From: Chitinophaga pinensis
GTDB lineage: Bacteria; Bacteroidota; Bacteroidia; Flavobacteriales_D; Crocinitomicaceae
Length of the DNA: 64,000 bases
NCBI GenBank assembly: GCA_945902745.1
Contig: CAMDNE010000003.1
Coordinates: 62,001 to 126,000, forward strand
Direction: 5' to 3'
How positions within the stretch are numbered: the first letter of the stretch is position 1; every line of letters begins with the position of its first letter. The position numbers and the translations under genes are program-made. The notes below the pieces were generated by a model. The model was not told where the DNA came from. It did no database searches and was given only the letters and a program-made list of their open reading frames with translations. Shown here in pieces: positions 1 through 64,000 of this stretch.

Positions 1-45
1 AAGAAATACAAACCTTATCAGTTTGTCGGTCTGAAAACTGAATAA
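1..45 (+). CDS. 3' end of an unidentified protein (partial)
   Basis: Frame 1 is open from the first base and ends at a TAA at 43-45, reading KKYKPYQFVGLKTE. A strong terminator follows 5 bases later, which fits the end of a real gene. Too little is visible to assign a family. Confidence 0.5.
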   Translation, partial: KKYKPYQFVGLKTE

Positions 46-50
46 TACTT

Positions 51-86
51 AAAAAAAAAGTCTGGTTCGCTCCAGACTTTTTTTTT
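51..86 (+). terminator. Rho-independent terminator
   Basis: A perfect 7-bp stem (AGTCTGG at 59-65, CCAGACT at 72-78) with a 6-base loop is followed by a T-run and preceded by an A-run. It closes the gene that ends at 45. Confidence 0.85.
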
Positions 87-101
87 GTCTAATCATTCCA
101 T

Positions 102-109
102 TATCTTTG
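102..109 (+). promoter_or_regulatory. TAnnTTTG promoter -7 box of the exonuclease gene
   Basis: TATCTTTG matches the Bacteroidota -7 consensus. It lies downstream of a possible TTG start at 85, so that start would be upstream of transcription and the ATG at 124 is preferred. Confidence 0.6.
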
Positions 110-123
110 AAAAAAATATTCAA

Positions 124-975
124 ATGAATTTACATCTTGAAAGACCGTTAGCTATTTTTGACCTTGAAACAACAGGGCTAAATATCACAAGCGATCGTAT
201 TGTTGAAATTGCTATTATCAAAGTTTATCCAGATGGAAAAGAAGAACATTTTTGCAAACGCGTAAATCCACAAATGCCGATTCCGAAGGAAACAAGTGAA
301 ATTCATGGCATTTATGACAAAGACATTATAAACGAACCAATTTTTGATTTAATCGCAGCTTCAGTTGTTGAATTCATTGGTGATGCAGACCTTGCAGGTT
401 TCAACTCCAATAAATTTGATATTCCCGTTTTGGCAGAAGAATTAATGCGTGCTGGATCTGATTTTGACATTTCACAAAGAAAATTTGTAGACGTTCAAAA
501 TATTTTCCACAAAATGGAACAACGTACGTTAGCTGCCGCCCATCAATTTTACTGCAAAAAACCTATTGAGAATGCACATAATGCATTACATGACGCTCAA
601 GCTACTTGGGATGTTTTGAAAGCACAAATGGCTCATTATGCAGATTTATCAAATGACATTCCTTCCCTATCAGAATTTTCTAAAGCTGGAAATTATAATT
701 TATTAGATTTTGCAGGTCGATTAGCTATTAACGAGAAGGATGAATCCATTTATAATTTTGGCAAGCATAAAGGAAAAACAATTAAAGAAGTGGCACGAAT
801 TGAGCCTGGATATTATGGTTGGATGCTTGATGCGGATTTTCCATTATACACTAAAAAATGCCTGCGCATCGAAATGGATAAAATTAAAAAGGAGCGAGAA
901 AACAGTAAAAAAGAAGAGAATACTTCTGAAGATATTGGTAGCAAATTAGATGCTTTAAAAAACAAATTTAAATAA
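124..975 (+). CDS. 3'-5' exonuclease, DnaQ/PolC epsilon-like
   Basis: A 283-residue protein with an N-terminal DEDDh exonuclease domain. The ExoI motif FDLETTG starts near residue 10, with a conserved aspartate in the FNSNKFDIPVL segment and the ExoIII motif HNALHDAQ near residue 150. Such domains remove nucleotides from DNA 3' ends as proofreading or repair enzymes. A C-terminal stretch (residues ~190-245) with FGKHKGKTI and a YGWML-like motif resembles the small domain often attached to Bacteroidota exonucleases; the lysine-rich tail looks disordered. The ATG at 124 is chosen because a TAnnTTTG box sits at 102-109. The FAH-family gene starts one base after its stop, so the two are probably co-transcribed. 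Family is clear; the exact in vivo role (polymerase subunit or stand-alone nuclease) is not. Confidence 0.85.
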   Translation: MNLHLERPLAIFDLETTGLNITSDRIVEIAIIKVYPDGKEEHFCKRVNPQMPIPKETSEIHGIYDKDIINEPIFDLIAASVVEFIGDADLAGFNSNKFDIPVLAEELMRAGSDFDISQRKFVDVQNIFHKMEQRTLAAAHQFYCKKPIENAHNALHDAQATWDVLKAQMAHYADLSNDIPSLSEFSKAGNYNLLDFAGRLAINEKDESIYNFGKHKGKTIKEVARIEPGYYGWMLDADFPLYTKKCLRIEMDKIKKERENSKKEENTSEDIGSKLDALKNKFK

Positions 976-976
976 G

Positions 977-1588
977 ATGAAAATCATTTGTATAGGAAGG
1001 AATTATTCAGATCATGCAAAAGAAATGAAAGCCGAAGTGCCAACGGTGCCGATTTTTTTCATGAAACCGGATATTGCTATTTTAAAAGACGGAAATCATT
1101 TTTATTATCCTGATTTTACGAAAGATTTGCATTATGAATGTGAATTGGTTGTGAAGATCTGCAAAGTGGGTAAAAATATTACGGAGAAATTTGCTCCCAA
1201 CTATTATAAGGAATTAACGCTTGGAATTGATTTCACAGCGCGTGATTTACAACAAATCTGCAAAGAGAAAGGTTTACCATGGGAAATAGCGAAATCATTT
1301 CAACACAGTGCTCCACTATCAAATAAAACAATTGATGTGAATTCGGTGGATTTAAACAATCTAGGTTTTGAATTGAAAAAGAATGGTGAAACAGTTCAAG
1401 TTGGAAACACCAAAGAAATGATTTTTACAATTAATCAAATCATCGTGTACCTTTCAAAATTCATGACGTTAAAAACGGGGGATTTAATTTTTACTGGAAC
1501 TCCTGCTGGTGTTGGCCCCGTAGCTATTGGTGACAATTTAGAAGGGTTTTTGAATGAACAAAAAATGTTTGAATTCAAGGTGAAGTAA
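977..1588 (+). CDS. Fumarylacetoacetate hydrolase (FAH) family protein
   Basis: A 203-residue single-domain FAH-family enzyme. Visible signatures are the N-terminal CIGRNYSDHAKEM, the metal-binding HYECELV segment near residue 52, the IDFTARDLQ segment with another acidic ligand, and the C-terminal GDLIFTGTPAGVGP glycine-rich motif. Family members are Mg/Mn-dependent and act on beta-diketo acids, as acylpyruvate hydrolases or oxaloacetate decarboxylases/tautomerases in central or aromatic carbon metabolism. Its length fits the compact YcgM-type members. It begins one base after the exonuclease stop, implying one transcript, although no functional link is obvious. The substrate cannot be told from sequence. 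Confidence 0.85.
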   Translation: MKIICIGRNYSDHAKEMKAEVPTVPIFFMKPDIAILKDGNHFYYPDFTKDLHYECELVVKICKVGKNITEKFAPNYYKELTLGIDFTARDLQQICKEKGLPWEIAKSFQHSAPLSNKTIDVNSVDLNNLGFELKKNGETVQVGNTKEMIFTINQIIVYLSKFMTLKTGDLIFTGTPAGVGPVAIGDNLEGFLNEQKMFEFKVK

Positions 1589-1599
1589 TTAAATTATTA

Positions 1600-1700
1600 G
1601 AAGAGAAAAGAGATACAGGAATTTCAAATAAGGAAAAAGGAAGAAGGAAGAAGTAATTTGGTTCGTATGAATTACACTTTTTACTTTTTACTTTTTACTA
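1600..1700. repeat. Purine-rich/pyrimidine-rich dispersed repeat
   Basis: A purine-rich arm (AAAAAGGAAGAAGG type, ~1630-1655) faces a pyrimidine-rich arm made of three ACTTTTT-like units (~1672-1699), so the unit reads as an imperfect inverted repeat. A related arrangement occurs at 31995-32115. It fills the gap between convergent genes; no gene is seen here. Confidence 0.5.
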
Positions 1701-1744
1701 GATAATCTGCGCTAACGCTTGATTTTATCAAAGCTGCGCTTTTC

Positions 1745-3136
1745 TTACTTTCCTTTCGCTTTAACAATAATCAATACCGTATAAAGCATAATCTTGATAT
1801 CCAAGGCTAATGTTCTATTTTTAAGATAAAGCAAGTCAAACTTCATGCGTTGTAGCATTTGATCAACATTTTCAGCATACCCATATTTCACTTGGCCCCA
1901 AGATGTAATACCTGGTCTCACTTTCGTTAAATGTAAAAACTGTGGTTCAATTTGAACTATTTGATCGATAAAAAATTGACGTTCTGGTCGTGGTCCTACA
2001 AGTGACATTTCTCCTTTCAAAACATTAAAAAACTGTGGAAATTCATCCAATCTCAATTTACGCATAAACTTCCCAATCTTGGTAATACGCGGGTCATTTG
2101 AAGATGATAATTGTGGTCCATGTTTTTCAGCATCAATGTACATCGTTCTGAATTTTATAATTTTAAACGGTATTCCTTTTAAACCAATGCGTTCTTGCAT
2201 AAAAAATATAGGTCCGGGAGACGACATTTTTACTCCAATTGCCAGAAAAACATATACTGGAATTAGAAAAATTATAGCAAAAACGGAAAGAACAACATCC
2301 ATGAATCGCTTAATTGCTTGCTGTAAAATTGGCATCGTTTCCGCATTTACTTCAATTAACAATGCACCAAAAATATTTGTCATTTTTACAGATCCAGAAA
2401 GGATATCATACATATCTGGAAGAATTTTAATTGTCACGCTCCCACCTTCAATTTGACCAATTATTGCTTTTAGCTTGTCGTGCTCAACACTTTCTAGTGC
2501 AATTATCACTTCTTCAACTTCATGTTCTCGTAAGATTTTCTCCAAATCTTTCGCATGACCCAAATAGTTTAATTGATTTTCCAATTGTCTATCAACGCCG
2601 TTAATATTTACGAACCCAATGAATTGATTAATTCCACGAGGTAAATTAACAATCTCATTATAAATTTCAACTGCTTTATCACTTCCACCAATCAAAAGTG
2701 TTTTAAAACCATTTTTACCTGAGTGAATTCGACTAACGATAACACTTATGAAAATTAATCTAGGAATAAATACCAGTGAAAAATGAATTCCGAACAACAA
2801 AAACATAGATTTATAATACTGCTGATAACCTGAGATTTCATCATCTAATAGCAAGGTGAAAAAGATTAAAACTGAACCTAAAAGTGTTCCAATAAAACTA
2901 AGATTAAATAGTTTAAACCTATATAATCGTTTTACATCATGATAAGTTCCTTGTAAATAATATAAAACCAACCATAAAATTGGAATTAAAAATATTCCCA
3001 AATAAAAAGAATCATTTACAGTAAAATCAACTTGTTCGATTGATGTTTTTCGAAAATAATAAAAGATAACCCAAGCAGAAATAGCAGTTATCCAATCCAT
3101 CAGCACAAATAATAAGACGAGCAGTCGTTGTTGCAT
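1745..3136 (-). CDS. Undecaprenyl-phosphate sugar phosphotransferase (WcaJ/WbaP type)
   Basis: A 463-residue polyprenyl glycosylphosphotransferase that would start exopolysaccharide or lipid-linked glycan synthesis by moving a hexose-1-phosphate from a nucleotide sugar onto undecaprenyl phosphate at the inner membrane. Four to five hydrophobic segments occupy residues ~1-135. A Rossmann-like CoA-binding-type domain follows (TLLIGGSDKAVEIY, ~145-260), then the catalytic bacterial sugar transferase domain (~270-463) with a hydrophobic helix, the PGPIFFMQERIG motif, KFRTM, LDEFPQFFNVLKGEMSLVGP and PRPE. It reads as full length. It follows the lipoprotein gene by 2 bases and so probably ends a three-gene minus-strand operon with the oxidoreductase at 4034. 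No glycosyltransferases sit beside it, so its glycan is unknown. Confidence 0.9.
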   Translation of the reverse strand: MQQRLLVLLFVLMDWITAISAWVIFYYFRKTSIEQVDFTVNDSFYLGIFLIPILWLVLYYLQGTYHDVKRLYRFKLFNLSFIGTLLGSVLIFFTLLLDDEISGYQQYYKSMFLLFGIHFSLVFIPRLIFISVIVSRIHSGKNGFKTLLIGGSDKAVEIYNEIVNLPRGINQFIGFVNINGVDRQLENQLNYLGHAKDLEKILREHEVEEVIIALESVEHDKLKAIIGQIEGGSVTIKILPDMYDILSGSVKMTNIFGALLIEVNAETMPILQQAIKRFMDVVLSVFAIIFLIPVYVFLAIGVKMSSPGPIFFMQERIGLKGIPFKIIKFRTMYIDAEKHGPQLSSSNDPRITKIGKFMRKLRLDEFPQFFNVLKGEMSLVGPRPERQFFIDQIVQIEPQFLHLTKVRPGITSWGQVKYGYAENVDQMLQRMKFDLLYLKNRTLALDIKIMLYTVLIIVKAKGK

Positions 3137-3138
3137 AA

Positions 3139-3999
3139 TTAGAAATAAACAACTTTGATATTATCCATAATTATTACCCCATCACTATCTCCACTATCTA
3201 ATCCAGCCTTAAATGATTGTTTGAAATAAGCAGCCGTTGAAGAACTGGATACTAATTCTTTCAAATCAATATAGATTTTTTTCCATTTAACCTCGGATGG
3301 TTCCTGTGAATTTAATTGAATGTTATCGTTATTTTTAATTGACGATGAAGAAATCGCAAGTAAACCTGTTGTAACTGCATTTGTATTGTAATAATCTATT
3401 TCTAAATATACATCAGCAAAAGTTGGAAGATACATTTCTCCTGCAGTATAGCCAATCCAAGTTGAATCAATTGAATTCAAATTTACTTGACCATAAAAAT
3501 TTCCCCATTTCAAAATAGCAGGATCATTTCCAGCAACTAATGAAGACAAAGAATTTGGGTCATTTTCAATTTTAATCGCTGCATCTTCAAAATCTTCATA
3601 CCAAAATTTAACAGCATCATAAAAACGAGTGGTTGGATTTAATGTTAAAGTTTGATTGGCAACTAAATCAGCGTTTATCTCATAAAGTTCAACAAAAGGA
3701 AATATTTTTTTCGTTGCGGAAATTCCGTTATTTCTTACTGTTGGGTAAATTTTAATATTAACATTTCCACTCATGAGAATTGGGATCTTAAACGGGACCT
3801 CAAAAACGCCAATTACTTTTCCATTGATGTATACCCATGCATCCGTAAAATTGTGTGTTAATTCACCTGTTGGATTTTGAGAATTTGGATTTGATTGTAA
3901 GGTCCATTCGTTAACTTCCAACCAAGCAGGATCTGAATTGTTTTTCACACAAGATGAAAGAACAAATAAGCCAAAAGCACAAAATATTAAATATCTCAT
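3139..3999 (-). CDS. Predicted lipoprotein of unknown function
   Basis: A 286-residue lipoprotein: a hydrophobic signal ends in the lipobox LSSC, followed by VKN. The start is placed at the ATG at 3999 rather than a TTG 21 bases upstream, because that gives a normal signal peptide. The mature part is rich in beta-strand-like sequence. It contains a segment describing a short beta-rich domain with prolines (NFTDAWVYINGKVIGVFEVP) and later residues that look like a carbohydrate-binding or concanavalin-like fold, but I do not recognise a named family. Its position between an oxidoreductase and a sugar phosphotransferase suggests an envelope or polysaccharide-related role; this is inference only. 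Confidence 0.7.
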   Translation of the reverse strand: MRYLIFCAFGLFVLSSCVKNNSDPAWLEVNEWTLQSNPNSQNPTGELTHNFTDAWVYINGKVIGVFEVPFKIPILMSGNVNIKIYPTVRNNGISATKKIFPFVELYEINADLVANQTLTLNPTTRFYDAVKFWYEDFEDAAIKIENDPNSLSSLVAGNDPAILKWGNFYGQVNLNSIDSTWIGYTAGEMYLPTFADVYLEIDYYNTNAVTTGLLAISSSSIKNNDNIQLNSQEPSEVKWKKIYIDLKELVSSSSTAAYFKQSFKAGLDSGDSDGVIIMDNIKVVYF

Positions 4000-4033
4000 A
4001 GTTAGTTTTCGTAATATCAAACGTTGAAATTCT

Positions 4034-5032
4034 TTAGATATTGTCCATTAAAATCGTTGAGGACATTTTTAATTTATCCAATATTTTATGTGCTACATCC
4101 AAAGCTCTGAATCCATCTTCCAAGGAAACTAAAGGAACTGAATCTTCATTTATTGCAACTGCAAAAGTTCTCAACTCCTCTTTAATTGCATTAATTTCTG
4201 AAATATCCGGTTTATCGAAGTAGATTTTCTTCACTGGTTTACCTTCTCCCAAGTCAAAAATGATGTCCAATGGATTTGGTTCTCCATCTACCGTTTCCAT
4301 TCTTACAACTTCTAATTCCTTCGTTAAGAAATCTACGCTGATGTATGCGTCTTTTTGGAAAAAGCGTGACTTACGCATGTTTTTCATTGAAATACGAGAA
4401 GCCGTTAAGTTGGCAACACACCCATTATCGAATTCAATTCGCGCATTTGTGATATCAGGTGTATCACTAACAACAGCAACTCCAGAAGCAGATACGCGTT
4501 TTATGTCTGACTTCACAACACTTAATATTATATCCAAATCATGAATCATCAAATCTAAAACAACTGGAACATCCGTTCCTCGTGGATTAAATTGCGCCAA
4601 ACGATGCGTCTCGATGAACATTGGTTTATTGAAATAAGGCAATGCTGCTTGAAAAGCGGGATTAAAACGTTCAACATGTCCAACTTGCACTTTCACATTT
4701 GCTTCTCTCGCTAATTCCATCAAAATGCGCGCTTCTTCAACCGTTTCAGTTACAGGTTTCTCAATAAATACATGCTTGCTTTTACGCAAAACCTGAGATG
4801 CCAATTCACAATGAGAAATCGTAGGTGTAACAATATCAACACAATCTACTTCTTCCAAAAGCTCCTGAACAGTTGCAAATCGTTTTATGTTAAATTGATT
4901 TTTCACCTCTTCAGCGGTTGCATCACTTGAATCAAAAAATCCAACTAATTCGAATTCCTCTTTCAATTCTAAAATTAATCGAATGTGGATTTTCCCTAAA
5001 TGTCCAGCGCCTAAAACTCCAATTTTTAACAT
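4034..5032 (-). CDS. Gfo/Idh/MocA family NAD(P)-dependent oxidoreductase
   Basis: A 332-residue oxidoreductase. The N-terminal Rossmann fold shows GVLGAGHLGKIHIR (dinucleotide-binding glycines), and the family signature EKPVTETVEEA with its conserved EKP lysine lies near residue 95. The substrate domain contains VGHVERFNPA and a DLMIHDLDI segment with the typical catalytic histidine. Members oxidise or reduce sugars, inositols and nucleotide-sugar intermediates. It is the first gene of a minus-strand cluster with a lipoprotein and a sugar phosphotransferase, so a role in making an activated sugar is plausible. A TACCTTTG box lies 15 bases upstream on the minus strand. The specific substrate cannot be assigned. 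Confidence 0.9.
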   Translation of the reverse strand: MLKIGVLGAGHLGKIHIRLILELKEEFELVGFFDSSDATAEEVKNQFNIKRFATVQELLEEVDCVDIVTPTISHCELASQVLRKSKHVFIEKPVTETVEEARILMELAREANVKVQVGHVERFNPAFQAALPYFNKPMFIETHRLAQFNPRGTDVPVVLDLMIHDLDIILSVVKSDIKRVSASGVAVVSDTPDITNARIEFDNGCVANLTASRISMKNMRKSRFFQKDAYISVDFLTKELEVVRMETVDGEPNPLDIIFDLGEGKPVKKIYFDKPDISEINAIKEELRTFAVAINEDSVPLVSLEDGFRALDVAHKILDKLKMSSTILMDNI

Positions 5033-5047
5033 ATTCGCGATTTTTTA

Positions 5048-5055
5048 CAAAGGTA
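5048..5055 (-). promoter_or_regulatory. TAnnTTTG -7 box of the Gfo/Idh/MocA gene
   Basis: Minus-strand TACCTTTG (plus strand CAAAGGTA), 15 bases before the ATG at 5032. Confidence 0.55.
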
Positions 5056-5592
5056 ATTCTAGCAAATCACTTATTTCTTTTAATACGGTAGAATTATCAA
5101 CAATTCCGACTTATTTACTGAACGTTTTGAGAGGTCGTTTAGTTGGTTGGAGTTTTATTCAACGTAACTCGTTGTCTCTTTGCCTGTTATCCGTTAATTT
5201 GTAATTGCACTTAGATGTGTTTAAAACCATGTAAAAGATTTTTTAAAATTCGAGAATTTTCGAGTTCGCGAATTCGCAATATGTCGAACCTTATTTGATT
5301 TCCTATTTGCATTTATTACCTGAATCTACCATTCGTAATATTAGGTAAATCGACAATATGTTCAACTGTTTCAAAAGACTTAACAAAACAAGACTCCAAA
5401 ATATTCTCTACATCCAATTTATTCTTACATTAAATAATTCCTTAATGTAGCATCTAAAATCAATTAAAATAATGTGCAAAAATACTGATTACTAACACTT
5501 TGAAATTTATTTTATTTACCCTAAGAATCATTTCTTCCAAAAACTGAATTAATAAAATATCATCAAAAAATAAAAAAACCTTGTTCCCGTGA
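5056..5592. other. Non-coding region before tRNA-His
   Basis: About 540 bases with no convincing gene on either strand. It holds one 28-base repeat copy (5262-5289) within a GAATTC/CGAATTCG-rich stretch (5247-5289). The remainder is AT-rich without a recognised RNA structure. Confidence 0.6.
5262..5289 (+). repeat. 28-bp dispersed repeat, copy 1
   Basis: Starts GAGTTCGCGAATTCGC and ends TGTCGAAC; it matches 24854-24881 at 27 of 28 positions. It contains the palindromic core CGCGAATTCG. Confidence 0.75.
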
Positions 5593-5621
5593 TTGTTAAA
5601 AACAGAATTTGACTATATTTG
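5593..5621 (+). promoter_or_regulatory. Promoter of tRNA-His
   Basis: TTG (5593-5595), an 18-base spacer and TATATTTG (5614-5621) fit the Bacteroidota -33/-7 consensus closely. The mature tRNA begins 14 bases after the box. Confidence 0.8.
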
Positions 5622-5634
5622 CACCATCAAAAAT

Positions 5635-5709
5635 GGAGGTTGTAGCTCAGTTGGTTAGAGCATCGGTTTGTGGTACCGAGGGTCGTGGGTTCGAGCCCCA
5701 TCTTCCTCC
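5635..5709 (+). tRNA. tRNA-His (anticodon GTG)
   Basis: A full cloverleaf can be drawn. The D-arm is GCTC/GAGC, the anticodon stem TCGGT/ACCGA with loop TTGTGGT (anticodon GTG), and the T-arm GTGGG/CCCAT with loop TTCGAGC. The 5' end carries the extra G(-1) opposite C73 that identifies tRNA-His. CCA is not encoded. The acceptor stem has two adjacent T:T oppositions (5:68 and 6:67). prfC follows 58 bases downstream. Confidence 0.93.
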
Positions 5710-5713
5710 CAAC

Positions 5714-5748
5714 AAAAAAGGAGTTCAGAAATGGATTCCTTTTTTTTT
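5714..5748 (+). terminator. Possible terminator/processing hairpin after tRNA-His
   Basis: AAAAAAGGA (5714-5722) pairs with TCCTTTTTT (5737-5745) across a 14-base loop, ending in a T-run. Being A/T-rich with few GC pairs, it may be weak, leaving prfC partly dependent on the tRNA promoter. Confidence 0.4.
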
Positions 5749-5767
5749 ATTTACACCATTAGGCAAC

Positions 5768-7360
5768 ATGAAGAATCAAGCAGCAATAGAAAAAAGAAGA
5801 ACGTTCGGCATCATCGCTCACCCAGATGCTGGAAAAACTACCTTGACGGAAAAATTACTGTTGTTTGGAGGAGCAATACAAACTGCTGGTGCTGTAAAAA
5901 ATAATAAAATCAAGAAAACCGCTACTTCCGATTTCATGGAAATTGAAAAGCAACGTGGAATTTCCGTTGCTACGTCAGTTATGGCATTTGAATACGGGGG
6001 CAAACAAATAAACATTCTTGATACACCAGGGCACAAGGATTTTGCTGAAGACACCTACAGAACATTAACAGCTGTGGATAGCGTAATACTTGTTATTGAC
6101 TGTGCAAATGGTGTTGAATCGCAAACTGAAAAGTTAATGGAAGTTTGTCGCATGCGGAAAACGCCCGTTATCATCTTTGTAAATAAAATGGATCGTGAAG
6201 GAAAAGACGCTTTCACACTTTTGGATGAATTGGAAGAAAAACTTGACATTAAAGTTCGACCTTTGACATGGCCAATCGGAATGGGTGACCGTTTTAAAGG
6301 CGTTTACAACATTTATGATAATAACCTGAATCTTTTTCAAGCGAATAAAACCAAACGTGAAGAAGAAATTGTTTCTATAAAAGACTTGAGTGACCCTCAA
6401 TTAGATACGCTTGTTGGTGAAGCTTTCGCGAATGAATTAAGGGAAGAAATTGAAATAATTGATGGTGTTTACGATACGTTTGACCGAGAAAAATATTTAT
6501 CAGGAGAAATAGCACCAGTTTATTTCGGTTCAGCAGTGAATAATTTTGGTGTTCAAGAATTATTGGATTCATTTATTGAAATTTCTCCTTCACCAATTGG
6601 ACGTGAAACTGATGCTCGTTTTATTGAACCGAGCGAACCAAAATTTACTGGTTTTGTATTTAAAATTCACGCCAATCTCGACCCAAAACACCGCGATAGA
6701 ATTGCATTCTTGCGCATCGTTTCAGGGAAATTTGAACGCAACCATTTTTACAACCACGTTCGTTTGAATAAAAATTTCAAATTCTCCAATCCAACTTCTT
6801 TCATGGCACAAGATAAAAGTGTCATTGATGAAGCGTTTCCAGGTGATGTAATTGGTTTGTATGATACTGGGAATTTCAAAATTGGCGATACTTTAACGGA
6901 AGGTGAAAAATTGATGTTTAAAGGAATTCCTTCATTCTCTCCTGAAATCTTTATGGAATTAGAGAATTTGGATCCAATGAAATCAAAACAATTGGAAAAA
7001 GGAATTCACCAATTAACCGACGAAGGAGTTGCACAAATGTTTATCATGCAGCCGGGTAAACGTAAGATTGTTGGTACTGTTGGACAATTACAATTTGAAG
7101 TAATAGCGCATCGTTTATTGAATGAATATGGCGCAAATTGCCGTTTCGTTCCTAAAAACTATTACAAAGCTTGCTGGATTACGACAGATAACAAAGAACA
7201 GTTAGCCGATTTTATGAGAGCGAAAGCGAGTTATTTAGCAAAAGACAAAGACGACAACTTGGTTTTCTTAGCCGAAACAACCTTCTTATTGGCAATGGCA
7301 GAAAAGGATTATCCAGATTTAACTTTTCATACTACTTCAGAATTTAAGTTGGAAAGTTGA
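5768..7360 (+). CDS. prfC: Peptide chain release factor 3 (RF3)
   Basis: A 530-residue translational GTPase that recycles RF1/RF2 from the ribosome after peptide release. The G domain shows the P-loop AHPDAGKTT, a switch [10 protein letters not shown] and the guanine-specificity motif NKMDREG. RF3-specific stretches include [12 protein letters not shown] and [12 protein letters not shown]. Domain II and the C-terminal RF3 domain (with [19 protein letters not shown]) follow. The reading frame stays open through the upstream tRNA-His, but that extension is an artefact. The ATG at 5768 gives the family's usual N terminus and length. No separate promoter is evident, so it may be read from the tRNA promoter. 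Confidence 0.97.
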
Positions 7361-7422
7361 TAGTTTTGTTCTCAATTTAAAAATTCTCTTTATTTTTCAA
7401 AAAATAAATTCTTTTGAAGTTT

Positions 7423-7863
7423 ATGAAATTTGAAATCCCAAACTGGTTAATAATAATTGGAGCAATAGGTCAAATGTTTACTGCTTTCATTTATCCATAT
7501 ATTCGACATGTCGTTTTTGATTGGTACAACGATATAAAAAAGTTAAAACCACTAAATCAAGAAATAGCTAAAACCTATGGAAGATACATTCAAGGGTTGA
7601 ATTTCTCTTTTGGATTAATTTCGATTTTACTTACCGACGATTTGAAAAATCATTCAGGTCTAGCAGTTGCTATAACAGGATTGATTGCTGCTTATTGGAC
7701 TGGAAAAGTCATTACACAATTCTCTTATTATCCAATGTATGATATTCCTAAAAAGCTTATATTTAAAATTGGTGAATATTTCATGAATACACTTTTTATA
7801 ACGTTTTCATTAATTTTTATTTTGTTATTCATCTCAAACTTAATGGGGTATATTAAATCATAA
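7423..7863 (+). CDS. Small integral membrane protein, unknown function
   Basis: A 146-residue protein with about four hydrophobic helices: residues ~8-27, ~58-72 (weaker), ~78-97 and ~115-138. A basic segment after the first helix contains YNDIKKLKPLNQEI. I do not recognise a family. The ATG at 7423 is preferred over a TTG nine bases upstream. It lies 62 bases after prfC and 6 bases before an NTF2-like gene, so it may be co-transcribed with the latter. A location in the inner membrane is inferred only from hydrophobicity. Confidence 0.65.
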   Translation: MKFEIPNWLIIIGAIGQMFTAFIYPYIRHVVFDWYNDIKKLKPLNQEIAKTYGRYIQGLNFSFGLISILLTDDLKNHSGLAVAITGLIAAYWTGKVITQFSYYPMYDIPKKLIFKIGEYFMNTLFITFSLIFILLFISNLMGYIKS

Positions 7864-7869
7864 CAAGAT

Positions 7870-8289
7870 ATGACTTTAGAACAAAAACTTCCATTACCAC
7901 CTTTTGATTTAGAAAATGCATTATTGAAAGTTCAACTAGCTGAAGACGCATGGAACAGTAAAGATTCAGAACGAATTTCGAAAGCATATACTGTTGATAC
8001 AGAATGGCGAAATAGAACTGAATTCATCAATGGAAGAGCTGAAGTTATTGATTTTCTGAACCGCAAATGGGAAAAAGAGTTGAATTATAAACTCAAAAAA
8101 GAACTTTGGGGATTTCGAGAAAACAGAATGGCCGTAAGATTTGAATATGAATACCAAGATGAAAACGGACAATGGTGGAGAGCCTATGGAAATGAGAATT
8201 GGGAATTTGATGAAAATGGTTTAATGCGAAAACGTTTTGCAAGCATCAATGACTTGGCGATAAATGAAATTGATAGAAAATTATTTTAA
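7870..8289 (+). CDS. DUF1348 / NTF2-like (SnoaL superfamily) protein
   Basis: A 139-residue protein resembling the DUF1348 branch of the nuclear transport factor 2-like superfamily. Recognisable elements are [15 protein letters not shown], the [16 protein letters not shown] segment, [10 protein letters not shown], and the C-terminal [20 protein letters not shown] with the following WEFDENGLM. Such proteins form a cone-shaped alpha+beta barrel and often act as dimers; most in this branch have no assigned reaction. It lies six bases after the small membrane protein gene. No catalytic residue can be named with confidence. Confidence 0.8.
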
Positions 8290-8308
8290 CGATTTATCAA
8301 TCTTTAAT

Positions 8309-8764
8309 TCAAAGCCATTCTGACATCTCAGGTAATTCCTCCAAATAATTCAATTGTGTAATCTCTCTGTCTATTTGACAAACAATGTGCTGCAATCCAT
8401 TCGTTACCATTAATAAATCGACATTTAATGATGCATTGTATTGAGCAATTTGATTGAATGTTTTTTCGGTTAAGTTAATTTCAGGAGCTTTACATTCCAC
8501 GATCAGCTTTGGTTTCCCATCTTTGCCAAAAACAACAACATCACAACGTCTTGATAGTTGATTAATTTCTATTGCCATTTCAGCAGCGATAAGTCCGATT
8601 GGAATTTGCTTTTCTTGAATTAAAAAATGAATCAAATGCTGTCTCACCCACTCTTCAGGTGTTAAAACCAACGATTTTTTACGAATGATACACCAAACAA
8701 ACACTTGACCTTCTTTCCTGGTAAGTTTCAATTCAGCCTGCGGAAACGAAAGTGCTTTGAACAT
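8309..8764 (-). CDS. Type I restriction enzyme R N-terminal-like nuclease domain protein
   Basis: A 151-residue stand-alone domain resembling HSDR_N_2. It has a PD-(D/E)XK-type core: RRCDVVVFGKDGKPKLIVECKAPE supplies the D...ExK residues, and NQIAQYNASLNV contains the conserved Q-Y helix. Similar short proteins are common in Bacteroidota and are not part of a restriction system. No methylase or specificity subunit is nearby. It is the last gene of the minus-strand block with alanine dehydrogenase, 15 bases downstream. DNA cleavage is possible from the intact motif but unproven. Confidence 0.75.
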   Translation of the reverse strand: MFKALSFPQAELKLTRKEGQVFVWCIIRKKSLVLTPEEWVRQHLIHFLIQEKQIPIGLIAAEMAIEINQLSRRCDVVVFGKDGKPKLIVECKAPEINLTEKTFNQIAQYNASLNVDLLMVTNGLQHIVCQIDREITQLNYLEELPEMSEWL

Positions 8765-8779
8765 AAAACCGTTTGGGAA

Positions 8780-10000
8780 TTAGATTCCTAAAATCAACAA
8801 TTCGATTTCCTTGTATTTCAGGTTGAAGACCTTTCCTAAAACTTCGCTTGTGAGTGTGCCTTTGTAGATGTAAACTCCGCCACGGAAACCTTGATCGTTA
8901 CGAATCAAATCTCGACATCCACCTTGATCTCCCATGTCTAACAATATCGGTGTAAAGATATTTGAAAGCGCAAAAGAAGCCGTTCTTGCAACACGCGAAG
9001 CAATGTTTGGAACACAGTAATGAATTACGCCGTGCTTCACAAACGTTGGCTCTTTGTGATTCGTAACATGAGATGTTTCAAAACAACCTCCTTGATCAAT
9101 ACTCACATCTATGACAACAGAACCACTTTTCATGCTTTGAATCATTTCCTCAGATACAACACAAGGAGTTCTTCCAAGTGGAGCGCGCAATGCACCAATC
9201 ACAACATCAGCACGTTTGAGCGATTTTGAAAGTACTTTAGGATTTAAAATCGATGTATATATTCTAGTTCCAATATCATTTTGTAAACGACGTAAACGTG
9301 ACAAGGAGCTGTCAAAAACTTTTACGGAAGCACCTAATCCAAGCGCCGCACGAATAGCAAATTCTCCAACCGTTCCAGCTCCAATTACAACAACTTCAGT
9401 TGGAGTAACACCAGCTATTCCGCCAAGCATTATACCTTTACCATCCGAAAATGAGGACAATAATTCGGCCGCAACCAAAATAGAAGTTGTACCTGCAATT
9501 TCGCCCATTGTTCGAACGACCGGAAAAACACCTTCATCATCACGGATATAATCCCATGCAATTGCAGTGATTTTCTTACTCATCAATTTTTGAAGAATAA
9601 CTTTTGGCTGATTGGAAAGCTGCAATGCCGATATCAAGGTTTGATTTCCAGGCATCATGTCAACTTCCTCCTCTGATGGTGGGGCTACTTTAAAGATAAT
9701 ATCACATTCAAATACTTCCTTTGGATTAGCGCAAATTTCTGCACCTGCTTCACTGTATTCGTTGTCTGTAAAGTTGGATCCTTCTCCACTTTTTGACTCA
9801 ATTTTTACACGATGTCCATTGGCAACAAGCAATGAAACAGCATCAGGAACCAAGGCTACTCGGCGCTCTTGAAAAGAAATTTCCTTTGGAATTCCAATAA
9901 ACAAACTTCCTTTTTTACGGGCAATTTCCAACATTTCTTCTTTTGGAAGTAAACTTCCTTGTTGGATCAATTTCTTAAGGATATCTGGATCTGTAATCAT
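8780..10000 (-). CDS. ald: Alanine dehydrogenase
   Basis: A 406-residue NAD-dependent alanine dehydrogenase of the AlaDH/PNT family, interconverting L-alanine with pyruvate and ammonia. Features are FIGIPKEISFQERRVALVPD near residue 33 (family N terminus, substrate arginine and lysine), the Rossmann glycine motif VVIGAGTVGEFAIRAALGLGA near residue 205, and a downstream GALRAPLGRTPCVVSEEM segment. An N-terminal extension of about 30 residues precedes the core, as in the Bacteroidota form. Its start overlaps the tsaE stop by four bases, so translation is probably coupled. The tsaE/ald/porX grouping appears to be shared by related flavobacteria (from memory). Confidence 0.9.
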   Translation of the reverse strand: MITDPDILKKLIQQGSLLPKEEMLEIARKKGSLFIGIPKEISFQERRVALVPDAVSLLVANGHRVKIESKSGEGSNFTDNEYSEAGAEICANPKEVFECDIIFKVAPPSEEEVDMMPGNQTLISALQLSNQPKVILQKLMSKKITAIAWDYIRDDEGVFPVVRTMGEIAGTTSILVAAELLSSFSDGKGIMLGGIAGVTPTEVVVIGAGTVGEFAIRAALGLGASVKVFDSSLSRLRRLQNDIGTRIYTSILNPKVLSKSLKRADVVIGALRAPLGRTPCVVSEEMIQSMKSGSVVIDVSIDQGGCFETSHVTNHKEPTFVKHGVIHYCVPNIASRVARTASFALSNIFTPILLDMGDQGGCRDLIRNDQGFRGGVYIYKGTLTSEVLGKVFNLKYKEIELLILGI

Positions 10001-10413
10001 TGTTCGACTGTTATCATTCGTGAATCGTTGTCTAATTTACGAATATACACCCAAATCGTGTTATTTGGCAACAAATTAATAACTTTTTCTGGCCATTCAA
10101 TCAAACATACTCCCCCACTGTACAACATCTCCTCAATTCCAGCATCGAATGCCTCGGCATCATTTTTTATACGATACATGTCGAAATGATTGATTTTTCC
10201 AAACATTGCACTTTCATATACATTTACGATTGAATAAGTTGGTGAACCTTCTAATTCTTTGATTCCCATTGCTGTCAATAAGGCTGAAATAAATGTCGTT
10301 TTTCCAACGCCCATTTCTCCGTCAAACGCAAAAATTTTATTGTGACCAAATTCTTCTAAAAAGAGCTGTGCAGTTCTTGGAAGATCTTCTAGATTGTCAA
10401 TTTTATAAATCAT
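9997..10413 (-). CDS. tsaE: tRNA threonylcarbamoyladenosine biosynthesis ATPase TsaE
   Basis: A 138-residue ATPase partner of TsaB/TsaD in t6A synthesis on ANN-decoding tRNAs. The P-loop GEMGVGKTTF lies near residue 33. SPTYSIVNVYE follows, then HFDMYRIKN and the LIEWPEKV motif, all hallmarks of TsaE. The start is the ATG at 10413 rather than the TTG 21 bases upstream. Its stop region overlaps the ald start by four bases. It lies between a lipoprotein gene and ald in the porX-led minus-strand block. Confidence 0.95.
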   Translation of the reverse strand: MIYKIDNLEDLPRTAQLFLEEFGHNKIFAFDGEMGVGKTTFISALLTAMGIKELEGSPTYSIVNVYESAMFGKINHFDMYRIKNDAEAFDAGIEEMLYSGGVCLIEWPEKVINLLPNNTIWVYIRKLDNDSRMITVEQ

Positions 10414-10469
10414 GTCAAATGCTTTTTCTAGCAAATTATTATAGCGTAAAAATAATAATTCTTAACAAA

Positions 10470-10925
10470 TCACTGTTTTTCTTCCCTTACCAATTTTAAC
10501 AATTCATTCATTCCACTGAGTTCTTTTCCAAAGTCAAAAGTCACTTTATAAACTTTTTTCTTGGTTTTAATTTCTAACCACTCAGAACCTCTATCCGCGC
10601 AATCAGGACAACCAATAGTTTCGTCTAACTTAAAAAAAGAATCTACCACAAATGAACTTACTAATTCATCCCAAATTTTAACATCAAGATCTGTTGTATC
10701 CGATTTATCAGGAAATTCTTCAGGATTCGTTCTGCCATATGCTTTGCTAAAGGCAATCTTTTCAGTTTTAGTATAAGTTGATTCACTGTAACAATAACCG
10801 CGACACATTCCAAAACTGGAACCATGTTTAATGTAGGTAATTGAATTTGAATCCTTACTTGTAGAACAAGATGTTGAAATACTTATAAACACAGCGCAAA
10901 TAACTGCAGAAAAGAATAATTTCAT
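10470..10925 (-). CDS. Small lipoprotein, DUF6438-like
   Basis: A 151-residue lipoprotein: signal MKLFFSAVICAVFISISTSC ends at the likely lipidated cysteine. The mature part contains SFGMCRGYCYSES, resembling the paired-cysteine motif of DUF6438-type proteins, and a second cysteine pair GCPDCADRG. The four mature cysteines suggest disulfides or a metal site outside the cytoplasm. It starts 2 bases after the porX stop, so is probably co-transcribed. Function unknown; family call tentative. Confidence 0.7.
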   Translation of the reverse strand: MKLFFSAVICAVFISISTSCSTSKDSNSITYIKHGSSFGMCRGYCYSESTYTKTEKIAFSKAYGRTNPEEFPDKSDTTDLDVKIWDELVSSFVVDSFFKLDETIGCPDCADRGSEWLEIKTKKKVYKVTFDFGKELSGMNELLKLVREEKQ

Positions 10926-10927
10926 TT

Positions 10928-12475
10928 TTATTTCTTAGGATTCATAATGACGAACGGTATCAACATTTCTTCTAAAGAAATACCACCATGCTGAAATGTT
11001 TGACCATAATAATTAACGAAATGGTTGTAATTATTAGGATAAACGAAGAAATCGCTCTCTTTCGCAAAAACAAATTCTGTTGACATTTTCCCTTTTGGTA
11101 GAAATGCATCTGCCGGATTTGCAACTCTGAAAACTTCTTTTTCATTGTACGATAATCCACGACCAACTTTGTAGCGCAAATTCGAATTCGTATTTCGTTC
11201 ACCGACAATTTTCACCGGATTTGTCACACGAATTGTTCCATGGTCGGTTGTGATGACCAATTTAGCTCCAAATTCAGCAATTTTCTTTACGATATCGTGC
11301 AAGGCTGAATGTTCGAACCAAGACAAGGTCAGCGAACGATAAGCTGCTTCATCATCGGCTAATTCGCGGATAACTTCCATTTCTGTTCGCGCATGAGAAA
11401 GCATATCAACAAAATTGTAAACGATAAAATTGACATCATTTTCTTTCAATTGATTCATGTTATCCAGCAATCGTTTTCCCGCGTCTAAATTGGTGATTTT
11501 ATTGTACGACCATTTTACATTTTTACCTAAACGCTTCAAATTCGCGTCGAGAAAATCTTTTTCGTGCATATTTTTTCCGCCTTCCTCGTCTTCATTTTTC
11601 CAAAGTGTTGGAAATTTTTTCTCTATTTCACTTGGCATCAAGCCAGCAAAAAATGCATTTCTAGCATAATGTGTAGCTGTTGGTAGAATCGAGTATATAA
11701 TTTCTTCCGTTTCCAAAGAAAAATATTTTGAGAATATCGGTTGTAGCACTTTCCAGTGATCAAAACGAAGGTGGTCAATTACCAAAACAAACGTTTTTTC
11801 TTTTCCAATAAAAGGAGCAATTTTATCCTTGATTAAGGAATGAAGCATCTGAGGAGCATCATCATCTCCATGTAACCAATCTTCATAGTTTCGCTGCACG
11901 TAACGGGAAAATAAATCATTTGCTTCTTTCTTTTGCATGCTCAGAATTTCACGCATTCCTGAATCTTCAATTTTCTCCAATTCAAGTTCCCAAAAAACCA
12001 ATTTTGAATACACTTCAGTCCATTCTTTTGAATCCAAACGACCATTTAATAGAGTTCCTAGCTGACGAAACTCTTGCTGATAGTTAGAATTTGTCTTTTG
12101 AGAAATCAATTTACTATGGTCTAAATTCTTTTTTAAACTCAGTAGGATCTGATTTGGATTTACAGGTTTGATCAAATAATCGGCTATTTTACTCCCGATT
12201 GCTTCCTCCATGATATGTTCCTCTTCACTTTTTGTAATCATTACAACCGGCACATACGGCTTTGTTTCTTTAATTCTCGTCAACGCTTCAATACCCGAAA
12301 TTCCAGGCATATTCTCATCAAGAAAAATAATATCATAGGTGTTTTCATTGCTCTTATCAACGGCATCAGAACCATTATTCACTGAATCAACCGTATAACC
12401 TTTTGATTCTAAAAATAGAATGTGTGGTTTCAACAAATCGATTTCATCATCTGCCCAAAGTATTTTGCCTTGCAT
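10928..12475 (-). CDS. porX: PorX-type response regulator/PglZ phosphatase of T9SS
   Basis: A 515-residue bifunctional protein. An N-terminal receiver domain (~1-120) shows DDEIDLLKPHILFLES, the phospho-acceptor FLDENMPGISG and the conserved lysine in LIKPVNP. A helical linker follows, then a PglZ/alkaline-phosphatase-superfamily domain (~200-515) with LVIDHLRFDHWKVL, FVDMLSHARTEME and TTDHGTIRV metal-site motifs. In Porphyromonas gingivalis PorX works with the sensor PorY to control T9SS gene expression, and its PglZ domain is reported to act on oligonucleotides. No PorY gene is visible in this window. It heads a minus-strand block (lipoprotein, tsaE, ald) and its start codon overlaps the ATG of a divergent HD-domain gene. 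Confidence 0.92.
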   Translation of the reverse strand: MQGKILWADDEIDLLKPHILFLESKGYTVDSVNNGSDAVDKSNENTYDIIFLDENMPGISGIEALTRIKETKPYVPVVMITKSEEEHIMEEAIGSKIADYLIKPVNPNQILLSLKKNLDHSKLISQKTNSNYQQEFRQLGTLLNGRLDSKEWTEVYSKLVFWELELEKIEDSGMREILSMQKKEANDLFSRYVQRNYEDWLHGDDDAPQMLHSLIKDKIAPFIGKEKTFVLVIDHLRFDHWKVLQPIFSKYFSLETEEIIYSILPTATHYARNAFFAGLMPSEIEKKFPTLWKNEDEEGGKNMHEKDFLDANLKRLGKNVKWSYNKITNLDAGKRLLDNMNQLKENDVNFIVYNFVDMLSHARTEMEVIRELADDEAAYRSLTLSWFEHSALHDIVKKIAEFGAKLVITTDHGTIRVTNPVKIVGERNTNSNLRYKVGRGLSYNEKEVFRVANPADAFLPKGKMSTEFVFAKESDFFVYPNNYNHFVNYYGQTFQHGGISLEEMLIPFVIMNPKK

Positions 12476-13763
12476 GTGCGCTTTATTTTATAGTTTTGAA
12501 TTTGATTTTAAAATTATTCAATTGCGACCGATTCTCAACCGAAATAACAAAAAGAAAATTTTTAACGACCCAGTCTATGGTTTTATTTCAATTCCGGACG
12601 AGTTTATTTTTGATTTGATCGAGCATCCATACATGCAACGGCTTCGACGCATCATGCAATTGGGCATGAGTCACCTTGTTTATCCAGGCGCATTGCATAC
12701 CCGTTTTCATCACGTTTTAGGAGCAATGCACTTGATGACACTAGCAATTGCAACAATTCGCAGGAAAGGTCATGAAATTACAGATGTTGAAGAAAGAGCT
12801 GTCTTGACGGCTATTCTGTTGCATGATATTGGTCATGGGCCATTTAGTCATGCTTTGGAATATGATATCGTATGTGGTGTAAGTCACGAAGAAATATCCA
12901 GTTTTTTTATTGAACGATTGAGCAAGGAATTTGGGAGTGACATGGATCAAGCTTTATTGATTTTCAAAAATGAACATCCAAAACCTTTTTTACACCAATT
13001 AGTTTCAAGTCAATTAGACATGGACAGGTTGGATTATTTGAACCGTGATAGTTTTTATACTGGCGTGAGTGAAGGAATAATCGGCAGTGACCGTTTGATT
13101 GAAATGATCAATGTTCACAATGGAAATTTAGTTCTTGAAGAAAAAGGAATCTATTCGATTGAGAAATTCATTGTAGCGCGACGTTTAATGTATTGGCAGG
13201 TGTATTTGCATAAAACAGTTGTGGCTGCAGAATTCATGCTAATTCACACCTTAAGAAGAGCAAAACAAGTTGTAAAGAATGGTGAAGAATTGTTCGCTAG
13301 CCCTACCCTTTTGTTCTTCTTGAAAAATGACGTTACGCAGCACGATTTTAAATCAGACGCTAGTGTGCTTGATAAATTTGCAAATTTGGATGATTACGAC
13401 ATACTTGGAGCGATAAAAGTTTGGCAAAATCACTCCGACAAAGTTCTTTCAACATTGGCGAAAAGATTGGTAAATCGTGATTTGTTTAAAATTGAAATCT
13501 CTAAAAAGCCATTTACGACTGAACGAATTAAACATGAAAAAGATATAGTTTCTAAGCAATTCGAATTAGGTCAAGATGAAGTTGATTTCTTCGTATACTC
13601 TGATGTTTTGAGCAACAATGCTTACAATGAGAAAAAGCAAAACATCAATATGCTCATGAAAAATGGAGAAATTATTGATTTAAGCAAAGCTTCAGACAAT
13701 TTGAATATTTCTGCTTTGGCTAATCCAGTTGAGAAGTACTTTTTGTGTTATCCGGTGAGCTGA
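12474..13763 (+). CDS. HD-domain phosphohydrolase (dGTPase-like)
   Basis: A protein of up to 429 residues in the HD superfamily related to dGTP triphosphohydrolases and SAMHD1. It shows NDPVYGF and PYMQRLRRIMQLG, then the metal site HTRFHHVLGAMH, the HD pair ILLHDIGHGPFSHALE, and DMDRLDYLNRDSFYTG carrying the last metal aspartate. It probably hydrolyses deoxynucleotides or a related phosphoester. The start is uncertain: ATG at 12474 overlaps the porX start, but a TAGTTTTG box at 12491-12498 lies inside it. A TTG at 12522 (413 residues) would match the shorter N terminus usual in relatives. Confidence 0.88.
   Translation: MCALFYSFEFDFKIIQLRPILNRNNKKKIFNDPVYGFISIPDEFIFDLIEHPYMQRLRRIMQLGMSHLVYPGALHTRFHHVLGAMHLMTLAIATIRRKGHEITDVEERAVLTAILLHDIGHGPFSHALEYDIVCGVSHEEISSFFIERLSKEFGSDMDQALLIFKNEHPKPFLHQLVSSQLDMDRLDYLNRDSFYTGVSEGIIGSDRLIEMINVHNGNLVLEEKGIYSIEKFIVARRLMYWQVYLHKTVVAAEFMLIHTLRRAKQVVKNGEELFASPTLLFFLKNDVTQHDFKSDASVLDKFANLDDYDILGAIKVWQNHSDKVLSTLAKRLVNRDLFKIEISKKPFTTERIKHEKDIVSKQFELGQDEVDFFVYSDVLSNNAYNEKKQNINMLMKNGEIIDLSKASDNLNISALANPVEKYFLCYPVS
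12491..12498 (+). promoter_or_regulatory. Possible TAnnTTTG -7 box within the HD-gene 5' end
   Basis: TAGTTTTG fits the consensus. If used, transcription would begin near 12503, after the ATG at 12474, and translation would have to start at the TTG at 12522. Confidence 0.4.
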
Positions 13764-13765
13764 AA

Positions 13766-13797
13766 ATTCCGAATCCCGAATTCCGAATTCCGAATTC
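13766..13797. repeat. Short CCGAATTC tandem array
   Basis: Three to four degenerate CCGAATTC units in tandem (GAATCCCGAATTCCGAATTC and onward) fill the 39-base gap between convergent genes. The core is related to the GAATTC-rich repeats at 5247-5289 and 24820-24881. Confidence 0.55.
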
Positions 13798-13802
13798 TAA
13801 AT

Positions 13803-14459
13803 TTACTGTTTCGACAATTTCCCTGCTTTCCAATCTTGGATTAATTTTGCCCAAGAATACGGATTCAATAAATTATTTGCAGGAAGCTGACCATTCGTAT
13901 ACAATTTTGTGTAACGCTGATTAGCCAAATATCCTGAAGCTAAAGAAGCATCATTATCGAGTCGAGCAGCAACGAATGCCAAACTTTCACCAGACAATTC
14001 ACGTTGAGCCCTGCGTAAAGCATCTTCATATGGTTGCATTTCAACAAAAGAACGTGCAAAATCTTCTCGGGATGGCCATGGGTAAACAGTAACTTCAGGC
14101 AGATTCACCGTATCTTTTATCAACATGTGGATTATTGAATAGCGATTTTCTTTTAAGGTATCAGGAACAATGTATGTGGATGTTTTAAAACTGTAACCAG
14201 AAAACAATAAAGTGTCCCCTGGGAAAGTAACCATTGAGAAAAATCCGTAATAATCAGCTATTACACCTCTTTGAGAGGTTTTATCATAAACAGTAGTATA
14301 GGATAAGGGAGTTAAATCTCCTTCTGAAATCACTACCCCTGAAAGTTGAATTAATCTTAAAGAATCCGCCTGCTTCGCTTCTGAATTTTGAGAATACGAA
14401 TTCATTGAAGCAATTGTCAACGAGAATAAAAGAATAAATATCGATTTACACATAACCAT
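13803..14459 (-). CDS. Exported carboxypeptidase-regulatory-like domain protein
   Basis: A 218-residue exported protein: signal peptide (residues ~1-23, ending SYSQ), then a CarboxypepD_reg-like beta-sandwich (~35-115; LSGVVISEGDLTPLSYTTVY, GFFSMVTFPGDTLLFSGYSF). A helical C-terminal region (~130-218) contains PSREDFARSFVEM and SYWKL-like SWAKLIQDWKAGK. Proteins of this layout are common in the Bacteroidota periplasm or outer membrane, without known function. Two ATG starts (14459 and 14453) are two codons apart; I cannot choose between them. Monocistronic by context, with a divergent guaB. Confidence 0.75.
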   Translation of the reverse strand: MVMCKSIFILLFSLTIASMNSYSQNSEAKQADSLRLIQLSGVVISEGDLTPLSYTTVYDKTSQRGVIADYYGFFSMVTFPGDTLLFSGYSFKTSTYIVPDTLKENRYSIIHMLIKDTVNLPEVTVYPWPSREDFARSFVEMQPYEDALRRAQRELSGESLAFVAARLDNDASLASGYLANQRYTKLYTNGQLPANNLLNPYSWAKLIQDWKAGKLSKQ

Positions 14460-14588
14460 CTTTGATTAACAAGAGTAGTGTTTATTCAAATAGCATCAAA
14501 AACTTTTTGAATAAATTAACAAAAGAAAAACAAAATAATTTTCTCTAAAAAACGAAAAGTCAAAGCTTAATAATTCACAAAAAAATAC

Positions 14589-14596
14589 TACATTTG
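14589..14596 (+). promoter_or_regulatory. TAnnTTTG -7 box of guaB
   Basis: TACATTTG, 29 bases before the ATG at 14626, in an A/T-rich stretch. No clear TTG at the -33 position. Confidence 0.6.
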
Positions 14597-14625
14597 CAAG
14601 AATTTATTTAAAAAAATAGGTTCAC

Positions 14626-16098
14626 ATGTCACTTTCAAACATCGATCAAATTAAAGAAGGATTAACGTACGATGACGTACTATTAGTTCCTGCTTATTCA
14701 GAGGTTCTTCCTAGAGATGTTCAGTTAAAAAGCAAACTTACTCGAAACATAGAATTAAATACGCCAATCCTTTCTGCTGCAATGGACACAGTAACAGAAG
14801 CAAAATTGGCGATTGCGATTGCTCAACAAGGTGGAATTGGTGTCGTTCATAAAAATATGACCATCGCAGAGCAAGCATTGGAAGTTCGCAAAGTAAAACG
14901 TTCTGAAAGTGGAATGATCTTAGACCCTGTAACTCTTTCAGAAAATGCATTTGTAAAAGATGCATTGAGTTTGATGAAAGAAAATGGAATTGGAGGAATA
15001 CCAGTAATTGATGAAAACAGACAATTAAAAGGAATTATTACGAATCGTGATTTGCGCTTTGAAAAAAACTTCAACCGCCCAATTCGTGAAGTAATGACAG
15101 TTGACAATATCATCACAACGATTGATGGGACAGATCTAAAAAAAGCGGAAGATATCCTTCAACAAAAAAAGATTGAAAAATTACCAGTAGTAGATGCTAA
15201 TAATAAATTAATTGGTCTGATTACTTATAGAGATATTGTAAAAGTTAAAATGTACCCAAATTCATGTAAAGATTCTTATGGAAGATTACGTGTTGCAGCC
15301 GCTGTAGGTGTTACACCAGACACAATAGAACGCGTTAATGCATTGGTTGAAGCTGGGGTTGATGCGATTGTAATTGACACTGCTCACGGACATACAAAAG
15401 GAGTAGTTGAGAAATTAAAAGAAGTAAAAGCAATTCATCCAAAATTAGAAGTAATTGTTGGAAACATTGCAACAGCCGAAGCTGCAAAATATTTAGTTGA
15501 AGCGGGAGCTGATGGTGTTAAAGTTGGGATTGGACCAGGATCAATTTGCACTACTCGTATTATCGCAGGTGTAGGTGTTCCTCAATTATCTGCTGTTAAC
15601 GAGGTAGCGAAAGCATTAGAAGGAACTGGTGTTCCAGTTATTGCAGATGGAGGAATTCGTTATACAGGTGATATTGTAAAGGCTATTGCTGCTGGAGCGG
15701 ACACCATAATGGTAGGTTCTATGTTTGCTGGAGTTGAAGAATCTCCAGGTGAAACAATTATTTACGAAGGAAGAAAATTCAAGTCGTATCGTGGAATGGG
15801 TTCATTGGAAGCAATGCAAAAAGGATCTAAAGACCGTTACTTCCAAGATGCAGAAGATGATATTAAGAAATTAGTTCCTGAAGGAATTTCTGGTCGTGTG
15901 CCTTATAAAGGAAACTTGATGGAAGTGATGTATCAGATTATTGGTGGACTAAGAGCCGGAATGGGTTATTGTGGTGCTCCAACGATTGAGAAATTAAAAG
16001 GAGCTAAATTTGTCCGTATTACTTCTGCTGGTGTAAGAGAGTCACACCCGCATGATGTTACGATTACAAGAGAAGCACCCAACTATAGTATTAAATAA
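14626..16098 (+). CDS. guaB: IMP dehydrogenase
   Basis: A 490-residue enzyme that oxidises IMP to XMP with NAD, the committing step of GMP synthesis. The TIM barrel begins with [19 protein letters not shown]; two CBS domains (~95-205) interrupt it. The catalytic loop is [15 protein letters not shown] with its cysteine. The substrate site shows [13 protein letters not shown], and the flap and C-terminal [11 protein letters not shown] and [13 protein letters not shown] are intact. Its length is typical. A good -7 box lies upstream. The PpiC gene downstream has its own promoter. Confidence 0.98.
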
Positions 16099-16111
16099 AC
16101 GTTAAATAAAA

Positions 16112-16140
16112 TTGTATATTAACCGTTAAAATTATTTTTG
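16112..16140 (+). promoter_or_regulatory. Promoter of the PpiC/SurA cluster
   Basis: TTG (16112-16114), an 18-base spacer and TATTTTTG (16133-16140) match the Bacteroidota consensus; the ATG follows 26 bases later. Confidence 0.65.
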
Positions 16141-16166
16141 ACCTATTAATTAAATCAAAAACTCAA

Positions 16167-18122
16167 ATGAAAAAGAATTTATTAATTGTATTTGGAATAT
16201 TATTGAGCATAGGAGTAAGAGCACAACAAGATCCTATCTTGATGGAAATAGATGGTAAACCTGTTACCAAATCTGAATTTTTACAAATCTATTTAAAGAA
16301 CAATACTGATCCTAAATATGATAAAGCTGCTTTAGATGAGTACATGCAGTTATTTGTTAAATTCAAATTAAAGGTTGCTGAAGCCGAAGCATTAGGATAT
16401 GATACAATTCCAAAATTGAGTAAAGAATTAGAAGGATATCGCAAGCAATTAGCTCTTCCTTATTTAGTTGATGCTGCAAAAAATGAAGAATTGGTAAAAG
16501 AAGCATATGACCGCACAAAAACTGAAGTTAGAGCTTCACACATTCTTATTAGAATAGAATCAAATGCATCTCCAGCTGACACTTTAGCTGCATATAACAG
16601 AATAATTGGTTTAAAAAAACGAATTGAGAAAGGTGAAGATTTCGCAGCTGTTGCTAAAGGCAAAAATGGTTCTGAAGATCCATCTGCTGTTAATAATGGT
16701 GGAGACTTGGGTTACTTCAACGCTTTTCAAATGGTATATCCATTCGAAGACAAAGCATACAACACGGCTACAGGAACGGTTTCTGATCCATTTAGAACTC
16801 GATTTGGATATCATATTATCAAAGTTACAGACAGACGTCCAGCAAGAGGTACAATAAAAGCTGCTCATATTATGGTTGCCGTTCCAAAAACAGCTACAGA
16901 AGAAGAATTTAAAAATGCAGAGAAAAAAATCAATGAAATCTATTCTAAACTGAACGCAGGAGCTAAGTTTGAAGAAATGGCTAAAGAATTTTCTGACGAT
17001 CCAAGTTCAAATCAAAAAGGTGGTGAACTTCCTCCATTTGGAACAGGTTCAACAACACGAATGGTTCCTTCATTTGAAGATGCTGCGTTTAGCTTAAAAA
17101 ATAATGGTGATTATAGTTTGCCGGTTAGAACAGACTACGGATACCATATTATTAAAAAATTAGAATGGAATGATGTGAAATCATTTGATGATATGAAAAA
17201 GGAATTAACGAACAAAGTTAATCGTGACGAAAGATCTAAGAAAACGCAAGATTCATTTGTGCTTAAATTGAAAAAGGATTACAATTATCAAGATAAATCA
17301 AAGAAAAATGTAAAATGGTTTGTACAAAATCTAGATACAAACTATTATGTTGGCAAATGGAATGCAGATGAATTAAAATCTGATAAACCACTTTTTATGC
17401 TTGATGGTCAAAAATTTGGTCAACAAGCTTTCGCTACATATCTTGAAAATAATTACCGTTCTGTTAGAAAGGATGAAAATAGCGCAACAGTTAAATCACA
17501 ATTTAAAAATTGGGAAAAAGAGGCAATTCTTGGTTATGAGGAAACAAAATTAGTAGATAAGTATCCAGATTTTAAAGCTTTAATAACTGAATATCATGAT
17601 GGAATATTACTCTATGAAGTGATGTCTGATAAAGTTTGGAACAAAGCGATGAAAGACACTGTTGGTTTAAAAGAATATTTTGAACAAAATCGTTCTAAAT
17701 ACATGTGGGGAAATCGTTTAGATGCAATTGTATATGAATGCCTTAACCAACAAATTGCTGACCAAGTGACTAAAATGATTAAAAACGATACTATAAATTC
17801 AAAACATGTATTGGACTTGATTAACAAGGAAAGTGAATTAAACTTGCGTGTCAGAACAAATAAATTCGACACTGAACAAACTTCATTTTTGAAAGACCAA
17901 AATTTGAATATTGGAATAAACAAATCATATTCGTTTGATGGAAAAGTTTATGTTGTGAAAGTGAATGAAAAACTAGCACCTAAAAACAAAGAATTTAGTG
18001 AGGCAAAAGGAGCTACTACTTCAGATTATCAAAATTATCTTGAAAAAACGTGGTTGGAAGAACTAAATAAAAAACATTCCGTTAAAATTTACGACTCAGT
18101 ATTATACTCGGTTGGTAAATAA
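16167..18122 (+). CDS. Periplasmic peptidyl-prolyl isomerase with two PpiC domains
   Basis: A 651-residue exported foldase. A signal peptide ends near VRAQQ (residue ~21). A SurA-like N-terminal helical region (~25-115) is followed by two parvulin domains (~120-215, ASHILIRIES ... GYHIIKVTD; ~225-335, AAHIMVAVPK ... GYHIIKKLE). A C-terminal region of ~300 residues contains no further rotamase domain. Parvulins catalyse proline cis-trans isomerisation and, in SurA-like proteins, chaperone outer-membrane beta-barrels, which this genus has in number (TonB receptors, T9SS). It is first of three related genes (18112, 18953), whose starts overlap or nearly touch the preceding stops. Confidence 0.92.
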   Translation: MKKNLLIVFGILLSIGVRAQQDPILMEIDGKPVTKSEFLQIYLKNNTDPKYDKAALDEYMQLFVKFKLKVAEAEALGYDTIPKLSKELEGYRKQLALPYLVDAAKNEELVKEAYDRTKTEVRASHILIRIESNASPADTLAAYNRIIGLKKRIEKGEDFAAVAKGKNGSEDPSAVNNGGDLGYFNAFQMVYPFEDKAYNTATGTVSDPFRTRFGYHIIKVTDRRPARGTIKAAHIMVAVPKTATEEEFKNAEKKINEIYSKLNAGAKFEEMAKEFSDDPSSNQKGGELPPFGTGSTTRMVPSFEDAAFSLKNNGDYSLPVRTDYGYHIIKKLEWNDVKSFDDMKKELTNKVNRDERSKKTQDSFVLKLKKDYNYQDKSKKNVKWFVQNLDTNYYVGKWNADELKSDKPLFMLDGQKFGQQAFATYLENNYRSVRKDENSATVKSQFKNWEKEAILGYEETKLVDKYPDFKALITEYHDGILLYEVMSDKVWNKAMKDTVGLKEYFEQNRSKYMWGNRLDAIVYECLNQQIADQVTKMIKNDTINSKHVLDLINKESELNLRVRTNKFDTEQTSFLKDQNLNIGINKSYSFDGKVYVVKVNEKLAPKNKEFSEAKGATTSDYQNYLEKTWLEELNKKHSVKIYDSVLYSVGK

Positions 18123-18975
18123 AAAAACATATCTTTTGAAACAGGCTGGCTTTGTCGTCAGCCTGTTTTGTTTTACACTACTTTCTTCTTGTAGTGATGG
18201 TGATAAAGTTATTGCCCAAGTAGATGATATTGAATTATTAGAAAGTGAAGCGCTGGTTTTGATGGATCATTTAGGATATGATATTAAGAGTGAGAAAGCA
18301 AAGGAGCAATTTGTAGAGCAATGGGTAGAACAAGAAGCATTGCGACTAGAATTACTGAATAAGAATGCATCACAAGCAAAATTAGTAGAAATGCGTGCAC
18401 AAGCATTTGCTGGAGAATTGTCTAAATACTATTTAGAAGAAGATGCTATCACTAGACAAGTAGATACTGTTATTACAGAAAAGGAGCTTACGAAGTATTA
18501 TAATGAGCACAAAAACGAATTCGAATTACAAGATTATCTTGTAAAGGCACTCTATTTAAAGATTCCAGTTGGCGTTCCAATAGAAAAAGAAATTAGTAAT
18601 CATTACCTGTTAAAAAATGATAAAGATCTTTCGAAAATGAATTCTTATGCTAAACTTTATGCGGAAAATTTTTATTTCGATGATGAGCAATGGATTTATT
18701 TTAATGATTTAACAAAAGATGTTCCTTTGAAAAACTTTAACAGGGACAACATCGTTTTAAACAGAACAAAAACTTATTTTTCGGATGAAGAATTTACTTA
18801 TTTTATAAATATTTTAGATTATAAATTAAAAGATTCAGCTCCCCCATTTGATTTTTTAAAACCTCAAATTAGGGAAATCATTCTTTCGAAAAGAATAAAT
18901 AAGATTAAAGAAGATATTGAATCGAAATTGATACTTAACACTAAGAAAAAACATGACATTAAAATTAATTTGTAG
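18112..18975 (+). CDS. SurA-N-like lipoprotein lacking a rotamase domain
   Basis: A lipoprotein of about 287 residues with signal ending LLSSCSDGD (lipidated cysteine at ~27). KVIAQVDDIELLESEALVLM resembles the start of the SurA N-terminal chaperone domain, but no parvulin domain is present. I infer a prolyl-isomerase relative that keeps only the chaperone-like part. No ATG fits: the start is a TTG at 18112, inside the preceding gene, or a TTG at 18136. Either implies translational coupling to the upstream gene. The stop overlaps the start of the next gene by 23 bases, so the three are one operon. Confidence 0.75.
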   Translation: MVNKKTYLLKQAGFVVSLFCFTLLSSCSDGDKVIAQVDDIELLESEALVLMDHLGYDIKSEKAKEQFVEQWVEQEALRLELLNKNASQAKLVEMRAQAFAGELSKYYLEEDAITRQVDTVITEKELTKYYNEHKNEFELQDYLVKALYLKIPVGVPIEKEISNHYLLKNDKDLSKMNSYAKLYAENFYFDDEQWIYFNDLTKDVPLKNFNRDNIVLNRTKTYFSDEEFTYFINILDYKLKDSAPPFDFLKPQIREIILSKRINKIKEDIESKLILNTKKKHDIKINL

Positions 18976-20305
18976 TCTTTCACTCTTTATCAGTTCTTCA
19001 TTGTTTAGTCAAAGTAATGGCGAAATTGTTGATAAAATAGTTGCACAGGTTGGAGATAATATAATTCTTTTATCTGACATAGAAGCACAAAAACAGCAGG
19101 CTATCGCGGCAGGAATTACTTCGGGAAAAATTATGGATTGTGAGGTTCTAGAAGAATTAATGTATCAAGAATTGTTAATCAATCAAGCGAAATTGGATTC
19201 ATTAGTTGTAACTGACGAACAAGTGGATTCAGAAATGGAAAACCGTTTACGCGTTTTAGAAGAACAAATCGGAAGTCGTGAAAAAATGGAAGCATTTTAT
19301 GGCAAAACTGTTGGACAAATAAAAGAAGAGTTTCGTCCAATTATTAAGGAAAGATTGATGGCAGAAGAAATGGAAAGAACAATTTCTAGTGATTTATCCG
19401 TTACTCCAAAAGAAGTTCAAGATTTTTATGCTACAATTCCAAAGGATTCAATTCCATTCATCAATGCGCAATTAAGTTTCCAACAGATTGTAAATTATCC
19501 TGAAATCACAAAAGCAGATAAAAGTGCTGCATTTGAGAAATTAGAAGGGATTAGAGAAAATATTTTAAGCGGTAAAAGTTTTGATACGCAAGCCAGAATT
19601 CACTCTATGGACCCAGGAAGTGCTCCACAAGGAGGGAAAATTGAAGGTTCAAGAGGAATGATGGTTCCACCTTTTGAAGCAGCGGTCTTCTCTTTAACAA
19701 TTGGTCAAATTTCTGATGTTTTTGAAACGAGTTATGGTTATCACATAGTTAAACTTCTGGACAGAAGAGGTGATGATTACATTTGTCAACATATTCTTAT
19801 CGTTCCTGAATTTAATGGTAATGAATTAGAAAAATCTATTATCGGGATGGACTCATGTTATGCGTTACTGGTGGCGAAAAAAATTACTTGGGAAGAAGCT
19901 GTTGCTCGCTTTTCGAATGATGAAATGACAAAACAAAACAAAGGAATCATCACAAATCCAATTACAGGAGAACAAACTTGGGACATGGAGGATTTAAATC
20001 AAGTGGATCAGCAAATCTTCCTTTTGACCGATGCATTGGAAAAAGGTGATTTTTCTTCGCCTAACATGTATGTAAATATTTATGACCGTAAACAAGGAAT
20101 CAGAATAGTTCGTTTGATGAATCGTACAGAACCTCACATTGCAAATTTGAAAGAAGATTATGCTTTGATAAAACGTGCTGCCGAAAATGACAAGAAACAA
20201 CGCTTAATTAACAATTGGGTGAAAGCAAAAATTGGCAATGCATACATTCGAATTGATTTATCCTATCAAAATTGTGCATTCAAAAATAACTGGTTAAGGA
20301 AATAA
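18953..20305 (+). CDS. surA: SurA-like peptidyl-prolyl isomerase
   Basis: A 450-residue exported chaperone. The signal peptide ends at SLFSQ. A SurA N-terminal domain follows (VDKIVAQVGDNIILLSDIEAQ, ~25-165), then a parvulin domain (~175-275; LSFQQIVNYPE, SYGYHIVKLLDRRG) and a second, degenerate parvulin-like domain (~280-375, CQHILIVPEF). SurA delivers outer-membrane proteins to the BAM complex. Two to three genes of this type in series before a MoxR gene looks like a flavobacterial arrangement. It overlaps the preceding lipoprotein gene by 23 bases. The symbol is by domain similarity, not demonstrated orthology. Confidence 0.88.
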   Translation: MTLKLICSLSLFISSSLFSQSNGEIVDKIVAQVGDNIILLSDIEAQKQQAIAAGITSGKIMDCEVLEELMYQELLINQAKLDSLVVTDEQVDSEMENRLRVLEEQIGSREKMEAFYGKTVGQIKEEFRPIIKERLMAEEMERTISSDLSVTPKEVQDFYATIPKDSIPFINAQLSFQQIVNYPEITKADKSAAFEKLEGIRENILSGKSFDTQARIHSMDPGSAPQGGKIEGSRGMMVPPFEAAVFSLTIGQISDVFETSYGYHIVKLLDRRGDDYICQHILIVPEFNGNELEKSIIGMDSCYALLVAKKITWEEAVARFSNDEMTKQNKGIITNPITGEQTWDMEDLNQVDQQIFLLTDALEKGDFSSPNMYVNIYDRKQGIRIVRLMNRTEPHIANLKEDYALIKRAAENDKKQRLINNWVKAKIGNAYIRIDLSYQNCAFKNNWLRK

Positions 20306-20335
20306 ATTTATATTTAACAAAGAAAAATTAAGAAC

Positions 20336-21289
20336 ATGTCAGATACAGCAGCCATTAATCAGCTCGTTGAACATTATAAAGAATTAAAAAACGAAATTCA
20401 CAAAGTAATTGTTGGTCAAGATGAAGTTGTTGACCAAGTTTTGATCTCTGTTTTCTCTAGAGGTCATTGCCTTTTAGTTGGTGTTCCAGGATTAGCAAAA
20501 ACCTTGTTGGTTAACACCATTGCGCAAACTTTAGGATTAAGTTTTAATAGAATTCAATTTACCCCAGATTTAATGCCATCGGATATCATTGGCTCTGAAA
20601 TATTGGATGAAAATCGAAATTTTAAATTCATCAAAGGACCACTTTTTTCGAATATAATTTTGGCGGATGAGATTAACAGAACTCCTCCTAAAACGCAATC
20701 AGCCTTGTTAGAAGCAATGCAAGAACGTTCCGTTACAACAGGTGGTGTAAACTATGTATTACCTGCACCATTCTTCGTTTTAGCTACGCAAAATCCTATT
20801 GAACAAGAAGGAACCTATCCCCTTCCAGAAGCACAATTGGACCGTTTCATGTTTAACATTTGGGTTGATTACCCAAGTTATGTTGAAGAACTTGCGATTG
20901 TGAAAGCAACTACAAATGACATCAATGTTACATTAAAACATATCCTTACTGCCGAGCAAATAATGGATTATCAGGCGTTGATTCGTCGTATTCCGGTTGC
21001 AGACAATGTAATGGAATATGCAGTGAAATTAGTTGGTAAAACACGTTTTGGATCTGAATTCGCTCCACAAATCACAAAAGATTACATTACTTGGGGAGCA
21101 GGGCCGCGTGCTTCACAATATTTAATTGTTGGAGCAAAATGTCATGCAGCTCTAAATGGTCGTTTTTCTCCAGATATTGAAGATGTTAAAGCAGTAGCTA
21201 AGCCTATTTTACGTCACCGTTTAGTACGTAATTATCGTGCAGAAGCAGAAGGTTATTCTATGGATAAAATTATCGATAGTTTACTTTAA
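20336..21289 (+). CDS. MoxR-family AAA+ ATPase
   Basis: A 317-residue MoxR-type chaperone ATPase. It shows the Walker A region LLVGVPGLAKTLL, the Walker B-like ILADEINRTPPKTQSALLEAM segment, sensor motif LATQNPIEQEGTYPLPEAQLD and a C-terminal lid. MoxR proteins usually work with von Willebrand-domain partners and DUF58 proteins to mature or insert other proteins. No such partner follows here; the next gene encodes a DUF2007 protein. It begins 30 bases after surA, probably in the same operon. Confidence 0.95.
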   Translation: MSDTAAINQLVEHYKELKNEIHKVIVGQDEVVDQVLISVFSRGHCLLVGVPGLAKTLLVNTIAQTLGLSFNRIQFTPDLMPSDIIGSEILDENRNFKFIKGPLFSNIILADEINRTPPKTQSALLEAMQERSVTTGGVNYVLPAPFFVLATQNPIEQEGTYPLPEAQLDRFMFNIWVDYPSYVEELAIVKATTNDINVTLKHILTAEQIMDYQALIRRIPVADNVMEYAVKLVGKTRFGSEFAPQITKDYITWGAGPRASQYLIVGAKCHAALNGRFSPDIEDVKAVAKPILRHRLVRNYRAEAEGYSMDKIIDSLL

Positions 21290-21303
21290 AAACTTGAATA
21301 TCG

Positions 21304-21693
21304 ATGGAATTAATAACAATTAAAACATTTGATAATTCCATTGATGCTCATCTTCTGAGGATTGAATTGGAAAATGAAGGAATTGAATGTTACATCTATG
21401 ATGAGCATACGGTTACTGTATTTCCTCTTTATTCAAATGCCGTTGGAGGAATTAAAGTTAATATTTTAAAGAAAGATTTAGAACTAGCAAAAAGTATTTT
21501 GTTGTCTGCTATTAAAACAGTTATTTGTCCGAATTGTGCTTCTCAAAACATCATTCTTAATTATAAATCAATGAAAGGATTAAAAGGATTTCTTTCAGCC
21601 TTTACTTCGCTTTTCACAGTATCGTACCCACTTCATTATAAAATGGTTAATAAGTGTAGAGATTGCAACGAAGAATTTATTTCTGAGGATTAA
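21304..21693 (+). CDS. DUF2007 signal-transducing-domain protein with zinc-ribbon tail
   Basis: A 129-residue protein. The N-terminal DUF2007 domain (~1-68) reads LITIKTFDNSIDAHLLRIE with NAVGGIKVNI, a small ferredoxin-like fold that resembles a PII-related signalling domain. The C-terminal half carries two CxxC pairs (CPNCASQN and CRDCNEE), likely one zinc-binding ribbon, separated by a hydrophobic stretch. It begins 14 bases after moxR and is probably its operon partner. Function not known for the family. Confidence 0.8.
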   Translation: MELITIKTFDNSIDAHLLRIELENEGIECYIYDEHTVTVFPLYSNAVGGIKVNILKKDLELAKSILLSAIKTVICPNCASQNIILNYKSMKGLKGFLSAFTSLFTVSYPLHYKMVNKCRDCNEEFISED

Positions 21694-21762
21694 TTTACCA
21701 TAGAATTGACTGGTTTTTTTCCTTGAGATTGAAAGTTTGAGTTATTGTAATCAATAAATTTT

Positions 21763-21898
21763 GCCACAGATTCACAGATTATGTGATTTTGCAACGACAT
21801 CCCGTTAATAAGGCTGAATAAATCAGATCAATGATGAATTTTAATATATCAAGAGAACCATTGACTACAAGCACAAAATAAATCTGTGAATCTGTGGC
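21763..21898. repeat. Inverted-repeat element (MITE/REP-like)
   Basis: GCCACAGATTCACAGATT at 21763-21780 is repeated as its exact reverse complement at 21881-21898, flanking 100 bases without an ORF. Each arm is itself a tandem octamer (ATCTGTG twice). It lies between convergent genes. Similar CCACAGATT motifs are familiar to me from Bacteroidota intergenic regions. A mobile or REP-like origin is inferred; no transposase is adjacent. Confidence 0.75.
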
Positions 21899-21966
21899 TG
21901 TAAAACTTTTATACTCTGAAATGCAAATACACCAAAGTGCATAATTTCAACTGCTTTTTGATTCAA

Positions 21967-24654
21967 CTAACGCTGCGTAATACTTCCAATTTTTCCTTTT
22001 TTAATATCAAATACCCACGTGTAATAACCAACAAAATGGGAATCGAAAAAACCTTTCTTTTTATAAAATTGCGCAGGAATATATGCTCTATGTTTTTCTG
22101 ATAGTCCTTTGATTATTGTTTGAGGGGCAACACCATCAAGTAAACAAGGAGCATCACCACCTTTCGCTTTAAATTTGCTTCCATATTGCCAAATCTCTTT
22201 CCATTCTTTCAAGTTTACTTTTCCACTAGTTGCATTTTCTGGAGCCATAATGTAAAAGCCACCAAAATTGATACGTCCTCTCAACACTTCCAATATTCCT
22301 AAAGAATAGGCAAATCCCATGCTATGTGCAACAACATACAATGTGTCATTGGCAGATTTATTTGGTAATTCATTGAACAAAAGCAATAAATTTTTACCAG
22401 CTGTTCTTCCGTTTTCTAAACGTTCTTCAAAGCCACTTTTATTCGATTTCATTTTCAGTAATTCAACTGTCTTTATGGATTTAGATCCAAAAACACTTGA
22501 GCTTGAAATCGTAGTATTATAACAAACATGTTTCTTTTTATTAGAACATCGTTTGGGATAAATAGATGATGTTGCTGAAAAATTAATCAAGCTTTCATAA
22601 TTGGAGGTACTTACGGAAAAATGACCATCAGCATAATAGGTGTCGCTCGGGTTTATTCTTTTTTGAAACAACAAATCTATTTCCTGCCATGGTCGCCAAT
22701 AATCATAACGATCAAAACTATAAATCATATTACCAGTATTTGGGAATTCTAATCCTTTGTTTAAAATGTCTTTAAAGTTATCTTCAAAAGAACTTCCAAT
22801 TGATGTTGGTCTGTAGCCACTCACAAAAAGCAATATACGTTTTGCAGGATTCGAAAGTTGGATTTTATTTGTTAAATCATTCCCTAAATGATTGAAAACC
22901 TTTTGATTTACAATTGTACCATCACTTTTAGTATAATTGAAAACAAAGTAATGACTTTGGGCGATTTGTCTAAAATCAAAATTGGTCAAAATCAAACTAT
23001 CCTTGTCCTCAATATATTTGCATTTACTCCAGTTTCCAGCTGCATCTTGTCTCAATTCAAAATACAGGACTTTCTTCTTTCTTCTTACAAACCATTGATT
23101 TTTTCTTTTGATCAACATTTCAGATGATAATGCTTTTCTATTTAAATGTTTAAGATTTTGATTTGCTAGAATTGTTTTTTTTACTTGTTTGAAAGTTTGA
23201 CCTTTCAAATCTTGAAGAATCCCCTCTTTTACTTCAAATTGCTCGTAACCTTTATTGATCAATAGAAAAATCAAAAAATACACTAAAGCGCCTACCGCAA
23301 AAAATCCTAACCTAGCTAACAACTTCCAAAACCGAGGAAATTTCATTTTTCGCATAAGAAATTTATTAAACCGCTTACGCAATAAAAAGGAAACAATCAG
23401 AATAAAAATGAAAGCAACAATATGCCAGAAACAGATAAAATACCCAGCCAATTTGAATCGAACTTGAAAGAAAAAATCATTAATATTTAAATGATACGAC
23501 TCAAAATTCTTCTTATAAGGTCGTTTTAATGAAAACAATAAATCGTTCTTCTGAAGAAGAATATTTCCCTCCTTATCTTCTTCCCAAAAATAATATGCGA
23601 CTAATCCACTATTGGTTTTAACATCCTCATAATTGTCAAAATAAGAAAAACTGTGACAGCTATGTCGAATATTTTCCCATTGAAAGAATTGAAGTTCTAC
23701 CCCTCCATTTTCATCCATTAAATTATATGTTGTAGTGTGCTTTGGACCTTCATCCAACCAACTGTTCGTTAATGCACCAACTCCATATCCCAGTTGACGA
23801 GCAATGGATAAATGCATCTTATCTAAATCATTCACTTTAATAAAACCAACAGCCTTATTTTGAACCATGAATCCATTGATTTTCGGATTTACGAAACCTG
23901 GAATTATGAAGATATAGTATGCGTTTTTATCAGCATTTGGAAAACTTTCAAAATACGCATCACGAAATTCTTGCATTTGGTTCGTGAAGCGATCATTCGT
24001 TGGACTTGGATTGTCAAAAAGAACTTTTAGGTCTAAATCGTTTGATTCAAATACAGGATTAATTCGAACTTTAAAATTGAGATTGGCTTGAGAATAAATT
24101 GTGTTTATAAAATATTCGAGGCTATCTCTATTTAAATCAATCTCTAGCAAGGGTACAACGATTACTTTTTCTGACTTTAAACCGTAAACCTCTACGTTCA
24201 ATCGCCCCACACTCTTTCCTTGATATTTCGCTACGACACTATATTTATACGTCTTTTTTGGTAAAAATAAGGTGAATGTGCTGTCATTCTTTTGTGCAAA
24301 ACGAATTTTTTCAGGTTTCCCTTTGATTTTAAATTCAAGTTGTCTGATGTCGAAATCAGTTATATTTTGAAGAAGCGCATCGACGTTGTCAGGAATATTA
24401 TATCCTACTGATTTATAGCAAATTTTGTAGTCGTTAAATTCATTCGCTTCGAATGATTCATAAAATTTGGACCATTCAGGATGCATATATTCATCAAAAC
24501 CAAATTGTTGAATCTCACTCTTTTTGAATAAAATGTGAGCAGACTGATTCTTGGAATTCACCGGTGTAACTTTGTTTAATTGCCCGTATAATGGAAAAAC
24601 CAATTGGATTGGCAAGATTAAACAACAATATAAAAAAAGATAGATTTTTAACAC
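21967..24654 (-). CDS. Large exported protein with C-terminal alpha/beta-hydrolase-like domain
   Basis: About 895 residues. An N-terminal hydrophobic signal (~1-28, QLVFPLYGQ) is followed by a long extracytoplasmic region, two hydrophobic segments near residues ~405-428 and ~447-470 with a basic stretch between, then a C-terminal domain. There a segment DTLYVVAHSMGFAYS (the G-x-S-x-G-like nucleophile elbow AHSMG) identifies an alpha/beta hydrolase, and MAPENATSG follows. It could be an esterase or lipase of the envelope; the rest is unrecognised. The start is probably the GTG at 24654, three bases after a TACTTTTG box; a TTG at 24660 falls inside that box. Confidence 0.75.
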   Translation of the reverse strand: MLKIYLFLYCCLILPIQLVFPLYGQLNKVTPVNSKNQSAHILFKKSEIQQFGFDEYMHPEWSKFYESFEANEFNDYKICYKSVGYNIPDNVDALLQNITDFDIRQLEFKIKGKPEKIRFAQKNDSTFTLFLPKKTYKYSVVAKYQGKSVGRLNVEVYGLKSEKVIVVPLLEIDLNRDSLEYFINTIYSQANLNFKVRINPVFESNDLDLKVLFDNPSPTNDRFTNQMQEFRDAYFESFPNADKNAYYIFIIPGFVNPKINGFMVQNKAVGFIKVNDLDKMHLSIARQLGYGVGALTNSWLDEGPKHTTTYNLMDENGGVELQFFQWENIRHSCHSFSYFDNYEDVKTNSGLVAYYFWEEDKEGNILLQKNDLLFSLKRPYKKNFESYHLNINDFFFQVRFKLAGYFICFWHIVAFIFILIVSFLLRKRFNKFLMRKMKFPRFWKLLARLGFFAVGALVYFLIFLLINKGYEQFEVKEGILQDLKGQTFKQVKKTILANQNLKHLNRKALSSEMLIKRKNQWFVRRKKKVLYFELRQDAAGNWSKCKYIEDKDSLILTNFDFRQIAQSHYFVFNYTKSDGTIVNQKVFNHLGNDLTNKIQLSNPAKRILLFVSGYRPTSIGSSFEDNFKDILNKGLEFPNTGNMIYSFDRYDYWRPWQEIDLLFQKRINPSDTYYADGHFSVSTSNYESLINFSATSSIYPKRCSNKKKHVCYNTTISSSSVFGSKSIKTVELLKMKSNKSGFEERLENGRTAGKNLLLLFNELPNKSANDTLYVVAHSMGFAYSLGILEVLRGRINFGGFYIMAPENATSGKVNLKEWKEIWQYGSKFKAKGGDAPCLLDGVAPQTIIKGLSEKHRAYIPAQFYKKKGFFDSHFVGYYTWVFDIKKGKIGSITQR

Positions 24655-24657
24655 GGT

Positions 24658-24665
24658 CAAAAGTA
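24658..24665 (-). promoter_or_regulatory. TAnnTTTG -7 box abutting the GTG start
   Basis: Minus-strand TACTTTTG (plus CAAAAGTA), only three bases before the GTG at 24654: a candidate leaderless start. No TTG lies at the expected -33 distance. Confidence 0.5.
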
Positions 24666-24819
24666 AAGCCTTTTATGAGAATATCCTTTTCTTAAACACT
24701 ATTTATTTGTTAATTGTTTTGAATCCTTTATTCACTAAAAACATCGTTTAGCTCTTGGATTGAAAAAATGCAGTCTCACAAAAATCTGTTTGTTTCCCAT
24801 ATTATATCTTTTCAAATTT

Positions 24820-24881
24820 CCGAATTCGAGAATTTTCGAATTCGCAAATTTGCGAGTTCGCGAATTCGCAATATATCGAAC
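24820..24881 (+). repeat. GAATTC-rich repeat; includes 28-bp dispersed repeat, copy 2
   Basis: CGAATTCGAGAATTTTCG and related units precede the 28-base segment 24854-24881, which matches 5262-5289 except for one base. It lies in the gap before the DEAD-box helicase. Confidence 0.75.
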
Positions 24882-24923
24882 ACCACTTTGAAAAAATATA
24901 AAACCAATTAACATTTAATGAAG

Positions 24924-24931
24924 TACCTTTG
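24924..24931 (+). promoter_or_regulatory. TAnnTTTG -7 box of the DEAD-box helicase gene
   Basis: TACCTTTG, 23 bases before the TTG start at 24955. An upstream ATG at 24919 leads straight to a stop and is not the start. Confidence 0.5.
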
Positions 24932-24954
24932 TTTCTAAAATAAAATATCCAATT

Positions 24955-26073
24955 TTGAAAACGTACAAAGAATTAGGTGTTAAAGATGAATTCATCAAAG
25001 CGCTTAAAGAAATAAATATTGAAACGCCAACGGAGATTCAAGAAAAAGCGATACCCTTTTTGATTGAAGATCGAACAGATTTTATAGGTCAGGCACAAAC
25101 CGGTACAGGTAAAACAATTGCTTTTGGAATTCCACTTTTACAAGCTATTGATAACAACGATAGCCGTATTCAAGCATTGATTCTTTCACCTACAAGAGAG
25201 TTATGCCAACAAATTGCCAAACAGCTTTTTAAACTGACGAAATTCTCCAATAAAATTTTCATAGAATCGGTCTATGGTGGAGAGAAAATTGAAGACCAAA
25301 TTCGTGCCTTGAGCAGACCAACTCATATTGTTGTTGCCACACCTGGTCGATTAATTGATCTATTGGACAGAAAAGCAATTGATTTGAGTCAAGTTGAAAC
25401 GATTGTACTTGACGAAGCGGATGAAATGTTAAGTATGGGGTTTAAAGATGAATTGGAAAACATCTTAAAACACACAACTGGAAGTAGAAATACATGGTTG
25501 TTTTCCGCTACTATTCCTGAGAATTTGAAGGCAATCATTGGGAAATACATGGATACCGACGCTTACACAGTTGAAATCAATAAACGTAATATTGTAAATT
25601 CTTCTATTGAACACCAATTTCTCACGTGTGATCCACGCCACAAATTTGAAAGTCTAGTTCAATTTCTAAATGTTCAAGGTGGCGATAGTGGAATTATATT
25701 CTGTCGAACAAAAACAGACACGCAAGATTTGGTAAATAAATTACTGAGTAAAAACTTTGTGGCTGATGCAATTCACGGAGATTTACAGCAGCGTGAGCGT
25801 GAAAAAGCGATGAGAGCTTTCAAAAAACATAAGATTCAATTGTTAGTTACAACGGATGTATCTGCTCGTGGAATTGATGTTGACGATCTGTGTTTTGTTG
25901 TGCATTACAATTTACCTGAAAAACTTGAGTACTATACACACCGAAGCGGTAGAACAGCTCGTGCAGGTAAAAAAGGAGTTTCTTTGAGTATTATTGATGC
26001 AAAAGAAACGAGAAGAATTCGTCAAATAGAACAAGCACTGAATATCAAGTTTAAACGAATTTCTGAGAAGTAA
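24955..26073 (+). CDS. DEAD-box RNA helicase (core only)
   Basis: A 372-residue ATP-dependent RNA helicase. Motifs in order are the Q-motif (IETPTEIQEKAIP), AQTGTGKT (I), PTRELCQQ (Ia), ATPGRLIDLL, DEADEM (II), SAT (III), a second RecA domain with IFCRTKTDTQ, TTDVSARGIDVDD (V), and HRSGRTARAGKKG (VI). It stops almost at the end of the second RecA domain, so it lacks the C-terminal extensions that target CsdA/DbpA-type enzymes. Start codon TTG. It is monocistronic and likely helps RNA unwinding, in ribosome assembly or decay. Confidence 0.94.
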   Translation: MKTYKELGVKDEFIKALKEINIETPTEIQEKAIPFLIEDRTDFIGQAQTGTGKTIAFGIPLLQAIDNNDSRIQALILSPTRELCQQIAKQLFKLTKFSNKIFIESVYGGEKIEDQIRALSRPTHIVVATPGRLIDLLDRKAIDLSQVETIVLDEADEMLSMGFKDELENILKHTTGSRNTWLFSATIPENLKAIIGKYMDTDAYTVEINKRNIVNSSIEHQFLTCDPRHKFESLVQFLNVQGGDSGIIFCRTKTDTQDLVNKLLSKNFVADAIHGDLQQREREKAMRAFKKHKIQLLVTTDVSARGIDVDDLCFVVHYNLPEKLEYYTHRSGRTARAGKKGVSLSIIDAKETRRIRQIEQALNIKFKRISEK

Positions 26074-26075
26074 AA

Positions 26076-26657
26076 TTACTTTACAAATTTCACGAAAACC
26101 TCTGTGCCTTTGCGTGGTTCAATTGAATTGTGACAGGGTTCCATCGTTATTTCTGAAAAATATTTTTTGAAATAAGTAAGATATTCTGCTATATTTCCTC
26201 CAAATGGTGGACCACCTTCAAAATCACGGTTAAACAATACGCCGACCAATTTACCTCCTGGTTTTAAAAGTGAACTAGCATGTTGCGCATATTTTGCCCT
26301 GAGCGTTGGATCAATTGCACAAAAAAGTGTTTGCTCAAGAATCAAATCATAGCTTCCTTCGTGCGCGAAAAAATCACCTGTATGTAATTGAGTAGCAGGA
26401 AAAATTGGGTTCCGTTGTTGAAAATCTAAAATCGGTTCTTCAGAAAAATCCAATAAATGAACATTGGCAAAACCACTTTTAAAAAGGTATTCTCCTTCAT
26501 ATCCCAATCCACAACCAGGAATTAATATCTGTAATTCTTTATTGGTAAGTTGATCAACATATTCTTTAATTGGAGGAGATACTTGTTTCAAATCCCAACC
26601 AGTTTGATTTTCTTGGTAGCGTTTACTCCAAAATTCAGGTGATAAAAAATCATTCAT
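26076..26657 (-). CDS. Thiopurine S-methyltransferase (TPMT)-like methyltransferase
   Basis: A 193-residue class I SAM-dependent methyltransferase. It has the family N-terminal FWSKRYQENQTGWDLKQVSPP, the SAM motif ILIPGCGLGYEGEYLF, LLDFSEEPI, and DLILEQTLFCAIDPTLR. The TPMT branch methylates thiols, selenium or other small molecules; the bacterial substrates are usually unknown. It begins 18 bases after the last gene of the riboswitch-led operon, on the same strand, so it may be the distal gene of that operon. A functional link to corrinoids is not shown. Confidence 0.88.
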   Translation of the reverse strand: MNDFLSPEFWSKRYQENQTGWDLKQVSPPIKEYVDQLTNKELQILIPGCGLGYEGEYLFKSGFANVHLLDFSEEPILDFQQRNPIFPATQLHTGDFFAHEGSYDLILEQTLFCAIDPTLRAKYAQHASSLLKPGGKLVGVLFNRDFEGGPPFGGNIAEYLTYFKKYFSEITMEPCHNSIEPRKGTEVFVKFVK

Positions 26658-26675
26658 AGTTTAAAACTAACGAAA

Positions 26676-27647
26676 TTAATCTAGACCAATAACCCGTTGA
26701 CTATAACTATTATTTTTTGTAGTGAGTTGAACAAAAATGATTTTTTCTCCTAAGCTTCTTAAATCAGTTTCTAAAAAACCTGTGGTTTCTTGTTCATCCA
26801 ACAATTCACCTATCACATTGTAAAATCGTATTACTCCTTGTTCGTTAGAATGAATTTGAATAATTCCAGCTGATGGATTGGGTGAAATAGAAAAACGCAA
26901 AGCCGATTCAATTACTCCTGCCGGAGCTTCATTTATCACTCCTACTGCATCCAAATCAAATCCACCGGAATCAAACTCTGTAGGATAAGGATCATTGATT
27001 AAATCGCCTGAATCGTCCATTGTGCCAAATTGTGTATCAATACTTCCGATGACATCGATCAATTTTACGTGCGTAATTGCATTTACATCTAAATTTGGAA
27101 TTCCTGTTAATTCCTCTAAATCAAACGGAACACCATAACCTTGACGGTATTTACCTGCGAGATTATACACATAACGGCAATCGATAAATGTGAAATTGTC
27201 TGTTTGAATGGTTAAAGGAATTTCACTGATCGATGGAAATCGAAAATAATTGACGCCATCAGAACTCACTTCAACATGTGCAAATTCCATATAATCATCT
27301 GCAAATCCATTTTCGAAAACAGCAAAATCTGGTCCTACCAAATTTATTATCGCATTTGAAAATGTTAAAACAGCTTCTCCCCCATCTCCTAGAGAAACAA
27401 CACTGGTTCCATCTCCTTCAGCAATTCCAAGTGCATCTTGTTCTAATCCAAATCCTACAAATCCCAAACTTGGATTGGCAACATTCAAATAACCTCTTGA
27501 AACTTGAATTCCAGTTGCCCAATTCACAATTACAGAAGAATCTTTATAAATGGCTAATGATCCAATTTGACCTGCAGGTGCATCAAAAGTTTGTCCAAAT
27601 AAAATGAAGTTAAAAAGAAGAAGAATGAACACACAGACTTTATTCAT
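26676..27647 (-). CDS. T9SS-exported cell-surface protein of the corrinoid-uptake locus
   Basis: A 323-residue exported protein. The signal peptide ends at FILFGQ. A beta-rich domain (~20-240) has DFAVFENGFADDYMEFAHVE, EVSSDGVNYFRFPS, and an acidic GGFDLDAVGVIN end; such domains are widely annotated as cell-surface proteins near cobalamin genes in this phylum. The C-terminal ~75 residues (SISPNPSAGIIQIHSNE to the end) form a type A T9SS sorting domain. It overlaps the BtuG-like gene by eight bases, so translation is coupled. Role: surface capture of corrinoid or support of the receptor, inferred from context. Confidence 0.8.
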   Translation of the reverse strand: MNKVCVFILLLFNFILFGQTFDAPAGQIGSLAIYKDSSVIVNWATGIQVSRGYLNVANPSLGFVGFGLEQDALGIAEGDGTSVVSLGDGGEAVLTFSNAIINLVGPDFAVFENGFADDYMEFAHVEVSSDGVNYFRFPSISEIPLTIQTDNFTFIDCRYVYNLAGKYRQGYGVPFDLEELTGIPNLDVNAITHVKLIDVIGSIDTQFGTMDDSGDLINDPYPTEFDSGGFDLDAVGVINEAPAGVIESALRFSISPNPSAGIIQIHSNEQGVIRFYNVIGELLDEQETTGFLETDLRSLGEKIIFVQLTTKNNSYSQRVIGLD

Positions 27648-28692
27648 AAAAAATGATTTTACTTGGATTCAATCCAACATGAAAGCTTTTTTCTAAAATT
27701 CCGGTTGAACTGAATTGTCTAACATATCCCGTATTCGTAAAACTCATTGCATCTAAACAATAGATTTTATCTGATATCGGATTGTATTTAACGCCATAAA
27801 GAGTTGTAATTGAACTTGTGTTGATGAATGAATTGTTCTCAACATTTTCTGTAACGGTATTGAATAAACGTATTTCGCTGGATTGATTCGAATAATTGTA
27901 AAACGACACAAAGAAATAATCATTCATTCGTTCGATTCCAGAAGCATCAAAGGAAAATGTTTGCTCCACAACATTTGAAACAGGATTTATTTTTACCATT
28001 CGAGAAGGAATCGTTCCATAATTTCCACGAGTAATTACATACACATCTCCTTGATTATCAACTTCTATCGAACCTGGATTCTTACCAACTGTAATCCTTG
28101 TAATTTCTTGAAAAGTTGTAAGATTGATAATTGAAACGGTGGAATCAAGATTGGGTGAATTTAAACCGCCAGAATTGGAAACAAATAATTTTCCATTCGA
28201 AACAGCAACATCTTCTGGATTTGAACCTACTTGAATTCGCTGCGTAATTATCAAATTTGCCGTATCCAATACATCTACAAACCCATCATAACATGTGATA
28301 AACGCCTTCGAACCAGAAAAGGCAATTGATCGTGGTTGTTTCCCAACACTTCCGTTCATCATTGAAATTTGTTTGATACTTGTTCCTGTTGATTTTGAAA
28401 GTATTTCAATGGTATTTGAATTATTTACAACGATATAAATTTTACCACCATAAATTTGCATGTCGTTTCCAGTATCTCCTAATAATCGGCTATTTTTTGA
28501 ATTGAAAAAATCGGTATTTACCTCATCAGTTGACAGATTGACCCAAGAAAGTGAAGTATTATTTTGCTGAAAAAGTCCTTCGCAAAGTATGAGCATGCCG
28601 TTATCCAAAGTCGAAATAACTTCTGGAGTTGGTTTTTCTTTTTTACAAGAGAAGACCAAGAGAACAATTCCTAAAAGATTAATTAAACGCAT
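27640..28692 (-). CDS. BtuG-like YncE-type beta-propeller lipoprotein
   Basis: A 350-residue lipoprotein with signal ending LLVFSCKKEK (lipidated cysteine at 16). Repeated beta-propeller blades (YncE/DUF5074-like) show units such as GKQPRSIAFSGSKAFITCYD, GSNPEDVAVSNGKLFVS and VGKNPGSIEVDNQGDVYV. In Bacteroides, BtuG-type surface propellers bind cobalamin very tightly and hand it to the BtuB receptor. Its overlap with the receptor gene (14 bases) and the riboswitch upstream make that role likely here. Sequence alone cannot exclude other ligands. Confidence 0.85.
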   Translation of the reverse strand: MRLINLLGIVLLVFSCKKEKPTPEVISTLDNGMLILCEGLFQQNNTSLSWVNLSTDEVNTDFFNSKNSRLLGDTGNDMQIYGGKIYIVVNNSNTIEILSKSTGTSIKQISMMNGSVGKQPRSIAFSGSKAFITCYDGFVDVLDTANLIITQRIQVGSNPEDVAVSNGKLFVSNSGGLNSPNLDSTVSIINLTTFQEITRITVGKNPGSIEVDNQGDVYVITRGNYGTIPSRMVKINPVSNVVEQTFSFDASGIERMNDYFFVSFYNYSNQSSEIRLFNTVTENVENNSFINTSSITTLYGVKYNPISDKIYCLDAMSFTNTGYVRQFSSTGILEKSFHVGLNPSKIIFYE

Positions 28693-30637
28693 AATTCAGT
28701 GAGATTAGATAATTTCTTCCTGGCATCACATAATACCGAACAATAGCATACGAAGAATTGAAAATGTTTTTACAAGAAAATTGTATCCTGAGATCATTTT
28801 TTTTCAATTTAACAGAAGTAAAAACTGAAACATCTGATGTTACAAACCCAGCTACTTCATTCGCTAAAGTGTTTTCATTCAAGGAATAGCGCAATGAATT
28901 TCCGAAAGTACTCCACCTAAGACCAGTATTTTTCCTTTTGAGAGAAATGTCTGCATTGAATGTGTGTTTTGGAAGATAAGCGATTTGATGTCCAAAAGTT
29001 GGGTTATTTCTATCCGTAATATCCGTTGCTAATTGCAAGGTGTAGTTAAATAAACTATTGATGTTCCATTTATCAGTGAATTTGTAATTCAATTCAAAAG
29101 ACGATTCTGCACCGTAAATATTCACCTTCCCAACATTTTGCATCGACCAAACAAATAAATTCTTGGTTGGAATAGCTACTATTTTATTCTTGACCTGGTT
29201 GAAATAAAAATTCGTTCTATTCACAAGTGAGAATTTCCCATTTGTAGGACACAAAACAATTCCTAAAGTCACTTGATTTGCTTCTTCAGGTTTCAATTTG
29301 CTATTCCCTATTGAATTATAATAAAGTTCATTAAAAGAAGGCATTCTAAATGAATTTCGATAAAAAGCAAAAGTGCTCAAGTTCAATTTCCCAAAAAATT
29401 CTTTTGATTCAATTTGAACAAATGGGTTCACTTTAAACACACTTGGAATAATCAATGTATCATTCAAATCTTGCACAAATTGTGAAGATAAATGCCCCGT
29501 AATAGTAAACGATTTCAAACTCAATTTTGTTCCTAAAAGCGAGAAATTATGCCATCTAACTGGCGCTCCAAAAACTGAATTATTTGAGCGTAATTTACTA
29601 ACTTGTTCTTCCGTCCCAAAAAACATACTGATCTTTTTTGAAATTGTATGTTGTGAATTTATTCCAAAATGAATTTGATCATTTTCATAATTAGAGAACA
29701 AGCCTCCTGCAGTATTCAAAAATGAAGAATCAGTGTAATTTAATTTCCCAATTGAAGCATTAGAGAAAATTCTAAGGCTCCATTTGTTATAAAAGTGAGA
29801 ATAACCTATTTGCAAACGATTATTTGCTGTTTGTAAGGTTTGAAAACTATTATCGCTATATAAAATAACTGCTCCGGGTAATTCTTGATTGCTCCAATCT
29901 GAACGATAACTGAATGAAAGAAGACCATTTTCGGCTAATCTACATCCAAAGGATAAACCGCCATAAGCATCTTGAAAATGATTGTTATAGCGTGTTCCAG
30001 AATAAGTTGTTTGACCATTTTGAAAGGAATATGGATAAATCCCATTAGCAAATCTGTATTTCCCAAAAGCACTGACAAACATTTTCTTGAGGCTAAATTT
30101 ATATGACAAATAATTATCAAATTGATCAAAAGAACCTAGTTTTGAAGCAAATCGTACTTTGTGTTTTTCAGCAGAAAAGGTGTTTTCAAATGTTTCGATG
30201 CACACAATACTTCCAGCAACTTGCGCTGAGGTTGGAACCAAAACGCTTTTTTGTCCACCCGTAACCAAACTGATTGATTCAATATTATCACTTTGAATTT
30301 GACCCAAATTTACTTGACCCGTTTGTGTATTGCTGTTTGTAAAACCGTCCACAACAATACTGGTGTGCTGACTTCCCAAACCACGAACAGAAATCGTCTT
30401 CAATCCACCTAAACCGCCATAAGATTTTACATTAATTCCAGCAAATTTCTGCAACAATTGTCCAACATCTTCAAAATTCAATTCTAAAATCGTTGCTCTT
30501 TTAATTGTTGGAATTCTAGTCTTCAATATTCTAAGACTATCAGAAACAATTATTTCTTGCAAATCCTTATCCGTCAACTGAGCAAATGTCAGATGAGGAA
30601 TCAGTAGAATTAATATATAAAAGAGTTTTTTCAACAT
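28679..30637 (-). CDS. btuB: BtuB-like TonB-dependent corrinoid receptor
   Basis: A 652-residue outer-membrane receptor. The signal peptide ends near LTFAQ. A plug domain (~25-165) includes ITVSDSLRI-like TonB-box area, GVNVKSY-like GINVKSYGGLGGLKT, ISVRGLGSQHTSIVVDG; the rest is a 22-strand barrel ending in an aromatic residue (NYAFN), as expected for BAM recognition. The start is the ATG at 30637, since the TTG at 30649 leaves the signal peptide awkward. Corrinoid specificity comes from the cobalamin riboswitch and the BtuG-like partner, not from the sequence of the barrel. Confidence 0.88.
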   Translation of the reverse strand: MLKKLFYILILLIPHLTFAQLTDKDLQEIIVSDSLRILKTRIPTIKRATILELNFEDVGQLLQKFAGINVKSYGGLGGLKTISVRGLGSQHTSIVVDGFTNSNTQTGQVNLGQIQSDNIESISLVTGGQKSVLVPTSAQVAGSIVCIETFENTFSAEKHKVRFASKLGSFDQFDNYLSYKFSLKKMFVSAFGKYRFANGIYPYSFQNGQTTYSGTRYNNHFQDAYGGLSFGCRLAENGLLSFSYRSDWSNQELPGAVILYSDNSFQTLQTANNRLQIGYSHFYNKWSLRIFSNASIGKLNYTDSSFLNTAGGLFSNYENDQIHFGINSQHTISKKISMFFGTEEQVSKLRSNNSVFGAPVRWHNFSLLGTKLSLKSFTITGHLSSQFVQDLNDTLIIPSVFKVNPFVQIESKEFFGKLNLSTFAFYRNSFRMPSFNELYYNSIGNSKLKPEEANQVTLGIVLCPTNGKFSLVNRTNFYFNQVKNKIVAIPTKNLFVWSMQNVGKVNIYGAESSFELNYKFTDKWNINSLFNYTLQLATDITDRNNPTFGHQIAYLPKHTFNADISLKRKNTGLRWSTFGNSLRYSLNENTLANEVAGFVTSDVSVFTSVKLKKNDLRIQFSCKNIFNSSYAIVRYYVMPGRNYLISLNYAFN

Positions 30638-30671
30638 GAAAGTGGGCAAACCGTAGATTGCCCATTATTTC

Positions 30672-31631
30672 TTATTTGATTATTTTCTGTACTGCTTTAC
30701 CTTTTGAATTGACCAATTCTAGAAAGTAAATTCCAGCAGTTAATTCTTGTAAATTCAAGATCGAAACGCCGAAATGATTTTCAGAAAGCATCGTTTTTCC
30801 ATTAATATCCTTTAAAGTTAAGATCCCGTTTTCTCCTTTAACAGTTAACAAATCTTGAACTGGATTTGGATAAACATCAATTGACAAAATCGTGTTTTCA
30901 TCAATTCCTTGAATGGGAGATTTATACACATCATCCATTGCAAAATAGGTTGGTGTATTAATTCCAAAAGCTCCTACATCCGATGATTCAATTCTAAACG
31001 TTATTAAATAAGGATAAATCCCAAAAGTCGATAAATCTACTTTGATCCAACTATCTACAATATAATCTTGTGAATTATCTGTAAATCTATAATCGGCTAA
31101 ATACACTTCAACAGAATCTTTAATTCCACTGTATCCTTCTGCTATCACCCAAACTTTATAAAAATCTTCGCCATTTGTTCCGTCAAGAGTTGTTCCATCT
31201 GCTGCATAAATAGAACCAAATTGTTTGCCATATGCATCGCCATCTCTCATGGAGATTGCAGTATAAGAAGTATTCGAAATGAACAATGAATCAATTGAAA
31301 AATTAGAATTCCCTTGAATTGTTCCTTCTGGATAATAAACCCCATAATTTGCAGAATTTCTTCCTGATCCCGGAAAAGCACTGTATTGATTTCCCCAACC
31401 AGGTGTTGTATTATCCGTAACATTTGAAATGGAAAAGCCATTCCAAGAGCCCCAAGCTGCATCATAAACATTTGAGAACGTAAATCCTGCCATTAAAAAA
31501 TTACTTGAGCCAGCATAACCATTGTCGTACGTTTCTGGATTCAAACTAACATTTTCAAAATTAATTACAGTTTGAGCTGACAAATTGCTGCATACAAGGG
31601 CTGCAGCCACCAACACATAAATCTTCTTCAT
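30672..31631 (-). CDS. DUF4465 surface protein with T9SS sorting domain
   Basis: A 319-residue exported protein. The signal ends NLSAQ. A DUF4465 domain (~20-235) has FENVSLNPETYDNGYAGSS, GFTFSNVYDAAWGSWNGFS and GWGNQYSAFPGSG. A type A T9SS tail follows (~250-319: VYPNPVQDLLTVKGENG, GIYFLELVNSKGK). It is the first gene after the cobalamin riboswitch. As far as I recall, DUF4465-type proteins accompany corrinoid receptors in Bacteroidota and may be related to the B12-binding BtuH family. Unlike the gut version, this copy appears secreted by T9SS rather than lipidated. Confidence 0.85.
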   Translation of the reverse strand: MKKIYVLVAAALVCSNLSAQTVINFENVSLNPETYDNGYAGSSNFLMAGFTFSNVYDAAWGSWNGFSISNVTDNTTPGWGNQYSAFPGSGRNSANYGVYYPEGTIQGNSNFSIDSLFISNTSYTAISMRDGDAYGKQFGSIYAADGTTLDGTNGEDFYKVWVIAEGYSGIKDSVEVYLADYRFTDNSQDYIVDSWIKVDLSTFGIYPYLITFRIESSDVGAFGINTPTYFAMDDVYKSPIQGIDENTILSIDVYPNPVQDLLTVKGENGILTLKDINGKTMLSENHFGVSILNLQELTAGIYFLELVNSKGKAVQKIIK

Positions 31632-31754
31632 TTTTTTATATAAAATAGTTAATAAAAAAAGAAGAAATCAGTTAAGAGAATTAACACTCGCTTGTCTAGA
31701 ATAGCGAACACTAAATCGGACTTTTATCTGAAGTCTTCATTAAAAAATGATTTG

Positions 31755-31905
31755 GGCAAGTATTCTGACTTTCACCAATCCTTCTCGTCTTCCCATCCGC
31801 GGAGGCGGACAGTGACATTTTGAGGGGATCTTACAGTGATTACAGCTGCAGATACAGTTCCGGATTCAAACCGGATTCCTTTTTATTCCACTAAGTGGTA
31901 CCAAA
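31755..31905 (-). ncRNA. Cobalamin riboswitch
   Basis: On the minus strand the segment contains hallmark aptamer blocks in order: AAGGAATCCGGTTTGAATCC (L/P3 region), GGAACTGTATCTGCAGCTGT with TAATCACTG, GTCACTG, and the 3' block GGTGAAAGTCAGAATACTTG ending CC. It sits 124 bases upstream of the DUF4465 gene and would repress the operon when adenosyl- or methylcobalamin is plentiful. The expression platform lies between 31632 and 31750; I could not resolve its structure. Confidence 0.92.
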
Positions 31906-31929
31906 AATCTATGCGAAGATACTGAAAAA

Positions 31930-32115
31930 TTTGGAATTCGGCACTTCGATAAACTCAGTGACCAAATTACTTTGGGATATAGGATTTTAGATTCGGAAAA
32001 AAGGTAAAAGGAAGAAGGTAAAAGTAATGTGACTCAATGGAATCAACCTTTTTACCCTTCGGCAAGCTCAGTACATCGCTTTTTACTTTTTCATTTTTAC
32101 TTTTACCTTTTTACT
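31930..32115. repeat. Cluster of dispersed repeats upstream of the riboswitch
   Basis: Three motifs: CACTTCGATAAACTCAGTGA (31942-31961), CTTCGGCAAGCTCAGTACATCG-type (32057-32078), and purine-rich AAAGGTAAAAGGAAGAAGG (about 32001) facing pyrimidine-rich CTTTTTACTTTTTCATTT units (32079-32115). The last resemble 1600-1700. The region between the TonB receptor stop and the riboswitch holds no gene. Confidence 0.6.
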
Positions 32116-34550
32116 TTTTCATCCATACCTTCCAATCTCCAAGTATATTGAATCATAATCGTTCTAGGTGGTTCTATTTTCAAAGGTCTCAGCGAATAAT
32201 TTCTATTCAAAATATTCGTTCCAATAATTGCCAATTTATGTTGATCAGTTATTTTAAAGGAAAGTCGAGCGTCAAAAATCCAATTACCAAAACGATGGGC
32301 ATCGTAATAATCCATGTAGCGTAAATCTTGCAATACAGCTACATCTTTTGTTAATTGCTCAAAATCTTTAATAATTGCGTCCATGTTGATTATTTTACTG
32401 AAGTATTTGGCACTGAAACCAATTCCAAGTTTTTTGAAAAATGTAAATTCAATGTCTGCTTTTACATTGTGTAAAAATCGGTATTTTAATATACCATGTG
32501 TTGAATCCAAGGATGTAGTATTATAACTAAAAACACGATTCAAAGAATCAATCGCATAAACATAATCTGGTGTCAGCGTTTTAGGAACGATGTAATTATA
32601 TCCCGCCATAAAAACAACTTCAGACTTCTTAGAAATTTTCGCCATTCCTGTAAAGGACAAATCTAATCCTAGTACTCTTGAATTTCCAGTATTTAAAAAC
32701 TTGAACCCAGCACTTGACCCAAGGGCTTGTGGAGTTGTTAACGGATGCCAAATCCCAAACATGTATTCAATGGTATTTTGATATTCCTGCCAAAATCCAG
32801 CTAAATCCAAATAACCTTGTAATTTACCGAATTTTAATCCTTGTTTAACACCCACTTCGGCATTCCAACTGCTTTCTGGTTTCAACTCAGGATTTGGGAA
32901 AACACCAAAATTTCCAACACCTGTTTTAATGAACCGTTCTGTAATTGTTGGAAAACGATATCCCTGTCCATAAGATGCTCTTAAATATGTTTCTTGATAC
33001 AACTTAATACTTGTACCGGCTCTAAATATTGGTTTCAAAGCCGTTACATTATTGTTCAATTGAAAATATTCTAACCTACCCCCAACTGATAAATTTATTG
33101 TTTTATTAATTTTATTTTCCAGCTGTGTATAAGCCGAAACATTCAACATTTGATTATTCGGAGTGCCTGAACCCGAGTAAATATTTGAATACGAATCAGT
33201 AAATGTTGTAGTTAAACCACCTATAAAATCTAGATTCCTCAATTGAGGATATGTTTTTTGGAACATATAATCTCCATATAATGTTGTTGCCTTATTAGAT
33301 TGGTTTGCAGACATTTCATTGTCAACATGCAAGATTCTTGTTCGAAGACTATGCTTGCCATTTGTCTGGGTATATAAATTAACAAATGGATCGACATTAA
33401 AAATAAATTGATCTTGTAAAAAAACTGCTCCCGGATATGCCCTATAAAGACCTGAAGTATCATTCAACCAAGCAAAAATCATATTCGAATGTGCTATCAT
33501 GAAATTACCATTCATACCGTAATTCAAACCTTTGATTTTTTTAGAACGATAACGAATATTAAAATTCAATCGTGCCCTTTTAGAAATCATATCCTTTTCT
33601 GTAAAATTTGTCAAAGTATCAGGAAACATGGTCGCAACAATAGAATCTGTAATTGGCGGGCCAATATATCCATGATCATAATTTAAGTTTCCTCCGATTA
33701 CAAAATCAAGGTTGTTTTTTATGATCCTTGAATGCAGAAAATTCATACCATGTATTCCAGGATAATTTTCCCACCAGGTAGTATTTTCTATTCCAGGCTG
33801 AGAATAAGCACCTGAATAGACATTTACTTTCGTTAATGGTTTACTTGTTGGATAGGCTGTTCTAATATTAATCGACCCAGATAAAGCGGAACTTCCAGAT
33901 AAGACAGAAGCAGCTCCTTTAACAACTTCAACTTGGTGTATGTTCTCAACTGGAATGAATCCCCATTCAGGTCTTCCAGCATCACCAGATAACATAGGCA
34001 TATCGTCCACCAAAACAGCAACTTTTGAACCCACACCAAAAGTAAACCCGCTTCCTCCTCGAATTTGAGGTTCGCCATCCAAAATATTCAATCCAGGAGT
34101 TTGATCCAAAGCAGTTTCTATACTTCTTGTATTTTTATTCTCAATTAAACTAGGTTTAATAACATGTAATGAAACAGTTTGGTCTTCCAAAGGCTTATCA
34201 AATTTCCCAACTTTCACTTCTACAACCTGAATTTCTTGAAATACCGGTGAAAGAACAATATCTAGACTTACAGTTTGATTCTCGAATACAACTACTACCA
34301 ATGTATCGGTTGTCATTCCTGAATACCTGCACAAAAGAATGTTTTGACCAACGGGTATTTCCAACATATAATTTCCAGCTTCATCCGAAACAGCGCCAAT
34401 TGTAACATCTTTCTTCAAAATAATGGATGCTCCAATAATGTTTTCACCTTTATCATCTCTAACTTTTCCAACTACTTTCCCATTTTGAGAAAATGTTGAA
34501 AAAGAAATAAAAACAATAAAAATTTGAACTAGACTTTTAAAAAAATACAT
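32103..34550 (-). CDS. TonB-dependent receptor with N-terminal carboxypeptidase-regulatory domain
   Basis: An 815-residue outer-membrane receptor. The signal ends STFSQ; a CarboxypepD_reg-like domain follows (~22-105, GKVVGKVRDDKGENIIGASI). The plug (~115-235) shows PSLIENKNTRSIETALDQTP, GEPQIRGGSGFTFG and VEVVKGAASVLSGSSALSG; the remainder is the barrel. It transports an unknown siderophore, corrinoid or metal complex. It stands upstream of the riboswitch, so it is not controlled by it. Downstream of it the repeat cluster probably contains its end of transcription. Confidence 0.88.
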   Translation of the reverse strand: MYFFKSLVQIFIVFISFSTFSQNGKVVGKVRDDKGENIIGASIILKKDVTIGAVSDEAGNYMLEIPVGQNILLCRYSGMTTDTLVVVVFENQTVSLDIVLSPVFQEIQVVEVKVGKFDKPLEDQTVSLHVIKPSLIENKNTRSIETALDQTPGLNILDGEPQIRGGSGFTFGVGSKVAVLVDDMPMLSGDAGRPEWGFIPVENIHQVEVVKGAASVLSGSSALSGSINIRTAYPTSKPLTKVNVYSGAYSQPGIENTTWWENYPGIHGMNFLHSRIIKNNLDFVIGGNLNYDHGYIGPPITDSIVATMFPDTLTNFTEKDMISKRARLNFNIRYRSKKIKGLNYGMNGNFMIAHSNMIFAWLNDTSGLYRAYPGAVFLQDQFIFNVDPFVNLYTQTNGKHSLRTRILHVDNEMSANQSNKATTLYGDYMFQKTYPQLRNLDFIGGLTTTFTDSYSNIYSGSGTPNNQMLNVSAYTQLENKINKTINLSVGGRLEYFQLNNNVTALKPIFRAGTSIKLYQETYLRASYGQGYRFPTITERFIKTGVGNFGVFPNPELKPESSWNAEVGVKQGLKFGKLQGYLDLAGFWQEYQNTIEYMFGIWHPLTTPQALGSSAGFKFLNTGNSRVLGLDLSFTGMAKISKKSEVVFMAGYNYIVPKTLTPDYVYAIDSLNRVFSYNTTSLDSTHGILKYRFLHNVKADIEFTFFKKLGIGFSAKYFSKIINMDAIIKDFEQLTKDVAVLQDLRYMDYYDAHRFGNWIFDARLSFKITDQHKLAIIGTNILNRNYSLRPLKIEPPRTIMIQYTWRLEGMDEKVKR

Positions 34551-34561
34551 ATCGATTTGAA

Positions 34562-34610
34562 TTAAAAAAAAGAAACCACCTCGGACAGGGAGGTGGTTTC
34601 TTAAAAAAAA
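34562..34610 (-). terminator. Strong terminator between T9SS protein and TonB receptor
   Basis: A perfect 13-bp stem (AAGAAACCACCTC at 34570-34582, GAGGTGGTTTCTT at 34590-34602) with loop GGACAGG, flanked by A-runs on the left and A-run on the right; on the minus strand a T-run follows the hairpin. It ends transcription of the gene at 34617. Confidence 0.9.
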
Positions 34611-34616
34611 GTTTAA

Positions 34617-36164
34617 TTATAAATTGGAAATCTTTTGAATGAAGTTTCCTTTTGACGTTTGAATATGAATAAAGTAGATTCCAGTTGGGTTATTGAATGC
34701 AACTTTATTTTGAATTTGTCCAGTTTGTATCAATTGACCATTAGTAGCATATATTTTATAATTTCCAACCAATTCTGAATTCGATGTAATATACAATTGT
34801 TGTTCTGAAATAAACGCTTTAAACGAAGTTAAACTAACATCTTCTATTCCAAAATTTATATTTACAGTCATTGATACAACAGCTTCATCACATGTAATTG
34901 CCGGTGTGCCAAAATCACAAATGGAATACGTGTAACTATCTAATCCAAAATAACTTGCATTTGGTGTATATGTGATTTCTCCAGTCGCATTGTTTACCGA
35001 TGTTGTGCCGTTTATTGGAGCCACAGTTACGGTTAAAGAAGTTAAATCAATTTGATTTTCAACATCAACATCGTTTGCTACAACATTCGTTACGACAACA
35101 TTATCTATCCATGTAGACTCAACATCGTCATTTGCAATAATTTGGTTGTTTCCAACAATTACTTCTGTTACTGTTACCGTTACAGTAGCATTATCGCACA
35201 AAACTGGTAAACCGTTATCACAAATAGTATATGCATATGAATCAATACCAAACCATCCAGCATTTGGAGTATAAGTAATGATTCCAGTAACGTTGTCAAT
35301 GCTGACATTCCCATTTGTAGGTGGTGTTAAAATAACCAATGAACTTAAGTTTAAATCATTTTCTGGATCTGTGTCATTTAACAATACTGAAACGCCAACA
35401 GCAACATCTTGAAACGTAGATACAGCATCATCATTTGCAACAACAGGTTGATTCACTGGGTTGTATATTAATTCAATATCATCAATCCAAACTTGATCAT
35501 TATCACTACCTCCACCAGGTGTCATATTCGTTGTGAATGTAGCTAGTATATGGGTATTTGTAGCTGCAATACCAGTGTATGTAAAAGGAATGGCTTTTCT
35601 GACCCATGCTCCACTCGTTGTTCCATAATTTAATATCGCTGTTGCGACACAATGTATCCCATCATTCACCTCATTTGGATCTTTAAAATTATAATTATTA
35701 TGTAAAATAATACTTGCTCTAGCTTGACTACCGCCACTTATAGGTGTAAATTTCACCCAGAAAACAATTGAATCTGGTGTATCTGTCAAAGGTTCTGAAA
35801 AATTAACATCGGTTGTTTTGGAATAATTATAATTGGATGAGTTTGCTGGTGTTGTTGAACCCATGTTAATTTGACCAAGTGTTAAATTACCATTAGCGAT
35901 TGTACCTAGAACACTGTTTGACCATATCAAAACTGATTTTGTTCCTGTAGAACCAGGTCTCACACTTGTAGACCAATCCATTTGCTGACCAGCGAAAGTA
36001 TTCCATGTTCCAGAAGCAGTCATAAAACTGTTCCAATTGATCGGTTCATGTGTTTCAGATGAACTAGCCTCCCAAGATTCAAAATTAGAATTCCCAATCT
36101 GCTGTTGAGAAAATGATATAAATGAAAATAGCAATCCGTTGATAATAAGTAATGTTTTTTTCAT
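34617..36164 (-). CDS. T9SS surface protein with two tandem cadherin-like domains
   Basis: A 515-residue exported protein. The signal ends SFISFSQ. An N-terminal carbohydrate-binding-like or PCMD-type domain (~20-215; NSNFESWEASSSETHEPINW) is followed by two tandem Ig/cadherin-like repeats (~235-330, ~335-430) with matching motifs VLLNDTDPENDLNLSSL / NDVDVENQIDLTSLTV and GIITYTPNAGWFGIDSYAYT / GEITYTPNASYFGLDSYTYS. A type A sorting tail completes it (~445-515). Such repeats usually bind calcium and stretch the molecule; adhesion is likely. It is monocistronic, with a terminator directly downstream. Confidence 0.85.
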   Translation of the reverse strand: MKKTLLIINGLLFSFISFSQQQIGNSNFESWEASSSETHEPINWNSFMTASGTWNTFAGQQMDWSTSVRPGSTGTKSVLIWSNSVLGTIANGNLTLGQINMGSTTPANSSNYNYSKTTDVNFSEPLTDTPDSIVFWVKFTPISGGSQARASIILHNNYNFKDPNEVNDGIHCVATAILNYGTTSGAWVRKAIPFTYTGIAATNTHILATFTTNMTPGGGSDNDQVWIDDIELIYNPVNQPVVANDDAVSTFQDVAVGVSVLLNDTDPENDLNLSSLVILTPPTNGNVSIDNVTGIITYTPNAGWFGIDSYAYTICDNGLPVLCDNATVTVTVTEVIVGNNQIIANDDVESTWIDNVVVTNVVANDVDVENQIDLTSLTVTVAPINGTTSVNNATGEITYTPNASYFGLDSYTYSICDFGTPAITCDEAVVSMTVNINFGIEDVSLTSFKAFISEQQLYITSNSELVGNYKIYATNGQLIQTGQIQNKVAFNNPTGIYFIHIQTSKGNFIQKISNL

Positions 36165-36330
36165 GGTTTAGTTATAATAATTTGTTGCAAATATAAAAAA
36201 CCATTCGCTCAATAAACAAATATTTTTATTCACAGAAAAAGCTACTTTGAAAAACAAACGCTTTAACAACCAACTATTTTAATAAAAGTTTCGTCAATAT
36301 AACATACTAAACAATTATAAATTCACTGCC

Positions 36331-36681
36331 ATGAAAGTTAAAAACATACAAGAGATGAATGAGGCAGTTTTCATTCTTCGCCATTTCATAGACTTAAGTG
36401 CACGACTATTGCCGCTTTTGTACAAATTAGATCAAAAAATAACACCTTCAATAGAAGACATTCGTGATAAAGAAAAGATTTTAACAGTATTTCGAACCTA
36501 TAATTTTGAAACGAAAACGTCGGAACTTCTTCTAGAATCGAATATTTTAGATTTAATTCGAGATTGCTATTCCAATATTACCAAAGAAGATCTTTTCATC
36601 AATAAACAAGTTTCATTAACCAATTTTTTAACAGAATATAATCGTTTAAAAAATAATTGGAGAATTGTAGAAAATAATTAA
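36331..36681 (+). CDS. Small hypothetical protein
   Basis: A 116-residue, mostly helical and charged protein without signal peptide or membrane segment. I do not recognise it. It lies 20 bases upstream of the truncated Kir channel gene on the same strand, so it may originally have been co-transcribed with it. The ATG at 36331 has no clear TAnnTTTG box immediately upstream. Confidence 0.6.
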   Translation: MKVKNIQEMNEAVFILRHFIDLSARLLPLLYKLDQKITPSIEDIRDKEKILTVFRTYNFETKTSELLLESNILDLIRDCYSNITKEDLFINKQVSLTNFLTEYNRLKNNWRIVENN

Positions 36682-36701
36682 AACGGTATTACTTTCGTTG
36701 A

Positions 36702-36888
36702 ATGAAAAACACGAAAGATCCTGGTCTAGGAAGTAAATTCATCAAACCAGTCAAACGGATGGTGAATGAAGACGGTTCCTACAACATTATTAGAAAAGGT
36801 GGTGTTTCAGGGATAAAAGATTTTTATAAATTCCTTATTGATCTCCACTGGTTTTGGTTTAGTTTAATTCTTATTGGTGCTGAGTTTT
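36702..36888 (+). pseudogene. 5' fragment of an inward-rectifier (Kir-type) K+ channel gene
   Basis: Translation gives ~62 residues that fit a bacterial Kir N terminus: GSYNIIRKGGVSGIKDFYKF corresponds to the conserved slide-helix region, and LIDLHWFWFSLILIGAE to the start of TM1. Homology then ends, where the minus strand begins to read as transposase. The missing part would hold the pore and selectivity filter. The matching C-terminal half is found at 42048-42518. The open frame continues artificially to 36962. Confidence 0.8.
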
Positions 36889-37125
36889 GCTATTTTTTCT
36901 TGAATGTTTTTAACTTTTTCCACCGACTTTTCGTTCAAATCGTTTTGTTCCAGGACAGCTAAATATTCGTTTGTCTTTTCTTCAATATACGCCAAATGTC
37001 GTTCTATTTTTTTTGGACTATAGTTACTCTTTTTGCTGTTGTTTGCCCGTACTTTTGTTCCATCCATGGCTACAACTTCACCTGTTATTAACTGCGCATC
37101 TTTCAAAAACAGTACAAAAAGTTTG
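36885..37125 (-). mobile_element. Internal fragment of an IS1182-like transposase
   Basis: Minus strand reads LITGEVVAMDGTKVRANNSK, then YSPKKIERHLAYIEEKTNEY and a coiled stretch ending EKIAKL, typical of the middle of an IS1182-type transposase. Neither end of the transposase nor terminal repeats are present, so it is a relic of about 240 bases, fused in frame to the radical SAM fragment to its right. Family name from memory of the motif pattern. Confidence 0.72.
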
Positions 37126-37265
37126 AAAGTGGTTTTTTTATTCTCCGATTCTTCGTCTGGATGAAATTCATGGAAATCTTCACCCATTTCGGTTTTTAAA
37201 AAACGATTGGTGGGATTGATGAGTGCACCTCTTCCAGTACTAGTATGGAGTTGTTTTTTGGACAT
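37125..37265 (-). pseudogene. 5' fragment of a PA0069-type radical SAM gene
   Basis: The ATG at 37265 opens a frame with STGRGALINPTNRFLKTEM, which is the characteristic N terminus of PA0069-family radical SAM proteins, ending after about 45 residues at ENKKTTF. The cysteine motif for the iron-sulphur cluster is absent. The frame then runs into the transposase relic. Confidence 0.7.
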
Positions 37266-37291
37266 GGATATCTACTTGCTACAAATATCCT

Positions 37292-37320
37292 AAATAATAA
37301 TCAATTAATGATTATTATTT
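37292..37320 (-). terminator. Palindromic hairpin downstream of the gliding-type protein
   Basis: AAATAATAATCA (37292-37303) pairs with TGATTATTATTT (37309-37320), a 12-bp A/T-rich stem with a 5-base loop, 22 bases past the stop of the gene at 37342. Confidence 0.6.
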
Positions 37321-37341
37321 AATCAAAAACATCCAATTCAA

Positions 37342-40206
37342 TTAGCGAATTAACGATACATGCCCTGTTTTTTCAATAATTGATGCAGCTGTACAAACTG
37401 TTTTATAAGTGACTTTCCAGCTATAGAGATCTTGTTTTGCAGGTAGTCCATTGTACCTTCCATCCCAAAATCCATTCATGTCAGTAGTTTCATATATCAA
37501 TTCGCCCCATCGGTTGTATATTTCCAGAGTAATCGAAGTAATATTGTCTCCTTTTACCGCAAAAACATCGTTGTTTCCATCGTCATTTGGCGTAAAGCTA
37601 TTTGGAATGTACAAAACACCTCCACCAAGTGTTCCGTGAATTGTAATACTATCAGAAAGTACACAACCACTGATCGTTGCAACGACCCAATATGTTCCTT
37701 CTTCTATAATGGAAATGAGTTGTGTTGTATCACCAGTAGACCAAAGATAAACCGCTCCTGGAATTCCACCATCAAGTGTAAAATTGAGATCGTCGCATAA
37801 ATTTTGATTCACATTCCAATGAATAGGTTGAATACTTTGGACAACCGTGGTGTCATATAGAATACATTGCTGATTGCTAACAATTACAGAATACACACCA
37901 GCACTTGTTACGGTAATCGTTTGACTGACTGATCCTGTATTCCAGAGATAGCTAGTTGCAGGTGTATTGGCATCTAATTGTAGTTGATTTCCAGGGCATA
38001 GTGTTGTGTCTGACACTAAATTGGTAGACGGGTAAGGGATAATCGTCAAATCAATGGAATCACTGACACTGCACGAACCTGAAGTTACTTGAACCCAATA
38101 GATTCCTGAGGAATTAGCTGTAATTGTTGGACTAGTTGCTCCCGTATTCCAATTATAACTCCCATTACTAGAAGTAGCATCTAAAACGATGGAATTGGAC
38201 ACACAAACAGATGTATCATTTCCTAAGTTGACCGCTAAATGATCGATTTGAACTTGAATGGTATCAGAGGCAGTACATCCACCATTATTTACCGTTACTG
38301 AATAAATTCCACTTTGATTGATTGTCACTTGCTGTGTTGTTTCTCCAGTTGACCAGCTATACGTATAACCTGTTCCAGCATCTAATAGAAGTGTTGAATT
38401 ACAGATGGTAGTGTCATTTCCTAAATTGACGCTTGCTAATGTTTGAACGAGAATGGTTACTTGTGTTGTATCACTTTCTCCTAGAAAATCTGTCGCAATA
38501 ACGGTATACATTGTTGTTGCTAATGGACAAATAGTAATAGGACCTGCAGTTGTTGCAGTAATCCCATTGTCCCATTGATAAGTATAAGGGGCAACGCCAC
38601 CAGTTGTTAGCGCAGTTAAATCGGTACAATCACCTAAACAAATGGTATCGCTCGGAACCGTTACACTTACACCACAATCGATCACAACTTGCTGAACAAT
38701 TGTATCTGCATCCCACGTACAGTTTTGTACAATCAATGTTACATCATAAGTACCTGAACTAGTAAAAGTATGGATTGGATGTTGAAGCGTATCTTGATTG
38801 GCACTTCCGCTTGTTGGATCACCAAAATCCCAATGCCAAGAATGGATGTTATTACAACCAGAACTACTTAGGTCTGTAAAGGTGGTTATGGGACAATTTG
38901 TAGTGCTTGTAAATAAAGCTTGCACGTCGTCTGGAGTATAAAGCCATAAATGATGTGAGGGAGTTCCAGCAGTGTTTTCGCCACCTGCCATCCAAAAACC
39001 TTGATCTGTCTGCCACCGCTGTGCTCCAGCAATTGGAGTAGGGGTATTAATTGGCGAAGGTATTCCCATTGTTCCAAAAACACCTGGTGTAGTTCCTCCT
39101 CGAATCCACGCCCAATTATTTGTAATAGGATTGTAGCGCCACAAATCATTATACATAGTAGCAACATCTGTATAGCGGGCTCCACCAAACACCCATAAAT
39201 TGTCGCATGCATCAACCCATCTCATGCGCATTTCAGTGCGTGGGGTTGGAAATCCACTTGGAGTCTCCACGCATTGACTCGGATAAGCTTGATTTGCAAA
39301 GAATACCGATAAATCTGCCCGTTTGCAATTCCATTGATTCAATATTGGCGAATACACCCAAATTTCTTCGTTGACATTTGCACCTAGATCGCGGTTTACA
39401 ATCATGTATAAGTTGTCTTGTGAATCATTCCACATTGTAAATAATGTACCAACCATTGGAGATCCAGCAAATGATCCCGGCTGATTTGCAGCAGCATAGG
39501 AACCAATTGTCCCGTAAACAGGTCCCGATCCAATGTTTCCTTTGATCCACGTCCACATATTGGTTGCAATGTCGTATTTCCATAAAATGCCATCATCATG
39601 GGTGAATAGCCACAAATTGTTGTTTGAATCGACCCAATTACAATCAACTTCATTCAATGGTCCAGGAGAATTCCCCGCATTTGGAACTCCTTGTGTTCCG
39701 TAAACTGCTGGATTAAATCCGCCACCGCTTCCTTTTATCCATACCCATGTGTTCGCTGCAATATCGTATTTCCAGAGGTCATCAGAGAAATCTATTCCGT
39801 AAAGCCACAAGTTCCCGTTGTTGTCTTTCCAAGCTGGATGGCCAAACCGTGCATTGGATGGATTATTGAGTATTGAAGGAACGCCTTGTGTACCGTAAGT
39901 TGCTGGGACAAACGTGTTAAGCGTTCCATGAATCAGCGCCCATTGATTAATCGCTGGATCGTATTGCCACAAATCAGAATAATCATCACCACCATACCGC
40001 CAGAGTTTCCCATTCGAGTCAGTCCAACAAACAGCTGCATAGCGTTCATTGGGTGAATTAAGCGGAGAGAAAATGCCAGTACCAATAGAATTCAATGGCA
40101 TACTTCCTGCATTTCCCCATTTCCAAGTCCAAGTTCCTTGCGCCGAAATCAAAGAATGATTAAATAGAATCAGAAAGAGGCATGTAATTTGGCGAACTAG
40201 TAACAT
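37342..40206 (-). CDS. Gliding-motility-associated (CHU_C) T9SS surface protein with kelch-like repeats
   Basis: About 954 residues with signal MLLVRQITCLFLILFNHSLI ending at SAQ. Residues ~25-430 contain six to seven kelch-like units (WRYGGDDYSDLWQYDPAINQ; repeated WTWIKG and YGTQGVP). A PKD domain follows (~430-510, HWDFGDPTSG), then tandem SprB-like Ig units with the motif NLGNDTTIC/WSTGETTQ, and a C-terminal type B sorting domain (~860-954, IPNSFTPNDDGNNDVF, YNRWGELIYE). The ATG at 40206 is preferred to a longer frame to 40341. The gene sits inside the Kir insert and looks richer in G+C than its neighbours (one 60-base line, 39481-39540, is 48% GC). Confidence 0.85.
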   Translation of the reverse strand: MLLVRQITCLFLILFNHSLISAQGTWTWKWGNAGSMPLNSIGTGIFSPLNSPNERYAAVCWTDSNGKLWRYGGDDYSDLWQYDPAINQWALIHGTLNTFVPATYGTQGVPSILNNPSNARFGHPAWKDNNGNLWLYGIDFSDDLWKYDIAANTWVWIKGSGGGFNPAVYGTQGVPNAGNSPGPLNEVDCNWVDSNNNLWLFTHDDGILWKYDIATNMWTWIKGNIGSGPVYGTIGSYAAANQPGSFAGSPMVGTLFTMWNDSQDNLYMIVNRDLGANVNEEIWVYSPILNQWNCKRADLSVFFANQAYPSQCVETPSGFPTPRTEMRMRWVDACDNLWVFGGARYTDVATMYNDLWRYNPITNNWAWIRGGTTPGVFGTMGIPSPINTPTPIAGAQRWQTDQGFWMAGGENTAGTPSHHLWLYTPDDVQALFTSTTNCPITTFTDLSSSGCNNIHSWHWDFGDPTSGSANQDTLQHPIHTFTSSGTYDVTLIVQNCTWDADTIVQQVVIDCGVSVTVPSDTICLGDCTDLTALTTGGVAPYTYQWDNGITATTAGPITICPLATTMYTVIATDFLGESDTTQVTILVQTLASVNLGNDTTICNSTLLLDAGTGYTYSWSTGETTQQVTINQSGIYSVTVNNGGCTASDTIQVQIDHLAVNLGNDTSVCVSNSIVLDATSSNGSYNWNTGATSPTITANSSGIYWVQVTSGSCSVSDSIDLTIIPYPSTNLVSDTTLCPGNQLQLDANTPATSYLWNTGSVSQTITVTSAGVYSVIVSNQQCILYDTTVVQSIQPIHWNVNQNLCDDLNFTLDGGIPGAVYLWSTGDTTQLISIIEEGTYWVVATISGCVLSDSITIHGTLGGGVLYIPNSFTPNDDGNNDVFAVKGDNITSITLEIYNRWGELIYETTDMNGFWDGRYNGLPAKQDLYSWKVTYKTVCTAASIIEKTGHVSLIR

Positions 40207-40344
40207 ATTCGTTATTGTTTTCTGCAAATGTACACTCATCGAACACGATATTCCAAAAAATAGGGTGTGACATAATAAGGACAGGTGTTTTATTAATTGA
40301 TTGTAAATCAGTTGATTTTTGATTATTATTTCAGATTTCACCTA

Positions 40345-42006
40345 TTACAACTGAATAATATATGTTTTCATATCTATTTCAGTTGTAAGACCCAGTTTCT
40401 TTTTCAAACGTACACGTGATTTTTGAACACTATCGGGATTGATATTCAAAAGTGAACCAATCTCTTTGGTGTTTAAGCCTATTTTCATATACGCACAATG
40501 GCGAATATCAGTACTTGTGAGATCAGGATTTAATTGATGCAAGCGATTGAAAAAATCAGGATAAGTGGTTTCTAGTTTAAAGCGGAATTTATCCCAATCG
40601 TTTTCAGATGCATTCATTTTCTTCATAAAAGACTGCATTTTTGCCTCTACTGCTGATAAGGATTCTTTGGACCCTAAATTAAATGCACTTTCGAGTTCTT
40701 CTTCAAAACGCGTAATTGTTTCTATTTTTCGAAGTGATTGCATCGTCAATGAAACTAGTTCAGCATTTTTTAATTGCAATTCATCTCTTAAACGACTATT
40801 CTCTAATTCCTTGATATGTTGTTTATCTAGAAGTGCTTTTTCTTGTTGCTTGTGATTGAAGTCTTTTAATCGTGCATTTCGGTATAAATAAAAGACGATA
40901 AAAATCAAACAAATGGCTGTGATAATTAATGAATAAAGCTTAATGCTCTTGTAATTCATTTCTGTTTCCAGCGAAGAGATTTTGGATTTAGAAATCAGTA
41001 ATTGTTGTTCCTTTTTCTCCAAATCGAAAAGCACACGAAGTACAGCAATTCTTTTTTCTGAAGCAAGTGTATTAAGCTGTTGATTAAGTTGTCCAAACTG
41101 CATCAATGATTCGAAAGCTTGTGCATTTTTACCTTGTTTTTTTTGTGCAATGGATAGATTGTAATAAGCACTTGCTTGAAGGGAAGGAATGTTGAGTTGT
41201 TCTAATTCACGTAAGCAGCTATCAAAGTAAATTTCTCCCTTTTCATAGTCTTTGATATGCATATAATATTCCCCAATATTAAGATAAGAGTTGGCAATTC
41301 CAGCTTTAGAATGGATGTTCTGTTTAATTTTCAGTGACTCAAAAAAGTATCCTTTTGCTTTGGTGTTTTCTTCTGTTTCCATGTACAGTGAACCAATGTT
41401 GTTCAACGTTTTTGAAACGCCAATAAAATCACGAAGTTGTTTTTTTAGTTCAAGAGATTGTTCATAAACAACCAATGCACGTTCTCGATCTCCGCTATTT
41501 TGCAAAGAAATACCATAGTTGTTATAAGCCGCGGCTAGCAATTCTTTTCGTTTAGAAACGGTTATTTTTTTTGTAGAATTGAGTGTTTTGATTACTTGTT
41601 TAAAGAGCTGTTTACCTGCAGCGTACTTACCTGTTTCATTGTAAAATTGACCAATATTTATTTCTGAACCAATCAAATGTACGGTATCTTTTGTGCGCTC
41701 AAAGTACTTTCTAGATGCATAAAAATTCTCCAAGGCTTTATCATAGATAGCTAGTTGTTTATAAATTAGCCCAATGAGATTTTTTGTTTTAGCAACATAA
41801 TACCCATTTTTTGTTTCATCGAAAAGAGTCAATGCTTTATCGAAATAGTAAAGTGCAGAATCTGTTTGCTCATATTCGAAGAGCTTAAGCCCATATTCGT
41901 AGTCCTGCATTGCCAGCCTATTTTTAGAACTAACAGCATTCGATTTGTCTTGTGCAAAAACAGTAAACGTGCTAAAAAAGCAAATGAAAGAAATGAGTTT
42001 AATCAT
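40345..42006 (-). CDS. TPR sensor with LuxR-type HTH regulator
   Basis: A 553-residue protein: signal or membrane segment MIKLISFICFFSTFTVFAQ, six or more tetratricopeptide repeats (~30-300), a transmembrane helix (~340-365), a coiled coil, and a C-terminal LuxR-like helix-turn-helix (~480-553; SSTDIRHCAYMKIGLNTKEI-like region, LLNINPDSVQKSRVRLKKKL). This is a one-component membrane regulator layout common in Bacteroidota. The start is the ATG at 42006: an in-frame ATG at 42054 lies across the boundary with the Kir remnant. It follows the kelch-like protein's gene in the minus direction (139 bases upstream of it) and may regulate it. Confidence 0.82.
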   Translation of the reverse strand: MIKLISFICFFSTFTVFAQDKSNAVSSKNRLAMQDYEYGLKLFEYEQTDSALYYFDKALTLFDETKNGYYVAKTKNLIGLIYKQLAIYDKALENFYASRKYFERTKDTVHLIGSEINIGQFYNETGKYAAGKQLFKQVIKTLNSTKKITVSKRKELLAAAYNNYGISLQNSGDRERALVVYEQSLELKKQLRDFIGVSKTLNNIGSLYMETEENTKAKGYFFESLKIKQNIHSKAGIANSYLNIGEYYMHIKDYEKGEIYFDSCLRELEQLNIPSLQASAYYNLSIAQKKQGKNAQAFESLMQFGQLNQQLNTLASEKRIAVLRVLFDLEKKEQQLLISKSKISSLETEMNYKSIKLYSLIITAICLIFIVFYLYRNARLKDFNHKQQEKALLDKQHIKELENSRLRDELQLKNAELVSLTMQSLRKIETITRFEEELESAFNLGSKESLSAVEAKMQSFMKKMNASENDWDKFRFKLETTYPDFFNRLHQLNPDLTSTDIRHCAYMKIGLNTKEIGSLLNINPDSVQKSRVRLKKKLGLTTEIDMKTYIIQL

Positions 42007-42047
42007 AATTCTGGTGATAAACTTAGTGAAAAACAGGCGGTTTAGAA

Positions 42048-42518
42048 ATTGCATTTTCAAAAAATATTATCATTACTCCTCACGAAGAATCGATGGCAGT
42101 TATGTTCAAAATGGTCAATCAACGAAAAAATGTATTACTCAATACTACAATAAAGTGCATTTTCATCATTGACAAAGGTACTGGTCAAATGGCTTTCAAT
42201 AAAGATTATTCAGAACTGAAACTAGAATCTGATCAAGTAAATTTCTTTCCGTTAACATGGACACTCGTTCATAAAATAACGGAAGATTCGCCTTTATTTA
42301 ATATTGGCTTCGATGAACTTGTTAATCGACATGCTGAAGTCATTATTTTAGTTGAAACATTTGATGAAACATTTAGTCAGACAATACTCCAAAAACATTC
42401 GTACGCTTCTGAACAATGGTTGGAAAATGTGAAATTCGAAAGAAATTTTGAAGCAAACGAACGCGGACACATTGAATTAAATGTTCGAGATATTAATCGT
42501 TACTCATCGATAAATTAG
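42048..42518 (+). pseudogene. 3' fragment of the Kir-type K+ channel gene (cytoplasmic domain)
   Basis: Reading in the frame of the ATG at 42093 but extending upstream, the sequence AFSKNIIITPHEESMAVMFK is like the start of the Kir cytoplasmic domain. VNFFPLTWTLVHKITEDSPL and the VETFDETFSQTILQKHSYAS segment are strong Kir C-domain hallmarks. Only the internal ATG at 42093 could initiate translation, giving a 141-residue piece without membrane segments. The pair with 36702-36888 lacks the pore, so no channel can be made from either piece. Confidence 0.82.
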
Positions 42519-42521
42519 TCT

Positions 42522-42529
42522 TATTTTTG
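42522..42529 (+). promoter_or_regulatory. TAnnTTTG box abutting the queE start
   Basis: TATTTTTG lies four bases before the ATG at 42534 and four bases after the Kir fragment's stop; transcription from it would begin about at the start codon. Confidence 0.55.
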
Positions 42530-42533
42530 TTTC

Positions 42534-43157
42534 ATGCAGGTTAAAGACATTGATTCAACTTCCGTTTTACCAGTAATGGAATATTTCTATACCATCCAAG
42601 GGGAAGGATTTTATTCTGGTAGGGCTGCTTTTTTTATACGTCTGGCTGGTTGCGATGTTGGCTGTGTTTGGTGCGATGTCAAAGAAAGTTGGGATGTAAA
42701 TGATCATCCATTAGTTACGTTAGATTTTCTGGAAAAAGAAGTTGTTACATCTGGAACAAATTTCGTTGTTATAACCGGAGGTGAGCCTGCAATGTACGAT
42801 CTTTCAACATTGATTACTCGACTGAAAACTCATGAAATAGAAGTGGCTATTGAAACATCTGGAACGTATAAGTTGATTGGAGACATTGATTGGTATTGCT
42901 TTTCACCTAAGAAATTTAAAGAACCAATTGAAGAAGCTTATAAAAAGGCGAACGAATTAAAAATCATTATTAATCATCCATCCGATTTTGAATGGGCAGA
43001 AATGCATGCTTCAAAAGTTGACTCAAATTGTAAATTATACCTTCAACCTGAATGGTCAAAACAGGAACGGTTTTTGCCAACCATCATTGATTTTGTGAAA
43101 AAACATCCCAAATGGCGAATTTCTTTACAAACCCATAAATTCATGAATATTCCATAA
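42534..43157 (+). CDS. queE: 7-carboxy-7-deazaguanine synthase
   Basis: A 207-residue radical SAM enzyme that converts 6-carboxytetrahydropterin to 7-carboxy-7-deazaguanine in queuosine synthesis. YTIQGEGFYSGRAAFFIRLA precedes the cluster cysteines in CDVGCVWCDVKESW. VITGGEPAMYD follows, then the later IETSG and FSPKK motifs. The cysteine spacing here is CxxxCxxC, as in the family. It leads a probable operon with the PorE-like gene (2 bases after), UbiA-type and maf genes. It probably lost an upstream neighbour, the Kir channel gene. Confidence 0.96.
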   Translation: MQVKDIDSTSVLPVMEYFYTIQGEGFYSGRAAFFIRLAGCDVGCVWCDVKESWDVNDHPLVTLDFLEKEVVTSGTNFVVITGGEPAMYDLSTLITRLKTHEIEVAIETSGTYKLIGDIDWYCFSPKKFKEPIEEAYKKANELKIIINHPSDFEWAEMHASKVDSNCKLYLQPEWSKQERFLPTIIDFVKKHPKWRISLQTHKFMNIP

Positions 43158-43159
43158 GT

Positions 43160-45175
43160 ATGAAAAAAGCACTTTTCTTTCTGAGTTTATTTTTCATTGC
43201 AGCTTGCTCAAATGCTCAAGTAAAATATTCTTCATCTAATAAAAAAGCAATAAAATTGTTTGAACAAGGTCAAAAAGCTCCTGGTGAAACGCTTGACCCT
43301 ATCACGCGTCAACCAAATTATCGCGCAGGAATAGACTTTTTAAATAAGGCAATAGAAAAAGATCCTTCATTTTGGGAAGCGCATATGTTTGCTGGAGAGT
43401 ATTGTGAAATAATTGGCGATTATCCAAATGCGATAGCTCACTACGAAGCTGCGTTATCAATCAACCCAAATCATAGCCCTTCAGGAAGTACCTTTTTCTA
43501 TTTGGCAAATCTTCAGCAAGCTGTTGGTGAGTATGAGAAAAGTATAAAGAACATTGATATTTTCGTTCGAAACAGAAATGCGAATCAAGATCTAGTGAAT
43601 CAAGCCTATGGTATTCGAGACAATTGCGAATTTGCAATGAAATCAATAAAAAATCCAAGAACTTTTAATCCCATAAATGTTGGTGCAGGGATAAACACTG
43701 CCGATCCTGAATATTTCCCAACAATAACTGTTGACGGAAAAACGATTTTATTTACGCGACGAATAGATGATGATCGTGTTCTCGGCCCAATGAAAGAGCA
43801 AGAGGATTTTTACGTTTCTGAATTATCAAATAGAATTTGGGGGAAGGCTATTCCGATGCCTATGAATGTCAATACGATTAACAACGAAGGCGCTCCAACT
43901 ATTGGTGCAGATGGTAGATCATTGGTTTTTGTTGCTTGTCCAGATGGAAGTGGTGAAAATTATGGTGAAGGAAGAACTGGAAAAGGAAGTTGTGATTTAT
44001 TTTACACCAAAAAATTGGGAACCAAATGGATGAACCCAGTTAATCTGCCTGGAAATGTTAACTCTTCACATTGGGAGACACAACCTTCGCTTTCAGCTGA
44101 TGGAAAAACATTGTATTTCATTAGAGGATTAAGAGGACGAAACGACACGAATAATTCTGACATATATATGTCTAAATTGTTGAGTAATGGAACATGGGGC
44201 ACTCCGGAACGATTATCTGATGTAATTAACACACCATTTCATGAAGAATCAGTCTTAATTCACCCAGATGGAAAAACCTTATACTTCGCTTCAAGAGGAC
44301 ACACTGGAATGGGTGGTTCTGATTTATTTGTTTCAAGAATGGACGCTAAAGGTAATTGGGGAACTCCTGAAAATTTAGGTTATCCAATCAATACAATGTA
44401 TGATGAGAATTCCTTAATGGTTACAGCAGATGGAGAAATAGCATTTTTTGCTTCTGATAGAAAAGGTGGATTTGGCGACTTAGACATTTATTATTTTGAA
44501 ATGCCCGAAGAATTTAGACCAACAAAGACCCTTTATTTTGAAGGAATGGTTTATGATGTTACGACTAAAAATCCAGTACCAGGAAAATTCCAATTGATTG
44601 ACATCAAAACTGGAACGGAAGTTATTGTTTCAGAAGCAGATAAATTGACAGGTGAATTCATGGTTTCTTTACCTGTCAACAGAGAATATGCACTTAATGT
44701 ATCTTATCCTGGGTATACGTTCTTCTCCCAAAATTTTAACATGACGAATCCAGAAGGATTGGAAGCAATACATATGGATGTTCCTATGGTACCAATTACT
44801 AACAGCACTCCTACTCTTTTGGCAAATGTATTTTTTGATTTAGGAAAATCAACTTTACGTCCTGAATCATTCATGGAATTGAATAAATTGTATGACTTTT
44901 TGGTAAATAATCCTACCTTGTCAATTGAAATTGGTGGGCATACTGATACAAGAGGAGACGATAAAGATAATCTGAAATTATCAAATGACCGTGCTAAAGC
45001 AGTTTATGACTATGTAATAGCTAAAGGTATTGTTGCGAAAAGAATCTCGTATAAAGGTTACGGAGAATCAAAACCGGTGATTACGGATAGTGAAATTTCG
45101 AAACGTTCAACAGAACAAGAAAGAGAAGCTGCTCATCAATCGAATCGTCGAACAGAATATAAAATAATATTATAG
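43160..45175 (+). CDS. porE: PorE-like OmpA-family T9SS-associated lipoprotein
   Basis: A 671-residue protein with the architecture of P. gingivalis PorE (PG1058): signal ending IAACSNAQ (probable lipidation), TPR region (~30-150), PD40/WD40-like beta-propeller repeats (~185-440; ILFTRRIDDDR, PSLSADGKTLYFIRGLRG, HPDGKTLYFASRGHTG), a carboxypeptidase-regulatory beta-sandwich (~455-545), and an OmpA C-terminal peptidoglycan-binding domain (~555-671; FFDLGKSTLRPES, IEIGGHTDTRGDDK). PorE is proposed to tether the T9SS to peptidoglycan. The symbol is by architecture; other OmpA proteins of this layout exist in the phylum. Confidence 0.82.
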   Translation: MKKALFFLSLFFIAACSNAQVKYSSSNKKAIKLFEQGQKAPGETLDPITRQPNYRAGIDFLNKAIEKDPSFWEAHMFAGEYCEIIGDYPNAIAHYEAALSINPNHSPSGSTFFYLANLQQAVGEYEKSIKNIDIFVRNRNANQDLVNQAYGIRDNCEFAMKSIKNPRTFNPINVGAGINTADPEYFPTITVDGKTILFTRRIDDDRVLGPMKEQEDFYVSELSNRIWGKAIPMPMNVNTINNEGAPTIGADGRSLVFVACPDGSGENYGEGRTGKGSCDLFYTKKLGTKWMNPVNLPGNVNSSHWETQPSLSADGKTLYFIRGLRGRNDTNNSDIYMSKLLSNGTWGTPERLSDVINTPFHEESVLIHPDGKTLYFASRGHTGMGGSDLFVSRMDAKGNWGTPENLGYPINTMYDENSLMVTADGEIAFFASDRKGGFGDLDIYYFEMPEEFRPTKTLYFEGMVYDVTTKNPVPGKFQLIDIKTGTEVIVSEADKLTGEFMVSLPVNREYALNVSYPGYTFFSQNFNMTNPEGLEAIHMDVPMVPITNSTPTLLANVFFDLGKSTLRPESFMELNKLYDFLVNNPTLSIEIGGHTDTRGDDKDNLKLSNDRAKAVYDYVIAKGIVAKRISYKGYGESKPVITDSEISKRSTEQEREAAHQSNRRTEYKIIL

Positions 45176-46122
45176 TGCATTTCATTAAATTAATACGTCC
45201 TGTAAATCTTGCCATCATTGTATTTACAATGTATGGAGTTAGATTTTATATTCAAGCAGTAAATTACTTTCAAAAAATTGATGATAATCGACTTGACTTT
45301 TTTTTATTGGTCTTTTCTACTGTTTTAATAGCAGCTGCAGGAAACATAATAAATGATTACTTTGATGTAAAAGCTGATAGAATCAACAAACCAGAAAAAC
45401 TCATAATAACGAAACATATTAGCAGGAGATGGGCAATATTAACGCATTGGACATTTAATGGAATAGCATTTAGTATAGCCATCTATTTAAGTATAAAATA
45501 TCAATCATTGTGGTTTGTTTTTATTCACTTATTATCAATTAATGCTTTGTGGTTTTATAGTATGCTTTTTAAAAGAAAAATACTTACTGGCAATTTATTA
45601 ATAGCTCTTTTAACCGCTTTAATTCCCATTTTAGTGGTTATATACTACAAAGTAGGAAATACATATCATTTCGGTCATTCAGAATTTAATCAAGATTCTT
45701 GGGTTACAATTATTGATTATAGCGTGATTTATTTACTTTCAATTTTTGCTTTTATTCAGAATTTTGCTCGAGAAATTATTAAAGACATTCAGGACATTAA
45801 AGGAGACAAATTGATTTATGTCAAATCGCTACCCATGCAAATCGGTCAATGGAATTCCCTGAGAATAGTTAGTGTAATATTACTTATACTCCCAATTTTT
45901 TATTTTTGGGTGAGTTATTCAAAAATCAACGAATTGATTGCAAGTACTCCTTTTTTAATTGCTACAATTCCTTTTAGTATTGCAGCATTAATAAACTTAC
46001 TTATTGTAACTCTTATTTATACCGACAAAACAAAACGTTTAAAACTCTATGATGCGCTTATAAAAATTTCAATGTTATTTGGCGTGTTAGCAACATTTTA
46101 CCTTGCTTATTTCTATTTATGA
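45175..46122 (+). CDS. UbiA-family prenyltransferase
   Basis: A 315-residue polytopic membrane enzyme with eight to nine hydrophobic helices. The first aspartate-rich motif is AAGNIINDYFDVKADRINK and the second is REIIKDIQDIKGDK. UbiA enzymes attach an isoprenoid to an aromatic or glycerol-phosphate acceptor, as in menaquinone or archaeal-type lipid biosynthesis; Bacteroidota members are often annotated as geranylgeranylglycerol-phosphate transferases. The start is GTG at 45175, and the porE stop TAG shares its G. The stop overlaps maf by four bases, so translation is coupled both ways. The acceptor is unknown. Confidence 0.87.
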   Translation: MHFIKLIRPVNLAIIVFTMYGVRFYIQAVNYFQKIDDNRLDFFLLVFSTVLIAAAGNIINDYFDVKADRINKPEKLIITKHISRRWAILTHWTFNGIAFSIAIYLSIKYQSLWFVFIHLLSINALWFYSMLFKRKILTGNLLIALLTALIPILVVIYYKVGNTYHFGHSEFNQDSWVTIIDYSVIYLLSIFAFIQNFAREIIKDIQDIKGDKLIYVKSLPMQIGQWNSLRIVSVILLILPIFYFWVSYSKINELIASTPFLIATIPFSIAALINLLIVTLIYTDKTKRLKLYDALIKISMLFGVLATFYLAYFYL

Positions 46123-46679
46123 AACTCATTCTAGGATCGAAATCTCCTCGTAGAAAAGAATTATTATCATCACTTGGATTTGAATTTGAAATTCGGACAA
46201 AAGAAACGGACGAATCTTTTCCGAACACGCTAAATTCAAACGAAGTCGCTTTGTTTATTGCAAACAAAAAAGCGCAGGAATTGATTATTGATTTAAAGGA
46301 AGATGAAATAGTTCTTTGTGCTGATACTGTTGTGATAATAGATGATGTTATTTTAGGAAAACCAATTGATCATGCTGAGGCAATTTCAATGTTGGAAAAA
46401 CTTTCAGGAAGAGATCATTTAGTTATTACAGGTGTTGTAATCGCTTCAAATGAAAAGAAAATACAATTTCAGTCAACAACCACTGTTTCATTCCTACCGT
46501 TATCTAAAGACGAAATAGAACGATATATTGAACAATCTAAACCTTTCGACAAGGCTGGTTCTTATGGTATTCAAGAATGGATTGGCGCTGCAGCTATTCA
46601 ACGTATTGAAGGATCTTATAACAATGTAGTTGGTTTGCCAACACATGAAGTTTATCAAGCTCTGAAAAAATTTCAATAA
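46119..46679 (+). CDS. maf: Maf-type nucleotide pyrophosphatase
   Basis: A 186-residue Maf protein, probably a dTTP/UTP (and 5-methyl-NTP) pyrophosphatase that sanitises the nucleotide pool. The N-terminal ILGSKSPRRKELLSSLGF is the family nucleotide-binding motif; CADTVVI supplies a catalytic aspartate, and DKAGSYGIQEWIGA and YNNVVGLP complete it. The SYGIQ glutamine is the YhdE-type rather than YceF-type signature. It overlaps the UbiA gene by four bases (ATGA) and ends the queE operon with a terminator 20 bases downstream. Confidence 0.93.
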   Translation: MKLILGSKSPRRKELLSSLGFEFEIRTKETDESFPNTLNSNEVALFIANKKAQELIIDLKEDEIVLCADTVVIIDDVILGKPIDHAEAISMLEKLSGRDHLVITGVVIASNEKKIQFQSTTTVSFLPLSKDEIERYIEQSKPFDKAGSYGIQEWIGAAAIQRIEGSYNNVVGLPTHEVYQALKKFQ

Positions 46680-46718
46680 AAAAAGGCCTTCCATCATTTG
46701 ATGAAAGACCTTTCATTA
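46679..46718. terminator. Bidirectional terminator between maf and the OmpA gene
   Basis: AAAGGCCTTCCATCA (46682-46696) faces TGATGAAAGACCTTT (46699-46713) with two mismatches and a 2-base loop, flanked by A-run and T-rich sequence. It serves the convergent genes on both strands. Confidence 0.8.
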
Positions 46719-46730
46719 TTTTGTTTGAGC

Positions 46731-47921
46731 TTATCTAACTTTGAAAAATACTCTTCTATTTTTTGCCATTGTCAAATCAGCATCATCATTTTCATTAATT
46801 TCAGTATTTGGTTCTTCACTACCAACCGCTGAGGAAATCAATCTCGTAGTTGCAATTCCATTATCTGACAAGAAATTATAAATTAGATTCACACGTTTTG
46901 AAGACATATCAGCATATTGAGGTTTTTCAATAGCAACAGAATCTTCTTGCTTATCACTGTGACCCATTATTTCTAATTTCAAATCTGGATTAGCTTTCAT
47001 TTGCTCTAAAATAAAGTTCAACGTTTCCTCACCGACAGGAGTTAAATTTGCTTTACCGAAAGCAAAAAACATTTGTTGAGCTTCAATTTTTTGTGTAACA
47101 GTCATTTTATCATTCAAAACAATTGCTTTTTGATAAATTGTAGTAGAAAATTCATTTACTGTTTCTTCAATTAAACAATCACATTTTAATCCATCATTAA
47201 TCAAAGTAACTGAAACTTCATCTAAATAATAATAAGCCGCAATAATTTGAGTAACTTTTATATCCTTAGATTTTTTGTTCGTTTCTTTTTTCGTTTTATC
47301 ATCTGCATAGAAATTACCAATTGTCATATATTTCTCTCCTCCTTCAGCAGTATATGTTCCACAGATTTCTTCCCAACTAAATTGTTGGTTAATTGTTTTA
47401 GTATCGTTATCAGGATGCAATACATGCGCAACGTCTATTATACTAGTTTTGTCTTCAGTTGCAAAATCTTTTTTAGAGAAATTTGCACCAATTTTATTAG
47501 ACGAATATTTTGAAGCCTCTGCTAAAGAAACATAAAATTTCACGCAATATTTCATTCCCTTTTTCATTGGAGCATCCAATTTTACCATTACGTAAGAACG
47601 GGGAACTTTATTTCCAACAGAAAGCGCAGTAAAACCAGCATAATTTGAACCATCACGCGCATCTTCTTTACCATAACCATTCAATGGAGTATTAATTTCA
47701 GGAGATTTACTTGGTGTAAATAAATCCGCACGCATTCCAGTTGGAGAAGTCCAGCCAGTAGCACTTGTTAAACCTCCTAATTTCTTAACTTTCCCGTCAG
47801 TTGCTTCAAAACTACCATTAGGAACTAAATTTTCACCTTGCTGCGCAAAAGAAGTCAAAGTTGATAGTCCAATTAACATAATTGAACTTATTTTTCTCAA
47901 ATTATTAGAACTGTATTTCAT
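46731..47921 (-). CDS. OmpA-family outer membrane protein
   Basis: A 396-residue protein with signal ending LTSFAQQ. Its N-terminal ~25-235 portion is a beta-rich extracellular-type domain ([20 protein letters not shown]), like the DUF642/PCMD carbohydrate-binding type often seen on such proteins. The C-terminal OmpA domain (~275-396; [40 protein letters not shown]) should bind peptidoglycan. It starts within the hemE 3' end (17-base overlap), so is translated with hemE. A structural link between wall and outer membrane is the likely role. Confidence 0.85.
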
Positions 47922-48942
47922 AATCTTTTACTGTTTTTATAAACGTTTTAACCTTCTCAGGATCAATATCTGGATACACTCCGTGCCCCAAATTTACAAT
48001 ATGTCTTTTACTTTTATACGAATCTAACATATTAATTGTCAAATTCTGAATTTCATTATGTGAAGAATACAATGCACAAGGATCTAAATTCCCTTGTAAC
48101 GTTCTGTTTTCGCCAATTTCATTTCGAATTTCAACACTATTCATGTTCCAATCCAAACCAATCGTATTACACTTCAATTTTGCAATTGCTGAAATTGAAG
48201 TAATTGCACCTTTAGCAAAAATTGTCAAAGGAACTTCATTAATTGCGTTAGCAATTCTATCAATATATTTCAATCCAAATTCAGCATATTGTTCTGTTCC
48301 TAAAATTCCAGCCCAAGAGTCGAAAATTTGTAACATATGCGCACCAGCTGCAACTTGTGCTTTCAAATACTGAATTGTGACTTCTGTAATTCGACTTAGC
48401 AACTCATGTGCCAAAACTGGATTGGTATATAATAGTTTGCGTGATTCAGAAAATGTTTTTGAACCTTGTCCTTCCACCATATAACAAAAGATTGTCCATG
48501 GAGCTCCAGCAAAACCAATTAAAGGAACACGCCCGTCCAATTCTTTGTTCGCAATTTTAATGGCTTCTAAGACATAGCCTAATCGATCTTCGATATCAAA
48601 ATTTGTTTCAGCATATTTTAAACCTTCTTCAGTTCTAATTGTTTTTTCGAACCAAGGGCCTTTTGCCTCCAACATTTGATATTCCAACCCCATAGCTTCG
48701 GGTACAACCAAAATGTCTGAAAAGATAATAGCTGCATCAACACCCAAAATATCAACAGGTTGCACTGTAACTTCAGCAGCGAATTTTGGTGTTTCAACCA
48801 ATTCTTTGAATCCGGATAATTTAGAACGAACAGCGCGGTATTCAGGTAAAATTCTACCAGCTTGTCTCATGAGCCAAACAGGGTATCTTTCTATAGATTC
48901 ACCTCGAGCAGCTCTTAAAATTAGATCATTTTTTAATTCCAT
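47905..48942 (-). CDS. hemE: Uroporphyrinogen decarboxylase
   Basis: A 345-residue enzyme that decarboxylates uroporphyrinogen III to coproporphyrinogen III in haem synthesis. [16 protein letters not shown] is the family signature; [16 protein letters not shown] and the C-terminal [16 protein letters not shown] follow. The ATG at 48942 is used, as a TTG at 48951 lies within the -7 box. The minus-strand TATCTTTG at 48949-48956 leaves only six bases of leader. Downstream is the OmpA gene overlapping its stop. Confidence 0.97.
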
Positions 48943-48948
48943 TGCTGG

Positions 48949-48956
48949 CAAAGATA
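48949..48956 (-). promoter_or_regulatory. TAnnTTTG -7 box of hemE
   Basis: Minus-strand TATCTTTG, six bases before the ATG at 48942; candidate near-leaderless mRNA. Confidence 0.55.
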
Positions 48957-48993
48957 ATCAAACACTTTTTTAGTTGGATGTTTCAGAGAAAAA

Positions 48994-49665
48994 TTACCAA
49001 ATAATTGGCTTTTTATTCATTTTTATCAAATAATCATTTGTCATACTAAAGTGTTTACATCCAAAAAATCCCCGATAACTCGATAATGGCGAAGGGTGAA
49101 CCGATTTCAAAATGAGATTCTTGTCAGAATTCACCTTTTGACCCTTTTCGTGAGCTTTTGATCCCCACAACAAATAAACTACACCTTCTTTTTGATCATT
49201 TAGTTTTTGAATAATTGCATCTGTGAATTTTTCCCAACCCTTTTTTGAGTGACTGTCCGCTTTACCTTCTTCAACCGTTAATACAGAATTCAATAATAAA
49301 ACTCCTTGTTCTGCCCATCTTTCTAAATTACCGTTTTCAGGAAATGTTACATTCAAATCATTTTCAATTTCTTTAAAAATATTTATTAAACTTTTGGGAA
49401 AAGGTTGAATGTTCCTTTCAACAGAAAAACACAAACCATGCGCATGACCTTTTGTTGGATAAGGATCTTGACCAATAATGACAACTTTTACATTCTCAAT
49501 TGGACAAAGATTTAATGCTTGAAAAACAGTTGATTTGGAAGGGAATATTGCTCCCTCTTTTACGATATATTCTGAATTTATAAATTTAATCAAATCTAAA
49601 AAATAGGGCTTTTGAAATTCTTCGTTCAACGCCAATTCCCACGATTTTTCTAAATACATCTCCAT
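48994..49665 (-). CDS. ung: Uracil-DNA glycosylase, family 1
   Basis: A 223-residue base-excision repair enzyme that removes uracil from DNA. The water-activating motif reads IIGQDPYPTKGHAHGLCFSV, keeping the catalytic aspartate and tyrosine but with proline in place of the histidine of the common GQDPYH. LLLNSVLTVEEGK and the DNA-intercalation loop HPSPLSSYRGFFGCKHFS are canonical. The first ATG (49665) lies four bases after a minus-strand TAAATTTG box; a second in-frame ATG is at 49659. It is monocistronic, with a lipoprotein gene divergent. Confidence 0.95.
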   Translation of the reverse strand: MEMYLEKSWELALNEEFQKPYFLDLIKFINSEYIVKEGAIFPSKSTVFQALNLCPIENVKVVIIGQDPYPTKGHAHGLCFSVERNIQPFPKSLINIFKEIENDLNVTFPENGNLERWAEQGVLLLNSVLTVEEGKADSHSKKGWEKFTDAIIQKLNDQKEGVVYLLWGSKAHEKGQKVNSDKNLILKSVHPSPLSSYRGFFGCKHFSMTNDYLIKMNKKPIIW

Positions 49666-49669
49666 TCTT

Positions 49670-49677
49670 CAAATTTA
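49670..49677 (-). promoter_or_regulatory. TAnnTTTG -7 box of ung
   Basis: Minus-strand TAAATTTG, four bases before the ung ATG at 49665. Confidence 0.55.
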
Positions 49678-49721
49678 CAATTTTCATGTAAATTGTTTTT
49701 AAATAAATTAATTTCTTCGCT

Positions 49722-49729
49722 TATCTTTG
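49722..49729 (+). promoter_or_regulatory. TAnnTTTG -7 box abutting a lipoprotein start
   Basis: TATCTTTG, five bases before the ATG at 49735; divergent from the ung promoter about 45 bases to the left. Confidence 0.6.
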
Positions 49730-49734
49730 TTTCT

Positions 49735-50508
49735 ATGAAAAACAACCCTTTTTTATTTTTAATAGTCACTCTACTGTTTTTTTCTTGCAACGAAGAACCA
49801 AAAGAAAAAAGTGAAAAAACAGTTCCAAAAGCAGAAGAAAATCAAACAGTTGAACAAATGGCTAAACGTCATTTAGAAAGTCAATTGTCAATTCCTGCTA
49901 CTGAAAAATATTCCTATCATATTTATAAAGCACATTTAGATGAAGATGAGAAAATCGATGCAATTATCACTTTAAATAGAGTTGATTTTGCATTAGAAGA
50001 AGCTTCAGCATCAAAAAAAACTGCAAAACATGCAGACTTGGGTTTTATGGGTAATTACAATTATATCTTTTATTTTGATGGTGGATTAAATAAAATTTCA
50101 CCCCCAATTGCAATTCCTTCAAGTGCTTTAGCAGAGTTAAAAATTACTTTTGAAAATATTCAATCTGAATCCTATAAAGATATTTTAGTTGATTTCAGGA
50201 TATTAAATGCTTCTTACAAAGATTATTATACTGTTTCTAACCATATTCCAAGACGCGTATTCCAATGGAAAAATTTTGATGGTTTGAAGAGTGATGTTTC
50301 AGAAGCGTATACTTTTGATTATACTGATGGAACAATGGGAATGGTAAAAGATATTTTGGTGAAAAAAGCGACATTGATTCAACCTTCAAAAGATGTTGAC
50401 ATGTACAAATATGAACCAGTTTTAAAGGAAAGTGATGAAATTGTTTACCGATTTTTCTATCATCCAGATCAAGGAAAATATATGACTCAAAAAAAGAATA
50501 CGAAATAA
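49735..50508 (+). CDS. Predicted lipoprotein, unknown function
   Basis: A 257-residue lipoprotein: signal MKNNPFLFLIVTLLFFSC with the lipid cysteine at 18, then a charged linker (EEPKEKSEKTVPKAEE). The mature domain (~45-257) is unrecognised, with IDAIITLNRVDFALEEASAS near the start and later FKKDILVKK-like strands. A longer frame from 49693 is rejected because the -7 box at 49722 lies within it. A strong terminator follows directly, so it is monocistronic. Confidence 0.72.
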   Translation: MKNNPFLFLIVTLLFFSCNEEPKEKSEKTVPKAEENQTVEQMAKRHLESQLSIPATEKYSYHIYKAHLDEDEKIDAIITLNRVDFALEEASASKKTAKHADLGFMGNYNYIFYFDGGLNKISPPIAIPSSALAELKITFENIQSESYKDILVDFRILNASYKDYYTVSNHIPRRVFQWKNFDGLKSDVSEAYTFDYTDGTMGMVKDILVKKATLIQPSKDVDMYKYEPVLKESDEIVYRFFYHPDQGKYMTQKKNTK

Positions 50509-50514
50509 AATCAA

Positions 50515-50546
50515 GAAAGGCGACAATAAATTGTCGCCTTTCCTTT
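50515..50546. terminator. Strong terminator hairpin
   Basis: GAAAGGCGACAAT (50515-50527) is complementary to ATTGTCGCCTTTC (50530-50542), a 13-bp stem with a 2-base loop, between a plus-strand lipoprotein and a minus-strand receptor gene. A/T-rich flanks suit both directions. Confidence 0.9.
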
Positions 50547-50563
50547 TATAAAATTTTATTTCC

Positions 50564-52972
50564 TTAAAAGTTTCCTCTTAACGTCAAAATAAAATTACGG
50601 CCTGGTGCAGAAATATTAGATGCAAACTGACGATAATTTTTATCCAAGACATTTTCACATGCCACTTGCAGACCAACAAATTTGTTAAACTGATATCCTA
50701 ATCGAACATTTACAGTATACCAAGATGGCATTCCTTGTGGCAACGCAAATGCTTCATTATCTTCACCAGATGGACTATATTCAGCTATCTTTTTCATTGC
50801 ACTGTAGTTCACAAATAAATCAGCTCTGAATTTATTTTGGTGAATTTGGAAACCAAACTTACCAAACATTGGCGGAATATGATCTAACGGAATTGCAGTT
50901 GAATCAGTAACAATGCGCGCATACGTGTAGTTATAAGTTGCATAAGCAGTAACGTTATTATTCAACTTCGCATTCATATTTAATTCCAAACCATATAAGT
51001 ATGCTTTGCTCGCATTTGTAGTTGCTACAACTTTACTCATTGTTCCAACATACATGATAGAATCCTGTCCATTGTATGTAAAGTTTTGAGTAGTTAAGGC
51101 ATTTCTATAAAGTGTATAATAACCTGTTGTTTGAAGTGTTAACCAATTTTCAAAAGTATTTGAAATTCCAACTTCACCGTTGTAGGTATATTCAGGTTTT
51201 AAGTTTGCATTTGGCACTGTTATATTTCCAGGCGTTGATTCAAAAACTTTACTTAAGTCATCTACGTTTGGTGCTCTAAATCCTGTTGAAACTAAAGCGG
51301 TAATGCGGCAATCATCTGATGGCATATAAACTACACCTAAATTACCAGTTAATGCTGAATTATTCTGTTTCGCCTCTTTGAAAGGGAAATTAAAGAAGGT
51401 AGTATCAGTAAATTTCGCATTCAATCCAACATTTGAAAAACGCAAGCCATCATTTAGGATTACTTTGTCTGTAATTTCCCATGTGTGAGTTGCATAAACA
51501 GCAATTGAATTCATCGTTGCTCCACCCGATGCATAACGCGTATCTAAAGGTGTTTGTATACCAGTAGTGATATCTTTTGTAAAGGCTGTTGAATTAACTT
51601 TATTGTACCATCCTTCAACACCATATCGAATTTCATGTTTACCTATTTTCTTTGCCATATCAAGATTAGCAGTAATAATATCCAAGTTTTCAAAACGGTT
51701 ATTTTGATTTACATTATTAAACTTTCTGTCAATACGACTTTCTTCAATCTGTTGGTAACCCAAAATAAAACGTGCGTTATCATACATCTTATTTGACTTA
51801 GATAATTCCAATGTATAAGAGGCTAACAATCTATTTTGAGGACCGTAATTCCATTCAGCATATTTTGCTGTACCACCCGAAGTTTGCGTTAAACGATCAT
51901 AACGTGGTACATTTGAAGAAGTTGAATATTGTAAATTCACTAAATGCTTCACTGTTGAACTTTGTTGGAACAAGAATTTTTGCATTACATCAATTTGAGT
52001 ATAACCCGATCCTACTTGAACATTCGTATCTGCATTCACAAAAACTGAATCTTTTCCATCAACTCGTTGAACATACCAAGGCCGAGAACCGAAATTTCCA
52101 ACTGATGGCTCACGATTAGCACCTTGTCGCAGATCACCATAATTAGAGTATGTAAAAGACGTCAAAGAACCAAACTTTTTACCTCCAACCGAAATATTAG
52201 CATTTGCTGCGTACCCTTTATTGGCAGACATATAACGTGTAAATGCGCCAGCTTTGATTTTAATTTTATCGTCACTTGATAAAAGTGGATTTTTCGTAGT
52301 GAACGACATCACACCTCCTAATGCATCAGATCCATAAACAACTGATCCAGGTCCAAAGATAACCTCCACTCTTTCCAACATTGCATTATCCATCGTAACG
52401 ATATTTTGGATATGACCAGCTCTATAAATAGCCGTATTCATTCTCACACCATCAATAACCATCAATACTTTGTTTGTTTCAAAACCACGGATTATTGGAC
52501 TTCCACCTCCAAGTTGACTTTTTTGAACAAAGACATTTCCAGTATTTGACATAACATCGGCTGTTGAACTTTGATTCATTATTTGAATTTCAGAAGCTCG
52601 TAAAACTTGTATTTTCTGGGACACATCTTTCCGTTGTTCTTCAAATTTACTAGCTGAAACAACAATTTCATTTATAGAATTGATGTTTTCTGCCATTTTC
52701 AAACTATTTCCTTGCGCTTTAATTTGATCCAAGGTAATCGTAACAGCACTATACATTGCATTGATAAAAACCAACGTTTGAGTTCCTTGTATTCCTGATA
52801 GAACAATGATGCCAGATTGATTAGATTTGGTAATCAGTGTGTTTTCATTTAATTTATACACTTCAACATTTTCAATTGGTTGAAGAGAATTTTGGTCAAT
52901 TATTGTTATTGACTGTGCTTGTGACATAAATAGTATCGACAAGCAAAACATAAGTAAGCCTATTTTTTTCAT
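50564..52972 (-). CDS. TonB-dependent receptor (haem/haemoglobin-type)
   Basis: An 802-residue outer-membrane receptor with signal ending FMSQAQ. A short N-terminal carboxypeptidase-regulatory-like region (~20-90) precedes a plug (~105-220) carrying STADVMSNTGNVFVQKSQLG, GGSPIIRGFETNKVLMVIDG and GPGSVVYGSDALGGVMSFTT, the pattern of TonB-hemoglobin/CirA-type receptors. The barrel ends in LTLRGNF. It transports an iron-source or metal complex; the ligand is not determinable. The start is the ATG at 52972. It lies 58 bases downstream of the small exported protein at 53031, likely one operon. Confidence 0.88.
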   Translation of the reverse strand: MKKIGLLMFCLSILFMSQAQSITIIDQNSLQPIENVEVYKLNENTLITKSNQSGIIVLSGIQGTQTLVFINAMYSAVTITLDQIKAQGNSLKMAENINSINEIVVSASKFEEQRKDVSQKIQVLRASEIQIMNQSSTADVMSNTGNVFVQKSQLGGGSPIIRGFETNKVLMVIDGVRMNTAIYRAGHIQNIVTMDNAMLERVEVIFGPGSVVYGSDALGGVMSFTTKNPLLSSDDKIKIKAGAFTRYMSANKGYAANANISVGGKKFGSLTSFTYSNYGDLRQGANREPSVGNFGSRPWYVQRVDGKDSVFVNADTNVQVGSGYTQIDVMQKFLFQQSSTVKHLVNLQYSTSSNVPRYDRLTQTSGGTAKYAEWNYGPQNRLLASYTLELSKSNKMYDNARFILGYQQIEESRIDRKFNNVNQNNRFENLDIITANLDMAKKIGKHEIRYGVEGWYNKVNSTAFTKDITTGIQTPLDTRYASGGATMNSIAVYATHTWEITDKVILNDGLRFSNVGLNAKFTDTTFFNFPFKEAKQNNSALTGNLGVVYMPSDDCRITALVSTGFRAPNVDDLSKVFESTPGNITVPNANLKPEYTYNGEVGISNTFENWLTLQTTGYYTLYRNALTTQNFTYNGQDSIMYVGTMSKVVATTNASKAYLYGLELNMNAKLNNNVTAYATYNYTYARIVTDSTAIPLDHIPPMFGKFGFQIHQNKFRADLFVNYSAMKKIAEYSPSGEDNEAFALPQGMPSWYTVNVRLGYQFNKFVGLQVACENVLDKNYRQFASNISAPGRNFILTLRGNF

Positions 52973-53030
52973 AAGAATTTCTTTAATAATAAACAATTGT
53001 AGAATCTGAGATGATTCCAGTTTTGAATTA

Positions 53031-53561
53031 CTAAGAAATCTGAGGTGGAGGAGAATCTATTTGAATGGATTTAACAGATAAATAATCCAAATAATTGAAG
53101 GTTGATGTTTTGTTTTCTTTTAAAATAATAAAATTAAGATCAACACAACTATTAGAGAGTAAAGAGGGTGTTTGCAATAATTTGAATAAACTAGATACAG
53201 TTTTGTGTTGATTATCGTCACACAAATTTGAGAAAACATTTTGATTCAATTTTGCAAAAAGCACCTTTTCTTGTTTATCCGAAATACATTCTAAATGCGT
53301 GATACCATTTTTATAACTTTTTCGCACAACATCATAAAGATTACCATTCAGATCAAATTCATTCTTTTTCAACCAAACAAGCTGTTTTAATTGATTCGAA
53401 TTAAAATCAAAAATCACAAGTTTATCTTTTGGTACTCCTTCTTTTAATTGAGATTTGATTTCCTTTTTTAATTTATAATGTGCCAATTCAAAATAACCCA
53501 CAAATCCGATGATTTGAAAAGTCAAAAGAATCAATAAACTGAATGAGACTAGTTTTCGCAC
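53031..53561 (-). CDS. Small exported/membrane protein upstream of a TonB receptor
   Basis: About 176 residues; an N-terminal hydrophobic segment (KLVSFSLLILLTFQIIGFVG) acts as signal or anchor, followed by a soluble domain with no recognised family and an end PPPQIS. Similar small proteins with a proline-rich end occur before TonB receptors in Bacteroidota; a role in metal or haem uptake is inferred. The start is a GTG at 53561, three bases after a TACTTTTG box; an apparent longer frame from a TTG at 53594 contains that box. Confidence 0.7.
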   Translation of the reverse strand: MRKLVSFSLLILLTFQIIGFVGYFELAHYKLKKEIKSQLKEGVPKDKLVIFDFNSNQLKQLVWLKKNEFDLNGNLYDVVRKSYKNGITHLECISDKQEKVLFAKLNQNVFSNLCDDNQHKTVSSLFKLLQTPSLLSNSCVDLNFIILKENKTSTFNYLDYLSVKSIQIDSPPPQIS

Positions 53562-53564
53562 AAT

Positions 53565-53580
53565 CAAAAGTATAACTTTG
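53565..53580. promoter_or_regulatory. Abutting divergent -7 boxes
   Basis: Minus-strand TACTTTTG (53572-53565) and plus-strand TAACTTTG (53573-53580) touch without a gap, so CAAAAGTATAACTTTG is near-palindromic. The minus box also has a TTG at 53594-53592 with a 19-base spacer. They should compete for RNA polymerase, serving the small protein (minus) and the esterase (plus). Confidence 0.6.
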
Positions 53581-53635
53581 TGCTGTAAAATCAAATAGCT
53601 TTCAGCGTATTAAAAAATAAAATATACTAATCTAA

Positions 53636-54268
53636 ATGCAAGGATTCCTCAAATCAACTAAAACTTTTCGATATTCCACAATTGGAAATCCTGAAACTGC
53701 AAAAACTATTATTTATGTACTTCATGGTTACGGTCAATTAAGCGACTACTTTATTAGAAAATTTGAAAATCTACAAAATGACTATTTCATTGTTGCACCT
53801 GAAGGAATGCACCGTTTTTATTTAAAAGGTTCTTCAGGTCGAGTTGGTGCTTCTTGGATGACAAAAGAAGATAGGGACAATGATATTTCAGATAATTTAA
53901 ACTGGCTAAATCAATTAGCTGATGAATTAGCGACAAAACATCAATTTGAAAAGACAATTCTATTAGGTTTTTCGCAAGGAGGAGCAACTGCATTAAGATG
54001 GTTTCATAAGAGTAGAATAAAAATTGATCAATTAATCATTTGGGCTGCTGTCTTCCCTCCAGATTTAATCGTTAAAGAAGAATTGGTTAATTCCAATTCT
54101 CGAAATAGATTTTTTGTAATTGGGAATAATGATGAGTTTTATTCAGAAAATCAAAGAACAGAAATAATTGATTATTATAATTCCGCTGGATTTATATCTT
54201 CAATTTACGATGGTAATCACGATATTGACTTAGAAACATTGAAATCACTTCTTAATTCTACTAATTAA
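53636..54268 (+). CDS. Alpha/beta hydrolase, carboxylesterase-like
   Basis: A 210-residue cytosolic hydrolase of the carboxylesterase/phospholipase type. YVLHGYGQLSDYF provides the oxyanion-hole region, LLGFSQGGATALRWF carries the nucleophile serine in GxSxG, and the catalytic acid and histidine are probably in NDEFYSENQ and DGNHDIDLE. The length and motif order fit bacterial acyl-ester hydrolases. It has no signal peptide. It is transcribed divergently from the TonB receptor pair; the two promoters abut. Confidence 0.85.
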   Translation: MQGFLKSTKTFRYSTIGNPETAKTIIYVLHGYGQLSDYFIRKFENLQNDYFIVAPEGMHRFYLKGSSGRVGASWMTKEDRDNDISDNLNWLNQLADELATKHQFEKTILLGFSQGGATALRWFHKSRIKIDQLIIWAAVFPPDLIVKEELVNSNSRNRFFVIGNNDEFYSENQRTEIIDYYNSAGFISSIYDGNHDIDLETLKSLLNSTN

Positions 54269-54329
54269 GTTGAATTAAATATTTTTTATTTGGCACAATT
54301 TCTGATATTTGCACCGAAAACAAACGAAC

Positions 54330-54965
54330 ATGAAATTATTTCTTACACTTCTAGTACTATTATCTTTTAACAGCTTTGGTCAAGATGCAAAATCTCAGGG
54401 CATTTTAGACAAGCTTTCAACAAAAATGAAAGGTCAAAAATCATTTTACATTGAATTCACGGCAAATATTAAAAATGCAACAAACGGTTCAAATGAAAGT
54501 GAAACAGGCAAAGGTTGGGTAAAAGGTGATAAATTCTATGCTTCATATGGTGACAATACGATTATCTCCAACGGAATAAAATCATGGACGATTGTAAAAG
54601 AAGAAAAGTCTGTTTATGAAACAGATGCTAATGAAGCTGGAGATGAAGGAATGAATCCTAAAAAATTAATGACAATTTGGGAAAGTGGCTTTAAAAATAA
54701 ATACGAAAAAGAAGATAAATTAAACAATGAGGTTGTTCACGTTATATACTTATACCCAAAGAATCCAGCGAAGGTAGATTATCACACAATAATTTTATAT
54801 ATTTCTAAGACTTCTAATGAATTGAAGAAGGCTATTATGAAAGCAAAGGATGGAACGGTTATGACATACACCCTTACAAAGTTTCAATCAAATCCAACAA
54901 TTGAAGATTCAAAGTTTGTGTTTGACATCAAAAAATATCCAGGATATACTTTAATCAAAGATTAA
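54330..54965 (+). CDS. LolA-like outer membrane lipoprotein carrier
   Basis: A 211-residue periplasmic protein with signal ending SFNSFGQ. SFYIEFTANIKNATNGSNES and GWVKGDKFYASYGD match the LolA-like beta-sandwich start, and KKAIMKAKDGTVMTYTLTKF with FVFDIKKYPGY its end. LolA shuttles lipoproteins from the inner to the outer membrane, fitting the many lipoproteins nearby, although several LolA paralogues are common in the phylum. The start is the ATG at 54330, since the upstream frame from 54309 carries no signal peptide. A terminator follows. Confidence 0.85.
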   Translation: MKLFLTLLVLLSFNSFGQDAKSQGILDKLSTKMKGQKSFYIEFTANIKNATNGSNESETGKGWVKGDKFYASYGDNTIISNGIKSWTIVKEEKSVYETDANEAGDEGMNPKKLMTIWESGFKNKYEKEDKLNNEVVHVIYLYPKNPAKVDYHTIILYISKTSNELKKAIMKAKDGTVMTYTLTKFQSNPTIEDSKFVFDIKKYPGYTLIKD

Positions 54966-54978
54966 AATTCTAACATTT

Positions 54979-55018
54979 AAAAAAAGGCTTCCATCAATTG
55001 ACGGAAGCCTTTTTTTTT
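54979..55018. terminator. Bidirectional terminator (LolA-like / helicase)
   Basis: AAAAAAGGCTTCC (54980-54992) pairs with GGAAGCCTTTTTT (55003-55015), a 13-bp stem, with further pairing in the loop. It ends the LolA-like gene (plus) and the DEAD-box helicase gene (minus). Confidence 0.88.
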
Positions 55019-56369
55019 ATTTCTTCTTTTTTAGTTTCTGACCTTTCGTCTTGGGTCTACCATATTTTTCTTGCTTGGCTTTTTTCCAGTCTTTTCTAAC
55101 ATTGACTTTTTGATTCTTTGCAGATTTCTCATGAAAAGCATCACCAACATTTTCTCTTTTTGGAATTTTAATATCAACATTTGGCATATTGATTTTCGGT
55201 TCCTCATCGTAAATCAATTCAGTTGAGATTTCTAAATCAGCAGGCAATTTCAAATACTTGATTTTGATTTTACCTAAACCTTCATCAATTCTGTCATTCA
55301 ATGTTTTTTCATATTCAGAGAATAAACTAATTGCTTCACCTTCTTGGTCAGCTCTACCTGTTCTACCAACTCTGTGAATGAAATTCTCAAAATCATCTGG
55401 TGCATCAAAATTGATAACATGCGTCACTTTTGAGATATCCATTCCTCTCGAAATAATATCAGTTGCAATCAAAATTGTTGTTTCTCCACTGTGAAATTTA
55501 TTTACAGCATTGAACCTGAAATTTTGTGATTTATTCGAATGGATTACACCCAAACGATCTTCAAATTTCTGAGACAATCTCTCGTAAACAACATCAGCAT
55601 ACGATTTACTAGAAACGAAAACTAATACTTTTTCCATTTCCTTAGTAGTCGAAAGTAACTGTTCAAGTAGGTTTAATTTCGTGTTAAAATTAGGAACTTT
55701 ATATCCAGTTAAAAGGATGTTCTCTAATGGTGTTCCAGCTGGAGCTGCCTCAATTTTAACCGGTGAAATAAAGTAATCTTCAAGCAACGCTTCAACTTCT
55801 TCATTCATCGTTGCTGAAAACAACATACTTTGTTTCTTCTCAGGTAAAAGTTCCAGCACATTTTTCAATTGGTGTCGAAATCCAAGATTAAACATTTCGT
55901 CAACTTCATCAACGACTAATTTTTTTATTCCTTTCAAGACTAAATCACCCCTCAACACCAAATCCAATAATCTTCCTGGCGTTGCAACTAAAACATCCAA
56001 GCCTAAACTAACTTGTTCAGCTTGTGTTCTAATATTCACTCCACCGTAAACCCCTACAACTGTTAAAGTCATATGAGTGGTAAGCTTCTCGACAGTTTCA
56101 ACAACCTGAGCAACCAATTCCCGTGTTGGAACAATTATCAATATTTGAGGAAGTCTGTCTTTTGAGAAATTCCATTGTCTTAAGCAAGGTAATAAAAATG
56201 CTAATGTTTTTCCTGTCCCAGTTTGAGCAATTCCCAACATATCTTTACCTGACATGATTACTGGAAATGCTTTCACTTGAATAGTCGTAGGATGTATATA
56301 TCCCAACTCATCTAATGCGTTAATTAACTGCTTATTGAGATTTAAATCCTTAAAAGTTATTTCGTCCAT
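55017..56369 (-). CDS. DEAD-box RNA helicase, RhlE-like, with DEVD motif II
   Basis: A 450-residue helicase. Motifs are the Q-motif (HPTTIQVKAFPVI), AQTGTGKT (I), PTRELVAQ (Ia), ATPGRLLDLV, VDEVDEMFNLGF (II), SAT (III), ATDIISRGMDISKV (V) and HRVGRTGRADQEG (VI). Motif II is DEVD, not the usual DEAD; similar variants occur in RhlE-like Bacteroidota enzymes. The C-terminal ~70 residues are lysine-rich (RPKTKGQKLKKKK), likely an RNA-binding tail. Role in ribosome or RNA metabolism is inferred. It lies downstream of no close gene on its strand (31 bases from E1). Confidence 0.93.
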   Translation of the reverse strand: MDEITFKDLNLNKQLINALDELGYIHPTTIQVKAFPVIMSGKDMLGIAQTGTGKTLAFLLPCLRQWNFSKDRLPQILIIVPTRELVAQVVETVEKLTTHMTLTVVGVYGGVNIRTQAEQVSLGLDVLVATPGRLLDLVLRGDLVLKGIKKLVVDEVDEMFNLGFRHQLKNVLELLPEKKQSMLFSATMNEEVEALLEDYFISPVKIEAAPAGTPLENILLTGYKVPNFNTKLNLLEQLLSTTKEMEKVLVFVSSKSYADVVYERLSQKFEDRLGVIHSNKSQNFRFNAVNKFHSGETTILIATDIISRGMDISKVTHVINFDAPDDFENFIHRVGRTGRADQEGEAISLFSEYEKTLNDRIDEGLGKIKIKYLKLPADLEISTELIYDEEPKINMPNVDIKIPKRENVGDAFHEKSAKNQKVNVRKDWKKAKQEKYGRPKTKGQKLKKKK

Positions 56370-56399
56370 TCTTGTTTATTTGGGATTCAGGATTTGCAA

Positions 56400-58400
56400 T
56401 TAATAATTAAGCAAATCATTTATAGCGTTTTTCAAGCGCTCTTTTGGTAAAAATTGATTTTCTAATGTTTCAGCAAATGGAATTGGCGTATCTAATGAAG
56501 CAACCCTTTTTACTGGAGCATCTAAATTATTAAAGCAATTTTCATTGATTAAAGCAACCAACTCTCCTCCTATTCCACCTGTCATGCAGTCTTCATGTAA
56601 AACAATTACTTTTCCTGTTTTATTCACTGCGTTATAAACCGCATTTGTATCTAACGGTAAAAGTGTTCTTAAATCAACTATTTCAGCTGTAATATTAGGT
56701 AACATTTCAATTGCTTCAGTTGCCCAATGAACTCCCATTCCATAGGTGATAATTGTTAAATCTGAACCTTCGGTAACAGTTCTTGCTTTTCCAATTTCAA
56801 CCGTATAATAGTCATTTGGAATTTCTTCCTTCAAACTTCTATATAAATTTTTATGTTCAAAGATCATTACTGGATTTGGATCTTCAATCGCAGCATTCAT
56901 TAATCCTTTTGCATCGTATGGCGTCGATGGATAGACGACTTTCAATCCTGGTGTATGCGTAAACCATGCTTCATTACTTTGAGAATGAAAAGGTCCTGCT
57001 GCTGAACCAGCTCCAGTTGGCATTCTTACCACAACATCTGCATTTTGTGCCCAACGCCAGTGCATTTTAGCTAAATTATTGATGATTTGATTGAATCCAC
57101 ATGTTACAAAATCTGCGAATTGCATTTCAACAATAGCTTTCATTCCTGAAATTGACAATCCTAAGCCCGCTCCAACGATTGCAGATTCACAAATTGGCGT
57201 ATTTCGAACACGGTCCGTCCCAAATAGATCCACAAAACCCTCAGTCACTTTAAAAGCACCACCGTATTCAGCAATATCTTGACCCATAATAACTAATTCC
57301 GGATATTTTTCCATCGATTGGCGCAATCCATCTTGAATAGCATCAATAAATCGTTTTTCAGATTTGTCACCGTTCCCTTCAATTACGATTTGCTCAAAAG
57401 GTGCGTAAACGTCTTTTATTTCTTCTTCAATTGAGGTATTTATTGGACTTTCTGCTTGCGCAATATCAAATCCAGCTTGAATTTCATTTTTTAGATCGGT
57501 TCGAATTTTCTCAATTTCCACTTCACTCAAAATCCCTAACTCTTTCAAATACAATTCGAAATTCATAATCGGGTCTTGTTTTGACCATTCATCTTGTAAT
57601 CCTTCAGGATAATATTTTGTGCCAGATGCCTCTTCATGACCACGCATTCTAAAAGTCATCAATTCCAATAAATACGGTTTTGGATTTTCTCTAATGTCTT
57701 CGTTTATTTTTCTGACTGCACGAATAACATCCAAAATATTGTTACCATTTACTTGGACAGCTTCCATTCCATAACCAATTCCTTTGTCTATAAATTGTTT
57801 ACATCGAAATTGTTCAGCTGATGGAGTTGATAAACCCCAGCAATTATTCTCTACTGCAAAAATCACAGGTAAATCCCAAACTGATGCAACATTTAATGAT
57901 TCATGAAAATCTCCTTCAGAAGCACCACCATCACCTGTGAAAACAATTGTAGATTTCTTTTCTTTACGCAATTTAGCAGCTAATGCAATTCCATCTGCTA
58001 TTCCCAATTGTGGTCCGAGATGAGAAATCATTCCAACAAGTTTATATTCTTGTGTTCCAAAGTGGAAAGAACGATCTCTGCCTTTTGTAAAACCAGATAT
58101 TTTTCCCTGAAACTGAGAGAATAATCTATTCATTGGAATTCCACGTGTTGTAAAAACCCCTAAATTTCTGTGCATAGGTAGAATATACTCATCATCATTC
58201 ATTGCATAAGCGCAACCAACAGATATTCCTTCTTGACCCCAACCAGAAAACCATTTTGTGATTTTCCCTTGACGCAGCAAGATGAGCATTTTTTCTTCAA
58301 TTAAACGAGGTTTAATCAACGTTTTATATATAACCAGCAATTCTTGGTCATCAAATCCTTCACGGTTAAATTCAATATGTCTTTGTTCTAAAACTTCCAT
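56400..58400 (-). CDS. Fused E1 alpha/beta subunit of a 2-oxo acid dehydrogenase
   Basis: A 666-residue thiamine-diphosphate enzyme in which the alpha (~1-320) and beta (~345-666) subunits of branched-chain 2-oxoacid dehydrogenase E1 are joined. The alpha part contains GQEGISVGCAYAM and the TPP-binding GDGGASEGDFHES with VIFAVENN. The beta part begins FIDAIQDGLRQSMEKYPELV and has RNTPICESAIVGAGLGLS and MQFADFVTCGFNQIINN. It oxidatively decarboxylates branched-chain (or pyruvate-like) 2-oxo acids, passing the acyl group to E2 lipoyl. No E2 or E3 is nearby. Start at ATG 58400. Fused E1 is the usual Bacteroidota form; exact substrate not determined. Confidence 0.92.
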   Translation of the reverse strand: MEVLEQRHIEFNREGFDDQELLVIYKTLIKPRLIEEKMLILLRQGKITKWFSGWGQEGISVGCAYAMNDDEYILPMHRNLGVFTTRGIPMNRLFSQFQGKISGFTKGRDRSFHFGTQEYKLVGMISHLGPQLGIADGIALAAKLRKEKKSTIVFTGDGGASEGDFHESLNVASVWDLPVIFAVENNCWGLSTPSAEQFRCKQFIDKGIGYGMEAVQVNGNNILDVIRAVRKINEDIRENPKPYLLELMTFRMRGHEEASGTKYYPEGLQDEWSKQDPIMNFELYLKELGILSEVEIEKIRTDLKNEIQAGFDIAQAESPINTSIEEEIKDVYAPFEQIVIEGNGDKSEKRFIDAIQDGLRQSMEKYPELVIMGQDIAEYGGAFKVTEGFVDLFGTDRVRNTPICESAIVGAGLGLSISGMKAIVEMQFADFVTCGFNQIINNLAKMHWRWAQNADVVVRMPTGAGSAAGPFHSQSNEAWFTHTPGLKVVYPSTPYDAKGLMNAAIEDPNPVMIFEHKNLYRSLKEEIPNDYYTVEIGKARTVTEGSDLTIITYGMGVHWATEAIEMLPNITAEIVDLRTLLPLDTNAVYNAVNKTGKVIVLHEDCMTGGIGGELVALINENCFNNLDAPVKRVASLDTPIPFAETLENQFLPKERLKNAINDLLNY

Positions 58401-58485
58401 CGTTTTAATAATTGAAATTGGAAATGCAAAATTAACCCAATTTGTTGCAGGAAACAGCAATTTCCTTTAAATATTTCCTTAAAAC

Positions 58486-58515
58486 AAAAAAGGTTGACCC
58501 GAAGATCAACCTTTT
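58486..58515 (-). terminator. Terminator downstream of gdhA
   Basis: AAAAGGTTGA (58488-58497) pairs with TCAACCTTTT (58506-58515) around an 8-base loop, with an A-run to the left giving a T-run on the minus strand. Confidence 0.85.
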
Positions 58516-58533
58516 CAATTCTTATTATTAAGA

Positions 58534-59892
<1,359 letters not shown>

Positions 59893-59916
59893 CTAAATTT
59901 TTTAAAATCAACACGG

Positions 59917-59924
59917 CAAATGTA
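59917..59924 (-). promoter_or_regulatory. TAnnTTTG -7 box of gdhA
   Basis: Minus-strand TACATTTG (plus CAAATGTA), 27 bases before the gdhA ATG at 59889. Confidence 0.55.
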
Positions 59925-60066
59925 AATATTTTTTAAAGGAATCATTCGCAAAACGAATAATAAAGTTTAATTCATTCAAACTATAGATATATTCATTCAA
60001 ACGTACGAAATATTCAAGAATACAAGAATAAGCTAAAATAGTTCCAAGCTTTGAAGCAACTATCTT

Positions 60067-60074
60067 TAACTTTG
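60067..60074 (+). promoter_or_regulatory. TAnnTTTG -7 box of the SprB-like gene
   Basis: TAACTTTG, 32 bases before the ATG at 60107. Confidence 0.5.
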
Positions 60075-60106
60075 TGCGTCTAGAACTTGTAAATAACATT
60101 TAACCT

Positions 60107-62809
60107 ATGAATTATATACTCTCAATAATTACCTTATTTTCTATCACAACCATCTCTTTTGGTCAATTACCTACAGTCAATTTATGTTTAGGACAAGATG
60201 CAACTGTTTGTCAAGGGCAACCAGTTGTGGTAACTAATTGTGGCGGTGGAGGTGGCGTTGGGGCTGCCGGAATCACATTAAATGCACCCACAAATGTCCC
60301 TTTAGGTGATGATAATTTTTCAGGAATTGTGAATCTCGGATTTACTTTTAATTTTTATAATTCAAATTACACGCAATGTGTAATCGGAGCTAATGGTGTT
60401 GTATCTTTTAATTTGTCTCAAGCTAACGGGTACTGTCCTTGGTCTTTAGGTGGAGTTGGTCCGTTACCTAGTGTTGCTTTTACTTCGGCTAGAAATGGTG
60501 CGTCTCCAATTTATGCAGACATGAATCCTGGTGCTGGTGGTGTGGTCCAATATCAGACAATTGGAACTGCTCCGAATAGAATGTTTGTTGTACTTTATAA
60601 AGAAGTTCCAAATTATTCTTGCGGAGGTTGTAATTATCATTCTCTAATTTTTTATGAAACTACAAATGTTATAGAATATCATATTGGTAACAAACCTCCA
60701 TGTCCAAGCTGGAATGGTGGTCTAGCAATTCAAGCTACTGAAAATACAGCAGGAACTGTAGCTCATGCTACACCAGGTAGAAATAATACAGTTTGGCCAG
60801 CCAATCAGGATGGTAAAAGATATACCCCAACGGCACCTGGAAATACATCAAATTATACAATTTCAACTGTACCTTATATTTTAGTAATGTCAACAGGTGG
60901 AAATATGCAATGGCAAAATACTTTGGGTGCAACTTTCCCATATAATGCTGGTGTATTAAATATACCTGTTGTTCCACCTGGTACAACTGGATATTTTTTA
61001 ACTGCAACAGCATGTGGAACGAGTATTGGATCAATTACAACTGATACAACTTGGATTACGCGCGTAAGTTCAAGTGTAACAGCAACATCAACACCTGATA
61101 TTTGTAGTTCTGGAATTGGAACAGTGACAGCGGTTCCTGGAGCAGGGACAGCGCCTTTTACCTTTTTATGGCCAACCTTAGGTGGTCAAACAACTCAAAC
61201 TGTCACAAATGTTGCAGCAGGCACATATACTGTACAAATGACCGATGCAGGTGGTTGTCCTTCATCTGGTAATGTTACAGTAGGAAATACTCCAGCAGCA
61301 TTTACAGGAACTACAACAATCGTATCTTGCCCTGGAGGTTCAAATGGAACAGCAACAGCTGTTATGACTCCTCCATTAGGAACTTTGACATATCTTTGGA
61401 ATGATCCACTTGCTCAAACAACTGCAACTGCGACTGGATTGACAGCAGGCGCATACACTTGCACAATTACATCAACAATTGGTTGTTCAGGAACTGTAAA
61501 TGTTACGGTAACTGAAATCCCTGGAATGATAGCAGCAATCACAAATCAAACAGATGTTACTTGTAACTCCAGTAACGATGGTATGATAGATATCAATGTT
61601 ACTCAAGGGACACCAGGATATACCTATTCATGGGATAATTCTATATCTATTACTGATATCGCAAATGATTTATATGTTGGGGTTCATACTGTAACAGTTA
61701 CTGATGCAAATGGTTGTATTGTAACCGTGTCAGGTCTGCTTGGCGAACCAACTCCTTTATCGATCATACTACTTACTCCTCCTACGCAAATATGTTCTGA
61801 AGATGATATTTTATTAAGTGTTGCTGGCTCGGGTGGATCTTCACCATATACTTTTACTTGGACTGAAAATGGAACATTGATTGGAACTGGAACATCGATT
61901 CTTGTTGATCCAGTAACAACGAATACACAATATTGTGTTGAAATGTCAGAAGCTTGTGGTTCACCAGTTAAAGATTCATGCACAGTGATTACTTTTCCTA
62001 CGCCAATTATAGCAGGAATTCTTCCTAACAAAACAGAAGATTGTATACCTGGTTTCTTCGAATTCACAAATACTTCAACAAATGGAGGAGAAATAGCGAC
62101 AACCTATTTCGAATTTTCTGACAACAATAGTTATCTTGAAATTGGAGCAGATTCAACATCTAATACGTTCACACAACCTAATGTGTATTCGTGTAATATG
62201 ACAATTACATCGATTTACGGATGTGTTTACACTGGTGTGTTTAACAATCTTATTAATGTGAAACCATTGCCAACTGCAGATTTTACTTTCTCTAGTAACC
62301 CTGCAACAATTTTTGAAACTGGTATTCATTTGCAAGACAGGTCTTCAATAGATGTTGTAGCATGGGAATGGTTTAGTCCAGGCTCAAGTCCATCGTATAG
62401 TTTCGCGAAAAACCCATCTTTTGTTTTCCCAGAAGGTGAGATTGGTGATTATCCAATTACATTATTGGTCACTTCTGAATACGGGTGCGTTGATACAATT
62501 ACATACATTATGCATATCATTCAAGATGTTATTTTCTATGCTCCTAATACGTTCACACCAGATGGCGATGAGCATAATCAATCTTGGGAAATATTTGTCG
62601 AAGGAATTGATATTTACAAATTCGACTTATTTATTTTCAATAGATGGGGAGAAATAATTTGGGAATCACATGACCCTAAAGCTAAATGGGACGGAACATA
62701 CAATGGTCAAATTGTACAATCTGGAACATACGTTTGGAAAGCTAGTGCAAAAGATTCTGTCAATGATGGAAAATATGAATTCTCAGGATACATTAACGTA
62801 ATGAGATAA
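60107..62809 (+). CDS. SprB-repeat gliding-motility-associated (CHU_C) surface protein
   Basis: A 900-residue exported protein. Signal ends TTISFGQ. Its N-terminal region (~25-300) has a glycine/cysteine-rich start (NLCLGQDATVCQGQPVV) and a nidogen-like or lectin-like section (DNFSGIVNLGFTFNFYNSN). SprB-type repeats follow at ~325-560 (three units with motifs GTYTVQMTDAGGC, GAYTCTITSTIGC and GVHTVTVTDANGC). PKD-like units lead to the type B T9SS sorting domain (~805-900; YAPNTFTPDGDEHN, IFNRWGEIIWES). SprB-like proteins are mobile cell-surface adhesins in gliding Bacteroidota. It is monocistronic and ends with a strong terminator. Confidence 0.88.
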   Translation: MNYILSIITLFSITTISFGQLPTVNLCLGQDATVCQGQPVVVTNCGGGGGVGAAGITLNAPTNVPLGDDNFSGIVNLGFTFNFYNSNYTQCVIGANGVVSFNLSQANGYCPWSLGGVGPLPSVAFTSARNGASPIYADMNPGAGGVVQYQTIGTAPNRMFVVLYKEVPNYSCGGCNYHSLIFYETTNVIEYHIGNKPPCPSWNGGLAIQATENTAGTVAHATPGRNNTVWPANQDGKRYTPTAPGNTSNYTISTVPYILVMSTGGNMQWQNTLGATFPYNAGVLNIPVVPPGTTGYFLTATACGTSIGSITTDTTWITRVSSSVTATSTPDICSSGIGTVTAVPGAGTAPFTFLWPTLGGQTTQTVTNVAAGTYTVQMTDAGGCPSSGNVTVGNTPAAFTGTTTIVSCPGGSNGTATAVMTPPLGTLTYLWNDPLAQTTATATGLTAGAYTCTITSTIGCSGTVNVTVTEIPGMIAAITNQTDVTCNSSNDGMIDINVTQGTPGYTYSWDNSISITDIANDLYVGVHTVTVTDANGCIVTVSGLLGEPTPLSIILLTPPTQICSEDDILLSVAGSGGSSPYTFTWTENGTLIGTGTSILVDPVTTNTQYCVEMSEACGSPVKDSCTVITFPTPIIAGILPNKTEDCIPGFFEFTNTSTNGGEIATTYFEFSDNNSYLEIGADSTSNTFTQPNVYSCNMTITSIYGCVYTGVFNNLINVKPLPTADFTFSSNPATIFETGIHLQDRSSIDVVAWEWFSPGSSPSYSFAKNPSFVFPEGEIGDYPITLLVTSEYGCVDTITYIMHIIQDVIFYAPNTFTPDGDEHNQSWEIFVEGIDIYKFDLFIFNRWGEIIWESHDPKAKWDGTYNGQIVQSGTYVWKASAKDSVNDGKYEFSGYINVMR

Positions 62810-62833
62810 CTTAAAACCTAATACTACGAAGAA

Positions 62834-62860
62834 GGGGAGAATTTATTCTCCCTTTTTTTA
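62834..62860 (+). terminator. Terminator after the SprB-like gene
   Basis: GGGAGAAT (62835-62842) pairs with ATTCTCCC (62845-62852), followed by a run of seven T. Confidence 0.9.
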
Positions 62861-62879
62861 TGTCATTTTGGTATCGTTT

Positions 62880-62909
62880 TTGCCTATCCAAAAAAATATA
62901 GTATGTTTG
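62880..62909 (+). promoter_or_regulatory. Promoter of the DUF4197 gene
   Basis: TTG (62880-62882), 19-base spacer and TATGTTTG (62902-62909) match the -33/-7 consensus; the ATG is 17 bases later. Confidence 0.7.
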
Positions 62910-62925
62910 ACAAAATCTAAAAATC

Positions 62926-63669
62926 ATGAAACGAATTATTTATCCTTTAACAATTGTATTAACGACATTAATTCTTCCATCATGTGATGTATTGGAGGAA
63001 GCAGCAGCATTAGTTACAACTAATACAGAACCTACAAAACCACAATTATCGAATGCCGATGTGATTTCTGGATTAAAAGAAGCATTAAATGTTGGAATTA
63101 AAAATTCAGTAAATTTAACATCCGTTACAGATGGCTTTTTAGGTAATTCAGCTATCAAACTTCCTTTTCCGGAAGACGCTCTTAAAGTGAAACAAAAAGC
63201 ACTTGATTGGGGTTTGACTGAACAAGTTGCTAAATTTGAAACTACTTTAAATAGAGCTGCAGAAGAAGCAACGAAGGAAGCATTACCTATTTTCGCAAAT
63301 GCAATTACCAACATGAGCATTACTGATGGTTTTGCCATTTTAAACGGCGGAGATGGATCTGCAACAAAATTTTTGAAGGATAATACAACAGCTCAATTAG
63401 TGACAGCTTTTTCTCCAAAAGTAGAAGCAGCAATAGCAAAAGTAAAATTGACAGAATACTGGAATCCTATTATCACAAAATATAATACTGCAATGAATTT
63501 AACAGGAGGAGAAAAATTAAATCCAGACTTAACTAAATATGTCACAGAAAGAGCAATCAGTGGACTTTATCATATGGTAGCAATCGAGGAAAATAAAATC
63601 CGAAAAGATCCTTTGGCTCGCGTTACCGATATTTTACAGAAAGTGTTTGGAAGTTTGACTTCTAATTAA
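62926..63669 (+). CDS. DUF4197 lipoprotein
   Basis: A 247-residue lipoprotein: signal ending LILPSC with lipidated cysteine at ~20, then the DUF4197 domain. Family features are DVISGLKEALNVGIKNSVN, the AIKLPFPEDALKVKQKALDW segment, RAAEEATKEALPIFANAI and the FAILNGGDGSATKFLKDNT motif. It is predicted helical. The function of the family is unknown. It has a good promoter and a terminator, so is monocistronic. Confidence 0.92.
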   Translation: MKRIIYPLTIVLTTLILPSCDVLEEAAALVTTNTEPTKPQLSNADVISGLKEALNVGIKNSVNLTSVTDGFLGNSAIKLPFPEDALKVKQKALDWGLTEQVAKFETTLNRAAEEATKEALPIFANAITNMSITDGFAILNGGDGSATKFLKDNTTAQLVTAFSPKVEAAIAKVKLTEYWNPIITKYNTAMNLTGGEKLNPDLTKYVTERAISGLYHMVAIEENKIRKDPLARVTDILQKVFGSLTSN

Positions 63670-63686
63670 TCTAAAATCGTATTTTT

Positions 63687-63718
63687 AAGGTGCTATGAAT
63701 TTTATAGCACCTTTTTTA
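63687..63718 (+). terminator. Terminator after the DUF4197 gene
   Basis: AAGGTGCTAT (63687-63696) pairs with ATAGCACCTT (63704-63713) across a 7-base loop, then a T-run. Confidence 0.88.
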
Positions 63719-63728
63719 TTTTATATCT

Positions 63729-64000
63729 ATGCAGTTTCCTCCTTCAGAGCTAGTTCTCAATAGCAATAATCAAGTTTATCATTTGGGGTTGTCGCCTTCA
63801 ACTATTTCAGATAAAATCATTTTGGTTGGTGATCAAGATCGCGTTTCTATGATTTCATCTTTTTTTGACTCAATTGAACATAAATCACAGCACCGCGAAT
63901 TTGTTTGTCATACAGGAATTTACAAAGGGAAAAGAATAACTGTTATTTCAACAGGAATTGGAACCGATAATATTGATATCACATTAAATGAATTAGACGC
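63729..64000 (+). CDS. Nucleoside phosphorylase (uridine phosphorylase-like), 5' part
   Basis: The open frame from the ATG at 63729 runs off the window after about 90 residues. HLGLSPSTISDKIILVGDQD and the VCHTGIYKGKRITVISTGIG segment, followed by GTDNIDITLNELDA, match the N-terminal half of PNP/UDP-type phosphorylases, where VGDQDRV binds phosphate. It would cleave a nucleoside to base plus ribose-1-phosphate. Substrate cannot be told from this part. Confidence 0.88.
   Translation, partial: MQFPPSELVLNSNNQVYHLGLSPSTISDKIILVGDQDRVSMISSFFDSIEHKSQHREFVCHTGIYKGKRITVISTGIGTDNIDITLNELD

Follow-up and report, generated by a model that had tools for sequence, protein, structure and literature searches.

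Probable replacement of the pore region of a Kir-type channel gene by genus-foreign DNA in an assembly of Chitinophaga pinensis

Introduction

Homology-facilitated illegitimate recombination is a route by which foreign DNA enters a genome through one homologous and one illegitimate end, insertion being coupled to deletion; the excerpt of the published account that is drawn on here cites cases in Acinetobacter and Pseudomonas stutzeri (PMC3240628). The locus presented below is compared with this route, with the KirBac channels and with the IS1182 insertion sequences. A limited literature search on KirBac pseudogenes, Flavobacteria and horizontal gene transfer, and on inward rectifiers of Bacteroidetes, returned nothing relevant, and a similarly limited one on the T9SS/LuxR pair described below had the same result.

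The DNA analysed, hereafter the window, is a stretch of 64,000 nucleotides from Chitinophaga pinensis (GCA_945902745.1, contig CAMDNE010000003.1, positions 62,001-126,000, forward strand). Within it a Kir-type potassium channel gene (kir) has very probably been broken, about 262 bp of the gene having been replaced by 5.16 kb of genus-foreign DNA.

Two fragments of one kir gene

The locus lies between two anchors on the plus strand. The left one (36331-36681) encodes a protein of 116 aa that matches no Pfam or NCBIfam family. The right one (42534-43157) carries the Pfam domain Radical_SAM and is presumably queE, a name adopted from the first-pass annotation of this DNA. That annotation had also placed here two pieces of a Kir gene on the same strand, about 5.2 kb apart and with the pore missing. 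Both pieces are present: 36702-36877 and the stretch from 42041/42042 to 42518 are, on sequence comparison, parts of one Kir-type gene on the plus strand, and the gap between them measures about 5,164 bp. The N-terminal range had been drawn to 36888; Kir homology holds as far as 36877, but the last 11 bases belong to the insert.

The 5' fragment (36702-36877) extends from the start codon to codon 59, includes the first half of TM1 and aligns to kir bases 1-176 of two same-genus genomes (G006 and G023). On its own it is weak, with no Pfam family and a best PDB match of 0.021, which is to a Kir channel; compared with the intact kir of the relatives (G006, 96.7% identity over 60 aa; G023, 91.5% over 59 aa) it is read with certainty as Kir. 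The 3' fragment (42042-42518, aligned from kir base 439 of G006) encodes the cytoplasmic domain, with a match to Pfam IRK_C (PF17655, 5.3e-18) and an alignment to residues 143-268 of KirBac3.1 (3.6e-11); its first in-frame start codon is an internal ATG at 42093. That the two pieces come from one protein and not from two is borne out by their alignment to a single kir in each of G006, G023, G002 and G008. In the genome to which the window belongs, a second IRK_C match was not found, and a 90-aa pore query from G006 recovered no kir pore, the only match (E 0.03) being to a different channel.

Intact kir in related genomes

In four same-genus genomes (G002, G006, G008 and G023) kir is a single open gene that follows the 116-aa gene and precedes queE. 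In G002 and in G008 one contig carries the whole order, with kir (304 aa) after the 116-aa gene and queE directly behind it; the contig of G023 comprises the 116-aa gene, kir (304 aa) and queE up to codon 51. The locus of G006 is split: one contig ends after the 116-aa gene and 301 open codons of kir, and the next continues into queE. All four proteins contain the TTVGYG motif, read from their sequence, and exceed the cut-offs of IRK_C and Ion_trans_2; the IRK model is over its cut-off in three of them, G008 remaining just under it (22.5 vs 22.7 bits). The 116-aa gene is 87-91% identical to that of the window in G006 and G023, and 66-67% in G002 and G008; it also precedes queE where kir is absent (G003, G013 and G018).

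Of the 14 kir loci fetched from outside the genus, 7 (G029, G032, G033, G034, G035, G045 and G046) have queE immediately after kir and in the same orientation. Since this order is found there and the gene is intact within the genus, the ancestral state was likely one kir gene upstream of queE. The earlier proposal of one such gene, cut by an insertion plus a deletion, is supported by these loci: the comparison with sister genomes did find an intact kir-queE neighbourhood, on one contig in G002 and G008, and instead of two separate genes the kir-bearing relatives have one, apart from the differently damaged copy of G021.

Four draft genomes of relatives have contig ends inside kir or at the start of queE: G006 (L025, L245), G014 (L026, L027), G023 (L024, L246) and G021 (L243, L244). 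The two contigs of G006 share 149 identical bases, those of G014, over which kir is spread, overlap by 95 identical bases, and in G023 the overlap is of 20 identical bases; these contig ends and overlaps may reflect strain variation at the locus.

The lesion

The DNA of the window is colinear with G006 and G023 up to 36877. The DNA match with G002 and G008 stops at 36799, the protein match carrying on to codon 60, and colinearity resumes at 42041-42046 in all four. Where the window has 5,164 bp (36878-42041) G006 has 262 bp of kir, and where it has 5,168 bp G023 has 266 bp. The loss of the pore region is thereby confirmed, but its size, first put at about 100 codons, comes down to about 262 bp (87 codons). 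The absent bases, approximately 177-438 in the numbering of G006, correspond to the second half of TM1, the pore helix, the TVGYG filter and TM2, an assignment based on the known Kir layout and on Pfam matches in the kir of the relatives rather than on a topology program. The channel is predicted to be non-functional, since it would lack the selectivity filter and TM2 together with half of TM1.

At codons where G006 and G023 agree, the C part (153 codons) has acquired 3 non-synonymous and 13 synonymous changes on the window branch, and the N part (58 codons) 0 and 5. The corresponding counts are 4/15 and 0/9 on the branch of G006, and 8/14 and 4/7 on that of G023. Because there is no excess of amino-acid changes on the window branch, the fragments appear free of visible decay, so that the break would be recent or the fragments too short to tell; this fits a recent break and is no proof of one.

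Gene content of the insert

Two genes, both on the minus strand, occupy most of the insert. The first (37342-40206) encodes a T9SS-type kelch/PKD protein with a CHU_C type B sorting domain (Pfam CHU_C, 3.8e-15, PKD_4 and Kelch_4; TIGR04131). Its start codon was picked by eye at a signal-peptide-like stretch, the open reading frame reaching 40341. The second (40345-42006) encodes a putative regulator, a TPR protein (TPR_12, 2.8e-22) with a C-terminal LuxR-type helix-turn-helix whose GerE match (9.6e-4) is below the curated cut-off; the start codon given is an inferred one in an open reading frame that reaches 42060, and a hydrophobic stretch was spotted by eye.

No orthologue of the regulator was found in 16 other same-genus genomes, the best match being 23% identical over most of the length (G014), nor among the same-genus genomes in an order-wide search at E <= 1e-25; in the 399 genomes of the order the best relative comes from G140, at 33% identity. 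For the kelch propeller, the only relatives at E <= 1e-50 in 240 genomes of the family are those of G140 (50%) and G149 (47%), none being found in the genus genomes included in that search. A kelch relative in G299 (37%) is missing from this list, possibly as it is outside the 240 genomes or was missed. At the DNA level, the window matches G021, G006, G023, G002 and G008 outside the insert only. These absences from the genus are not absolute, because many of its genomes are incomplete drafts.

Genomes from three other genera of the family (G140, G149 and G299, 30-46% identity) have the two genes as neighbours. The regulator is directly upstream of the kelch gene in G140 and G149, as in the window, and the adjacent genes of G299 stand in the opposite order. 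The loci of these three genera at which a TPR/LuxR-type regulator adjoins a T9SS-type kelch/PKD protein are L168 (4466-9303), L169 (4009-8825) and L170 (7584-12439). No propeller relative was found in the DNA fetched around another 13 regulator loci.

The left end of the insert consists of debris on the minus strand. Positions 36878-37145, which abut the kir break, hold an internal fragment of an IS1182-family transposase with both ends missing. The fragment matches positions 118-195 of the 488 of NF033551 (2.8e-11), with a score below the family cut-off, as expected of a fragment, and it is 46% identical over 96 columns to a 539-aa transposase of G003, the homology extending to the kir junction. 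In frame with it, 37125-37265 encode the first 42 or so codons of a PA0069-family radical SAM gene, 58% identical over 38 aa to a PA0069 protein of G058. The two homologies overlap by about 20 bases at the in-frame join (37125-37145), possibly a short-homology join. The PA0069 family model has matches in 14 of the 60 genomes searched and in none of the 26 same-genus ones, the window's own included. No further IS1182 match was found in the window's own genome, and the family cut-off is passed in one (G003) of the 26 same-genus genomes; a simple script detected no terminal inverted repeats at the copy of G003. At the insert itself, the 20 of 34 direct repeat families and 25 of 38 inverted pairs listed include none that pairs the two edges. 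The first-pass annotation had seen neither an intact element nor terminal repeats at the edges: no edge-pairing repeat appears among those listed, but the left edge does carry a truncated IS1182 fragment. As judged from its sequence, this fragment is no mobile element now, and the insert as a whole reads as debris accompanied by a linked pair that other genera of the family also have.

The composition of the insert gives weak support to a foreign origin. Its GC content, 37.30%, is just above the maximum of 37.26% reached by 118 slid windows, a part of them overlapping the insert; the excess is driven by the kelch gene (40.4%), and the insert's tetranucleotide distance is reached by 4 of the 118.

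Origin of the insert

The kir break is best explained by a foreign piece of 5.16 kb that would have brought in the pair of regulator and T9SS-type protein, together with PA0069/IS1182 debris at one end. Its integration would have been an insertion coupled to a deletion, by illegitimate, homology-facilitated illegitimate or IS-assisted recombination. Such an import fits the locus, because the gene content was not found in the genus, the ends are asymmetric and host DNA has been lost. For this inferred route, homology-facilitated illegitimate recombination, as outlined in the part of the published account consulted (PMC3240628), is the closest one described, with IS1182 as a candidate anchor.

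A close donor of the pair was not found, the best relatives being 30-50% identical. Searches of genome contigs confirmed none by the regulator; by the kelch protein they gave 36 loci with a best segment of at most 42%, and in 33 of the 36 the match begins no earlier than residue 394, beyond most of the propeller. None was confirmed in viral contigs, and the plasmid searches gave 17 and 39 records, all below 60% identity. A move from elsewhere in the own genome was rejected, since among the matches listed there the kelch protein reaches at most 37% and the regulator at most 27%.

The best explanation can be made more specific: kir would already have held an IS1182 copy, and an incoming fragment bearing IS1182 would have recombined with it at one end and been joined by chance at the other, with the deletion of about 262 bp. 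This is favoured by the transposase debris located precisely at the left break and by a right edge formed by the upstream end of the regulator gene; the excerpt consulted couples insertion to deletion through one homologous and one illegitimate end (PMC3240628). This version can nevertheless be held only tentatively: no full anchor is seen, as the transposase fragment is missing its two ends and runs into PA0069 on the side away from kir, and the scarcity of IS1182 in this genome and genus also speaks against it. Slightly less probable, and rather unlikely, is a break at codon 59 that predates the split from G021, the insert having later entered an already broken kir. G021 is without the insert of the window; its contig C27 ends at the equivalent of window position 36876, one base before the last left kir base of the window, and its contig C20 opens with frameshifted kir bases 145-265, after which the sequence resumes at base 813. 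A contig end, however, is not a junction, the N fragment of G021 is little changed, and the kir piece on C20 is differently damaged, without a match to the right break of the window.

An assembly chimera, in which unrelated pieces were joined inside kir, is very unlikely. The region may be hard to assemble, given that contigs of four draft relatives likewise break off within kir or early in queE; against this, a chimera needs both ends of the insert to fall inside one gene of 304 codons with colinear flanks on both sides, and a probe of 421 bases taken from the left end of the insert finds nothing else in the own genome better than E 0.028. It is even harder to credit that the 3' half of kir has been retained as a separate soluble protein. 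The 141 codons open from the internal ATG and the 3/13 ratio of changes on the window branch might suggest it, but these counts resemble those of the intact relatives (4/15 and 8/14), as expected after a recent break; moreover, the reading frame lacks the start of the domain, most of which is lost in G021. The import of genus-foreign DNA coupled to a deletion is retained as the preferred reading.

Loss of kir across the genus

IRK_C is present in 5 of 25 other same-genus genomes. Among 22 same-genus queE loci, 13 have an upstream 515-aa gene (the relative of window 34617-36164) near queE and no kir between, 5 have kir or a remnant of it (G002, G006, G008, G014 and G021), and 4 are uninformative (G009, G020, G022 and G023, the kir of the last being on another contig); the survey left out G011 and G017, with a queE match and no locus, and G015, with no match. 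The closest relative by queE is G021 (95%), in which kir bases 145-175 occur on both C27 and C20 in differing versions (L243 1-240, L244 1-240). Since 13 of the 22 loci are without kir and the kir of G021 is differently damaged, the gene is dispensable in the genus. Contig C23 of the window's genome still encodes a different potassium channel, one that combines Ion_trans_2 with TrkA_N, and the cell may cope without kir through other channels such as this TrkA_N-type one.

It is conceivable, with a low probability, that the interval from the 116-aa gene to queE undergoes recurrent gain and loss: related species would have kir there in an intact form, lack it cleanly or carry it broken at almost the same position, and the regulator and the T9SS-type protein, a patchily distributed pair, would have moved in as a unit. 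Taken together, the locus represents a well-supported yet ordinary disruption of a dispensable gene, the main doubt being the assembly. It offers a clean case of bacterial Kir gene loss within one genus, in which intact, broken and absent states can be compared, and it points to a small transferred unit made of a TPR/LuxR-type regulator and a T9SS kelch protein.

Comparison with known systems

The understanding of Kir channels and of insertions is unchanged by this locus. With regard to the KirBac channels (KirBac3.1, PDB 6o9t/1xl4), the C-terminal cytoplasmic domain of the window aligns with them and its N part matches the intact kir of the relatives, whereas half of TM1, the pore helix, the TVGYG filter and TM2 are missing. 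The likeness to IS1182 insertion sequences (NF033551) resides in the transposase fragment at the left edge of the insert, which covers about 80 of 488 positions and, unlike a full DDE transposase, lacks both ends. Homology-facilitated illegitimate recombination, as far as the excerpt of PMC3240628 describes it, shares with this locus the entry of foreign DNA, the loss of host DNA and the asymmetric ends; it differs in size, with about 1 kb each on average vs about 5.2 kb in and 0.26 kb out here, and in the intact anchor, none having been identified in the window.
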